46,410 nucleotides of DNA from a virus: positions 1 to 46,410 of IMG/VR virus record IMGVR_UViG_3300025769_000210. The stretch is one strand, 5' to 3'. The first letter of the stretch is position 1; each line of letters starts with the position of its first letter. The notes under the pieces are model-generated. The model had not been told where the DNA came from. It saw nothing but the letters and a program-made list of their open reading frames with translations, and ran no database searches. This document shows, piece by piece, positions 1 through 46,410 of the stretch. Both the position numbers and the translations under genes were made by a program.

Positions 1-791
1 GATACATAGTCCCAACTAAATGCGTTACTACCAACAGCAGAACCGTTAGCACTATAAATGACTGCTTTATTAGGAGCAGAAATTGTTAAGTTACCAGAAA
101 TGTTACCTATAAAATTAGGTGCTACAATGTTTGCTGTTGAAGTGACTACTCCATTGCCATCTGGTTGTAAATTAATATTACCATCTGTAGTTGTACTTGA
201 TATTGTAGTACCATCAAAGTTTAGATCGCCAATATTTGTGTTGCCGGGTAAGTTTGTAACGCCTGTTAAACCAATGTATCTATAACCAACTACATAAAGA
301 ACTTTGCCTGATGTAAGTGCAGTTGGAATTGTTTCTCCAATAAAGTTAAGTACACCTGATTGATAGTTAAAGTACCATTCACCTGTTCCACCTGAGCCTG
401 CGGCGAAGATTTGTGTACCTGTTGCTGTAGGATCAGCAACTCCTGAACTATCTACCCAAATTTGAACTTGGTAAGTAGCGCCAAATTCTGCTGGAATCCA
501 ATAAGTTAAATCAGTTTTCCATGTGGGGTAAACACTACCTATCGGTACTGTTGTATTATCTGCTGTACATTCTACTGCATTTGATCCTGTATATGCCTGA
601 ACAAGATTTGCAACTGCTGATGCAGTGCCGGGAATCTGATCCGCTTGTGTCCACATCGTGTCTCCACGAATAAGAAGAGGACTCGGAATAGATTCGTTAG
701 ACGGACTTTTATTGTCTTCCGTGTCTGTTTTTGTTACGCCAAATGCCTGTTTATAGAGCAGGTCGACTTTTTGATCTACTGGTATACTCAT
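1..791 (-). CDS. Tail-fibre-like structural protein, 3' end cut by window edge
   Basis: Open minus-strand frame from an ATG at 791 (MSIPVDQKVDLLYKQAFG) that runs off the left edge after about 263 codons, so the C-terminus is not seen. It starts 2 nt after the stop of the preceding fibre gene and has no strong Shine-Dalgarno, suggesting translational coupling. The N-terminal 100 residues look like a particle-attachment domain. Around residues 110-180 comes a segment with EWYFNYQSGVLNF and a Gly-rich stretch, followed by short beta-type repeats such as GNTNIGDLNFDGTTISSTT, rich in Asn, Gly, Thr and Ile. Such repeats are typical of long trimeric beta-helical fibres and whiskers of marine T4-like phages. 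The host receptor and exact particle position cannot be told. It could equally be a collar or decoration fibre. Confidence 0.7.
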   Translation of the reverse strand, partial: MSIPVDQKVDLLYKQAFGVTKTDTEDNKSPSNESIPSPLLIRGDTMWTQADQIPGTASAVANLVQAYTGSNAVECTADNTTVPIGSVYPTWKTDLTYWIPAEFGATYQVQIWVDSSGVADPTATGTQIFAAGSGGTGEWYFNYQSGVLNFIGETIPTALTSGKVLYVVGYRYIGLTGVTNLPGNTNIGDLNFDGTTISSTTTDGNINLQPDGNGVVTSTANIVAPNFIGNISGNLTISAPNKAVIYSANGSAVGSNAFSWDYV

Positions 792-793
792 AA

Positions 794-2962
794 TTAATTA
801 CTCGCCGCCTCTAATGATAGTGCTGATATAGTTTGTCCTGATGTTAGTTTAATACGAACATAGATTTCATTCGTTACTGTGCTAGATGAACTCACTGTAC
901 CAAATGTTGCTGTAACTGATTTATTAGTTTGGCTACTGTTTAATGGCGCTGTTCCTCCTAAAGCACATCCGTCTGATCCGTTTCCTCCGACACCTGATCC
1001 GGGAACACCTGCTCCTGCATATGCAGTTGACATATCTAGCCAACCATTTAATCCTGATGTAGAATCAATTGTTGACCCGGGTAAACCTACCCATAAACCT
1101 GCTAATGTGCCTGACCATTTAACATCGAATTTTGATACTGATGTTCTTACTACTCTAAATGTAAAATACTGACTTGCGTCTTGTCCGCTCAAGTCAGGAC
1201 CAACTGGTAAATATCCAGTTGAATAATCTGTTGTGTCATTTTTTAACACATCTGCAACTACTGTTGCATCATACGTTTGAAGCGGTCCATTTTGACTATC
1301 AAATAAAGATGCTCCTGCACTGAAACTAGGAGTATCGGTTGAACCTGGGTTTACAATCCTTGATGCTAATCCTGTTCCTGAACCGATAGATGATCCAATA
1401 TAGACGTTTGCTTCTTCAATTCTGCTAGAACTTGAAGTAGTCCCTGTTTTATAAAGAACTGTTGCTCCAGGTGATAATGCTTGCACACCTGAAGTGTAAG
1501 AGTTAAATGCTGTTACTGATGGGCCTGTAGTACTAGAACCAAACCCAGAAATAATTTGTGATGTTGTACTAACTGTTGCGTTGCCTGAACTTACATATAA
1601 GTTTTGCTGTAGTGGCGTTGCAATAGATGCTTGTGCATATGTTCTGCTTGCTGGGGCTCCAAATGCTCCTGCTCCTGAACCAGTAATAAACGTATCACTT
1701 GTTGGATACATGTTACCTGATAATCTATTGACATCAAACTGTGCATCAAAAATGTTAGTATTGTTGTAGTGAGGTACAGTTGAAGTATATGTATAACTTG
1801 GAACCGCAGGTGCTGTAAACGTTACTGATGTAAACTGTGGGGTACCTGGATTACTTGAGTCGTAGTACCAAAGAGGAGTATTTGTGTTGCTAGTTGCAGA
1901 ATCAGCAATATAGACTTCGTTCCAACCATCTGATACAGAGCCTGATAGGTCTGCTGTAAACACTGACCAAAAACCTGCGGCTACGTTTGCATCAATAACT
2001 GAGTAATCTACGTTGTTGCTAATAATTAAGTTGCCGTATGTTCCGTTACCAGTGAGTGCAGATGTTAATGTCACGCTACCTGCATCTGCACCATTTAGGT
2101 AGCATGTTATGGTACCTGAATCACCAGGACCAACATTTGCAACTGCATTTGTTGTGTAGGATGCAGAACGTCTAACAGATGAAACAGTAGTCCCTGCTGG
2201 AACTGCGGCGCTTCCTCCTGATGTATTGTCTGGTTGCGTAAAACCATTTGCCATACGATAAGATGACAATGAATCTATTGCTAAAGTTGTTCCGCCTGGG
2301 AAATCACTTGGTGAAGGAGGAACTAATTTTCCTAATACTTCATTTAATTGGGCAATAGAATTAGAAACAGATGACGCTGTAGTTAGTGTTAATGCATTAC
2401 TTGTTAAATTACCTTGAGTAGGAGTACCCAATGCTATGTCAATAGCACCTGTTGTACTTGGAATAGTTACAATACCTGTTACATCTAAAGTACCATCAAT
2501 ATTGGCACCTGTAGCAGTTATGTTAGCAATTAAATTACCGTCAACATTTAATTCAATGTTACCGTCTACGGTTGGTATACTTACGTTTGAAGTACCATTA
2601 GAAATTACTGAAGTGTCGATGCCGTCTAATAATGCACCATTACCTAAATAATAATTTGATCCGATATCGACATTGCCACCAACTGTTAAAATATTTGTTG
2701 AAGGGTCGAATTCTAAATTACCACTAGCACCAAAAGAACCATCATCATTAAATTGAATTTGATTGTTTGAGCCTGCCGGTAATTGTAAGTCCCAAGGTTG
2801 ACCGTTTGCGTAATATAGGTTGTCTGTTAATACTCCAAGTGCCGCAATGTTTGCTGTAAACGTTGCGCCGTTTGTAGTGATATAACCGTTACCTAAAATA
2901 ATATTAGCGGGATCTTCTCCTACGGAAAATCCTGCTACTGAATTGAATGGTTTAATTGCCAT
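794..2962 (-). CDS. Tail-fibre-like structural protein, 722 aa
   Basis: Second of three fibre genes in a row. The N-terminus (MAIKPFNSVAGFSVG) matches the pattern FNxxxGFSVG of the 513-aa gene upstream. Both then have a YYANGxPW/F segment and a PAGSNNQIQFNDDGSFGASG module, so the two are paralogues sharing an attachment end. Residues about 80-200 are short Asn/Gly/Ile beta repeats (for example DGNIELNVDGNLIANITATG). The remaining 500 residues are Ser/Thr/Gly-rich and unrelated to the paralogue, as expected for a variable receptor-binding part. The last 40 residues (SSSTVTNEIYVRIKLTSGQ) are probably a beta-sandwich tip. A perfect late-promoter box lies 25 nt before the start, and a GGAG ribosome site precedes the ATG. 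No catalytic motif is seen. Receptor specificity is unknown. Confidence 0.72.
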   Translation of the reverse strand: MAIKPFNSVAGFSVGEDPANIILGNGYITTNGATFTANIAALGVLTDNLYYANGQPWDLQLPAGSNNQIQFNDDGSFGASGNLEFDPSTNILTVGGNVDIGSNYYLGNGALLDGIDTSVISNGTSNVSIPTVDGNIELNVDGNLIANITATGANIDGTLDVTGIVTIPSTTGAIDIALGTPTQGNLTSNALTLTTASSVSNSIAQLNEVLGKLVPPSPSDFPGGTTLAIDSLSSYRMANGFTQPDNTSGGSAAVPAGTTVSSVRRSASYTTNAVANVGPGDSGTITCYLNGADAGSVTLTSALTGNGTYGNLIISNNVDYSVIDANVAAGFWSVFTADLSGSVSDGWNEVYIADSATSNTNTPLWYYDSSNPGTPQFTSVTFTAPAVPSYTYTSTVPHYNNTNIFDAQFDVNRLSGNMYPTSDTFITGSGAGAFGAPASRTYAQASIATPLQQNLYVSSGNATVSTTSQIISGFGSSTTGPSVTAFNSYTSGVQALSPGATVLYKTGTTSSSSRIEEANVYIGSSIGSGTGLASRIVNPGSTDTPSFSAGASLFDSQNGPLQTYDATVVADVLKNDTTDYSTGYLPVGPDLSGQDASQYFTFRVVRTSVSKFDVKWSGTLAGLWVGLPGSTIDSTSGLNGWLDMSTAYAGAGVPGSGVGGNGSDGCALGGTAPLNSSQTNKSVTATFGTVSSSSTVTNEIYVRIKLTSGQTISALSLEAASN

Positions 2963-2986
2963 CTGATATTGCTCCGTTAATAAATG

Positions 2987-2994
2987 TATTTATA
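2987..2994 (-). promoter_or_regulatory. Late promoter box TATAAATA
   Basis: Read on the minus strand this is exactly TATAAATA followed by CATTTATTAACGGAG, 25 nt before the ATG of the 722-aa fibre gene. TATAAATA is the T4 late promoter consensus, recognised by gp55-RNA polymerase. Initiation about 6 nt downstream would leave a short leader that keeps the GGAG ribosome site. It sits in the 40-bp gap after the upstream fibre stop, so this fibre can be transcribed on its own. Confidence 0.75.
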
Positions 2995-3002
2995 TTTTTT
3001 CT

Positions 3003-4544
3003 TTAATCTCTGTACCTTTGAACCATAATTTTATACGTGATTTGATTAGTAGTTGCCGGCGTGACCCATAATACTATTCTGGCTGGAAGAAACACGTCTC
3101 CAGGCACATATGTTAGATCATAATCTGTTACTAATCCACCTATATACAAAGCACTGGTTTCGTTGTATACTACATCCGTATTGTAATACACCGCATTAAT
3201 GTTTAAGTACTGTCTTTTGCCTGAAAACTCATCAGTTGCTATGATAACGTAATCAAGTGCAGCCAGGTCTTCTACGGGCGTCTGACAGAGTTCTATGTTA
3301 GATGTTGATGTAGTGTTTGCTATACAAATTTCACTAGTTCTAAACTCAAATGACCCTGATCCCATTGTAAAAACGTTAGCAGTTACTTCGCCTGCAAAAT
3401 TGACCTTGTTATCAGATTTGTTAAATGTCATATACGGAGAACCAGCAAATGATCCTGAATCATTAAACTGAATCTGCGTGTTAGAGCCGCCTGGTACGCC
3501 GTTACCACCGCCGCTTCCGGCAGTCCATGATAAATTTCCGGCGCCATCAGTAGAAAGCACATATCCGTTTATGCCACCATCAATGTGTAAATTTGCTAAA
3601 GTTAAATTAACATTTGGTGAACTAGCGAGATTTACTGGTCCGGACCCAGTAAAAGTACCTATACTGTTTAGTGTTATGTTACCTATAAATTGCGATGGTC
3701 CCGTGACAATAAGACCGTCGGCACCAATGTCTCCGTTTACTGATAAGTTACCAGTTTGTGTTGTTCCTGTAACATTTAAAGATGTTAATGTGCCAACACT
3801 TGTAATGTTTGGTTGTGCCGAAATAGTTACATTGCCTGCATAATTGGCATAGTTTGATATTGTTCCGGTATCAATTTCTGCAAACACTCCATTACCATAC
3901 AAAACATGTTGAGCATTGCCGTCTAAGTCAATTGAAGAAATGTTACCGATACCGGTAATGTTTGCATATGTTATGTTAGAAAGATTACTACCGTCTCCAC
4001 CGATGTAGTCAACAGACAAAAGATTTGTATCTTTGTCATATATAAATCCAGAGTCTCCTCCAAATGCTCCAGCGTCATTAAACTGAACTTGTGTATTAGA
4101 GCCACCTGGTACGCCGTTACCACCACCGCCATTTCCTGTTTGTGCTGTCCAACTTAAGTTACCTGCACCGTCAGTTTGTAATACATACCCATTTAGGCCG
4201 CCATCAATCTGTAAATTATCTACGTTTCCTAAATTAACTAAATTTCCTGAGGCTGAAAAGTTGCTTACACTTACTGTTTGTGTAGTTGTGTTAAATGTAA
4301 AGTTAGCAGATGCTCCAAGTACACCATTATTATTAAACTGAACTTCTGTATTCGTTCCTGCAGGATCGCTACTAAAAGGTGTTCCGTTCGCATAATAATA
4401 GTGATTTGCGTAGACTTTGTTTGCAGTAACATTACCACTAGGAACTACAACATTGGTAACAATATTACCATTAGAATCAATGACATCGATTGCAGGGATT
4501 CCGACTGAAAAGCCCTTAAGTGCGTTAAATTTTTCTGCTGCCAT
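3003..4544 (-). CDS. Tail-fibre-like structural protein with repeated QFN modules, 513 aa
   Basis: First gene of the fibre cluster. The N-terminus (MAAEKFNALKGFSVG) is shared with the 722-aa paralogue. The protein contains three copies of a module of the form NTQVQFNDAGAFGG, at about residues 63, 150 and 350. Two of them are preceded by DGG(L/I)NGYVL(Q/S)TDGAGNLSWTA, so whole blocks of about 50 residues are duplicated. Intervening short NITxxGN repeats look like beta-helix turns. The C-terminal 120 residues (from about TSEICIANTTSTSNIELCQ to the end) differ in style and are likely the globular tip. An AGGAG site stands 12 nt from the ATG, which is long. Such modules are common in marine phage fibres and recombine readily. 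Exact fibre type unknown. Confidence 0.72.
   Translation of the reverse strand: MAAEKFNALKGFSVGIPAIDVIDSNGNIVTNVVVPSGNVTANKVYANHYYYANGTPFSSDPAGTNTEVQFNNNGVLGASANFTFNTTTQTVSVSNFSASGNLVNLGNVDNLQIDGGLNGYVLQTDGAGNLSWTAQTGNGGGGNGVPGGSNTQVQFNDAGAFGGDSGFIYDKDTNLLSVDYIGGDGSNLSNITYANITGIGNISSIDLDGNAQHVLYGNGVFAEIDTGTISNYANYAGNVTISAQPNITSVGTLTSLNVTGTTQTGNLSVNGDIGADGLIVTGPSQFIGNITLNSIGTFTGSGPVNLASSPNVNLTLANLHIDGGINGYVLSTDGAGNLSWTAGSGGGNGVPGGSNTQIQFNDSGSFAGSPYMTFNKSDNKVNFAGEVTANVFTMGSGSFEFRTSEICIANTTSTSNIELCQTPVEDLAALDYVIIATDEFSGKRQYLNINAVYYNTDVVYNETSALYIGGLVTDYDLTYVPGDVFLPARIVLWVTPATTNQITYKIMVQRYRD
3443..3600 (-). repeat. Fibre block repeat, copy 2
   Basis: Encodes an NGYVLSTDGAGNLSWTA segment followed by a Gly-rich linker, GVPGGSNTQIQFND and a GSFAG end. 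It is near-identical at DNA level over many stretches (for example GCCTGGTACGCCGTTACCACC) to the copy at 4060-4220 in the same gene. Confidence 0.75.
4060..4220 (-). repeat. Fibre block repeat, copy 1
   Basis: Encodes IDGGLNGYVLQTDGAGNLSW, a Gly-rich linker and GVPGGSNTQVQFNDAGAF. It is the upstream partner of the 3443-3600 copy. A shorter third relative (GTNTEVQFNNNG) lies near 4313-4360 and a fourth in the next gene near 2728-2790. Confidence 0.75.
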
Positions 4545-4573
4545 GCCGGAAATATTCTCCTATTATAATAATA

Positions 4574-4581
4574 TATTTAGC
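4574..4581 (-). promoter_or_regulatory. Late promoter box GCTAAATA
   Basis: On the minus strand the sequence reads GCTAAATATATTATTATAAT before the AGGAG of the 513-aa fibre gene, 30 nt ahead of its ATG. It matches the (G/A)(A/C)TAAATA form seen at other structural genes in the window, one or two bases from T4 TATAAATA. A second possible box, GATAAATG, lies just upstream. Confidence 0.55.
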
Positions 4582-4630
4582 ATTTATCCTAATTTATTTT
4601 TACAGAATAAAGCACTTAGGAGATCTTTTT

Positions 4631-4638
4631 TATAAATA
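4631..4638 (+). promoter_or_regulatory. Late promoter box TATAAATA, 5 nt from start codon
   Basis: Exact TATAAATA followed by TTTGT and then the ATG of the 120-aa gene at 4644. Late transcription normally begins about 6 nt after this box, so the transcript would start at or next to the ATG and be leaderless. The AGGAGA at 4618-4623 would be outside such a transcript. Confidence 0.7.
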
Positions 4639-4643
4639 TTTGT

Positions 4644-5006
4644 ATGATAACATCACAGCCTCACAGACCCTTTTGTAAAAAATGCAAATTTGCGTTGGCG
4701 AAACCCAATGGCAAAAGCAAACACGGTTTTCAAAAGTGGCATAGATATTGTGTAGATTGTGCTAAGGCTATGTACAATAAACGTTTCAGACATTTACAAC
4801 ATAAAACCACACACTGTGATAATTGTGGTTTTGTCCCAGAAGATTTGATTCAGTTAGATGTTGTATATAAAAACGGAAATACTAAAGATAAATCAACAGA
4901 CAACTTAATGACGCTGTGTGCTAATTGTAGCAGATTGTATAATAAAAAGATTAGAAGGAATAAAAAAATACTAGATTTGTCTGTAGACTCGGATATTACA
5001 ATTTGA
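4644..5006 (+). CDS. Small four-CxxC zinc-ribbon protein with degenerate HNH fold
   Basis: A 120-aa basic protein. Four CxxC pairs are visible: C11/C14, C36/C39, C58/C61 and C92/C95. The last two frame the segment LDVVYKNGNTKDKSTDNLMT, which has the layout of an HNH endonuclease core (LxVHHxDGNxxNNxxxNL, then CxxC). The catalytic His positions are replaced by Val and Tyr, so nuclease activity is doubtful. It may instead be a zinc-stabilised DNA- or RNA-binding protein. It is the only plus-strand gene in the first 16.8 kb, sits alone between fibre genes and an accessory operon, and overlaps the next gene's stop convergently by 11 bp. It has its own late box and would be expressed late. Other start codons nearby are absent. 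Function not established. Confidence 0.65.
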   Translation: MITSQPHRPFCKKCKFALAKPNGKSKHGFQKWHRYCVDCAKAMYNKRFRHLQHKTTHCDNCGFVPEDLIQLDVVYKNGNTKDKSTDNLMTLCANCSRLYNKKIRRNKKILDLSVDSDITI

Positions 5007-5703
5007 TTTCTTCGATTTTATTATACCAAGCATTGTAATAAGTTGCAAGTTTTTCTCTGTCATAATTTGGCAAATCCAATATTTCATACAAATCTTTTAC
5101 AGAATCTAGTGTTTCCGTTTCAGATTCGTATCTTCGTACATCAAATTCATAAATGACATTAGAAAGTTTCCTTAGTTCTTCTAAGTGTTCTTCATGGTAC
5201 TTTAAGGAATCGTAGTAAACTTTAATTTTAATATCTTTCTTTGCACGTTTTTCTACATACGCATGAGGATGCGTAAAAAGAACAATTTTAGCATTTTTCC
5301 AAAGTTTTTTTATAGCAAGGACTTCTCTAATATCATGTGATGCTCTAAAGAATCTATAGTCACTATTGGACACGTCTTTAACAAAAGAGTTATAATGTAT
5401 GCCTCTCCAAGGATCAATATACTGTCGTTTATCAAACCCAAAGAAAAGATTATCACTCAAGTTAAGATCATTCCAAAAATCACCCTTTTTAATGCCACTA
5501 AGTTGTGCCAACAAATAATCTAACTTGTCTTCTACAGTAAAGTTGCCTTCCATTTGAAGTAACGCAAGTTTATCGTGCGGGAACAGTGTTAAGTCATTTA
5601 ATCCCAAACAATTAACCATAAATTTACCACCAGAATAGTTATGATACCAAATGATAGTAAGATTAGGATTATCTAGGTTGCACTCTTGTGCAGGGATTTT
5701 CAT
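4996..5703 (-). CDS. Sulfotransferase-like protein (tentative), 235 aa
   Basis: Last gene of the minus operon, with a TAATG stop/start overlap to the gene before it. The N-terminal part has a hydrophobic strand followed by a Gly-rich turn and helix (IIWYHNYSGGKFMVNCLGL, about residues 18-36). This resembles the 5'-phosphosulfate loop of PAPS-dependent sulfotransferases but lacks the usual Ser/Thr set. Later come a strand KIVLFTHPHAYVEKR (about 139-153) and a C-terminal YYNAWYNKIEEI helix, an end I associate with sulfotransferase-like proteins of marine phages. If correct it would transfer sulfate to a surface sugar or small molecule. The evidence is fold-pattern only; a glycosyltransferase or an unrelated nucleotide-binding protein is possible. 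Confidence 0.4.
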   Translation of the reverse strand: MKIPAQECNLDNPNLTIIWYHNYSGGKFMVNCLGLNDLTLFPHDKLALLQMEGNFTVEDKLDYLLAQLSGIKKGDFWNDLNLSDNLFFGFDKRQYIDPWRGIHYNSFVKDVSNSDYRFFRASHDIREVLAIKKLWKNAKIVLFTHPHAYVEKRAKKDIKIKVYYDSLKYHEEHLEELRKLSNVIYEFDVRRYESETETLDSVKDLYEILDLPNYDREKLATYYNAWYNKIEEIKL

Positions 5704-6020
5704 TAAAGTCTATCTTCGTATTCGCTTACCGGTGGAATCTCATCCGAATTAGATTCTTCACCCTCTGTCATGGTTGCTTCAGTTGATCTTTCGATTGCTT
5801 CAGTTTCCCAATCAAGTTCATCAGGTCGAGACGTTAATTGTTCTTCAAAACCCTTATATGTTTCTGCTTCTTCATCAGAAACGACAGGAGGACTTTGCCT
5901 CGGAATAATAGTCTCGTCTACTTTTTTAGCATCTTCGATTGTACCTACCTCACCGGTTTCAGTGTTCGCAAAGATGTTTAATGGTTCTGTTATAGTTTTA
6001 TTTTCGTTTTCTTCAGTCAT
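5703..6020 (-). CDS. Acidic hypothetical protein, 105 aa
   Basis: Small, strongly acidic protein, not recognised. I start it at the ATG at 6020 (MTEENENKTI), which has AGAGGA 7 nt upstream. It overlaps the end of the previous gene by 8 bp (ATGACTGA), a tight coupling that argues against the longer in-frame start at 6053. The protein is rich in Glu, Asp, Pro and Thr with no cysteines. It looks mostly disordered apart from short helices. Middle gene of the 253-105-235 aa operon. Confidence 0.7.
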   Translation of the reverse strand: MTEENENKTITEPLNIFANTETGEVGTIEDAKKVDETIIPRQSPPVVSDEEAETYKGFEEQLTSRPDELDWETEAIERSTEATMTEGEESNSDEIPPVSEYEDRL

Positions 6021-6774
6021 TATTTTCCTCTGCTTGTTCTTTATCATAAGCAATTGAATCTTCTAAATCTTCCCAAAAGCCGTTGTCAACTAGATATTCA
6101 TCTGTGTACACTTCACTTTTGTCATGGTATTTAGGATTCATCCAACCAACTTTAGCATAATAACCTTTGCCAGTTGAGTCTGCCCAATCAAAATTTTGTT
6201 CTAATTCTTTTTTGTCATAGAATACTTTATCTACAAATTCACCAACCATTGTTTCTACAATGCTATAAGCAAATTTGTCTGGATCAAACTCTCCATCAAT
6301 TTCAACTTCCCACGTACCAAACTGACCTTTCTCAAAACTGTGAAAAGTCATAACTGGAACATAGTTTTCTATATCTTCTTCAGTTATGTATTCGGTAGGT
6401 TCAGGAAACTCTACATCATGGTATGCTTCTCTGCCGTATAATTGGTGATGGCCTTCTATCTCAACTTCAGTATCCCAATCTTCTTTGTCATCATCATCGA
6501 CTTTTACGACTCTAAACCCACCGTCAGCACTGTAACTATTGATATGTTCGATATCGTCTAGTTCATACCAAGGTCTATTTCCTTCTAGTGTCATTGCAGG
6601 CGATTCTGTGTCTGAAGGCTCATCGTCCCATTCAACACTAGTGACAAATTCGATACAGTCACTATCTCCTTCGTCTTCGATTCTAGGAGCCCAATATTCA
6701 GCAAATTCGTGTGAGACTTTGCCTATCGCAACTTCTCCACCGTATCTGCCACCAAATATTCTATATTTTGCCAT
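6013..6774 (-). CDS. Conserved-looking acidic protein, 253 aa, unknown function
   Basis: First gene of a three-gene minus-strand operon, with AGAGGAAG just before the ATG. The N-terminus (MAKYRIFGGRYGGEVAIG) and a WDDEP / PWYELDDIEHINSY pattern resemble an uncharacterised acidic protein that I recall from marine T4-like phages. It is rich in Asp and Glu (about a quarter of residues) with many aromatic residues, no membrane segment and no recognised catalytic motif. The Asp/Glu clusters could mimic DNA or bind cations, which is speculation. A sigma70-type promoter 30-60 nt upstream suggests early expression, unlike the neighbouring structural genes. Confidence 0.75.
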   Translation of the reverse strand: MAKYRIFGGRYGGEVAIGKVSHEFAEYWAPRIEDEGDSDCIEFVTSVEWDDEPSDTESPAMTLEGNRPWYELDDIEHINSYSADGGFRVVKVDDDDKEDWDTEVEIEGHHQLYGREAYHDVEFPEPTEYITEEDIENYVPVMTFHSFEKGQFGTWEVEIDGEFDPDKFAYSIVETMVGEFVDKVFYDKKELEQNFDWADSTGKGYYAKVGWMNPKYHDKSEVYTDEYLVDNGFWEDLEDSIAYDKEQAEENND

Positions 6775-6802
6775 AACTTCCTCTTATAGTATTAATGTTC
6801 AT

Positions 6803-6831
6803 ATAATAACATTCATTTAAGGCTGTGTCAA
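6803..6831 (-). promoter_or_regulatory. Sigma70-type (early) promoter
   Basis: On the minus strand a perfect -35 TTGACA (6831-6826) is followed, after exactly 17 nt, by TATTAT (6808-6803), which matches the -10 consensus at five of six positions. Initiation would fall near 6796, about 22 nt before the ATG of the 253-aa gene. This is a host-polymerase promoter, set just after the gp23 terminator. Confidence 0.82.
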
Positions 6832-6858
6832 GTATTTAATGAGTATTTGGTTGCCCAT

Positions 6859-6887
6859 AAAAAAAGGGAGAGTCAAAAGACTCTCCC
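6859..6887 (-). terminator. Intrinsic terminator after gp23
   Basis: Perfect 9-bp stem GGGAGAGTC / GACTCTCCC with a 4-nt loop. Read on the minus strand it is followed by seven T. It lies 47 nt after the gp23 stop, closing the late head operon and insulating the sigma70-driven operon downstream on the same strand. Confidence 0.92.
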
Positions 6888-6933
6888 AGGTTGTGAGTTA
6901 TTAACTCGTTACTTTCGTAAGACGATAATCGGC

Positions 6934-8133
6934 TTATTGGAAAGTTAAGTTTTGAACTGCGATCTCACCAACGTAGTCAGCCGCGTTACCGAACGATGAC
7001 GCAGTGTTTGTTAATTCGACATAACCGTATCTGGTCATAAATGATACGACTGGTTCGAATGTTGATGGATCTAGTACAACACCACTGCTCATTAATGGAA
7101 TATATGGGCAGTAGAAAGCGGCTGCATCAGTTTCAGAAGAACCCTTATAACCAACTAACACTGCTTGAGTGTCAGGAGCATAAGAGTCAACGAATACACG
7201 CATAGAGCCATTTAATGTACCAACAAACTTAGTGTTTGTAGGTGCTTCAAATGTACCTTCTGTTGTACGTGCAAATGCTGATGTAGTAGCAGATTGTAGT
7301 ACAGTTAATGCGGCAGAAGACACAACAGCCCAGTTACCTGCGCCTCTACGTGTTCTCTGTGCGATTAAGTTTGCAACTCTGTTGATAAGAACTGCTAAAG
7401 CGGCATGCTCGTCACCAACGTATGTTGCTGTACCAGAAACTGTTGCCTGGTTGTATGTGAACTCAGTTGCTGCCAAGGTACGTAGAGATAAAAGAATCTC
7501 TTGGTCAATTTCAGCAGTGATTTCTTGTGCAAGAGCAGCCATAATTTCTGCTTCTACATCGATACCATGCTGAGACTGAGCGTCCTGAGCGGCTTCAAAT
7601 GTCCAACGTGCTTGCAACTTACGTGATTTGGCTTCTACAGCCTGACGTAAGATTTGCACACTGATTTGCTTACCACCGTTTCCTTCTAAAGTTGCTGTAT
7701 CAGCACCAGTATAGGAGTTTGCAGTCGCAGTTGCTTGGGCTGTACGTGAGTAAGCCTGTGCAATTTTGAATGGTGATAATGCTTCTTCACCAGCAGTTAC
7801 AGAAGTAGCGGCTGCTGAATTGTCAGTCAAAGACTGAGCATAACGTACACGTAATGTGTGGATTTGTCCAACAGGGCCGGTCATGGGCTGTACACCAACG
7901 AGTTCGTTAGCGATAACAGTTGGCATAACACGACGGATTACTGGAAGAATCACACGGTTAAGTGTAGCAATGTTTCCTGCAGAGGTGCTACCAGCGGTAG
8001 CGTTCTCGTTTAAGAGACTCTTGCGGGTGTTTTCAAGGATTACACCCATTGTTGAGCGGCGATTACCTTTTAAGCCTTCTAACAGGGCGTCTTTGGTCTC
8101 GTCCCAACGGCTTTCTAAGAGTACTTGTGACAT
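6934..8133 (-). CDS. gp23: Major capsid protein gp23
   Basis: Forms the hexamers of the head shell. 399 aa, shorter than T4 gp23 (521). The N-terminal 43 residues (MSQVLLESRWDETKDALLEG...) are a likely removable propeptide: LLNE at 40-43 followed by N fits the prohead protease rule (I/L)xE before a small or polar residue. Residues 50-100 (NRVILPVIRRVMPTVIANEL, then GVQPMTGPVGQIHTLR) are the most typical gp23 stretch, and QILRQAVEAKSRKLQARWTFE follows near 160-180. The gene is preceded by TTAGGAGA. It is the last gene of the 68-21-22-23 unit and is followed by a strong terminator. No late box lies in the 32-bp gap upstream, so transcription probably comes from the box at 10803. Confidence 0.95.
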   Translation of the reverse strand: MSQVLLESRWDETKDALLEGLKGNRRSTMGVILENTRKSLLNENATAGSTSAGNIATLNRVILPVIRRVMPTVIANELVGVQPMTGPVGQIHTLRVRYAQSLTDNSAAATSVTAGEEALSPFKIAQAYSRTAQATATANSYTGADTATLEGNGGKQISVQILRQAVEAKSRKLQARWTFEAAQDAQSQHGIDVEAEIMAALAQEITAEIDQEILLSLRTLAATEFTYNQATVSGTATYVGDEHAALAVLINRVANLIAQRTRRGAGNWAVVSSAALTVLQSATTSAFARTTEGTFEAPTNTKFVGTLNGSMRVFVDSYAPDTQAVLVGYKGSSETDAAAFYCPYIPLMSSGVVLDPSTFEPVVSFMTRYGYVELTNTASSFGNAADYVGEIAVQNLTFQ

Positions 8134-8165
8134 GGTTTATTTCTCCTAATATGTCTTCGTATTAA

Positions 8166-9272
8166 TTAATTTGCAAGCCCTGCCAGACGCTTGAGATCGA
8201 TGACGTTTGAAGACTCGTCAGCGGTCTCTTTTTCAATCTTCTTGGCAGATTTATTACCGTCTGCTACTGAAACGCTTTCAGTTAAAGGAGCTTTCGCTTT
8301 CTTTTCACTTCCAGTGTTTAGTACGGCTGGTAAATACTTATCAAAAGCGGCCTTCAATTTTGGTGTCTGGACGCTTTCTAGCAAACTTCTCATTACATGA
8401 GCCTTTTCTTTGTTCAAAGATTCTAAAAGTGAATCTAGTTCTTTTTCACGCTGAGTGGACTCTTTAATAATGCGAACTTCACTGTCTTTTGATTCAATTA
8501 CCTTCATTGCTTCCGCAAGTTGGGCTTTTGAATCCGCTAGTTCTTTCTCTTTTGCTTCAAAAGCCTTGACAATTTTACGTGTCTCAGCCTTATCATTTAA
8601 ATAAGTTGTTGAGAATTCTGATGCGAATGTCTCAAAAATCTTACGACCAAATGAGTTCTCTCTAGCAATTTGAATGTCTTCTTTAAGTTGTGACAATTCA
8701 CCTTTGAGATGTGATGCAACTGCACTAGAAACTCGCTTAGAACTTTCAGCAACAAACTTCTGTTTGAGTGCTTCAAGTTTTTCACGACCTTCTGCGACCA
8801 ACTTAACACGTTGTTCAACCACTGCTTGCTTGTCCTGAGCAAATTCTTTAATTTCTTTTGCTAGTGCTTGCACGATAAATGTTTGAAGTTTATCTTGGTT
8901 TTCCATTTGAACTTTGCGATCAGCACGTAGTTCTTTGATTTCTTCGGCTAGTTTAGTAACCATGAATTCATTAAACTTTGTTGCTTGCTCAGAAAGTTTT
9001 ACTTTGGCTTTAACGCGGTCTTCGTTGATTGCCTTCTTCTCCTCGTGAAATTCTTTAATTTCTTCACTTAGAGACTCAGTTATCATCTTATCAAGGGCTT
9101 CAACCATCACATTTCTGTCATGTTCGTATCTTTGTGCGAATTCCTGACGGAGTTCACCTCGAACTTGATCTTTGGCTTCATTTAACTTGTCGTTCCAAAC
9201 AGAATCAATTTCTCCTGCAACGTCTTCGTTAATGAGACCTGAATCAATTAATGGTTTGATAGCATCTAACAT
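8166..9272 (-). CDS. gp22: Prohead scaffold / core protein gp22
   Basis: Main internal scaffold around which the capsid assembles, later degraded by gp21. 368 aa (T4 gp22 is 269), almost entirely charged helix: residues about 25-300 are Glu/Lys/Gln-rich with heptad character and repeated AEEIKE(F/L) units about 40 residues apart. The C-terminus is VIDLKRLAGLAN. Candidate gp21 sites of the (I/L)xE type include ITE-S near residue 65 and LTE-S near 332. It lies between gp21 and gp23 as in T4, with AGAGGGG 8 nt before the ATG. The acidic/basic coiled-coil pattern, the position and the C-terminal motif together make the call firm even without an alignment. Confidence 0.9.
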   Translation of the reverse strand: MLDAIKPLIDSGLINEDVAGEIDSVWNDKLNEAKDQVRGELRQEFAQRYEHDRNVMVEALDKMITESLSEEIKEFHEEKKAINEDRVKAKVKLSEQATKFNEFMVTKLAEEIKELRADRKVQMENQDKLQTFIVQALAKEIKEFAQDKQAVVEQRVKLVAEGREKLEALKQKFVAESSKRVSSAVASHLKGELSQLKEDIQIARENSFGRKIFETFASEFSTTYLNDKAETRKIVKAFEAKEKELADSKAQLAEAMKVIESKDSEVRIIKESTQREKELDSLLESLNKEKAHVMRSLLESVQTPKLKAAFDKYLPAVLNTGSEKKAKAPLTESVSVADGNKSAKKIEKETADESSNVIDLKRLAGLAN

Positions 9273-9295
9273 GCTGATTTCCCCTCTAATAAAGT

Positions 9296-9937
9296 TTAGT
9301 CTATTTTTAAGTCCTTAATGAGACGTTTAATTTCGTCTCCTAAGAACCTCTCTACTTGCTTGTTGCCTCTTGCTTCTCTTGCAATCTCTAACACTTTATG
9401 ACCGTGTCTCATATTCATAAGACCTTCATAAATTGCTTTGGGATATGCATTTGGAGCACTGGGTTGGGCAACAATGTCTACTGTGATTATTTCAAAATCA
9501 CTTACTCGGCCATCCAAATCGTTTACATTACCTGAACCACGACTTGAAACACCAAGTTTTACCCCTGATTCCAACATGGTCTGAACTAACTTACCCATTG
9601 GAGTTGGTAAAATCTTTAATTTTCCTAGCCCGTTTGGACCATCCATCCACATCTTAGTAATCATGTGTGATACACGATCTAAATTGATCTTTAAGTCATC
9701 TGGATGATCTACTTCGCCTAGGACCGAATGTCCTTCTCTGATTTGACTATTAAGGGTGTCAACAGCGGTTTCAATTTCAGAAACGGGGTAAACACGTTCA
9801 TTAGCGTTTTTTACCCCACCCTGAATAAAAATACCTTGCATATACAAAGTTTTTAAATCACTGCCTTCTTCTTTAACAGATTCGACCACCAATTCTGCAC
9901 GGTCGAATGTTAAGTGTTCCTTAAGATACAAAGCCAT
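9296..9937 (-). CDS. gp21: Prohead maturation serine protease gp21
   Basis: Cleaves the scaffold and capsid propeptides during head maturation. 213 aa, as in T4 (212). The two active-site blocks of the herpes-like assemblin fold are clear: GEVDHP with H78, and GVSSRGSG with the nucleophile S132. FIQGGVKNANERVYP (37-51) is the usual substrate-side block, and ITVDIVAQPSAPNAYP (about 150-166) the segment after the active site. AAGGAA precedes the ATG by 9 nt. It sits 13 nt after the acidic core gene. High confidence from motifs and synteny. Confidence 0.95.
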   Translation of the reverse strand: MALYLKEHLTFDRAELVVESVKEEGSDLKTLYMQGIFIQGGVKNANERVYPVSEIETAVDTLNSQIREGHSVLGEVDHPDDLKINLDRVSHMITKMWMDGPNGLGKLKILPTPMGKLVQTMLESGVKLGVSSRGSGNVNDLDGRVSDFEIITVDIVAQPSAPNAYPKAIYEGLMNMRHGHKVLEIAREARGNKQVERFLGDEIKRLIKDLKID

Positions 9938-9950
9938 TTGTATCAGTTCC

Positions 9951-10766
9951 TTAGTCTATAACAGATTTAGTATTAACACCAGAAGCCTGTGCTGTCACGG
10001 GCTTAGGCGCACTTCCGAGTTTTACACTCTTTTGTCCAGGCTTGTTTTGGAAACTAGAAGCACCGTCTACGTCTTTTGCTTGGGGTGCTGAACGACCTTT
10101 CTCGTCACCTTTAGCAAAATCTACGGGCTTGCTGTCCATGCCTGCACTGCCTGAGTTAGCGTCAACTGGGCTTTTGGTGTTTTCACCATTGTCTCCACCA
10201 TGTGGATATTGAACTGGAACTTTATTTAAAGTTACTGCTTCAGAGACTAATTCTTCGTCTTCGTCATCTGCTTCAGCAACCATTTCATCGTCAACTTCTA
10301 CGTCAACTTCTTCGCCGCCTTCATCTTCGATGTCTTTTAGGTCAGCGTCCATTTCATCGTCACGACCTTCTAGGTCGTCTTCTTTGCCCATCATTTCTTC
10401 AAACTCAGCCATTAATTCGTCTAGTTTGTCTTCGATGCGAATAACTGCATCTTCTACTTCTTCAGAAGAACCTTCATCTTCGTCACCTTCGATGTCGAAA
10501 ATTTCTTCAGAATCAACGTCAATTTCGTCTTCTGCTTCTTCTTCTTCGGAGACTCCTTCTTCTTCAGCATTGATCTCATCAAGTAAATCACCTACTTGAC
10601 CGCCCATGCCTTCTTCGAGGTCATCGTCCATCATTTCTTCTTCCATGATTGACTCGTAAATCTCTTTAGATTTTTCTACTACGATTTCATGGAAAAGGTC
10701 TTTTGCTTGCTCCTCATCTTCATTAATAATGAGGTCAATTAATTGATCAAATTTCTTATTGTCCAT
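9951..10766 (-). CDS. Acidic prohead core protein (gp68-position)
   Basis: 271 aa with an extremely acidic middle (residues about 42-180, mostly Glu and Asp). A helical N-terminus (MDNKKFDQLIDLIINEDEEQ, then LFHEIVVEKSKEIYESIM) resembles the short start of T4-like prohead core proteins 67/68. T4 order is 20-67-68-21, so this gene occupies the 68 slot. The C-terminal 90 residues are neutral, Gly/Ser/Lys-rich and probably flexible. It likely fills the prohead core and is degraded by gp21; VSE-A near residue 176 is a possible cleavage point. An AGGAGA site precedes the start and a late box lies 37 nt upstream. It is about twice the length of T4 gp68, so homology by position is surer than by sequence. 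Confidence 0.7.
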   Translation of the reverse strand: MDNKKFDQLIDLIINEDEEQAKDLFHEIVVEKSKEIYESIMEEEMMDDDLEEGMGGQVGDLLDEINAEEEGVSEEEEAEDEIDVDSEEIFDIEGDEDEGSSEEVEDAVIRIEDKLDELMAEFEEMMGKEDDLEGRDDEMDADLKDIEDEGGEEVDVEVDDEMVAEADDEDEELVSEAVTLNKVPVQYPHGGDNGENTKSPVDANSGSAGMDSKPVDFAKGDEKGRSAPQAKDVDGASSFQNKPGQKSVKLGSAPKPVTAQASGVNTKSVID

Positions 10767-10802
10767 TATATGTCTCCTGATTTAAAAATGGCTTTGTAAA
10801 GT

Positions 10803-10810
10803 TATTTAGC
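10803..10810 (-). promoter_or_regulatory. Late promoter box GCTAAATA before the 68-21-22-23 unit
   Basis: Minus strand reads GTGCTAAATAACTTTAC, 37 nt upstream of the acidic core gene ATG. It is the only late-type box I see serving the core, protease, scaffold and capsid genes down to the terminator at 6859-6887. Confidence 0.5.
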
Positions 10811-10871
10811 ACGTAGTCATAAAAAGTACGTTTTAAGTGCTACTTTTTTGCGTTTTTGGTAGATTTTCGGT

Positions 10872-10895
10872 AATATATGGTATCAACCACATATT
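10872..10895 (-). other. 10-bp hairpin in the 151-bp leader/intergenic region
   Basis: Inverted repeat AATATATGGT / ACCACATATT with a 4-nt loop. The only mismatch (A-C on the plus strand) becomes a G-U pair in minus-strand RNA, so the stem is fully paired there. It lies 23 nt after the 76-aa gene and upstream of the late box at 10803. It has no U-tract. It could be an RNA-processing site, a weak transcription barrier or a 3' stabilising hairpin. Confidence 0.5.
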
Positions 10896-10917
10896 TTAGG
10901 CTGTTTTCGGGAGAGTT

Positions 10918-11148
10918 TTAAATGCTAGGAGCGCCTTCTGCTTCCGGCTTTGCTCCATACTGTTTTCTAACTTTTGCTAAATGTTTTGCCTTTTCATAAT
11001 TTCTTACATCTAACATTTTACGTAATTTACGAATTTGATGCAATGTAAGTTTTGTTTTACGTGAGGTTCTCCAGATAGGTTTAGAGTTGTCTGTTTCAAC
11101 ATCTTGGAATCCGGGAACGGGCGCATCAAACATTTCAGTTAATTTCAT
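10918..11148 (-). CDS. Small basic protein in the gp67 position, 76 aa
   Basis: Lies between the portal gene and the acidic core gene, exactly where T4 has gene 67. The sequence is basic in the middle (SRKTKLTLHQIRKLRKMLDV, residues about 29-48) and helical, whereas T4 gp67 is acidic, so this is a positional, not a sequence, match. It may be a core or portal-bound protein, and the basic helix could contact the acidic neighbour protein or DNA. A late box stands 5 nt before its ATG and no Shine-Dalgarno lies between, so a leaderless message is likely. Confidence 0.6.
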   Translation of the reverse strand: MKLTEMFDAPVPGFQDVETDNSKPIWRTSRKTKLTLHQIRKLRKMLDVRNYEKAKHLAKVRKQYGAKPEAEGAPSI

Positions 11149-11153
11149 AATAG

Positions 11154-11161
11154 TATTTATC
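11154..11161 (-). promoter_or_regulatory. Late promoter box GATAAATA, 5 nt from start codon
   Basis: Minus strand reads GATAAATACTATT then ATG. This matches the extended T4 late consensus TATAAATACTATT at all but the first base. Initiation about 6 nt after the box falls on the start codon of the 76-aa gene. Confidence 0.7.
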
Positions 11162-11163
11162 TT

Positions 11164-12945
11164 TTAGGTGACCGGGGGAGGCATTCCGCCTGCAGGTGCG
11201 GCTTCTGGTCCTGCAACTGGGCCTGCAACATCTAATCCTTCTGCTCCAGCATCTTCTAATTCATCACCTGCTTCTATTTCATCATTAGTCTCAATATCTG
11301 AGTCAAAGTCACCAGTAGAAACACCAACATTTCTGAGGTCAGACCCTTCAGGATCCTGATCATTTGCTTCAGTGTTTTCTTCACCCCAAAGTTCTTCATT
11401 GCGTTTAAGTTCTTCTTCAGTTAATCCCAAGAATCTTTCTAACGCAAAACGCTTACTAATATAAGGAAACGCTTCCATTGATGCAAATGTAGATACCCTT
11501 GCCGTATCTAATTCGCTTTGACGATAAGCGGCAAAGTTTTGAGGTGGATTAAATGTTAAGTTGAATAATCCAGTATCAATATTGAATCCTCTCCAACGTA
11601 AAAACATTTTAAATTCTTCGTCAAGTTTGCTACAAATATAATTTTGTAGTCTTTCGCAATATTGATTAAATCTAAATTCTTGTATCATAGCAGTGCCAAC
11701 ACGACCGTCGTTTAGAGGTGTTGTGTTGTCATCTGGGCCTGTGGGCAAATATGAACTTGGGACACGCAAACCACGTGCTAGTCTATTATTAAAGTATTTT
11801 AAGTCATCAATCTCACCTAAGTTCTGTCCGCCTGGAAGAACTTCAATAGACGATCCTCTACCTTCTGCTGTAACTGGAAAAAAGTAATCTTCATTCATTG
11901 ATAGTGGATTGTATGTAGCATCAACTACAGACTGTCCACCATGAACACTTGGAATACGTCTTTGGTGAATCTCATTTTTAATTCTGTCTACAAACGCCAT
12001 TGCTAGGTGACTAGGCATGTTACCTACGTCAATCTTAAACATTCTACGTTCTGGTGCACGTTGTACACGATAGATTAAAATAGCGTCTTCTAGTAATTCT
12101 TTTTGCTTATATACTTTAAAGATGTTTTCTAAGATAGATTGTCCAAATGGCCAAAATCGATCTAATCCTTCAGTCAACGATAAGTGAACAACATGCTTTG
12201 CATCAATTGCTGACTCTGCTTGACCTAAAGTAAATCTACTTCCTGATGTGTTGTAAGGCATCGATGGTACAGTATAACCGCCGCCGCCTGCACCACCACC
12301 GCCACCTGTACCACCTAATCCAGTTGTTGGATTAGCGGCAAAGTCTGTGTTTGTTTTTTGTGCTACTGTGAGATTTTGTAAGTTAATGTTAATGTCTTTA
12401 ATAACATATTGATCAGGCAATTTACCTTCACTTTCATTGACAATAACTTTAATGATTTTAACCATATCAACCCAGTACAGTTTAAAGTTTTCTGGATCTC
12501 TTACAAAAACTTGATCTCCGTACTTAATTGTGTTTCTAAAAATCTTAAACATTCTAGTGTCAAACTCATTAAGTTTACACCATTGTTGTAACTGTTTTGC
12601 AAGTAACTCTACTTCGTGTGGAGTTGGATCTTCTTTAAACTCAAAAGAGAAAGGCGTTTTGTTATGTTCATTTCTCTGTGTACTGAATTCTGCAATGATG
12701 TCTAAACATGCATTAATCTCTGCATCGACATCCATCATTTCGTATTGATTGTATCTTTCGATTCTGTTAGGGTGTCCTGTGTAAACTTCAGGAAGTCTAC
12801 TCATGTAATTCTTATAACCGAAATCTGTGCTTACATAAGGCGTTTCACTAGGCCCAACACCGTTCCAAGCACGTGAATTGCTATTGGCTCCTGATATCGG
12901 ACTTGACTGACCGCTTTTGTTTGTAAATTTCTTAGTTAAAGGCAT
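11164..12945 (-). CDS. gp20: Portal vertex protein gp20
   Basis: Dodecameric portal through which DNA enters and leaves the head, and the seed for prohead assembly. 593 aa (T4: 524). Recognisable T4-portal blocks: YNQYEMMDVDAEINACLDII (about 65-84), DQVFVRDP (about 148), HVVHLSLTEGLDRFWPFGQS (about 252-271), RVQRAPERRMFKIDVGNMP (about 292-310), YFFPVTAEGRGSSIEVLPGG (about 354-373), then LARGLRVPSSYLPTG. A low-complexity GGTGGGGGAGGGG insert near residue 215 and an acidic Asp/Glu C-terminal tail (from about 520) account for extra length. It is transcribed toward the head genes, with a late box about 20 nt upstream. Confidence 0.95.
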   Translation of the reverse strand: MPLTKKFTNKSGQSSPISGANSNSRAWNGVGPSETPYVSTDFGYKNYMSRLPEVYTGHPNRIERYNQYEMMDVDAEINACLDIIAEFSTQRNEHNKTPFSFEFKEDPTPHEVELLAKQLQQWCKLNEFDTRMFKIFRNTIKYGDQVFVRDPENFKLYWVDMVKIIKVIVNESEGKLPDQYVIKDININLQNLTVAQKTNTDFAANPTTGLGGTGGGGGAGGGGYTVPSMPYNTSGSRFTLGQAESAIDAKHVVHLSLTEGLDRFWPFGQSILENIFKVYKQKELLEDAILIYRVQRAPERRMFKIDVGNMPSHLAMAFVDRIKNEIHQRRIPSVHGGQSVVDATYNPLSMNEDYFFPVTAEGRGSSIEVLPGGQNLGEIDDLKYFNNRLARGLRVPSSYLPTGPDDNTTPLNDGRVGTAMIQEFRFNQYCERLQNYICSKLDEEFKMFLRWRGFNIDTGLFNLTFNPPQNFAAYRQSELDTARVSTFASMEAFPYISKRFALERFLGLTEEELKRNEELWGEENTEANDQDPEGSDLRNVGVSTGDFDSDIETNDEIEAGDELEDAGAEGLDVAGPVAGPEAAPAGGMPPPVT

Positions 12946-12964
12946 TCTTTTATCTCTTATATTA

Positions 12965-12972
12965 TATTTAGT
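12965..12972 (-). promoter_or_regulatory. Late promoter box ACTAAATA before gp20
   Basis: Minus strand reads ACTAAATATAATATAAGAG, 20 nt before the portal ATG. The first base of the box is the last base of the tape-measure stop codon. Same ACTAAATA form as at 16782-16811. Confidence 0.55.
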
Positions 12973-15900
12973 TACACCCTACCATACTGTAAGATTTTAT
13001 TGTTAATGTCATTTGCATCTTCCAGTTTGCCGGCTATTGATCCTAAACGGTTTTCCATCAATCCCATTAGTTGTGCGTTTTGGGCAAGTAACTGTTCTAT
13101 GTACTGATTTGTTGCATCCGGTGTTGCTGTTCCTGCGGCTGTTCCGCCGGTTGTTTCTTCTTCTACTACTTCTTCTTGTGCTTTAATAGCATCAGCAATT
13201 GCTGTAGATGCAGTTGTTAATGCTTCAGTTGAAGTATTCCATACGTCAACAAATTCATGTGTTGCTAGGTCACCGGTTCTTTCATATGATTCTTCACCGG
13301 TCGCTTCGTTATAATAATCTCTGATGTTGCCATCTGCACGATCTAATGACCCTTCTACAGTATTGGCATACTCCATAATTTTTTCTGAAATATAATTGCC
13401 ATCATCGTCTGTTGTTGACCGAGTTTTAGTAATTAATACTTCACCCAATGCGTTAACAGATTTAATATAATCGTCAAATTGTTTAGAATATGCATCATCT
13501 GAACTTTCTGTTACCATTGACTGTTCTGATGTGATTTCCTGACCATATTTGTCATCTAAGAATGCACGTTTAGCATTTTCTTTAACAACAGCCATTTGTT
13601 CTTCAGTGGCTGTAGTAGCATCAAGCCCTATTATTTCTAATTCATTTTGTAGATGTTGTAAGTAACCACCTAATGCACCGCCTGTTTGTTGTGCCCATTC
13701 TTCATCGGTGCCTTCAGCAAATAGTTCTCGTCTACCTTCTACTGTTTCTAAGTCAGGTTCTTGGTTAAATAGACTCATTAAGCCTTCACCGGCACTTGCT
13801 AACAATCCTACACCTGGAATAGCCATTGTTGCTTTCTTGGCTAAGTCCATAATAGAACTTTCTTTTTCTGTTTCACCTTCTTCGCTTTCAGGATTTAAGT
13901 AATTACTGACTTTTTCAAATAGATTTGGTAATACGCCAAAACCAGGAAACATGGCAGCCATTATAGGAGTCATAGTTTTGCCTACTTCTCCCCCTAATTC
14001 TCCCTCAGCGCCTTCTAACGTTAGTTCTCCCGCGGCAGTTACCATACTTTCAGATGCAGTTTCAATAGCATCTCCTGCTTGACCTGATAAAGCGGCTAGA
14101 GCGGCGTTTGCTTCTTCCGCACCTTGAGCAAGTGCTTCTTCTTGGCGTTTTCTTTCAGCATCAGCAAGACGCTGTTCTCTTATTAACTGTGCTTGTTCTG
14201 CTTCGTTTTCTCTTTGTTCTGCAAGCAAACGTTCTCTTTCTACACGTTCTTGTTCTTCTGCTACTATTTGGTCAGCGACTGCTTGTTGTTGTTCTGCGAT
14301 AAGGTCTGATTGTCGTTGCTCTCTTTCAGCAAGCATAGCAGCCATTTCTTCTTCACTGGCGCCTGCTGTTAATGCATCAACACCGGGTCCTTCCATGCCT
14401 GCGGCTATATCTGTAAGTTCTTGTAGTTGCTGGTCAGTTAGATCATTGTCCATCATCATTGCTTGGACCATGTCTTTAGTTACTGTGCCTTCTTCAATAC
14501 CTGCACGTAACGCTTCCATATTAACTTCACTAGCACCTAACCAATTTTCATTATAGATACCCATTTGTGAAACTAAGTCTAAGTTGGCTCTATTGTATTC
14601 TTCCATTTCTGGAGTAATGGTCATTGCTTCGCCTAATGCACCACCGATTGCTTCACCGCCTTCACTACCTAACCAGGCGCCTGCAATACCACCTATAATA
14701 CCACCGATAGCAGTACCGATAACAGGGACAACTGATCCAATTGCGGCACCAGCGGCTGCGCCTGCTAAAGCACCACCTGCACCACCTATTGCTTGGCCTG
14801 CACCTTCAGATGTTGCTTGTGTCTTTCTTCTGTCTGCTTCTTCTTCTGAAATCTTGCCTTCGGCTAAATTTTCTTCCGCACGTTCTCTGCCTTCCATAGC
14901 AGAATAAACACCTTTACCAACTTCGACTACTGCGGCTAGAGGACCTGCTAATTTTCCTACTGCACCTAATGCTTTAACTCCTGCTGACCCTAAGGCGCCA
15001 CCTGCACCAGACATTGCACTTGCGGCTGCTCCGCCACCTCGAAACAAACCGCCTAGTTTGCTCATCATTCCGCCAGCACCACCTGCACCAGAGAAGGCAC
15101 TCATGCCCATAGCGGCTGCGGCTACACCTGCGGCTACAGTTAGTGCTTCTAACGCTATTGTACCTTTATCAAATCCATTAGTAAGCGGGTTAAGTGCATC
15201 TAATGCGGCATCTGCGGCTGTTCTTACATTACGTTCAGTATCAATTAATGCCGCGGCTGCATCACGCTGTGCGTCACCACTTTGCATTCTTTCATCGATT
15301 TCTCGTTGTGCGGCTTCTCGTCTACCTACTTCGTCTTGAGGATCAATTTTGCCCCCTTCCATCACTGCTTCTTTAGCAAGACCTAATTGTCTACCTAATT
15401 CTTCACCACCAAATTGCAATGATGTACCAAACTGTCCTATTCTTTCATCTTGTTTTTGTCTGATCTCTTGTGCTGTTTCAGCCATTAATCGATCAAACTC
15501 AGGAGTTCCTGCTTCTACGCCCTCAAATTTCTTTTTAAGATCAGCGGCTGATAATCCTAAGACTGCAAGACCTTTAGTTGATTCGTCAAACGCACCTGTA
15601 CGTAATACTTTACCAAATTGCTGACCAAACTCATCACCGAAATCGTTAGCCATACGACCAATGGCTTCGTTTCTAACTTGAGATGCATTTTCCATCTCAT
15701 CGATTTCTGCTTGTAGTTGTGCCCTTCTTTCTGCATTAGTTTCTTGTGCTAATTCATTTTGTAGGTTACGTAGATTTGCTTCGTCTCTACGGTTAGCAAT
15801 AACGTTTTCGTATGCATTTCTAGCGGCTTGTTGTTCGGCTTGCAATGTTTCAGCAGACTTACCTGTTAAGTCTGACAACATTCTTAAATTTTTAGCATAG

Positions 15901-16736
15901 TTTAAAGAGTCTTTGGCAAGTTTTGCTTCATCAAACCCACGCTGTTGTAAATTAATACCCGATTGTCTTTGAAGTTCTACATATGCGCCCTGCGTTTCTT
16001 GCAGTTCTTCTAAAGAATAACCTATTCTATAGAATGCACGTTCATTTTCATTAGCGGCTTTGAGTAATCTTCCAAATGCTTCTGTACCTTCGCCAGTTGT
16101 GCCACCTAATGTAGTTAAGCCTTGACCTGCGGCTTTAAAGATTGGTCCCAATTTTTCCAAATCTTCTGCGGCGTAACCTGCGGCTCTAGCCATGTCAGTA
16201 AGTGTTTCACTGTTCTGCCCTGAAACCGCACCCATCTCATACATTCTAGTAACAAATTGATTTTGTGCGTCTGCTTGTTCAGTAAATGCTTGTGCAACTT
16301 TACTAATGACTTTTATTGCGCCGCCGATGGCCATACCAAGTGGACCAAAGGCTTTACCTGCTTCAAAAGCGGCATTACCTAATCCATCTATTGCTTTGTT
16401 ATAAGATGCAAACTGTCCTTCGCCTTTTAAAAGAGCATCAGCAAAAGATACTGTAGCTCCTTTAAGGTTAGTAAAGCCGGCTTGTAATGCTTCACTGGCT
16501 GCGGTTAGTTCTTGTTGAGCCTGACGAGAAGCCTGTACTGCTTTAGATTCACCTTCTCTAACTTTGACGTTTGCTTTTATTGCTTCGCCTTCTTTATTGA
16601 CAGCGGCTCCTGTTTGATCTATACTCCCACTCATTTGTCCCATTTTTACAGCCAATGGGCCCAAAGAGGCACTTAATGCTTCTAAATTACCAAGCAGTTC
16701 TCGCATTACTTCTGGGTCAAAATCATCCATAGCCAT
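12972..16736 (-). CDS. Tape-measure-like tail protein, 1254 aa
   Basis: Long helical protein with tape-measure character. Residues about 40-130 are Ala/Gln-rich helix. Residues 200-480 have many heptads (for example NEARRAQ-type and AEQQAARNAYENVI segments). Residues about 535-700 hold hydrophobic Gly/Ala zippers (AIGGAGGALAGAAAGAAIGS, then IGGIIGGIAGAWLG) that are typical membrane-active parts of tape measures. Residues about 800-890 are a Gln/Glu/Arg coiled coil (QRQSDLIAEQQQAVADQIV). A tape measure sets tail length and is ejected ahead of the DNA. It faces the gp26/51 pair divergently; tail assembly chaperones usually sit beside the tape-measure gene, which supports the call. It is over twice T4 gp29 (590 aa). 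Two close starts (MAM) are possible. A baseplate or head-proximal role is not excluded. Confidence 0.75.
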   Translation of the reverse strand: MAMDDFDPEVMRELLGNLEALSASLGPLAVKMGQMSGSIDQTGAAVNKEGEAIKANVKVREGESKAVQASRQAQQELTAASEALQAGFTNLKGATVSFADALLKGEGQFASYNKAIDGLGNAAFEAGKAFGPLGMAIGGAIKVISKVAQAFTEQADAQNQFVTRMYEMGAVSGQNSETLTDMARAAGYAAEDLEKLGPIFKAAGQGLTTLGGTTGEGTEAFGRLLKAANENERAFYRIGYSLEELQETQGAYVELQRQSGINLQQRGFDEAKLAKDSLNYAKNLRMLSDLTGKSAETLQAEQQAARNAYENVIANRRDEANLRNLQNELAQETNAERRAQLQAEIDEMENASQVRNEAIGRMANDFGDEFGQQFGKVLRTGAFDESTKGLAVLGLSAADLKKKFEGVEAGTPEFDRLMAETAQEIRQKQDERIGQFGTSLQFGGEELGRQLGLAKEAVMEGGKIDPQDEVGRREAAQREIDERMQSGDAQRDAAAALIDTERNVRTAADAALDALNPLTNGFDKGTIALEALTVAAGVAAAAMGMSAFSGAGGAGGMMSKLGGLFRGGGAAASAMSGAGGALGSAGVKALGAVGKLAGPLAAVVEVGKGVYSAMEGRERAEENLAEGKISEEEADRRKTQATSEGAGQAIGGAGGALAGAAAGAAIGSVVPVIGTAIGGIIGGIAGAWLGSEGGEAIGGALGEAMTITPEMEEYNRANLDLVSQMGIYNENWLGASEVNMEALRAGIEEGTVTKDMVQAMMMDNDLTDQQLQELTDIAAGMEGPGVDALTAGASEEEMAAMLAEREQRQSDLIAEQQQAVADQIVAEEQERVERERLLAEQRENEAEQAQLIREQRLADAERKRQEEALAQGAEEANAALAALSGQAGDAIETASESMVTAAGELTLEGAEGELGGEVGKTMTPIMAAMFPGFGVLPNLFEKVSNYLNPESEEGETEKESSIMDLAKKATMAIPGVGLLASAGEGLMSLFNQEPDLETVEGRRELFAEGTDEEWAQQTGGALGGYLQHLQNELEIIGLDATTATEEQMAVVKENAKRAFLDDKYGQEITSEQSMVTESSDDAYSKQFDDYIKSVNALGEVLITKTRSTTDDDGNYISEKIMEYANTVEGSLDRADGNIRDYYNEATGEESYERTGDLATHEFVDVWNTSTEALTTASTAIADAIKAQEEVVEEETTGGTAAGTATPDATNQYIEQLLAQNAQLMGLMENRLGSIAGKLEDANDINNKILQYGRV

Positions 16737-16781
16737 ATATTAATGAGTCTCTTTAAGTTTTTTATAGCCGGTTTTTCGGTC

Positions 16782-16811
16782 TACTAAATACTATGCTAAT
16801 TGTATTTAGTA
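16782..16811. promoter_or_regulatory. Face-to-face pair of late boxes (10-bp inverted repeat)
   Basis: TACTAAATAC at 16782-16791 and its exact reverse complement GTATTTAGTA at 16802-16811, 10 nt apart, in the 109-bp gap between the divergent tape-measure and gp26 genes. Each half is an ACTAAATA-type late box directed at the other, so the two transcripts would overlap by a few bases and then diverge. An element CCGGTTTTTCGG precedes the plus-strand box. An operator role for the palindrome is also possible. Confidence 0.65.
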
Positions 16812-16845
16812 TTTTTAAATTACCATAATTTTTTGAGGAACATAT

Positions 16846-17679
16846 ATGGCCACAATTGATAACAATCCCTTAAGACAGTACTTTAGAAGACCTGCTGTTT
16901 TTATTAAGTTACCATCAGGGGTTGAAAATTATCCTGATGATATTATCGAAAAGACAGAATCAGGAGAACTACCCGTTTATCCAATGACTGCTATTGATGA
17001 AATTACTACTAAAACACCTGATTCATTGTTTAACGGTGAGGCTATGGTAGAAATCATTAGAAGTTGTATTCCAGCAATTAAAGACCCGTGGGAACTGTTG
17101 AGTAATGATTTAGATACTGTTCTTATTTCTATTAAAGCGGCAGGTGGACAAGATACTATTGATGTAGAATCTGAATGCACTAAATGCAACGCATTAGGAA
17201 CATATGGCGTAAACATGCAAATGCTATTAGGATCTCTTCAACCAGGGGACTATGATACGTTGCTAGAATTAGGTGATCTAAAAATCAAATTTAAGCCACT
17301 TAAGTATAAAGAAATGAATATTGCAGGTCTAGGTCAATTTGAAATTCAAGCAAAATACAAAAACATGCCTGATATCAAAGACCCTGATGAACGTATGAAA
17401 ATGAGCCAATCTGCATTAAAAGAAATTACTGCATTAACAATGAAAGTATTGGCATTGGCTATAGCATATGTAGAAACTCCCACAGCACAAGTAACAGAAC
17501 CTGAATATATTGAAGATTTCTTGTCTAATTGTGATACTAAAACTTATGAATCTATCAGAGATTGGCATAGCAAGATTAAAGCAGATAGCACTATAAAGCC
17601 TCTACAAATTACTTGTGAAGAATGTCAACATCAATACGAGCAACCTTTCACACTAAACGCTTCAGATTTTTTCGTGTAA
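16846..17679 (+). CDS. gp26: Baseplate hub / tail assembly protein gp26
   Basis: 277 aa (T4 gp26: 208). The middle KIKFKPLKYKEMNIAGLGQF and the paired zinc-type knuckles C111-x2-C114 and C257-x2-C260 (the second in ITCEECQHQYEQPF) fit the T4 gp26 family. gp26 acts with gp51 in assembly of the baseplate hub. Start chosen at ATG 16846 after TGAGGAA. The last codons are GAT TTT TTC GTG TAA: a T TTT TTC slippery heptamer two codons before the stop, followed by a frame that continues into gp51. The same gene therefore probably yields both gp26 and a 352-aa gp26-gp51 fusion. It is divergent from the tape-measure gene. Confidence 0.88.
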   Translation: MATIDNNPLRQYFRRPAVFIKLPSGVENYPDDIIEKTESGELPVYPMTAIDEITTKTPDSLFNGEAMVEIIRSCIPAIKDPWELLSNDLDTVLISIKAAGGQDTIDVESECTKCNALGTYGVNMQMLLGSLQPGDYDTLLELGDLKIKFKPLKYKEMNIAGLGQFEIQAKYKNMPDIKDPDERMKMSQSALKEITALTMKVLALAIAYVETPTAQVTEPEYIEDFLSNCDTKTYESIRDWHSKIKADSTIKPLQITCEECQHQYEQPFTLNASDFFV

Positions 17680-17903
17680 GGCTTCTTTCTCTCGACCCTG
17701 AGGGGATTAGGAAGTTACTAAAAGGATATGAAGAACAAGTCAGGGCGATCAGAGCCAATGCTCTGACTATGTCCTGGTATATGCGTGGCGGTGCTACCTA
17801 TGAAGATATCCTTAACATGTCTCAACATGAAAGAGAATCCATAAATAAACTAATAGAAGATCACTTGGAAACAACTAAGAAAACCCAATTACCATTCTTT
17901 TAA
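17622..17903 (+). CDS. gp51: gp51-like baseplate assembly domain, probably made by -1 frameshift from gp26
   Basis: Open frame overlapping the end of gp26 by 58 bp in the -1 frame. The only upstream ATG (17622) gives an implausible start (MSTSIRATFHTKRFRF) that is just gp26's zinc-knuckle region read out of frame, and it has no proper ribosome site. The next ATG (17769) would leave only 44 residues and cut the helix LLKGYEEQVRAIRANALTMS. Continuation from the T TTT TTC site at 17667-17673 instead adds 76 residues to gp26. The conserved-looking part is ANALTMSWYMRGGATYEDIL and HERESINKLIEDHLETTKK. The spacing and overlap resemble the G/GT and E/E' tail chaperone pairs of lambda and P2. A short free gp51 is not excluded. 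Confidence 0.7.
   Translation: MSTSIRATFHTKRFRFFRVRLLSLDPEGIRKLLKGYEEQVRAIRANALTMSWYMRGGATYEDILNMSQHERESINKLIEDHLETTKKTQLPFF
17667..17714 (+). other. Programmed -1 frameshift signal (slippery site plus stem)
   Basis: T TTT TTC at 17667-17673 is a classic X XXY YYZ heptamer in the gp26 frame, with the stop TAA at 17677-17679. A -1 slip would read ...NASDFF then RVRLLSLDPEGIRK. Starting 8 nt downstream, CTTC (17682-17685) can pair with GAAG (17711-17714). Inside it TCTCT (17688-17692) can pair with GGGGA (17702-17706), two of the pairs being G-U. This gives a modest two-part stem at the right spacing for a stimulatory structure. Confidence 0.62.
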
Positions 17904-17922
17904 ATCTTATTATTTCATTAAG

Positions 17923-17978
17923 AGGTCTCTAAAGAGACCTAATTACTCATTCGCTTCGCTCATTCGTAATTTCTTTTT
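17923..17978 (+). terminator. Double hairpin and T-tract after gp51
   Basis: A 7-bp stem AGGTCTC / GAGACCT with loop TAAA (17923-17940) starts 20 nt after the gp51 stop. A second weaker hairpin AATTAC / GTAATT (17941-17971) encloses a repeated CATTCGC motif and is followed by TTCTTTTT. It is probably the terminator of the gp26-51 transcript. Confidence 0.6.
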
Positions 17979-18037
17979 GGTATATTATTAGGATACAGTG
18001 TTAAACAGTTCTTTAAGAAGTCTTATTACCTTTTAGA

Positions 18038-18333
18038 AGCCATGGTAGTGCTATTCAAACACTACCACGGTTCAGGTCATTACCCCCTGTCATCCATGTT
18101 GTCTGTCCCCGATTGATTACGTTACTATAATCAATCGCTACCGGTTGCTCTGTAAAGTTTACTGGGCTGTAGTTGAGCCAATCATATTAATAAACATGAT
18201 CTCTCAGCAACGCATGTTCTATATCCTCAAGACAAAGTAGATATAGACTCATTGAAGGTTCGCTACCATAACGATTGCCTCCTCGGTATATTGTGTGTAA
18301 CACACTACTTCAGATCCGTTACCCGTATAGGGT
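18038..18333 (-). ncRNA. Candidate structured RNA in a gene-free region
   Basis: 17904-18381 (478 bp) lies between two convergent genes and has no credible open frame. Stems found by eye: 18038-18050 with 18060-18072 (11-13 bp, the one A-C mismatch on the plus strand becoming U-G on the minus strand); 18111-18119 with 18128-18136 (9 bp perfect, GATTGATTA); 18144-18149 with 18206-18211 closing a junction of three small hairpins (18052-18062, 18065-18079, 18081-18200); 18218-18225 with 18240-18247 (8 bp perfect, TCTATATC); 18253-18257 with 18308-18312 enclosing 18293-18305 (GTGTG/CACAC); and 18321-18333. The mismatch pattern favours minus-strand RNA, either the 3' end of the gp47-46 operon transcript or a separate RNA. 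No canonical tRNA T-arm is present. RNA class unknown. Confidence 0.35.
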
Positions 18334-18381
18334 TCCTCAAGAAGGGTCGAGTACAAATTACGACCATACTATATGTAAGTT

Positions 18382-18963
18382 TTAATAATCTACTGGTGTA
18401 GTTTTTATTGAGATAGACTTGGTGTCGGCTTCGTTTGACGTGGTGTCTGCTGTGCTTTTATTTGAGTATGATTTAAATAGTTCTTTGTTAAATTCAAAAA
18501 AGTGATCAAAACTGAATATAACCCAGTCAGCATGGTTGTCTGAGGTATAGTACATGAATTGATCACTTACAAATGTGTACCGACTAGGCACACATACAAA
18601 ACGCCCCTTACGATTAAATTTCATAAAGAGAACGTCAAAGTCTCCCTCTTCATGCACGTCCATTAACTGGTCGAGCCATTCTTCAAGTTGTCTGCAAGAA
18701 CCTGACAGAACTTGATGAAAAGGGAAATCTGCATAGAATTTACACTCAATGTTTAGTGCATCAAAACTTTGTCCAGGAACAATGTCTCCCTTAAAACTTC
18801 TGATCTGTCCTTCGTGTAAAATCTCTGTTCGATTTTGGTTTTTGCCACCGACATAAGCACCAGATCCGGGCGCCCTTATGAAACTTTCTCCATAAAGATC
18901 ACTAAGAAATTTTGCAACTTCTCTTTCAAATCCTGATCCTTTATTCTTAGATGGTGATGGCAT
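18382..18963 (-). CDS. PD-(D/E)XK family nuclease, Holliday-resolvase-like
   Basis: 193 aa. The N-terminal half carries a complete PD-(D/E)XK pattern: GSGFEREVAKFL with E13/E15, RAPGSGAY (30-37), FKGDIVPG with D60, and LNIECKFY with E73 and K75. RxPxSGA followed by GD and ExK is the layout of archaeal-type Holliday junction resolvases and related phage nucleases that cut DNA branches. The last 30 residues are Ser/Thr-rich and probably disordered. It is the last gene of the minus-strand 55-47-46-radical SAM run, so a role in recombination or in debranching DNA before packaging is reasonable. GGGAGA lies 12 nt before the ATG. The family call is fairly firm; the substrate is inferred. Confidence 0.75.
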   Translation of the reverse strand: MPSPSKNKGSGFEREVAKFLSDLYGESFIRAPGSGAYVGGKNQNRTEILHEGQIRSFKGDIVPGQSFDALNIECKFYADFPFHQVLSGSCRQLEEWLDQLMDVHEEGDFDVLFMKFNRKGRFVCVPSRYTFVSDQFMYYTSDNHADWVIFSFDHFFEFNKELFKSYSNKSTADTTSNEADTKSISIKTTPVDY

Positions 18964-18980
18964 TACTATTAATTATCTCC

Positions 18981-19994
18981 CTACCACTCAGTGGCATAAT
19001 TTTTTGTCACACGATAATGGGCGCATTTTGTTTGACACTCAAAAGAACCGTGTATAAACTCGGCATTCCAAAATTCTTCCTTCACAACTTCGGGTAAATT
19101 CTTTTTGTGTAGACTATATTTCTTGCCTACATCTTGCCATTTGTTATTGTGACCATATCGTGTTGCTACCCAACAACAGGGATAAAATTCTCCCCTGGCA
19201 TTTATGTATGCGCCTTTGTTGCCTATGTGACATAAAGGTCGCTCATTTCCTATTGTAGGTGCAACTTTTAATAAAGTTAAATTAGTACGCATCCAAGGCT
19301 CTAATAACTTTCTGTCAGACAATTTAAATACTTCTCTTTCAAATCGGTGACTAGATGCTATCAGTTTTTCAGATGGTTGTAAAGGGTCGTCTTTCCCATA
19401 GTGATCATAGACTTCACCAAACTTTGTACTCTTTGTTAATTGAAATGAGTCGAAACCTATTTCTTTAGCATAGGTTTTCATTTCTTCTAACATGTCTTCG
19501 TTAAATTTAAAACCTATTGCGTCCCAAACAGTCCAACAATTTGATTGTTGTGCCATAATAGTAGCACCACTGATAATACTAGACCAATTTGAATTTATTC
19601 TATATTTGTTATTGCTTTCTTGGTTCCATCCATCTATACTAAAATGTATTTGATCTTGTTCATCTAGTAATTCAGCAAGTTCTTGCCACCAACCGTCTGC
19701 TTTGTACGACCCGTTAGTAACTATAATAATTGCGATAGTGGGTTTAATTTCTTTAAAATATCTAATGACAGGGATAAAATCATGTGCATAGATCGGGTCA
19801 CCGTCATCACCACAAAATGTCAATTTTTCAACATTTCTAGTAATGAACCCTTTTGGAAAGTTTCTCTTAAAGAACTCTAAATCTAATTCTGTATTGACAA
19901 GTGTATCTGGTACTTCTTGTCTAGGGCATCTAGGGCACTTTAGTGTACACTTGCTACTAATTTCAATGTGCCAGTGCCACAGGGCTAAACTCAT
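18981..19994 (-). CDS. Radical SAM enzyme with SPASM-like C-terminal cysteines
   Basis: 337 aa. The canonical cluster motif CTLKCPRC gives C16, C20 and C23 for a 4Fe-4S cluster that cleaves S-adenosylmethionine. TFCGDDGDP (about 59-67) is the GGE-like SAM-binding motif, and IIIVTNGSY and IHFSIDG are the expected barrel strands. A C-terminal cysteine set (PLCHIGNKG, then YPCCW, then FECQTKC) resembles an auxiliary-cluster SPASM/twitch domain, as found in peptide- and protein-modifying members. The start overlaps the gp46 stop by ATGA, so the two are translationally coupled. The substrate is unknown. Radical SAM genes do occur in marine T4-like phages. Co-transcription with recombination nucleases does not by itself reveal the reaction. 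Confidence 0.85.
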   Translation of the reverse strand: MSLALWHWHIEISSKCTLKCPRCPRQEVPDTLVNTELDLEFFKRNFPKGFITRNVEKLTFCGDDGDPIYAHDFIPVIRYFKEIKPTIAIIIVTNGSYKADGWWQELAELLDEQDQIHFSIDGWNQESNNKYRINSNWSSIISGATIMAQQSNCWTVWDAIGFKFNEDMLEEMKTYAKEIGFDSFQLTKSTKFGEVYDHYGKDDPLQPSEKLIASSHRFEREVFKLSDRKLLEPWMRTNLTLLKVAPTIGNERPLCHIGNKGAYINARGEFYPCCWVATRYGHNNKWQDVGKKYSLHKKNLPEVVKEEFWNAEFIHGSFECQTKCAHYRVTKNYATEW

Positions 19995-21760
19995 AAGTGT
20001 TCCATTTCCCTAGAAGTGTTATATGTAGTAAACCCGTTTTCTTTAACAACTTGCAAAACACTTGGAACACGACCTGCAAGTTCTTCTCTGTGAGATACAA
20101 GCCAAATTGACTTGTTACGTCTACGTGACATATCTTTAAGAATAGCCATAGCATTCTCAACACCGATAGTATCTAAACCAGAGTCAATTAACTCGTCAAT
20201 AAACAAAGTATTGATTGGGAAATATAAGTTTTCCCACACGTCTCTGAATGCAAATGACAATCCTAAGATCAGTCTATTTCGCTCACCTCTTGACAAGTTA
20301 TCAAAATCTAGTTCTCTGCCTAACTCTGTAATTTCTACACTCAAATCATTTAAGAATACAACTTGATGTGGTAGACCCATCTTATCTAAGTAATGTGTAA
20401 GCCTACCATTTAGATAAGATAAGTTTTGATCAATAATCTTTTTACGCACAAATGAATCTTTACTTGTTAACAAGTCCAATAAGAATTTTTGATGATCACC
20501 AATGCGTGATAATTCGTTTATTTTATCAAAATTAACTTCTTGTAACGCCTGTGATTGCATATCTTCGATTTGATCTGTATACGGATTCGTATCATTCTCT
20601 CTTTGATCGATTTGTTGTAATAAATTATCTACTTTATTTCTATGTTCAAAGGCTTCTTGTTCTGTATCATAATATAGTTTTGGCAAAGACCCGATATCCC
20701 CGATCTTTTCTTTTTCTTTTTCACATTCGACATAAAATTCTGCTAAATCAACTGTGCGTTCATTGGCTTCTTCTAGTAATTTTTCTTTGTCTACCAATAT
20801 GTTAGCATGACTATCATCGTGGAAATCTTGACCACAAGCATAACATTTATTAGTACGTAATGTCTCAATTTCTTTTTCTAATTTAGTAACAGATTTAGAT
20901 TCTTTATCTAAATCTGACCTAGTTCTTTGCATCGTTTTATCGATATCTTCGTGTTCTTTCTTACGTTGATTGTATGTACTAAGTTCTTTGTGGCCAAGTA
21001 ATTCGGCTTCAATATCCAAAGTTTTGAGTACTTCTAGTTCTTCTTTTAACTTTAAAATATCTTCATTTTTCTTGGCATCCCATAGTTTAGCACGTTTAAC
21101 TAAAGAATCAATTTGTTCATGTATTCTTTTGTTTGCTTCTTCTATGGCTTTGATTTTAAATTCTTCTTGTTGCAAATCTTCTTTATTTGCTTTAATTTTA
21201 ATCTTAATTTGTTCTGCTTTTTCAGACAATAATGTAATACCCAACAACTGCTCAATAACATCACGCTGTTGTCCTTGAGTCATGCTTAAGAATGGTTGAC
21301 TATATGTGTTTAGTGCTACAATGTTTCTAAACATTGTAGGAGAAATATTAATAATCTTGTCTATAACACCCTGTGTTTCTTTGTTTTCACCTTGGGCTTC
21401 ATTATCTTCTTCGTTATTGTGACCATTAATAAAGAATTTTAAACTGTGTGGTTTACGACCACGTTCAATACGATATTCTATACCGTTAACAACAAAATCT
21501 AATGTCACTAACATGCCTTTACCGTTAGTTCTATTAATAAGATTGTTTTGTTTGATGTTGTTTAAGGCAGTACCATATAGTGCATAACTAATGGCTTGAA
21601 TTAGTGTAGTTTTACCTGTGCCGTTTCTTGCACCGTCTCCACCTAAGTCTAAGTTCTCACCTAATATAAGGGTAAGTTCTTGGTTGTGCAGGTCGATTGC
21701 TTGTGTAACCGACCCAACACTTAAAAAATTTCTTAGTGTAATATTCTTTAGTTGTATCAT
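19991..21760 (-). CDS. gp46: Recombination endonuclease subunit gp46 (Rad50/SbcC-like ATPase)
   Basis: 589 aa (T4: 560). SMC-type ATPase that with gp47 resects DNA ends for recombination-dependent replication and helps degrade host DNA. The Walker A is ARNGTGKTT (44-52) but is preceded by an extra loop GENLDLGGDG, so the usual GxNGxGK motif is expanded. A long coiled coil carries a zinc hook KCYACGQDF near residue 303. The ABC signature NLSRGERNRLILGL is near 482-495 and the Walker B TLFIDELIDSG near 515-525. The start overlaps the gp47 stop by ATGA. Length, motif order and coupling to gp47 make this firm. Confidence 0.95.
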   Translation of the reverse strand: MIQLKNITLRNFLSVGSVTQAIDLHNQELTLILGENLDLGGDGARNGTGKTTLIQAISYALYGTALNNIKQNNLINRTNGKGMLVTLDFVVNGIEYRIERGRKPHSLKFFINGHNNEEDNEAQGENKETQGVIDKIINISPTMFRNIVALNTYSQPFLSMTQGQQRDVIEQLLGITLLSEKAEQIKIKIKANKEDLQQEEFKIKAIEEANKRIHEQIDSLVKRAKLWDAKKNEDILKLKEELEVLKTLDIEAELLGHKELSTYNQRKKEHEDIDKTMQRTRSDLDKESKSVTKLEKEIETLRTNKCYACGQDFHDDSHANILVDKEKLLEEANERTVDLAEFYVECEKEKEKIGDIGSLPKLYYDTEQEAFEHRNKVDNLLQQIDQRENDTNPYTDQIEDMQSQALQEVNFDKINELSRIGDHQKFLLDLLTSKDSFVRKKIIDQNLSYLNGRLTHYLDKMGLPHQVVFLNDLSVEITELGRELDFDNLSRGERNRLILGLSFAFRDVWENLYFPINTLFIDELIDSGLDTIGVENAMAILKDMSRRRNKSIWLVSHREELAGRVPSVLQVVKENGFTTYNTSREMEHL

Positions 21761-22773
21761 AGGCTTTGATATATCTCTAATAGCACACCTTTATCATAGA
21801 ATTCACTTTCTATGTTTTTAATTTGATCAATGATAATGCTATCCACACTTTCAAATGATAGTTCACCAGGTGCAAGATCATTAGCATGTTCATCTGACTT
21901 AATCGGAATCAATGCCATTTCTCGCAACTGGTGTTTTGGTATTAACGTTTCTCTAATAAAGTTGGCTTCTTCATAAGAAATGTCAATATCTAAATGAACT
22001 CTAACATGACTGTCAGGTAAAAGCAAGCCTTCTGGGTTATCCAAAACCTCACTTAATTTGTATACTCTATATTTGGGTTGATTTGGCCATGAATGAAATT
22101 CAGGTTCTTTGTCCCACTCTAAAATCATCATACCTCTGGCATCGTCACCTGCGTCTGCATAGTTGTGTGGGAAAGCATTACCTATGTACCAAACGTTTTT
22201 GCGTGATTGTCTTTTATGAAAGTGACCAGAGAATGCCCATTCAAACTGTGATAGATAATCGGTGTTAAGTTCTCCGTGATCCGGCATTTCGATCATAGCA
22301 TTCATATAGAAATAGGGCAATTCTAAATGACCAAAAAGATATTTGCCTTTTTTCTTTTTAAGTTGCTTGTAATCATCATTGACTAACCACGGGGCAATAA
22401 CACAATCTCCCTCTTCGAACCAATCATTAACAATTGTAATGTTTGGTAAATGGGTAGCCCATTCTACTGAGTGAATGTCTCTTTTGTCTCTATAATAAAG
22501 GTCATGATTGCCCGGAATAAAATACACTTTGTTAAATGCATCATTTAGTTTCTCTAATGCTTTGAGACCAAACTGCATAGTGTGCATGTTGATACTGGAT
22601 CTATGATGATTCCAGTCACCTAAAAAGAAACATGTCTCACAATCGTTCTCTTTTGCTTTTTCTATAAACCAGTCAACAAAATTAGAACAATCTTGGTTAT
22701 GAACCAAACTGTTACTTTTTAAACCAAAGTGTATGTCTGTAAAAACTGCCGCTTTATCAAAAAGATTAGCCAT
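21757..22773 (-). CDS. gp47: Recombination endonuclease subunit gp47 (Mre11/SbcD-like)
   Basis: 338 aa, as T4 gp47 (339). Metallophosphoesterase nuclease acting with gp46. All phosphoesterase motifs are present: TDIHFG (D13, H15), GDWNHH (D53, N55), GNHD (N89, H90), GHLE (H149) and SGHFHKR (H184, H186). The W54 in motif II replaces the usual variable residue without loss of metal ligands. The C-terminal 100 residues form the cap that contacts gp46. Upstream ribosome-binding sequence is weak (GGGTAAG). The 68-bp gap to gp55 contains a TTGTAAcTTACAA palindrome near 22800-22812 but no convincing promoter. Confidence 0.95.
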   Translation of the reverse strand: MANLFDKAAVFTDIHFGLKSNSLVHNQDCSNFVDWFIEKAKENDCETCFFLGDWNHHRSSINMHTMQFGLKALEKLNDAFNKVYFIPGNHDLYYRDKRDIHSVEWATHLPNITIVNDWFEEGDCVIAPWLVNDDYKQLKKKKGKYLFGHLELPYFYMNAMIEMPDHGELNTDYLSQFEWAFSGHFHKRQSRKNVWYIGNAFPHNYADAGDDARGMMILEWDKEPEFHSWPNQPKYRVYKLSEVLDNPEGLLLPDSHVRVHLDIDISYEEANFIRETLIPKHQLREMALIPIKSDEHANDLAPGELSFESVDSIIIDQIKNIESEFYDKGVLLEIYQSL

Positions 22774-22841
22774 AACTACTTACCCATATTAATACTATAT
22801 TGTAACTTACAATAGAACGTAATACAAACAAAACGGATAAA

Positions 22842-23783
22842 TTAATATTCTGCCTGCTCTGCTAGATTGGTAGCACTGTCAAAACTCATACCAGACATTT
22901 GTCTAGTAAATGAAGGATTCAACCCGTTCATTTCTAAAATATCGTCTCTGATATTTTGGTTGCGTTTTTCAGAGTTAAGAACTCTACAGAAACTATTTGT
23001 AATTGCCGCAGTATAATATGCGAATGGATTTGCTGACTTGGCTTCATTAAATCTCAAGCCTACATAAGTCAACTGAAGAATAGCACTTTGTCGCATTTCA
23101 TCGTTGTATGTGTAACCGCGCCAATTGAATTTCATGGCGTACTTTTCACATAACATAATATACATACGTGCTAGTTTGTCAGTGATGTTACCTGCTTTAG
23201 TAGTAAACTCACCAGTTTTGACTCCACCTTTCCAGTGCGATTTGCCAACTAACACTAAAGAGTTAGTTTCTGCATCTAAACGATAATGTTGAAAAGGAGG
23301 AAAATTAACTTTAACATGGACTAAATCATCGATTTCCTTCTTTGTTTTCTTGTCTTCTAAATCATCAAACAAGTTGTCTGCTGGATCTAACTCATCTTCA
23401 AAATCAATAATGTCTACTACTGTTTTCTTTTTGACAACCTTTCTAGGTTGTTTTTTAGACAATGGAATATGATCCCAGGTCATTACCCTAAAAATTAATC
23501 CGTCGGTTTCAATAGTCTTTGGGTCAATTTTGTTTTGTCCTGTCAGGCCTTGCTCTGCTGATAACCTAGCCGCTTTATTTTCTTTTGCTTGTTGTATATT
23601 TGTTTTCTTAAGACACATGGGCAGAGACTTCTCTAATGGAGTCTCTGGAGTGACATCAATGATCATGTCATATTGATGATATTCCTTTTTTGTAAACGAG
23701 CAATATGAAGTTTTGCTTGCGTGAATTTCTTTTAGTATGTCTTTGTTATTTAAATAGTTAACTGGTTTTTTTGCAACTGCCAT
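22842..23783 (-). CDS. gp55: Late sigma factor gp55-like, with long N-terminal extension
   Basis: 313 aa against 185 in T4. The C-terminal third is sigma-region-2-like: LARMYIMLCEKYAMKFNWRG, then DEMRQSAILQLTYVGLRFNE, then NPFAYYTAAITNSFCRVLNS, which follows the T4 gp55 plan (NPFAYFT-type core). Residues 1-180 are an added domain: a segment NNKDILKEIHASKTSYCSFT, a charged linker with DFEDELDPADNLFDDLED (about 127-145) and a KVNFPPFQHYR strand. Its role is unknown; it might bind polymerase or a co-activator. gp55 directs polymerase to the TATAAATA boxes found throughout this window. GAGGAA precedes the ATG. It is served by a sigma70-type promoter and a facing late box, so it may activate itself. 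Confidence 0.82.
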   Translation of the reverse strand: MAVAKKPVNYLNNKDILKEIHASKTSYCSFTKKEYHQYDMIIDVTPETPLEKSLPMCLKKTNIQQAKENKAARLSAEQGLTGQNKIDPKTIETDGLIFRVMTWDHIPLSKKQPRKVVKKKTVVDIIDFEDELDPADNLFDDLEDKKTKKEIDDLVHVKVNFPPFQHYRLDAETNSLVLVGKSHWKGGVKTGEFTTKAGNITDKLARMYIMLCEKYAMKFNWRGYTYNDEMRQSAILQLTYVGLRFNEAKSANPFAYYTAAITNSFCRVLNSEKRNQNIRDDILEMNGLNPSFTRQMSGMSFDSATNLAEQAEY

Positions 23784-23834
23784 TAAAGTTCCTCTTTGTT
23801 GTTGTTAATCTTATTGCAAGATTGGTATGAGATT

Positions 23835-23863
23835 ATTATACGCATTGCTAACGATGAAAGCAA
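23835..23863 (-). promoter_or_regulatory. Sigma70-type promoter for gp55
   Basis: Minus strand has a perfect -10 TATAAT (23840-23835), 17 nt after a weak -35 TTGCTT (23863-23858). It lies about 52 nt before the gp55 start. It would let host polymerase make the late sigma factor before late transcription begins. Confidence 0.68.
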
Positions 23864-23898
23864 GTGTAACGGGTAAAAAAATGCGGTTTTTTGGTTTC

Positions 23899-23929
23899 GA
23901 TAAATATATCATGTAGCAAACTATTTATC
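23899..23929. promoter_or_regulatory. Face-to-face late boxes GATAAATA / TATTTATC
   Basis: GATAAATA at 23899-23906 (toward the plus-strand tube-like gene) and its exact reverse complement at 23922-23929 (toward gp55), 15 nt apart. An interleaved CATGTA / TACATG repeat (23910-23915, 23931-23936) adds symmetry. CGGTTTTTTGG begins 15 nt before the plus-strand box, the same spacing as at gp6. Confidence 0.7.
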
Positions 23930-23970
23930 ATACATGAATATGAGCATAAGAATAAACGGAGAACCACTAC

Positions 23971-24735
23971 GTGACAGATCCAACTACTAACACAGACGGT
24001 TTCAATGCCGCCGCTGATTGGCGTGTAAGAATGAAACTAGGCGATGATGCTTATTATCTTTATAAGAACGCAAACGTGCCTGGCATTCTGAAACCCTTAA
24101 TAGCAACTGACGGAGTTGTTTTCCCCTACACACCTCAAATTAATGTAGCATATACTGCGTCATATGATTCTGTTGGCCCGACTCATAGTAACTATAAAAT
24201 ACATCACTATCAAAATAGTGCAGTAGACAATATTTCTATCACAGCAGACTTTACTTGTCAGGACACGTTTGAAGCAAACTATCTATTGGCATGTATCCAC
24301 TTTTTTAAATCTATGACCAAGATGTTTTATGGACAAGATCAAAACCCTAAAATTGGAACTCCTCCCCCGGTGGCATTTTTGTTTGGATTAGGTGCGTTTC
24401 AATTTAATAATCACCCGCTAATTATTACTAACTTTCAGTACAATTTGCCCAAAGACGTTGACTATATTCGTGCAACCAATACAGCAGATGCGACAGACAC
24501 TAGTACGTTAGCATTGATTGGAGGACAACTGGAACCAGGCGGAACTAGACCAGTTGCAACATTTACAGATACGCAGGATCAAAAAATTACATATGTTCCT
24601 ACAAAAATAACATTAACAATTACTTGTTTACCAGTCGTTAGCAGGAATGACATCAGTAACAGATTTAGTCTCAAAGACTATGCTTCAGGAAATCTAATGA
24701 TAGGTGATCAAGGTACTAACCCGGGATTATGGTAA
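23971..24735 (+). CDS. Tail-tube-like baseplate protein (gp48/gp54 or gp19 type), 254 aa
   Basis: Starts at a GTG with CGGAG 9 nt upstream; no good ATG is nearby. Blocks ADWRVRMKLGDDAYYLYKNA, VFPYTPQINVAYTASYDSVG (about 50-69), then FFKSMTKMFYGQ and NPKIGTPPPVAFLFGLGAFQ are of the type I associate with marine T4-like baseplate proteins related to the tail tube. It heads the plus-strand baseplate cluster (53, hub, 5, 25, 6), so a tube-baseplate junction protein (gp48/gp54-like) fits better than the major tube gp19, which is shorter (163 aa in T4) and normally lies by the sheath gene. The tube fold itself is an inference. A facing late promoter precedes it. Confidence 0.6.
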   Translation: MTDPTTNTDGFNAAADWRVRMKLGDDAYYLYKNANVPGILKPLIATDGVVFPYTPQINVAYTASYDSVGPTHSNYKIHHYQNSAVDNISITADFTCQDTFEANYLLACIHFFKSMTKMFYGQDQNPKIGTPPPVAFLFGLGAFQFNNHPLIITNFQYNLPKDVDYIRATNTADATDTSTLALIGGQLEPGGTRPVATFTDTQDQKITYVPTKITLTITCLPVVSRNDISNRFSLKDYASGNLMIGDQGTNPGLW

Positions 24736-24818
24736 TGGCACAGCAACAACAGCAACAACGACCACAGGTTGATAAAGAAAAAATAAAAGAACAAGCACAG
24801 GATAGAAAAAATGCCTAA
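24735..24818 (+). CDS. 27-aa Gln-rich micro-ORF between tube-like gene and gp53
   Basis: MAQQQQQQRPQVDKEK followed by IKEQAQDRKNA. It begins inside the TAATG stop/start overlap with the upstream gene and ends 8 bp into gp53 (ATGCCTAA), so its span exactly fills the gap and would couple translation across it. No independent strong ribosome site. It may be a real small protein or just a coupling leader. The Gln run and charged end suggest a disordered peptide. Confidence 0.45.
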   Translation: MAQQQQQQRPQVDKEKIKEQAQDRKNA

Positions 24819-25125
24819 TAATATATATCCAAAAACAAGTCCATATAGAAAAGCATCTGTAGTAAATGACCAGTACTTAGACATTATGGATCCATATACT
24901 ACTATTCCTAAAAATCCTAGTGATGCAGAGTTTGAGATAACTCCTCAATATGAATATCGACCTGATATGTTAGCACAGCATTTATATGGAGATTCTAAAT
25001 TGTGGTGGGTCTTTGCCGCACGTAATCCAAATAAATTAGGACCAGACCCGATGTTTAATATGGTATCGGGCTTAAAAATATATGTGCCTACATTAGACAC
25101 ATTAAGAGCAGTGTTAGGAATATAA
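24811..25125 (+). CDS. gp53: Baseplate wedge protein gp53
   Basis: 104 aa. The second half, RPDMLAQHLYGDSKLWWVFA (about 50-69), NPNKLGPDPMF and GLKIYVPTLDTL, is the conserved gp53 pattern with its LysM-like turn; gp53 helps lock wedges into the baseplate. It is shorter than T4 gp53 (196), as is usual for the minimal form of the family. AGGA lies 8 nt before the start. It overlaps the micro-ORF by 8 bp and the next gene by 1 bp (TAATG). Confidence 0.88.
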   Translation: MPNNIYPKTSPYRKASVVNDQYLDIMDPYTTIPKNPSDAEFEITPQYEYRPDMLAQHLYGDSKLWWVFAARNPNKLGPDPMFNMVSGLKIYVPTLDTLRAVLGI

Positions 25126-27293
25126 TGCCAAGTCCAACAGACGCACCAGGTAGACGATTAAAAAATCCATTAGGGTCATTGTCTTCCTATACATATCAAC
25201 TTTCACTGTATATGATTACACCGGATGCATACGATGCTTTTGTAGCGTCCGGTAGAAAAGATATTAATGCATTAGCAAATGCGGTAGCAGGTTCTAATGC
25301 AGATGTTGGAGCATATCTAATTGCACAGTCAGGTGGTGTCAACAACAGTTATGATAAAAGAGCACCAGAATTTGATACAGATTTTTATATAGATAATTTA
25401 AAAATTAAACAAGCCATCGGCGCAGACGCTACACAATCATCAACTAATGCATATGATATTTCTTTTACAATCACAGAACCATATGGATTTTCGTTTATTA
25501 CTAAATTACGTAGGGCAAACGAAGCCATGGTTAACTACTATCAACAAACTGCATATGCACAAGGTGGACCAACAAACCCATCAAGGCAGTTCTTTATTGT
25601 TGGTTTACGATTTTTAGGATATGACAAAAACGGAAATATTGCTACAGGCAAAACAGATTTTGAAGGATCTGATATAGATTCAGTAGCAGGAGAAAGCGAC
25701 TGGTTATTTCAAAGTTATTATGATGTTAACATTATAGGAATTAAATTCAGAATTGAAGGTTCTTCTGTTACTTATAATGTAAGTTGTGCGGCAGTATCTC
25801 CTAACGAAGCGTTTGGTGTAAAAAGGGGAAGACTTCTAGCAGATCGAACAATTACTGCGTCTACGTTCCGCGAAGCCCTCGGGGTCGTTTTTAATCAAAC
25901 CACAGATGCAGTTGAAACTGTTAATGACAACGGTCTTTTTGCACAAATGAACCAGCATCAAACTAATTTAGTAACACAAGGGGCATTAACATATGCAAAT
26001 GAATACATAGCAGAATTTATAGGCCCAGACGGAGTCGCACTTGAAACAGCACAACTAATAACCCCTGAAGATGTTGACAAAGGTAAGTGGCCAGGAGCAG
26101 ATATTGACAACGCATATGAATCAACAGACGAAAACTCTGCTACTCAAACTCCAGACAACACGAAACGAACTATTACATTTTCTCAAGGAACGTCTTTGAT
26201 TGAAGTATTTGATGAACTAATTAAAGGGAGTACATATTTAAGAGATGCATTAAAAGTAGTGTATGATAATAATCCAACTCCTGATGTCAGCAGAGAACAA
26301 GGAGAAAATGCACCTGCCGCAAATAAACCTGTTTCTTGGTATCATGTAACTCCGCAAATTTATAATGCTAGATGGGATCCAAAAATTGCAGATTGGGCAT
26401 ACGTTACAAAATATAAATTTGAAACATACCAAACACCAGTTATACGATCATCAACAGTTAATCCGGGCATGGACTATTACGGTCCTCATAAAAGATATCA
26501 ATATTGGTACACCGGTGAAAATAGAGAAATATTAGAATACTCTCAACAGTTAGATAATCTATATTACAACGAAGTTTTAGGGACCACGCCTGATGCTGAC
26601 GGAGTGGGTACAGGCGGAGATACAGATGTGCCTAGCGTACCCGGGCAACCAACGCCCGAACCATCGTTTAATAGTGTAGGTGGAGGTAGAGAAGCACAAA
26701 ATAATTATGTGACAAGTTTGTATTCTCCAGATGCTTATGCAACTGCAAAAATCAAAATATTAGGCGATCCTGATTTCTTGGCATCAGATTCAAGGGAAAA
26801 CGTAGTATATACTAGATTTTACGGAGACGACGGGTTTAGAGTAAATGCTAACGGTGGTCAAGTATTTTTTGAAATTGATTTCAAAGAAGCAGTTGATTAT
26901 GATACTGGAACTGGACCCAACGGAGAAACCGGCGTATTAGATATTAATGACTCTATATTATTCTTTGAATATCCCAACAATGTTGCTAATACTATTGTAG
27001 GTGTTAGTTATAGAATAGTAACTATTACAAGTAACTTTTCGGAAGGAAAGTTTACACAAGATATAGAGGCTGTTATAAATACATTCCCAGATTCAGATGC
27101 TTGTGAAAATGACGGCGATAGAGAAGAAAGACATGGACAGCAAAGAATGATGAACCCAACAGAGTCTGGAAGAACAGGAACAGCATCTACTGGATTCCGA
27201 ACGGATCAACCTATTGATCAGCGAGGCGTTACCGGTGTAACTAATGGTAACTCTCCAAGACTAACAAATACTTCTGATGATGATGCAGGTTAA
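25125..27293 (+). CDS. Baseplate hub-region structural protein, 722 aa
   Basis: Coupled by TAATG to gp53 and ending 2 nt before gp5. The N-terminal 240 residues (SYTYQLSLYMITPDAYDAFV at about 20-39, FDTDFYIDNLKIKQAIGA, then YDISFTITEPYGFSFITKLR) are beta-rich. They have the look of a hub ring protein that carries the gp5 spike, functionally like T4 gp27, though gp27 is only 391 aa and I see no direct sequence match. A variable Asp/Gly/Pro-rich linker lies near residues 495-525. Towards the C-terminus, FFEIDFKEAVDYDTG and FEYPNNVANTIVGVSYRI form a second beta domain. The final 60 residues are polar and disordered. Structural role is safe, precise identity not. Confidence 0.65.
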   Translation: MPSPTDAPGRRLKNPLGSLSSYTYQLSLYMITPDAYDAFVASGRKDINALANAVAGSNADVGAYLIAQSGGVNNSYDKRAPEFDTDFYIDNLKIKQAIGADATQSSTNAYDISFTITEPYGFSFITKLRRANEAMVNYYQQTAYAQGGPTNPSRQFFIVGLRFLGYDKNGNIATGKTDFEGSDIDSVAGESDWLFQSYYDVNIIGIKFRIEGSSVTYNVSCAAVSPNEAFGVKRGRLLADRTITASTFREALGVVFNQTTDAVETVNDNGLFAQMNQHQTNLVTQGALTYANEYIAEFIGPDGVALETAQLITPEDVDKGKWPGADIDNAYESTDENSATQTPDNTKRTITFSQGTSLIEVFDELIKGSTYLRDALKVVYDNNPTPDVSREQGENAPAANKPVSWYHVTPQIYNARWDPKIADWAYVTKYKFETYQTPVIRSSTVNPGMDYYGPHKRYQYWYTGENREILEYSQQLDNLYYNEVLGTTPDADGVGTGGDTDVPSVPGQPTPEPSFNSVGGGREAQNNYVTSLYSPDAYATAKIKILGDPDFLASDSRENVVYTRFYGDDGFRVNANGGQVFFEIDFKEAVDYDTGTGPNGETGVLDINDSILFFEYPNNVANTIVGVSYRIVTITSNFSEGKFTQDIEAVINTFPDSDACENDGDREERHGQQRMMNPTESGRTGTASTGFRTDQPIDQRGVTGVTNGNSPRLTNTSDDDAG

Positions 27294-27295
27294 TT

Positions 27296-30200
27296 ATGAG
27301 TAGAAATGTTTTTAAGCCTAAAGGCAAACTAAGAAAATACGAACCAGGCGCCGGCGTAGCGACAGTTAAAAATGTTCCTATCATTGCAACTGTAATGGAT
27401 AACATTGATCCTACGAATTCAGGTAAGTTATTTGTTTTTCCAAGTGAGTCTATGGATAAAGCATCACAAGACAGAGATACTTGGATTCCAGTTAGAAGAT
27501 TACACACATTCTTTGGTTCAGTAAGACCAACTGCAAGTGCAACACAAACTACTGATAATAGTGGCAACGTAACAGCATCAGAATATGGACAGTATGTAGG
27601 CAATCCTAGTTCTTATGGTCAATGGAACGCACCACCTGATATAGGTACAAAAGTAATATGTATTTTTGTCAACGGTGATTTAAATTATGGTTTTTATATA
27701 GGTGCTGTGCCCGATCCAGACGAACTGCAAATGGTTCCTGCAATTGGATCTTCAGATAATATTATTGCAAACGAAGGCGAAGCGGCAAGTTATGGCGGGG
27801 CAACTACACTTCCTGTCACAAATATAAACACAAACAATAAAGGAGTTGCAGACTCACCGGATTACTTATCTGCGGCAAAACCTATTCACAGTTATGCCGC
27901 ATCTATTATGCAACAGCAAGGTATTCTTAGAGATAGAATTAGAGGACCTATCGGTTCTAGTGCATCACGTGAAGCAACAAGTAGAGTGGGTTGGGGTGTA
28001 AGTACTCCTGGTAGACCTATTTATGAAGGCGGATACACTGATGGCGGCAATAACTCACTGGCATCAAAAATTAATGAAAAACAAAAAGCCGCTTCCGGAG
28101 ACAACACAGAGTATAACGATTTTAATACTTCTATGCGTGTTGTTGCACGTAGAGGTGGTCATTCACTTGTCATGGATGACGGAGACATTATCGGTAGAGA
28201 TCAATTAATTAGATTGCGTACAGCATTAGGTCATCAAATATTAATGAGTGATGATGGTCAAGTATTGATGATACTACATTCTAACGGTCAATCTTATATC
28301 GAATTAGGTAAGGAAGGCACAGTAGATATTTTTGGTACTAACTCTATTAACTTAAGAACACAAGGTGATTTAAATTTACATGCAGACAATAATTTAAACA
28401 TACATGCAGGCAAAGATATTAATATCAACGCCCAAGAAAATATACATGTCAATTCTCTCAAAAAATACACTCAGCGTGTAGGAGAAGCATATGAGTTGCA
28501 TGGTTTACAAAATTTATTATTTAAATCTGATCAAAATATAGGCATGGAGTCTGCTGGTAAATGGTCAGGTAAATCCGGCGGAGAAGCATATATTAATGGA
28601 GCAAAAGTTCATTTAAATGACGGTGAATCAGGCATAACACCTGTAGCAGTAGAACCTATTACAGTTGTGCAACATCCGGACACCTTATTTGATGACGCAG
28701 TAGGTTGGGCAGCCGCACCTGGAAAATTAGAAAGTATTACATCACGTGCACCTGCACACTATCCATGGTTAATGGCAGGTCAGGGTGTTGATATAAATGT
28801 TGACCCGAGTGCAGAAAGTCAATTACCAAAAGAACCAGCCAGTGATCTTTCTCAAAAAATTACAGACGCAGCCGCCGCCGGAGTCTCAGCACCCGGAGTA
28901 TCAGATGCTACGATAACATCAGTACCAGATACAGATTCAGTGTCAGGTGCATTAAACAAACAAGAAACAACAGCAGTGGTAGGTGGCATCGCCGCATTGG
29001 CTGCCGCAGGTCCAGCCGCAGCCGCAACTATAGCAACTAATACAGCAGGCGCAACACAATATACAGATCCATTAGGTGGTGCAATAACTGCGGCAGTTGG
29101 TGCATATGCACAAACACCGTCTCAATTAGCAGCCGGCGGAATATTAAAGCCTGGCGCGGATAAAATGATCAACACATTGATAGCCGCGGGTAGAGGAGTC
29201 GACCCCACAGATAAATTAAATCCCAATGCCTTAGTAGATTCAGCAGTGCAAACAATGATGCCACCGTCAGTGTTTACAGGTAAGGGCGGTGTCAATTCAT
29301 TTAAAAATCTAGTTAGTAGCACAACAGCACAAACTAAATCAGTTGTAACTAACTTACAAAAAGCACAAACTGTTTTAACAAAATCTAAAGTACTTACAGG
29401 TAAAGAAGGATCCGGTGGAATAAGTGGTGTGCTAACCGGAGCAGCCTCACTTTCAGCAGGTGGCGCCGCAGGTGGTAGATTTATGGGAGACTTTGTTAAC
29501 GGCGCATCCACTCCAACTAATTTAGCGACCTTAGCAAAAACCGGCATTCGTCAAGGAACACAGGCAGCCATAAAAGCACAATTTGGAGGACCGTCTGGTG
29601 GCATAGCATCTTCATTGGCCGCTATTACTGGCGCCGGGTTATTTGAATCCACTACACCTAACACAACAGAATTTTTTGGTAATTCTTTAGATACAAGAAT
29701 AGGACCTGTTGCATCGGCATTTAAAACAATTACAAAAACATTTAAACCTATGCAGGCAAACACACCGCAAAATTTATCTCAGTTAGCAGGCGCCGGCAGA
29801 GCGGCTGTATCAGGATTAAGTCCTAGTAATTTGACTCGTAATAGTGTTGTGTTAATGGATGCTGCCAACCAAGTTCAGCGAGGATTGACCCCTGGCTTAG
29901 CATCTTCAGTAGCAACAGGTTTAGCAAATATGCCGGGTGGTAGTTCTATAGCAGGATTAACGGTAAACTCTGCAGGCGCTAAATTAACAGAAAATCTAAA
30001 TCCAATGGTACAAGGATTAAGCAGCCAAGTTGCTGGCGCCGCAAATTCCAGCCTAATTGATAAATTTACACAAAAATTAGCAGTCCCGGCATTTAGCGGA
30101 ACAGATGTAGGTGCAGTCGCTCCTAGTTCATTAGGTGGAATGTTAACCAATATTGGCACACAGGGAGGATTAACAAGTTCCTTTGTTTCTAGTGTTGGAT

Positions 30201-31450
30201 CCCAAGCTCCGGTAGGAGAATTTGCCGCAACTGTTAAAGGAGCACTCAGATCATTAACATCAGCCTCGGGTGATTCTGCTAAATTACCAAGTATCGGTAT
30301 CAATACATTTAACAGAGCCGGGCTTACAAGTCTTATTAATAACACAATAGGTCCTAATTTAGTACCTAGACCTAATTTATTAGGTTTTATAGACACCGGA
30401 GACATACAGAAAGCAATTGGTTTAGAAAGATCAAATCAAGCATTATTGACTGCACGAAACACAGTGTTAACAGCACAACAGGCTTTAGCAACAGCACAGT
30501 CAGCATACTCTGTTGCATTAGCAGATGGGTCAGACGCCGCGGCTGTTATAGCCGCTAAAGCGGCATACGACACTGCATATACTGCATACACAACAGCGGT
30601 TACAGCATATGAAGCGGCTGAAGAGGCTGCACCTACTGCTCCAAGTACAGGAACTCCGGTAACTGATCCTGCAATCGCTAAGATTAAACAAGCACAAGAT
30701 CAAGTGAAGAATGCGGCAATAAATGATACAAATCAAGTATATGGCAATAATACTTCAAGTGCGGCTGACACAATAGATCAACAAGAGGCGGTGGCTAACA
30801 ACGTAGCATTATATAATTATTGGTTTGACTCACAGTTTAATGCATTTGACCCAAGAAATTACGACAGTGTTCATTCTAGTTATGCAAATAGTACGTCTCA
30901 ATATTCAAGTGGTTTTGAAACGCAAAATATTGTCACCCCGAACGATTTCTCTGGAAAAGGGATAGTTACTAATTTAGATGAGATAACTGGCCTGTCTCTT
31001 TCATCAGGGCGCATATGGACCTACACTCTCTCCCCCGGTGGCAAATGGTCCTCGACCGGATTTATCGGTGATAGTTCAGTACCTGGGTCAAGTTTAACGG
31101 TAGAAGACGGATGGTCCTACTCGGCCCAGGAGTATAGGGATAGGACATGGACAGCCGCAGATAATTTAACCGCATCAGGATATTGGGTGTTTAACGGAAC
31201 TCAATTTGTGTGGATGCAAGGTCCGGTTAGTTCAAGTAATCCTTATTTAGATGAATTTAGTTGGTCACCTCCTGCAGATGAAGATGGAGCAAATGTAGAA
31301 GAAAACACAGTAGATGCTGTTGTTGGTGAAGATGAAAATCAAACAAATGACGAAGATGCAACTCCTCCTCCAGAAGATGAAAGCGATGATGGCGGTGGTG
31401 GTGGAGACCTCGATCAAAATGATCCAAGAGACAACTTTGACAGTGCATAA
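27296..31450 (+). CDS. gp5: Baseplate spike protein gp5-like, no lysozyme, giant C-terminus
   Basis: 1384 aa against 575 in T4. Residues 20-150 form the OB-fold (VATVKNVPIIATVMDNIDPT, then GKLFVFPSES and PPDIGTKVICIFVNGDLNYG). Residues about 280-390 form the intertwined beta-helix needle (HQILMSDDGQVLMILHSNGQ, IELGKEGTVDIFG, then NLHADNNLNIHAGKDININA), as in gp5C and VgrG. The T4 lysozyme domain between these is absent. SRAPAHYPWLMAGQGVDI follows near 485. Residues about 515-1040 are Ala/Gly/Thr-rich. A heptad coiled coil (TARNTVLTAQQALATAQSAY) lies near 1055-1110. The end is a Trp/Ser-rich domain (about 1220-1310) and an acidic Glu/Asp/Gly tail. A trimeric spike that punctures the outer membrane is expected; the C-terminal half is unexplained. 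Confidence 0.82.
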   Translation: MSRNVFKPKGKLRKYEPGAGVATVKNVPIIATVMDNIDPTNSGKLFVFPSESMDKASQDRDTWIPVRRLHTFFGSVRPTASATQTTDNSGNVTASEYGQYVGNPSSYGQWNAPPDIGTKVICIFVNGDLNYGFYIGAVPDPDELQMVPAIGSSDNIIANEGEAASYGGATTLPVTNINTNNKGVADSPDYLSAAKPIHSYAASIMQQQGILRDRIRGPIGSSASREATSRVGWGVSTPGRPIYEGGYTDGGNNSLASKINEKQKAASGDNTEYNDFNTSMRVVARRGGHSLVMDDGDIIGRDQLIRLRTALGHQILMSDDGQVLMILHSNGQSYIELGKEGTVDIFGTNSINLRTQGDLNLHADNNLNIHAGKDININAQENIHVNSLKKYTQRVGEAYELHGLQNLLFKSDQNIGMESAGKWSGKSGGEAYINGAKVHLNDGESGITPVAVEPITVVQHPDTLFDDAVGWAAAPGKLESITSRAPAHYPWLMAGQGVDINVDPSAESQLPKEPASDLSQKITDAAAAGVSAPGVSDATITSVPDTDSVSGALNKQETTAVVGGIAALAAAGPAAAATIATNTAGATQYTDPLGGAITAAVGAYAQTPSQLAAGGILKPGADKMINTLIAAGRGVDPTDKLNPNALVDSAVQTMMPPSVFTGKGGVNSFKNLVSSTTAQTKSVVTNLQKAQTVLTKSKVLTGKEGSGGISGVLTGAASLSAGGAAGGRFMGDFVNGASTPTNLATLAKTGIRQGTQAAIKAQFGGPSGGIASSLAAITGAGLFESTTPNTTEFFGNSLDTRIGPVASAFKTITKTFKPMQANTPQNLSQLAGAGRAAVSGLSPSNLTRNSVVLMDAANQVQRGLTPGLASSVATGLANMPGGSSIAGLTVNSAGAKLTENLNPMVQGLSSQVAGAANSSLIDKFTQKLAVPAFSGTDVGAVAPSSLGGMLTNIGTQGGLTSSFVSSVGSQAPVGEFAATVKGALRSLTSASGDSAKLPSIGINTFNRAGLTSLINNTIGPNLVPRPNLLGFIDTGDIQKAIGLERSNQALLTARNTVLTAQQALATAQSAYSVALADGSDAAAVIAAKAAYDTAYTAYTTAVTAYEAAEEAAPTAPSTGTPVTDPAIAKIKQAQDQVKNAAINDTNQVYGNNTSSAADTIDQQEAVANNVALYNYWFDSQFNAFDPRNYDSVHSSYANSTSQYSSGFETQNIVTPNDFSGKGIVTNLDEITGLSLSSGRIWTYTLSPGGKWSSTGFIGDSSVPGSSLTVEDGWSYSAQEYRDRTWTAADNLTASGYWVFNGTQFVWMQGPVSSSNPYLDEFSWSPPADEDGANVEENTVDAVVGEDENQTNDEDATPPPEDESDDGGGGGDLDQNDPRDNFDSA

Positions 31451-31454
31451 CGGG

Positions 31455-31462
31455 AATAAATA
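31455..31462 (+). promoter_or_regulatory. Late promoter box AATAAATA, 5 nt from gp25 start
   Basis: AATAAATA then GTATC then ATG. Spacing is identical to the boxes at 4631 and 11154. Late initiation here would give a leaderless gp25 message. On read-through transcripts from gp5, the CGGGA at 31451-31454 could serve as a distant ribosome site. Confidence 0.6.
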
Positions 31463-31467
31463 GTATC

Positions 31468-31926
31468 ATGGCAAAATACATAGGATTTTCTACAAAAAAC
31501 GCAAATAAGACTAGAACTTATTCCACAACCACTACTCGTTATAATACAGTAGGCGACGGAATAATTCCTCAAGGTGGCATAGTATTTGGAAAAAAGTTTC
31601 GTCTTACCGATGCAAGTTTAATTATACAAGATTTTGTTAATGCATTGAATATACGTAAGGGCGAAAAAGTAGGAAAACCTAACTACGGCACAACTCTTTG
31701 GGACTTTGTATTTGAACCTAATACTATTGATGTTGTTAATGCAATACAAAACGAAGTTCGTAGAGTAGCATCATTAGATCCTCGTCTTTATGTAAACACA
31801 GTTAGTGTATATACCAAAGAAAATGGCATTTTATTAGCAATGCAGTTGTCCGTTGATCCCTTCGTTACTGCCAATGATTTAGCGGTGTTCTTTGACCAAG
31901 GCTCAAACACTGCGTACACTGTCTAA
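31468..31926 (+). CDS. gp25: Baseplate wedge / sheath initiator gp25
   Basis: 152 aa (T4: 132). gp25 nucleates sheath polymerisation on the wedge. The typical lysozyme-like fold block is seen: DFVNALNIRKGEKVGKPNYG (about 54-73), then TTLWDFVFEPNTIDVVNAIQ (74-93) carrying the EP core of the family's EPR motif, then EVRRVASLDPRLYVNTVSVY. A polar N-terminal arm (about 45 residues) is longer than in T4. Located between gp5 and gp6. Confidence 0.93.
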   Translation: MAKYIGFSTKNANKTRTYSTTTTRYNTVGDGIIPQGGIVFGKKFRLTDASLIIQDFVNALNIRKGEKVGKPNYGTTLWDFVFEPNTIDVVNAIQNEVRRVASLDPRLYVNTVSVYTKENGILLAMQLSVDPFVTANDLAVFFDQGSNTAYTV

Positions 31927-31950
31927 TAAAAAACTCGGTTTTTCCATAAT

Positions 31951-31958
31951 GATAAATA
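31951..31958 (+). promoter_or_regulatory. Late promoter box GATAAATA for gp6, with CGGTTTTT upstream
   Basis: GATAAATATATTAATAC lies 22 nt before the gp6 ATG, leaving an AAGAGAA ribosome site in the leader. Upstream, AAAAAC-TCG-GTTTTT (about 31929-31943) can form a 6-bp hairpin. Its CGGTTTTT starts 15 nt before the box, exactly as at 23884/23899. Confidence 0.7.
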
Positions 31959-31979
31959 TATTAATACAAGAGAATAACT

Positions 31980-34900
31980 ATGGCTACAAGTTCAAGGCAA
32001 TCAGGATTATTCGGAGTTAACGACTGGAAAGCAATCTATCAGACGTTTAGAGAAGCAGATTTCAGAAGTTATGACTACGAAACCCTCAGAAAAAGTTTTA
32101 TAGATTACCTACGTCTATACTATCCAGAGACGTATAATGATTATATTGAATCATCAGAGTTTATTGCTTTGCTTGATGTTATGGCTTTTATGGGTCAAGG
32201 TCTTGCATTCAGAAATGATCTTAATACCAGAGAAAACTTTATTGATACTGCTGAACGTAGAGATTCAGTTATTAAACTTGCAGACCTAGTTAGTTATACT
32301 CCAAAAAGAAATACATGTGCATCTGGTTATATGAAAATCACTGCACTTAGAACAACAGAAAACGTATCTGACATGAATGGAGCAAGTCTAAGCAACAAAA
32401 CTGTTGTTTGGAATGATCCGTCAAACACTCAGTGGGTAGATCAATTTAATACTATTTTAAATGCTACTTTAATTGATTCACAAAAAATAGGCAAACCCGG
32501 TAATTCATCAGACATAATGGGTGTACAAACATCAGAATATACAATGCGTATTCCTGAAGGAAGTTTGCCAATCGTGCCCTTTACGTCAGTGGTCGATGCA
32601 CAATCAATGAACTTTGAGTTAGTAAGTGCAACATCAATAAACGAAGATTATGTATACGAAATACCACCTAGCCCTAATGGTATGTTTAACGTTTTACTAA
32701 GAAACGATGGTTTAGGATATGGAAGTCCAAACACAGGCTTTATGTTTTATTTTAAACAAGGCACCTTGCAAACTAACGATTTTACATTTCAGCAGGCTAT
32801 AGCAAACGAAACACAAGACATTGATATTCCTGGCATCAATCAAACTGATACTTGGTTATATCAATTAAACTCGGACACTACTAGGACGTTGTGGAAACAA
32901 GTTGATAATGTTTATTCGGATGCATACTTGCAAACAGAATCATCAAACAAAAATATATTTTCTGTAAATTCACGTACTAATGACCAAGTAACTTATGTAT
33001 TTGGCGATGGTGTATTTTCAAAAATACCTGTTGGTAATTTTAGAGCATATGTAAGATCAAGCAATGCAATGACATATCAAATTGATCCTTCTGAAATGAA
33101 CGGTATTTCAGTTACAATGACATACATTAGCAGAAAAGGTAGACGAGAAACATTAACTGTTTCATTGACGTTACCTCTTACAGTGTCTAATGCACAGGCT
33201 AGAGAGTCTTTAGATTCTATTAAGCAACGTGCCCCAACAAGATACTATACTCAAAATAGAATGGTAAACGGAGAAGATTACACTAACTTCCCTTATACGC
33301 TGTATAATTCTATTATTAAATCTAAAGCAGTAAACAGAAGTTCTATTGGTGTTTCTAAAAATTTAGATTTACTAGATCCAACAGGAAAATATTCTAGTAC
33401 AAATTCTTTTGGTGCTGACGGAGCACTATATCAATCTGATACTGACGGATTCCTCACATTACAAGTACAAAACACAAGTGACATCATTCAGTTTTTTACA
33501 GACGATTTAGCCTCTGTTTTAGCACTGAATAGAGCGACACAATATTATATTCAAAATTACCCTAGATATGCATATCCAGGCACAGGTGATCCTGCATTAT
33601 ATTGGAAAGTAAGTTCGGTTGATTCTACACATGAAACCGGTTACTTATATTCACTTACCGGAGAAGTAGAAAATCCGGCGCCGTTAGGTACATTTACAAC
33701 AACAAATGCAAAATATGTTACTGCTGGTTCAATATTAAAATTCACTGCACCAACTGGGTATTATTTTACTAGCGAAAATAGATTAAAAGTAGGAGTGCCA
33801 GGACCCGGCGACTCTACATATATTTGGTCAACTGTATTAAACATTGTTGACGATGGTAATAACAACGGTCAAGGAACATTCGCAAACGGACAAGGCCCAG
33901 TTACATTAAATGGTTATGTACCTGACGGCGTAATACTGTCACAAATTATTCCAGTATTTGACAATTCGTTATCACCTCAGATTATACAAGAATGTATTTT
34001 AAAAATAGAATTACAACAAGATTTTACTTTAGTATTCAATAATTCTAAATTAATAAACCAAGAACGCTGGTCGATTAGTACATTTACTGATCCAAACTAT
34101 TTTGTCAAGTTTACAAGTTTAGGTAACAACAGATACACTGTAACATACAAATCACTTACCTATTATTTTGGTAGTGCAGACGACATTCGTTTTACGTTTA
34201 GTCCAAATGAACTGGTATACGATCCGTTTACTGGAAAAATTATACAAGATTTTGTTAGTGTATTAGGTATTAATCCACAATTTGGTTCTACCAATGCATT
34301 AGGTGCAGACACTAAAGTTAATATTTTAGGACAAACTGTTGAAAGCGACGGTTATGTAAATGATTTCCAAGTTGAAGTTGCGGCAACAGATGTAAACAAT
34401 CGGCAGTTAATTTTAGATCCTGATTTCTTTAACGACATCACAGGTTATGTTAATAACGGTGCTAATATAGGTGTGTATGTATTCTTTAGAACCATAACTG
34501 ACCCTGTCAATTTGACAAGAGAAATTATTGTTCCTAGTTCAGACATTGTTTATAATTTTGCAACAAAGAGTCAAATCGAAGTTGTAAAATATGAGTACCC
34601 TGAAGGAGAATTATTCTATGCGTATACAGAAAATAAATTCTATCAAACAGTACAAGATCCTACTGTAGTAACACCTTTTTATGTGTTAGTAGAACAAACA
34701 GACTATTCAGTTAAGCCAGGAAGACAAGGCTTATCGTTCCAATATCGACACAATGCAAATAACACAACACGCATTGATCCTGCTACTACTAATATTATTG
34801 ATATGTATTTGGTAACTAATGCTTATTACACAGACTACCAAAATTGGATCAAAGACACTACGAATACTGTTAAAAAACCAACAGAGCCAACTCTTAGTCA

Positions 34901-35342
34901 ATTGAGTGCAGAATATCCACAGATACAAGATTATAAAATGTTATCAGATTCAGTGATATTAAATAGTGTCACGTTTAAACCTTTGTTTGGTGCTAAGGCA
35001 GATCCTTCTTTACAAGCAACTATAAAAGTAGTAAAAGCAACAAACACCAATGCAAGTAATAGTGAGATTAGAAGTGCAGTGTTAACGGCTATGGACTCAT
35101 ATTTTGATATTAATTATTGGAATTTTGGAGACACGTTCTTTTTCTCTGAATTGAGTGCATATTTACATGAAGAATTAGGTGAGTATTTAAGTTCAGTAGT
35201 GTTAGTTCCAAACGATCCAGAATCACAATTTGGGGACTTGTATGAAATCAAATGCAAACCGTACGAAATATTTGCTAATGCGGCAACTACTAATGACATT
35301 GTTGTTGTGGCAGCCTTAACGCCAGAAACACTAAAGTCTTAA
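31980..35342 (+). CDS. gp6: Baseplate wedge protein gp6
   Basis: 1120 aa against 660 in T4. gp6 dimers form the inner ring of the baseplate. The N-terminus is highly typical: FGVNDWKAIYQTFREADFRS, DYETLRKSFIDYLRLYYPET, then ESSEFIALLDVMAFMGQGLA and NDLNTRENFIDTAERRDSVI (about 69-88), then LVSYTPKRN. The same helical N-terminal pattern marks the gp6/gpJ wedge family. NDQVTYVFGDGVFSKIPVGN (about 331-350) is the conserved FGDG block. The C-terminal block INYWNFGDTFFFSELSAYLH (about 1043-1062) with LSSVVLVP is the dimerisation end. Beta-rich inserts in between explain the extra length. Confidence 0.93.
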   Translation: MATSSRQSGLFGVNDWKAIYQTFREADFRSYDYETLRKSFIDYLRLYYPETYNDYIESSEFIALLDVMAFMGQGLAFRNDLNTRENFIDTAERRDSVIKLADLVSYTPKRNTCASGYMKITALRTTENVSDMNGASLSNKTVVWNDPSNTQWVDQFNTILNATLIDSQKIGKPGNSSDIMGVQTSEYTMRIPEGSLPIVPFTSVVDAQSMNFELVSATSINEDYVYEIPPSPNGMFNVLLRNDGLGYGSPNTGFMFYFKQGTLQTNDFTFQQAIANETQDIDIPGINQTDTWLYQLNSDTTRTLWKQVDNVYSDAYLQTESSNKNIFSVNSRTNDQVTYVFGDGVFSKIPVGNFRAYVRSSNAMTYQIDPSEMNGISVTMTYISRKGRRETLTVSLTLPLTVSNAQARESLDSIKQRAPTRYYTQNRMVNGEDYTNFPYTLYNSIIKSKAVNRSSIGVSKNLDLLDPTGKYSSTNSFGADGALYQSDTDGFLTLQVQNTSDIIQFFTDDLASVLALNRATQYYIQNYPRYAYPGTGDPALYWKVSSVDSTHETGYLYSLTGEVENPAPLGTFTTTNAKYVTAGSILKFTAPTGYYFTSENRLKVGVPGPGDSTYIWSTVLNIVDDGNNNGQGTFANGQGPVTLNGYVPDGVILSQIIPVFDNSLSPQIIQECILKIELQQDFTLVFNNSKLINQERWSISTFTDPNYFVKFTSLGNNRYTVTYKSLTYYFGSADDIRFTFSPNELVYDPFTGKIIQDFVSVLGINPQFGSTNALGADTKVNILGQTVESDGYVNDFQVEVAATDVNNRQLILDPDFFNDITGYVNNGANIGVYVFFRTITDPVNLTREIIVPSSDIVYNFATKSQIEVVKYEYPEGELFYAYTENKFYQTVQDPTVVTPFYVLVEQTDYSVKPGRQGLSFQYRHNANNTTRIDPATTNIIDMYLVTNAYYTDYQNWIKDTTNTVKKPTEPTLSQLSAEYPQIQDYKMLSDSVILNSVTFKPLFGAKADPSLQATIKVVKATNTNASNSEIRSAVLTAMDSYFDINYWNFGDTFFFSELSAYLHEELGEYLSSVVLVPNDPESQFGDLYEIKCKPYEIFANAATTNDIVVVAALTPETLKS

Positions 35343-35352
35343 AGGTATGTAA

Positions 35353-38300
35353 ATGAGTCATAGAATTAGAACACTTGAGTTTCTACCAGAAATATTCAAA
35401 ACTCCCTCAAACGCAGAGTTTTTGGGTGCAACCCTTGACCAATTAGTTAACCCACCAAAAAATGAAACACTGCAAGGTTATGTGGGTAGCAAATTTGGTT
35501 ACGGTGTCAATGCAAAAGATTTCTATGTAACAGAGCCTACAAAAACAAGAACAGATTATCAATTAGCCCCGGGCGTTGCTTTTTTAAAAAATAATCAATC
35601 TGTCGCACAAGACTTTGTAACGTATCCTGGAATCATTGATGCGTTAAAATTAAAAGGCTCAGTAACACTTGACAATTCTAAATTATTTCAGAGCGAATTT
35701 TATTCATGGGATTCGTTTACTAATTTAGATAAATTAATTAATTTCAATGAATACTATTGGATACCAGAAGGTCCTCCTGTTGTTACTGTAGCAAGTGCTA
35801 CAGTGTTTGCAGAAACCGATTACATTGTATCAGATTTACCTCAAGCATATAATATTCGACCATCAGGCGCGGCATCAGGATCTCTCAACCCTACAATCAC
35901 ATTACTACGTGGCGGAACATACAGATTTGCAGTTAACCAAGAAACAGGCTTTTGGATTCAAGGTGTACCCGGAGTAACTGGATACGATGGCAATCAATAT
36001 ACAAGAGATATATTAGGCGTATCTAATAACGGTGCTAATCAAGGCTACGTAACATTTACTGTACCTAGTCGTTCGGCACAAGATCAATTTGTTTTCCCAG
36101 GTAACAACACCGTCGATGTTGTAACAAACGAACTGTTTGAAAACATAAACGGAAAATTGTTATCTGAGATTGGGGGCATTGATGGAGTAACATCACTAGA
36201 CGGTTTAACAGTGATGTTTTATGATACAGAAGATCCAGATGAAATAGGTTATGTACAGGCATTTTTTGATGAGAACGGTGCAAACTATGATGTAAACTTA
36301 GTATCTCCTGAAATTGTAGCACCAGTAACACTATCAATTGATCAAACAACAACGACACAACTAGTATTAGCATCAGGCGATACTTCAGGCTTAATTGAAA
36401 ACCAAACAGTTACTTTTACTCAGCCAGACGGTCTACCGTTGTTAGGTGGATTAAGTGTAGACAAAATTTATTATGTAAAAGATATTATATCTTCAACTAC
36501 ATTTACTATTAGTGAAACTTTAGGTGGCATTACGTTACCACTACTTGCTGGCACAGGCGAAATGGTAGCAAATGTAAATGAAGGATTGTTTGAAGAAGGT
36601 TTTTACTCGGCAGTATCAGAAAACTTTTATACTATTACATATGTAGGAGATCCTACAGATCCAACAATTAGATTAATACCGTCAGGAGTTATTCCTACAG
36701 AAGAAAAAATTACTGTAATATACGGTACAGAATATATTGGTTTAGATTTTTATAGAAGTGCAGACGGTATTATTTTACAAATTCCATACTTGTCAGCGTT
36801 ACTAGATACATTGTATTATCAGGATGGAGTTAATCCAAATAAAGTTGGTGTTATTAGATTAATTGAAAGCAATTTAACAAACACACTAAACGTCAACGAA
36901 GACATTTTAGGACAACAAACATTTACATCAACAAACGGAGTAGTATTTACTAACGGATTAAAAGTACAGTTTGACGGAGATGTAGTTCCTTCTAGTTATT
37001 TGAATGGGGAATATTATGTAGAGGGAGTAGGTACAAGTATTGAACTTGTTCCTGTTAATAAATTATTGTGTCCAGAAGATTTTACTGGCGCCAATTATAT
37101 TCCATACGATACTCTTCCATATTCGATTGGTAATTTTGATACAGAACTTTTTATACCCGTCGATCCTGATTACATTACTATTGCTAGAAACTCTATTAAT
37201 AATAATGCTTGGTCTAGATCAAACAGATGGTTCCATATAGAAGTTATTAATGCTACAGCACAGTATAACGAAGACCCAACTATTATTACAACGTATGCTA
37301 CTGGAACAAACAAAGCAAAACGTCCTATCATTGAGTTTTATCCAAACTTAAAACTTTTTAATTCTGGTGCGGCTTCTAAAAATCCAGTAGACTTTATCGA
37401 CACAAGAACAACCAATGCATTTACAAAAGTAGCAAATCAACAGTCTTATTACCCAGACGTTGAAACGTACACGGATTATACTGCTACAATTAGTGCAGTA
37501 ACCGAAACCGCAATTTCAGAGTCATCATTTACAATTGGCAATAAATATAAAATTGTTTCTTTGGGCACCACAGATTGGAATACCCTTGCAGGCACCAACG
37601 GTATCACGTATAAAGTCAATGATATTGTTACCGCAGTAACCGTCGGTGCAGGATCTGGAACAGCCTCACCTGTATCTACTACGATTACTGTACCAACGTC
37701 AAATGTATATACTGCATTTCAAGTTGGAATGTATATCACAGACTCAACAAATGTTTTACCAACAAATACACAAATCGACAGTATTGATATAGTTGGTAGC
37801 AATACTATATTAGAAGTTTCTTGGGCTAGTCCAGCAACTTTTGCAGAAACAATAAATTCATCTATTGTAGGTAGTGACACCACAGTAGATCAATATGCAT
37901 TATTCTCAGGCGCAAGAATTGTTTTTGCTGCCGATACTAACATTAGCGTTAGAAATAAAATTTGGATAGTAGGATTTTCAAAATTATCTACCGGTGGACC
38001 AACAGTTATAACATTGACTGAATCAGAAGATAGTCCAGTTGAAGAAAATGATCAAACCGTATCACTAAGAGGATACAATTATCAGGGTTCAACTTTTTGG
38101 TTTGATGGTCAGTACTGGTCAGAAGCACAACAAAAACTAACTGTTAACCAAGCACCATTGTTTGATGTATTTGATAACAACGGTATTTCATTCGGTGATG
38201 CTGACTATTATCAAGGTACATCATTTATAGGCAATAAATTATTTGCATATGGAATTGGTACAGGCGCAAACGACACTGTATTAGGTTTCCCTCTTAGTTA

Positions 38301-41300
38301 TTCTAATATAGACAATGTGGGTGATATTAGTTTTGACGTAGCACTGAACAGTCAAAGTTTTTCTTATGTAACAGGCACCGAGCCGATAGAACAAAAAGTT
38401 AATACTGGTTACGTGTACGACTACACAACCAATGCAGACTTTACAAGAGAATTGGGTTGGCAAACAGCAGTTGCCCCCTCAGTTCAATATCAAATATTTG
38501 AACTAGAATATACAAAAGGGACCACAGCCCAGTTCACTTGTGATATTGCTGTTTTACCTGAAGATCCAGACAATACTGCTAAATGGCCTAGAATACAAGT
38601 TTATATAAACAACGTCTTTGTGTTGCCAACAGATTATGTTGTTACTAGTACAGATAAGACTACGGTTGTCACCTTAAACACAGCACCTGTTGACGATACA
38701 CCTATTCAAATTTTACTATTAAGTGATCAAGTTAGTGACACTGCATATTATGGCATACCTATTAACTTGAATAACAATCCATTTAATGGAGATTTAACCA
38801 CAGTTAATATCGGTGACGTAAGATCACAATATCAAAACATTTTTGTAAATGCACCAAGCATTGAAGGTGCAATTTTTGGATCTAATAATTATAGAGATTT
38901 AGGAAATCTTGTACCATATGGTACTAAGATTATTCAAAACTCTGCCTCACTTGTGTTACCAGGCACGTTCTCACGCAAATCAGAGCATAATATTTTTGAT
39001 GCATTGCAATTTAATAGTGAGTCATATGTACAATACAAACAACTTTTAGTTAAGACTGCATCAGACATTGATTGGGAACAGCGATTTTCTGCATCCTATA
39101 TACTGGATCAAACATTAGACGCAGTAACATCTGCTAAATCAGAAATTGATCCTTTCTTCTGGAGTGATATGATGCCCTCTCAAGCACCATATCAATCAAA
39201 CAACTATACGTTTGCTAATGCTTTACAAGAATCAGTTTATCCTTTAACAAAAATTTATAATTTTGAAACTGCAAACTATAGCGGTGTATTGGTATATCTT
39301 ACCAGAACGGTTCAAGGTACTCAGGTAACTACACAACTAATTAAAGACAGAGACTATACAGTTTCTACAACTTCTCCATCATTAAATGTAACTGTATTGT
39401 TACAGCCAAATGATGTAATTACGATCAAAGAATACAATCAAACATATGGTTCATATGTTCCAAACACTCCAACTAAGTTGGGATTGTATCCTAAGTTTAT
39501 ACCACAAGTAATATTAGCAACAAACTATTCAACACCCGTTTATGTTATTCAAGGACACGATGGTTCGTATACAACCCTCTATGGAGACTACAGCGAAGAA
39601 TATGGCTTAACTGATTTTAGAGATCAGTTGATGCTTGAATTTGAACAAAGAATTTATAACAACATTAAACTTTCTAGCGAAGTTCCTATTAACGAATACG
39701 AAATTATGCCTGGCTTCTTTAGAGAAGGCACATATTCTAACGAAGACTTCTTAAAAATGTATTCACCTATGTTTTTGAACTGGGCAGGATCAAACAGAAT
39801 TAATTATAAAACACAACAAGGATATTCTTCTACAAATCAGTTTAGTTATAACTATACAGCCGCAGGTAATAAACTAACAAACACTCCTGTGTATCAAGGC
39901 TATTGGAGAGGATTATACAAATACTTCTATGATTCATTCCAGCCAAATACTGCACCATGGGAAATGTTAGGTTTTGCTAATATGCCTGATTGGTGGACAG
40001 ATCGTTACGGACCTGCACCATATACAAGCAACAATGATATTTTATGGGCAGACTTAGAAGCAGGTTATATTTGGAACAACGGTGACCCAATTACTGATGA
40101 AAAGGTTGCTCGTCCTGGTTTAAGTAAAATCATACCAGTAGACGCACAAGGCAACCTACGTTCTCCCATGGACGCAATTATTGGACAATACAATTCTAAT
40201 ACATTTAGACGAGATTGGAAAGTGGGTGACGTTGCATCAGCAGAATTATCTTATCGTAGAAGTTCTACTTGGCCTTTTGATTTAATAAAACTTTTTGCAT
40301 TGACTAAACCTGCTCAATTGTTTAATTTAGCAGTTGATTTAGACAATTACAAATATAATACAGAATTTAAACAATATCTTGTAGACAACAGAACTCATTT
40401 AATTATTAATGATATTCAAGTATATGGTTCTGGAACACCAAAAACAAGTTACTTAAACTGGATTGTTGATTATGAAAAAGTAAGAGGTGTAGATGCAACT
40501 ACATCACTTACTGATCTATTCAATAACTTAGATGTTAGATTGATTTATCGTCTTGCTGGCTATAGTGATAAAACACTATTAAAATTCTTTGTAGAAAAAG
40601 GCACACCTAACTCTAATAACGCATCCTTGTTAATTCCAGATGAAAGTTATGCTGTGTTGTTACACGATAATCAACCAGAAGATACAATCAAATATTCCGC
40701 TGTTGTTTTACAAATTACAAATGACGGTTGGAGAGTATACGGCAATTCACAAAGCCAAGCATTTTTTGTAATTGATAAACCAGTTAACAATGGAAATAAT
40801 AGACAAATTACAGTAGATGAAATTACTGTAAAAATACCTAATGAATTTACTACAAGTGAAACACAAGAAACTCTAGTCCCATACGGCACAATATTCTACA
40901 CGCCACAAGAAGTTGCAACTTTCTTAGCAGGTTATTCAAGTTATTTAAGACGCAAAGGCATGGTGTTTGATGAAATCGACTCCGGTGTTGAAATTAACTG
41001 GGACTTTATTACTAAAGAGTTTTTATATTGGTCACAAACAGGCTGGGAAAACGGGTCAATTATTACTTTGAACCCTGCGGCTCAAAATTTAAAAATTAAT
41101 AGAGAAAGTCAGATTGTTCAGCCATTAACAGTTACACAGAATAACTTTATATTAAACCAAAATTTATACCCTATAAAAACAAATGATTTGGCAATTACAC
41201 GTTTAGATACTGAGTTTAATGTTAAAACATTAAATTCAGGTGATGCTATGTCTTACCTACAAGTTAACTTAAGTAACTTTGAACACGGTATTGTTTTTGA

Positions 41301-44300
41301 TAACGTAACCGTCTTTAATGATGTCATTTATAATTTAATTACTGGCTTAAGGCAAAATCGTATCTATATGCGTGGAGTTAAAACCGCAGAGTGGAACGGA
41401 ACAATGTTTGCTTCTGGATTTATTTTAAATCAGGACAACATCGAACCCTGGGCTGTTGGCAAAAAGTATGCCAAAGGAATGATTGTTACTTACAAAAACA
41501 AATACTGGACGGCATTAAAAACAATTCAGCCAGCATCTAAGTTCCAAGAAACAGAATGGCTTGTTACAGATTATGATGAAATACAAAAAGGTTTGTTGCC
41601 GAATTCATCAACACGTTCATATGAACAAACACTGTATTACAACACTAATACAGCAAACTTAGAACAAGATGCAGATCAATTATCGTTTTCATTGATTGGT
41701 TATAGACCAAGAGATTATCTTGCTCTTGTAGATTTGACTGACATTACACAAGTTAACGTTTACAAAAACTTAATTAAAAACAAAGGAACACCTAATGCTG
41801 TTTCTGCATTCAAAGGTGCAAATTTACCACAGGGTGGTATAGACTATGATGTTTATGAAAACTGGGCTATTCTATCTGGACAGTTTGGTGGTACCTTAAA
41901 TAGCAACTTTGTTGACTTTAAAGTTAATCAATCTAAGTTAACAGGAAACCCCGGCATCGTTAGCATAACAAACGGAACACCCACACCAGGCGCCATGCAA
42001 GAAGTTTCTATTCATAATTTGTATAATTATGCAAGACCTGTTACTGACCCTAATGTCTTGTTAACAACAAATAGTAGTTATGCAGATAGTTTATATCCAA
42101 CTGCAGGTTATGTGAACTATGATGATGTACGAATGGCATCATACACTTATGCTGGACTAAGAAGGGCAAGAAACTCAAAGGATCTTGGTGTACCTATTAG
42201 GGCCTTTTATGTTAGAGATTATGCCTGGATAGCAAATTTCAAAGAAAAGTGGAGAGTGTTTACGTGGAAACCTGTTTCCAGAGTTACAGGCGCACAATTC
42301 TTAGGAGAAAAAGTAACACAGATTAGATTTGAAGATAGACACAATCTTAAGAAACTTGACACAATTTGTTTTATAAATGTTAGCCCTGAGATTGATGGTT
42401 ATTATGTAGCCATCGCTATAGTAGATGCTTTCACAATCAATATTAACCTTACATTAAGAGACGCACAACCTGTACAGGTTACTAATTCTGGATTGGGCCT
42501 TACATTTATTAGTCAGCGTGTAGCAAAACCATCTAATATTCCAGATACAGATTTACTTGAAGCAGAATTTACTAAAAACACAGTTTGGGTAGACGAAGGT
42601 GAAAACGGAGACTGGGCAGTTTATAGAAAGTCTATTAACTATACACAACTAAACGAACTAGATAGAGCAGACGGCATCTCATTTGGTAGTGCTGTTGCGT
42701 ACGGCCCAAGAATGGGATACTTAATCGGCGATGCTGACGTTGGAAAAGTTTATCGTTATGGTTACAATGAAACAACAAATAATTTTGATGAAGACACAGG
42801 TAGTCTGTTAACAGGTGGTATATCTTTTGGTACAAGTTTATCAGCATCAGACAATATGTATATTGTTTCAGAGCCAACAGGTACACCTAACTTACACATT
42901 TACACGTTAAACAATACAGTTCTAACAGATGATATTGTAGAATATCAACCTGCTATTTCTGTGCCAAGTGGTGTAGGTACAGACGTTGTTATATCAAAAG
43001 ATAAAAATTGGATTTTTGCAGGTTATCCATCAGATAATAAAGTTTATATCTACCGCAAACAAAGAATTCCTTTTGAAGCAGGCTTCTTTGTTGTAGGACA
43101 AACATATGAAATTACTGAAGTAGGTGACACTGATTGGGAATCGATCGGTGCTGTTGAAGGAAAAACAGGTATTACGTTTATTGCTACTGGAGTTGGTTCA
43201 GGTACAGGTATTGCGAATCAAGTAACTTACAACACTACACCAATTATAATTGATGGTGCAACGCAGGGAGCAGTAGCAGGTGATAACTTTGGTTTCTCTG
43301 TTTCTACAGACTACAACGGTGACACTCTTGCAGTAGGAGCACCTTACAAAACAGGAACAAGTAATTTAACTAACTTTGGTAATGGTTATATCTATCAGCG
43401 GTTGATTCAAAATATAGAATCACAATACACTAATGGAGAAGATCAGTACCAACAGTTCCCAATTGCATTTACACCTACTGTAACAAGTAGTTCAGCAACA
43501 GTGGTTGCATCAAATTATATTACACTAGCGTCAACTACTGGCATGAACGTCAATGATCCTGTTGTATTTGATGGCGCTGATTTCGGAGATTCAGGGATAT
43601 CTTCATCAACAGTTTATTACATTGAAGATATAGTTGGTAATACAATATCGTTAAAGACAACTCGTTCTACAACGACCCCTGTGACGCTCACAGATACGCC
43701 TAGCGTAACGTTTACTGCATATGTGCAGTCAGAAGCAATTACAGCAAAAGTAAATGGCACTATAGTAAATGACAATAATTATGCTGTTTTAGGAACTAAT
43801 CTTAGATATTACTCTATATTAAGAGCGGGCGACATACTTACAGTAGAAAGCAACGAGTTTCAGTGGGCACAAACAGTTGACGCTCCTAACACAAACAGAG
43901 TTGGTATACAGTTTGGTTACGACACTGCTATAACGAATTCAGCAAACGAAATATTATTTGGTGCTCCTGGAGAAATTGTCGAAAACGGTGAAGAAACAAT
44001 CGATGGCGCAGTACACAGATACACTGACGCCGGAGCAAAATATGGTTCAGTAGTAGGCACCGAAGAATGTTCTTTAACAACAAGTCGGGTGTTATTAATT
44101 AACGGCTATCGCATACCATTGGCAGGAGGCAGTAACGCACAGCAAGTTGCAACACAAATTAACAACAACGGAATTACAAACATTACAGCATCGGCTAGTG
44201 ATAATAAATTAATATTGTCAACAATATCACCTGGCTTAAGTGTAATCAATGAAAAACTAAAACTACAACAAACTGATGATGAGTTGTTTGCAGAATTAGG

Positions 44301-46410
44301 TATTAGTTTATATACAGAAACGCAAACAATTTTACCTCCCCATGGTAAATCCAGAACACTGTTTGGAAGCACAATTAAATTTAATGACCGTGACTCTGTA
44401 GTTATTTCTGCACCTGCAAGCACAAGATATTTAGGTACAACGTTTGATTTTGTTGATGATGAAAATTTACATAACGACACAGTGTTTGATAATAATGCAA
44501 CAAGATTCGTAGATGATTATCCAAACGCTGGCGCCGTATATATGTTTGATTATCTTGCCAATTATAATGGTAGTTTAGCAGATCCAGGACAGTTTGTGTA
44601 TGCACAACATTGTAACTCACTTGACGAAAACTATGGATATCAGCCATATTATGGAACAGCATTAGACTTTAACGATAATCAAGTAGTTATCGGAACACCT
44701 AATTATTCTTACACAGACATATCAGGACAGATTAATGTCTATAGAAATAGCACTGGTCTTAAAGACTGGGGAATTTACAGAGAATCTGCTCCTATCGTTG
44801 ACATTGAAAAAATTCAAAACGTTCAGTTATATAGTGCAGAAACAAATAATACACTAGTCAATTTTGATTATCCAGATCCAATGCAAAATAAATTATTGGG
44901 TGCTATTAGACAAAACTTAGATTATGTTAGCAATATAGATCCTGCAACATATAATTCTGACGGCGGCAGAGTAAGAAGTTCTGGTATGACTTGGGGTGTT
45001 AATCAAGTTGGCCAAATGTGGTTCGACACATCTAAAGTACGCTGGATGAACTATCATCAAAATGATGTAACTTATAACAGTAGATATTGGGGTAGAGTTT
45101 TTCCTGGATCTGACGTTTATGTTTGTACTTGGATTGAAAGCAATGTTCCACCAGACGGTTACACAGGAAGAGGAACACCTAAAGATATTACTCAATATGT
45201 TATAGAATCAAGGTTAAATGCATCAGGTGTTGTTACGCCAATGTACTATTATTGGGTGCGTAACAGCAATATTATTAATCAACAGATTGGCAAAACATTA
45301 AGTGACAGAACGTTACAAGATTATATTATTAATCCTAAAAATACAGGCATACCTTTCTTTGCACCGTTGTTACCTAACACGTTTGCATTGTACAACGCAC
45401 AGCCGTTTCTTAATGCAAACGATTCAGTATTACATGTTGGTTTTGCAACTGGATTAAGTGACGATCAACCGCACCAAGAGTTTAATTTAATTAGAGCAAA
45501 CTCTGCTGATGACTTCTTGCCGGGTCTGCCCAAGTTTGGTCCCGAAACTGCAACTAATAGACCCGAAGGTCTATATGACAGAATGTTAGATTCTATGTCA
45601 GGAGTCGATGAGGTAGGTGGAGTTGTTCCTAATCCATACTTACCAAAAGCAGTGCAGTCAGGTGTGTTGGCAAGACCAAGACAAAGTTTCTTCTTTAACA
45701 GATTCTTTGCACTTAAAAACTACTTAGAATACGCAAACACTATTCTTGCACAGTATCCTATTGCTGAAACTAGACGAGAAGCATCGTTCTTGTTCCAAAC
45801 AGGAGAATACTATAATACTACTGATTATTGGGAATACATTAACTGGTGGTTGCCTACCCCGTCAACAGAAGTTCAATATAATAACAATACCAAGTCTACA
45901 CAAACTGTAGCAATTTATGCCGATCTTGCAAAATTAAATGTGGCACGAAATACTATTGTTACTGTTGATGAAAACGGTGAAGGTAAGTGGGAAATGTATC
46001 GTTATGACGGTACAGGTGTTTGGACACGCATCGGTTTAGAAAACGGCACAATAAAATTTAAGACTTACTTGTGGGATTACGCCGCAGGTAAAACAGGATT
46101 CGGTGACAATTTCTTTGACACTGCATCTTTTGACGAATATCCAAGTGAAGAAACACGTTGGATTGTTAGAGCATTAAATGAACAAATTTATATTGATGAA
46201 CTTGTAGAACACAGAAACAAATCACTAATTATTTTGTTTGAATACATCAATAGTGAAACAGATGAGTCACAGAATTATCTGCCATGGCTCAACAAAACTT
46301 CTTTGGTTGACGTAACGCACACGATAAGGGAACTAAAACCTATAGAAAACTTCCAATCAGACAACCAAGAATTTTTAGCAGGATACTTAAACGAAGTCAA
46401 ACCTTATCAC
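35353..46410 (+). CDS. Giant baseplate-wedge-position structural protein, at least 3686 aa, 3' end outside window
   Basis: One frame, open from ATG 35353 (AAGG 8 nt upstream) to the last base, ending ...AGYLNEVKPYH. It follows gp6, the T4 gene 7 slot, but T4 gp7 has 1032 aa. The N-terminus (RIRTLEFLPEIFKTPSNAEF, then FYSWDSFTNLDKLINFNEYYW at about 117-137) is an anchoring domain of a kind I recall from large marine phage structural proteins. Residues about 165-260 include LLRGGTYRFAVNQETGFWIQ, a cupredoxin-like strand pair. Modules near 330-415 and 2717-2796 (YYVKDI/YYIEDI type) and near 726-775 and 2577-2622 (GTTDW type) are repeated. Residues about 2440-3130 form seven FG-GAP-like blades. 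The last 500 residues are helical. Likely a peripheral wedge or fibre-network scaffold with sugar-binding modules. Gene 7 equivalence is by position only. Confidence 0.8.
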   Translation, partial: MSHRIRTLEFLPEIFKTPSNAEFLGATLDQLVNPPKNETLQGYVGSKFGYGVNAKDFYVTEPTKTRTDYQLAPGVAFLKNNQSVAQDFVTYPGIIDALKLKGSVTLDNSKLFQSEFYSWDSFTNLDKLINFNEYYWIPEGPPVVTVASATVFAETDYIVSDLPQAYNIRPSGAASGSLNPTITLLRGGTYRFAVNQETGFWIQGVPGVTGYDGNQYTRDILGVSNNGANQGYVTFTVPSRSAQDQFVFPGNNTVDVVTNELFENINGKLLSEIGGIDGVTSLDGLTVMFYDTEDPDEIGYVQAFFDENGANYDVNLVSPEIVAPVTLSIDQTTTTQLVLASGDTSGLIENQTVTFTQPDGLPLLGGLSVDKIYYVKDIISSTTFTISETLGGITLPLLAGTGEMVANVNEGLFEEGFYSAVSENFYTITYVGDPTDPTIRLIPSGVIPTEEKITVIYGTEYIGLDFYRSADGIILQIPYLSALLDTLYYQDGVNPNKVGVIRLIESNLTNTLNVNEDILGQQTFTSTNGVVFTNGLKVQFDGDVVPSSYLNGEYYVEGVGTSIELVPVNKLLCPEDFTGANYIPYDTLPYSIGNFDTELFIPVDPDYITIARNSINNNAWSRSNRWFHIEVINATAQYNEDPTIITTYATGTNKAKRPIIEFYPNLKLFNSGAASKNPVDFIDTRTTNAFTKVANQQSYYPDVETYTDYTATISAVTETAISESSFTIGNKYKIVSLGTTDWNTLAGTNGITYKVNDIVTAVTVGAGSGTASPVSTTITVPTSNVYTAFQVGMYITDSTNVLPTNTQIDSIDIVGSNTILEVSWASPATFAETINSSIVGSDTTVDQYALFSGARIVFAADTNISVRNKIWIVGFSKLSTGGPTVITLTESEDSPVEENDQTVSLRGYNYQGSTFWFDGQYWSEAQQKLTVNQAPLFDVFDNNGISFGDADYYQGTSFIGNKLFAYGIGTGANDTVLGFPLSYSNIDNVGDISFDVALNSQSFSYVTGTEPIEQKVNTGYVYDYTTNADFTRELGWQTAVAPSVQYQIFELEYTKGTTAQFTCDIAVLPEDPDNTAKWPRIQVYINNVFVLPTDYVVTSTDKTTVVTLNTAPVDDTPIQILLLSDQVSDTAYYGIPINLNNNPFNGDLTTVNIGDVRSQYQNIFVNAPSIEGAIFGSNNYRDLGNLVPYGTKIIQNSASLVLPGTFSRKSEHNIFDALQFNSESYVQYKQLLVKTASDIDWEQRFSASYILDQTLDAVTSAKSEIDPFFWSDMMPSQAPYQSNNYTFANALQESVYPLTKIYNFETANYSGVLVYLTRTVQGTQVTTQLIKDRDYTVSTTSPSLNVTVLLQPNDVITIKEYNQTYGSYVPNTPTKLGLYPKFIPQVILATNYSTPVYVIQGHDGSYTTLYGDYSEEYGLTDFRDQLMLEFEQRIYNNIKLSSEVPINEYEIMPGFFREGTYSNEDFLKMYSPMFLNWAGSNRINYKTQQGYSSTNQFSYNYTAAGNKLTNTPVYQGYWRGLYKYFYDSFQPNTAPWEMLGFANMPDWWTDRYGPAPYTSNNDILWADLEAGYIWNNGDPITDEKVARPGLSKIIPVDAQGNLRSPMDAIIGQYNSNTFRRDWKVGDVASAELSYRRSSTWPFDLIKLFALTKPAQLFNLAVDLDNYKYNTEFKQYLVDNRTHLIINDIQVYGSGTPKTSYLNWIVDYEKVRGVDATTSLTDLFNNLDVRLIYRLAGYSDKTLLKFFVEKGTPNSNNASLLIPDESYAVLLHDNQPEDTIKYSAVVLQITNDGWRVYGNSQSQAFFVIDKPVNNGNNRQITVDEITVKIPNEFTTSETQETLVPYGTIFYTPQEVATFLAGYSSYLRRKGMVFDEIDSGVEINWDFITKEFLYWSQTGWENGSIITLNPAAQNLKINRESQIVQPLTVTQNNFILNQNLYPIKTNDLAITRLDTEFNVKTLNSGDAMSYLQVNLSNFEHGIVFDNVTVFNDVIYNLITGLRQNRIYMRGVKTAEWNGTMFASGFILNQDNIEPWAVGKKYAKGMIVTYKNKYWTALKTIQPASKFQETEWLVTDYDEIQKGLLPNSSTRSYEQTLYYNTNTANLEQDADQLSFSLIGYRPRDYLALVDLTDITQVNVYKNLIKNKGTPNAVSAFKGANLPQGGIDYDVYENWAILSGQFGGTLNSNFVDFKVNQSKLTGNPGIVSITNGTPTPGAMQEVSIHNLYNYARPVTDPNVLLTTNSSYADSLYPTAGYVNYDDVRMASYTYAGLRRARNSKDLGVPIRAFYVRDYAWIANFKEKWRVFTWKPVSRVTGAQFLGEKVTQIRFEDRHNLKKLDTICFINVSPEIDGYYVAIAIVDAFTININLTLRDAQPVQVTNSGLGLTFISQRVAKPSNIPDTDLLEAEFTKNTVWVDEGENGDWAVYRKSINYTQLNELDRADGISFGSAVAYGPRMGYLIGDADVGKVYRYGYNETTNNFDEDTGSLLTGGISFGTSLSASDNMYIVSEPTGTPNLHIYTLNNTVLTDDIVEYQPAISVPSGVGTDVVISKDKNWIFAGYPSDNKVYIYRKQRIPFEAGFFVVGQTYEITEVGDTDWESIGAVEGKTGITFIATGVGSGTGIANQVTYNTTPIIIDGATQGAVAGDNFGFSVSTDYNGDTLAVGAPYKTGTSNLTNFGNGYIYQRLIQNIESQYTNGEDQYQQFPIAFTPTVTSSSATVVASNYITLASTTGMNVNDPVVFDGADFGDSGISSSTVYYIEDIVGNTISLKTTRSTTTPVTLTDTPSVTFTAYVQSEAITAKVNGTIVNDNNYAVLGTNLRYYSILRAGDILTVESNEFQWAQTVDAPNTNRVGIQFGYDTAITNSANEILFGAPGEIVENGEETIDGAVHRYTDAGAKYGSVVGTEECSLTTSRVLLINGYRIPLAGGSNAQQVATQINNNGITNITASASDNKLILSTISPGLSVINEKLKLQQTDDELFAELGISLYTETQTILPPHGKSRTLFGSTIKFNDRDSVVISAPASTRYLGTTFDFVDDENLHNDTVFDNNATRFVDDYPNAGAVYMFDYLANYNGSLADPGQFVYAQHCNSLDENYGYQPYYGTALDFNDNQVVIGTPNYSYTDISGQINVYRNSTGLKDWGIYRESAPIVDIEKIQNVQLYSAETNNTLVNFDYPDPMQNKLLGAIRQNLDYVSNIDPATYNSDGGRVRSSGMTWGVNQVGQMWFDTSKVRWMNYHQNDVTYNSRYWGRVFPGSDVYVCTWIESNVPPDGYTGRGTPKDITQYVIESRLNASGVVTPMYYYWVRNSNIINQQIGKTLSDRTLQDYIINPKNTGIPFFAPLLPNTFALYNAQPFLNANDSVLHVGFATGLSDDQPHQEFNLIRANSADDFLPGLPKFGPETATNRPEGLYDRMLDSMSGVDEVGGVVPNPYLPKAVQSGVLARPRQSFFFNRFFALKNYLEYANTILAQYPIAETRREASFLFQTGEYYNTTDYWEYINWWLPTPSTEVQYNNNTKSTQTVAIYADLAKLNVARNTIVTVDENGEGKWEMYRYDGTGVWTRIGLENGTIKFKTYLWDYAAGKTGFGDNFFDTASFDEYPSEETRWIVRALNEQIYIDELVEHRNKSLIILFEYINSETDESQNYLPWLNKTSLVDVTHTIRELKPIENFQSDNQEFLAGYLNEVKPYH
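37528..37675 (+). repeat. GTTDW module, copy 1 (inside giant protein)
   Basis: Encodes FTIGNKYKIVSLGTTDWNTL followed by GITYKVN and VGAGSGTAS. The same order (xGxxYxIxxxGxTDWxxxG...GxGSGTG) recurs at 43084-43215. A small module I associate with marine phage virion proteins. Confidence 0.7.
42679..44739 (+). other. Seven FG-GAP-like propeller blades with inserted modules
   Basis: Blade starts, by the FG(S/T/Y) plus hydrophobic strand pattern: SFGSAVAYGPRMGYLIGDA (42679), SFGTSLSASDNMYIVSEP (about 42823), GVGTDVVISKDKNWIFAGYP (about 42970), DNFGFSVSTDYNGDTLAVGAP (about 43282), QFGYDTAITNSANEILFGAP (about 43909), LFGSTIKFNDRDSVVISAP (about 44359), YYGTALDFNDNQVVIGTP (about 44647). Most end with a VY(I/R/M)Y-like strand. 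Seven units match the integrin-type propeller count. Extra modules lie between blades 3/4, 4/5 and 5/6. Confidence 0.6.
43084..43215 (+). repeat. GTTDW module, copy 2 (inside giant protein)
   Basis: Encodes FFVVGQTYEITEVGDTDWES, then IGAVEGKTGITFIATGVGSG. Inserted between the third and fourth propeller blades. Partner of 37528-37675, 5.5 kb away in the same gene. Confidence 0.7.

Follow-up and report, generated by a model that had tools for sequence, protein, structure and literature searches.

The locus analyzed here raises the question of why late-promoter boxes should stand face to face where the gene for a late sigma factor diverges from a virion gene. The window, meaning the whole stretch of 46,410 bases, is a virus record from a T4-related phage. 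It carries a gp55-like late sigma factor gene on the minus strand and a divergent virion structural gene on the plus strand. The sequence-only reading of this DNA had proposed that the box pair between them allows gp55 to activate its own gene. The evidence assembled below favors a somewhat different role, namely a two-way late promoter that may serve the whole gene cluster headed by gp55.

Late boxes at the gp55 divergence

The pair is present at 23899-23929 as the sequence-only reading described it, and coordinates and strand confirm that the minus box faces gp55. Two GATAAATA boxes form an inverted repeat with a gap of exactly 15 nt. The surrounding genes and the other features discussed below are collected in Table 1.

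Table 1. Coordinates of the features discussed, in the window and in T4-group genomes
Genome	Feature	Position	Strand	Remarks
Window	Second face-to-face pair, ACTAAATA-12-TATTTAGT	16783-16790 (+), 16810-16803 (-)	+ and -	tape measure/hub divergence; gap 12
Window	RusA-like Holliday junction resolvase	18382-18963	-	phrog_244; last in gp55-strand cluster
Window	Radical SAM protein	18981-19994	-	phrog_21308
Window	gp46-like (SbcC-like) nuclease subunit	19991-21760	-	phrog_77; order shared with relatives
Window	gp47-like (SbcD-like) nuclease subunit	21757-22773	-	phrog_100; order shared with relatives
Window	gp55-like late sigma factor	22842-23783	-	phrog_12791, E 7e-72
Window	Sigma70-type promoter, TTGCTT-17-TATAAT	-35 23863-23858, -10 23840-23835	-	between minus box and gp55
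Window	Late box GATAAATA facing virion gene	23899-23906	+	predicted start ~23912
Window	Late box GATAAATA facing gp55	23929-23922	-	predicted start ~23916
Window	Divergent virion structural (tube-like) gene	23971-24735	+	phrog_12050; GTG start
T4, RB69, RB49	Facing pair, genes 4/53	77349-77371 (T4, NC_000866)		TATAAATA-type in T4
S-PM2	Facing pair, gp4 and its neighbor
T4	Facing pair, inh/segE	112021-112042 (NC_000866)		TATAAATA-type
RB69, RB49	Facing pair, inh/uvsW
KVP40	Facing pair, gene next to inh and uvsW
Aeh1	Facing pair, rnh/34

The named phages nearest by gp55 are jumbo phages such as Phosso, PA5oct, Atu_ph07 and 121Q. A scan using Atu_ph07 gp55 as the query returned Atu_ph07 gp55 itself as the sole match. 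Of gp55, gp33 and gp45, only gp55 was recognized in the window.

Late boxes are documented at positions -13 to -6, with the variants TATAAATA (T4 type), CTAAATA (Aeh1) and NATAAATA (S-PM2) (PMC1524935, PMC2984593). The window boxes resemble the T4-type late promoters: they belong to that octamer family, they precede virion genes, and the genome around them encodes a gp55 relative. The exact GATAAATA octamer is not enriched across the 46,410 bases (4 copies against 3.1 expected); all four copies are intergenic and upstream of a same-strand gene. TATAAATA-like boxes of the form N[AC]TAAATA were found upstream of late genes in the window and in its relatives, and single boxes of the late type also precede other late genes of the window. 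When the T4 rule for the box position (PMC1524935) is applied to both boxes of the pair, the predicted rightward and leftward RNAs overlap by about 5 nt.

Elsewhere in the window, at 4631-4644, 31455-31468 and 11148-11161, a late box ends exactly 6 nt before an ATG, which places the predicted start on the A of the ATG. Leaderless late mRNAs were dropped as an explanation, the 6-nt box-to-ATG spacing not being enriched in the clade.

Conservation in related loci

Related gp55 loci were retrieved (80 in total, L001-L080), of which 76 had sufficient upstream DNA for scoring of N[AC]TAAATA boxes 60-220 nt upstream of gp55. First-order Markov shuffles served as the null. A gp55-facing box was present in 74 of the 76 loci, against an average of 5.2 in the shuffles, which never exceeded 12, and the opposite, virion-facing box was likewise present in 74/76. 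A chance origin of the pair was ruled out by the shuffles.

The arrangement of the two boxes varied. Among the 72 scored pairs, 50 were face to face with offsets of 8-24, corresponding to gaps of 0-16, and 22 were back to back, including two with boxes 32 nt apart. As the boxes persist while their spacing and order vary, each is kept as a unit, in the manner of separate promoters. The back-to-back pairs also indicate that a shared start is not essential at the gp55 site.

A GGTAAA motif (TTTACY in the gp55 sense) was seen no more than 45 nt upstream of the virion-facing box in 64/76 loci (7.6 in the shuffles). It lies exactly 19 nt upstream, a -35-like position, in 52 of the 76 window-clade loci and 21 nt upstream in the window itself (23872-23877). 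The motif was absent from this region in the PA5oct and 121Q groups. A T4-type late promoter is not expected to need a -35 element.

Facing pairs at other divergent borders

The sequence-only reading had counted the gp55 pair as the second of its kind, the other presumably being the ACTAAATA pair at 16783-16810. Face-to-face pairs are expected 2.0 times by the null in 861 kb of related loci, or about 0.1 per 46 kb, and the window has two. Against the same expectation, the relatives contain 31 such pairs away from gp55, all of which map to the tape-measure/hub divergence, 5.8-6.9 kb past the start of gp55. Scoring of the hub divergence gave a pair in 33 related loci (offsets 14-22) and no pair in three distant hub loci, the remaining related loci being truncated.

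Facing pairs likewise occur at divergent gene borders in T4, RB69, RB49, KVP40, S-PM2 and Aeh1. In these six genomes the pattern MTAAATA-N5..16-TATTTAK gave 9 matches compared with 1 for the reversed control. Each of the nine falls in the intergenic space between two divergent genes. The pairs serve gene 4 with 53 (or the S-PM2 neighbor), inh (or the KVP40 neighbor) with uvsW or segE, and rnh with 34. In T4, uvsW, which adjoins one of the T4 pairs, is expressed from a late promoter (PMC3016281). The window pair differs from those of the T4 group in that one arm would read the sigma factor's own cluster.

It is gaps of 5-16 that are enriched in the six T4-group genomes. Face-to-face pairs with gaps of 0-4 numbered 0 against 0 in the control and those with gaps of 17-45 numbered 3 against 1, while back-to-back pairs numbered 8 in both. 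The shorter pattern TAAATA-N5..16-TATTTA showed no clear enrichment over the control in whole genomes, which makes the outer letters of the box important. At offsets of 14-24 the predicted starts coincide within about 5 bp.

The idea that the pair is special to gp55 was rejected, since the tape/hub divergence and divergences in T4-type phages have pairs too. In the window clade a second divergent late border is usually built as a facing pair, as divergent borders in T4-like phages usually are. The pair would be a T4-superfamily form of two-way late promoter, with predicted starts that nearly coincide. A literature search, which was not exhaustive, found no description of facing late-box pairs.

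Bacterial bidirectional promoters, as described by Warman and colleagues (PMC12825309), offer a likeness: short symmetric DNA on which a single polymerase at a time binds, either way round, and makes divergent RNAs. Their starts flank a shared -10 or fall inside it, commonly 10, 18 or 23 bp apart and most often 18 (PMC12825309). The window pair has the reverse layout. Rather than one shared -10, it has two separate, whole -10 boxes flanking a common predicted start region in which the predicted starts overlap, and in some relatives the boxes are back to back.

Outgroups and the resolvase strand

At the same divergence, 121Q, PA5oct, Hallingskeid, Vibrio 2.275 and most PA5oct-side contigs carry the virion-facing box only. 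As these outgroups keep the virion-facing box and mostly lack the other, a gain on the gp55 side is indicated. A FastTree phylogeny of 135 gp55 proteins gave six box-state changes as scored, with the window clade forming one branch (support 99). A second group with the gp55-facing box (L103 and L118-L123) falls on the PA5oct side of the tree.

In the records scored, the presence of the box is linked to the strand of the resolvase gene, which was read by hand from match coordinates. The window-clade order is gp55-gp47-gp46-(radical SAM)-RusA, and in 61/61 window-clade loci where a RusA-like resolvase was found, it follows gp46 on the strand of gp55. L103 and L121 also combine a resolvase on the gp55 strand with a gp55-facing box. 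A resolvase, RusA-like or endonuclease VII, is encoded opposite to gp55 in 17 PA5oct-side or other records and 17 121Q-side records. None of these 34 has an intergenic gp55-facing box, the box matches scored in L131 and L084 falling inside the neighboring gene. Among the records in which the strand is readable, the gp55-facing box is thus found only with the resolvase on the gp55 strand.

Two further same-strand lineages are without the gp55-facing box. In L127 and L128 the resolvase itself is immediately preceded by a late box, CATAAATA, and in L126 it has only a weak TTTAAATA in front. The link is incomplete at L126 and in records where the box is present and no resolvase was found, namely L118, L119, L122 and L123, some of them short or cut off not far past gp46, and L124 and L096, which have box matches. 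The independent changes behind the link are few, with two groups that carry the box and the two other same-strand lineages. As its presence tracks the resolvase strand, the gp55-facing box seems to keep the cluster, including the resolvase, on late in infection.

These results bear directly on the proposal that the minus box was selected for early-to-late positive feedback on gp55. Self-activation may be physically feasible, as a late box together with an early promoter is the anatomy needed. Several parts of the proposal held: the boxes are late-like, the minus box faces gp55 and is kept in 74/76 relatives with a conserved sigma70-type promoter nearer the gene. The box of the second phage group also counts in its favor. 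Against it, the pair is not confined to gp55, outgroup gp55 genes at the same divergence are mostly without the box, and its presence goes with the resolvase strand. In T4, no late box lies on the strand of gp55 within 1500 nt of the gene. Where both were scorable, the box occurs only with a same-strand resolvase, an indication of late supply of the downstream operon. Feedback on gp55 would accompany such supply without necessarily being the selected trait. Selection for feedback is considered unlikely, and self-activation is probably not the main point of the gp55-facing box. The switch is also unlikely to be simple, as had been suggested, since T4-type late transcription also makes use of gp33, of the gp45 clamp and of replication in progress (PMC2988020). 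The same jumbo-phage divergence with and without the gp55-facing box, linked to the resolvase strand, provides a natural experiment on late gp55 control.

Two other explanations fare worse. The plus box alone might be a promoter, with the minus box an unused by-product of A+T-rich symmetry and gp55 made from the sigma70-type promoter only. Outgroups do manage without the minus box, and -10-like sequences are partly symmetric, as reported for sigma70 promoters (PMC12825309). Nevertheless, the gp55-facing box is kept in 74/76 relatives, against about 5 expected, despite shifting spacing, and this explanation is very improbable. Least probable of all is that the inverted repeat formed by the boxes is a repressor operator or hairpin element instead of two promoters, a possibility rejected because spacing (0-16 nt) and order (opposite in 22/72 pairs) differ between relatives and single boxes of the same type precede other late genes of the window.

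A proposed two-way late promoter for the gp55 operon

The preferred reading, to which we assign a probability of roughly two in three, is that the pair is a bidirectional late promoter that would keep a gp55-47-46-RusA operon on late in infection, an arrangement that includes gp55 feedback. RNA polymerase carrying gp55 would read the two T4-type late -10 boxes, which surround a nearly shared predicted start. One polymerase at a time would occupy the site, in either orientation, and the two directions would exclude each other. Leftward, the sigma70-type promoter (23863-23835) is predicted to make the first gp55 early. Once late transcription has started, the gp55-facing box would keep gp55, gp47, gp46, the radical SAM gene and RusA on, perhaps as a single transcript. 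The selected benefit is likely to be that the recombination and resolvase genes are supplied late, and positive feedback on gp55 would accompany this supply. Feedback on gp55 and supply of the operon are not mutually exclusive.

An early and a late promoter upstream of one gene have likewise been proposed for middle genes in RB49 and S-PM2 (PMC2984593). Those pairs concern relatives of T4 middle genes, whereas in the window the gene is gp55 itself and its late box faces that of a virion gene.

A broader version of the two-way late promoter is put forward tentatively, at somewhat less than even odds. It describes an inside-out bidirectional promoter of the T4 superfamily, in which two facing late -10 boxes, usually 5-16 nt apart, would use one common start and the orientation of the polymerase would balance the two sides of divergent late borders. 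In the window lineage this device would have been extended to the sigma-factor cluster when the resolvase moved onto that strand. A coincident-start layout is permitted by promoters that need no -35. The general rule is testable: divergent T4-like late borders should carry facing boxes with predicted starts within about 5 bp.

The predicted early promoter of gp55

The separate TATAAT promoter that the sequence-only reading placed before gp55 is found where it was described. A promoter of the form TTGnnn-16..18-TAnnnT occurs in 77/79 related gp55 leaders, compared with a mean of 13.3 and a maximum of 21 in the shuffles. A simple consensus scan omits the window promoter, its -35 having 3/6 matches, and support for it therefore comes from conservation.

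The inverted repeat GTTGC-N5..8-GCAAC overlaps the sigma70-type -35 in 28/79 loci (about 0 in the shuffles) and was not found at the gp55 promoter in the PA5oct or 121Q groups. It is possibly an operator on the early promoter. L001, whose gp55 is identical to that of the window, has a short differing block matching window positions 23822-23845, at and downstream of the -10. Its -10 reads TATACT instead of the TATAAT of the window, and both late boxes are unchanged.
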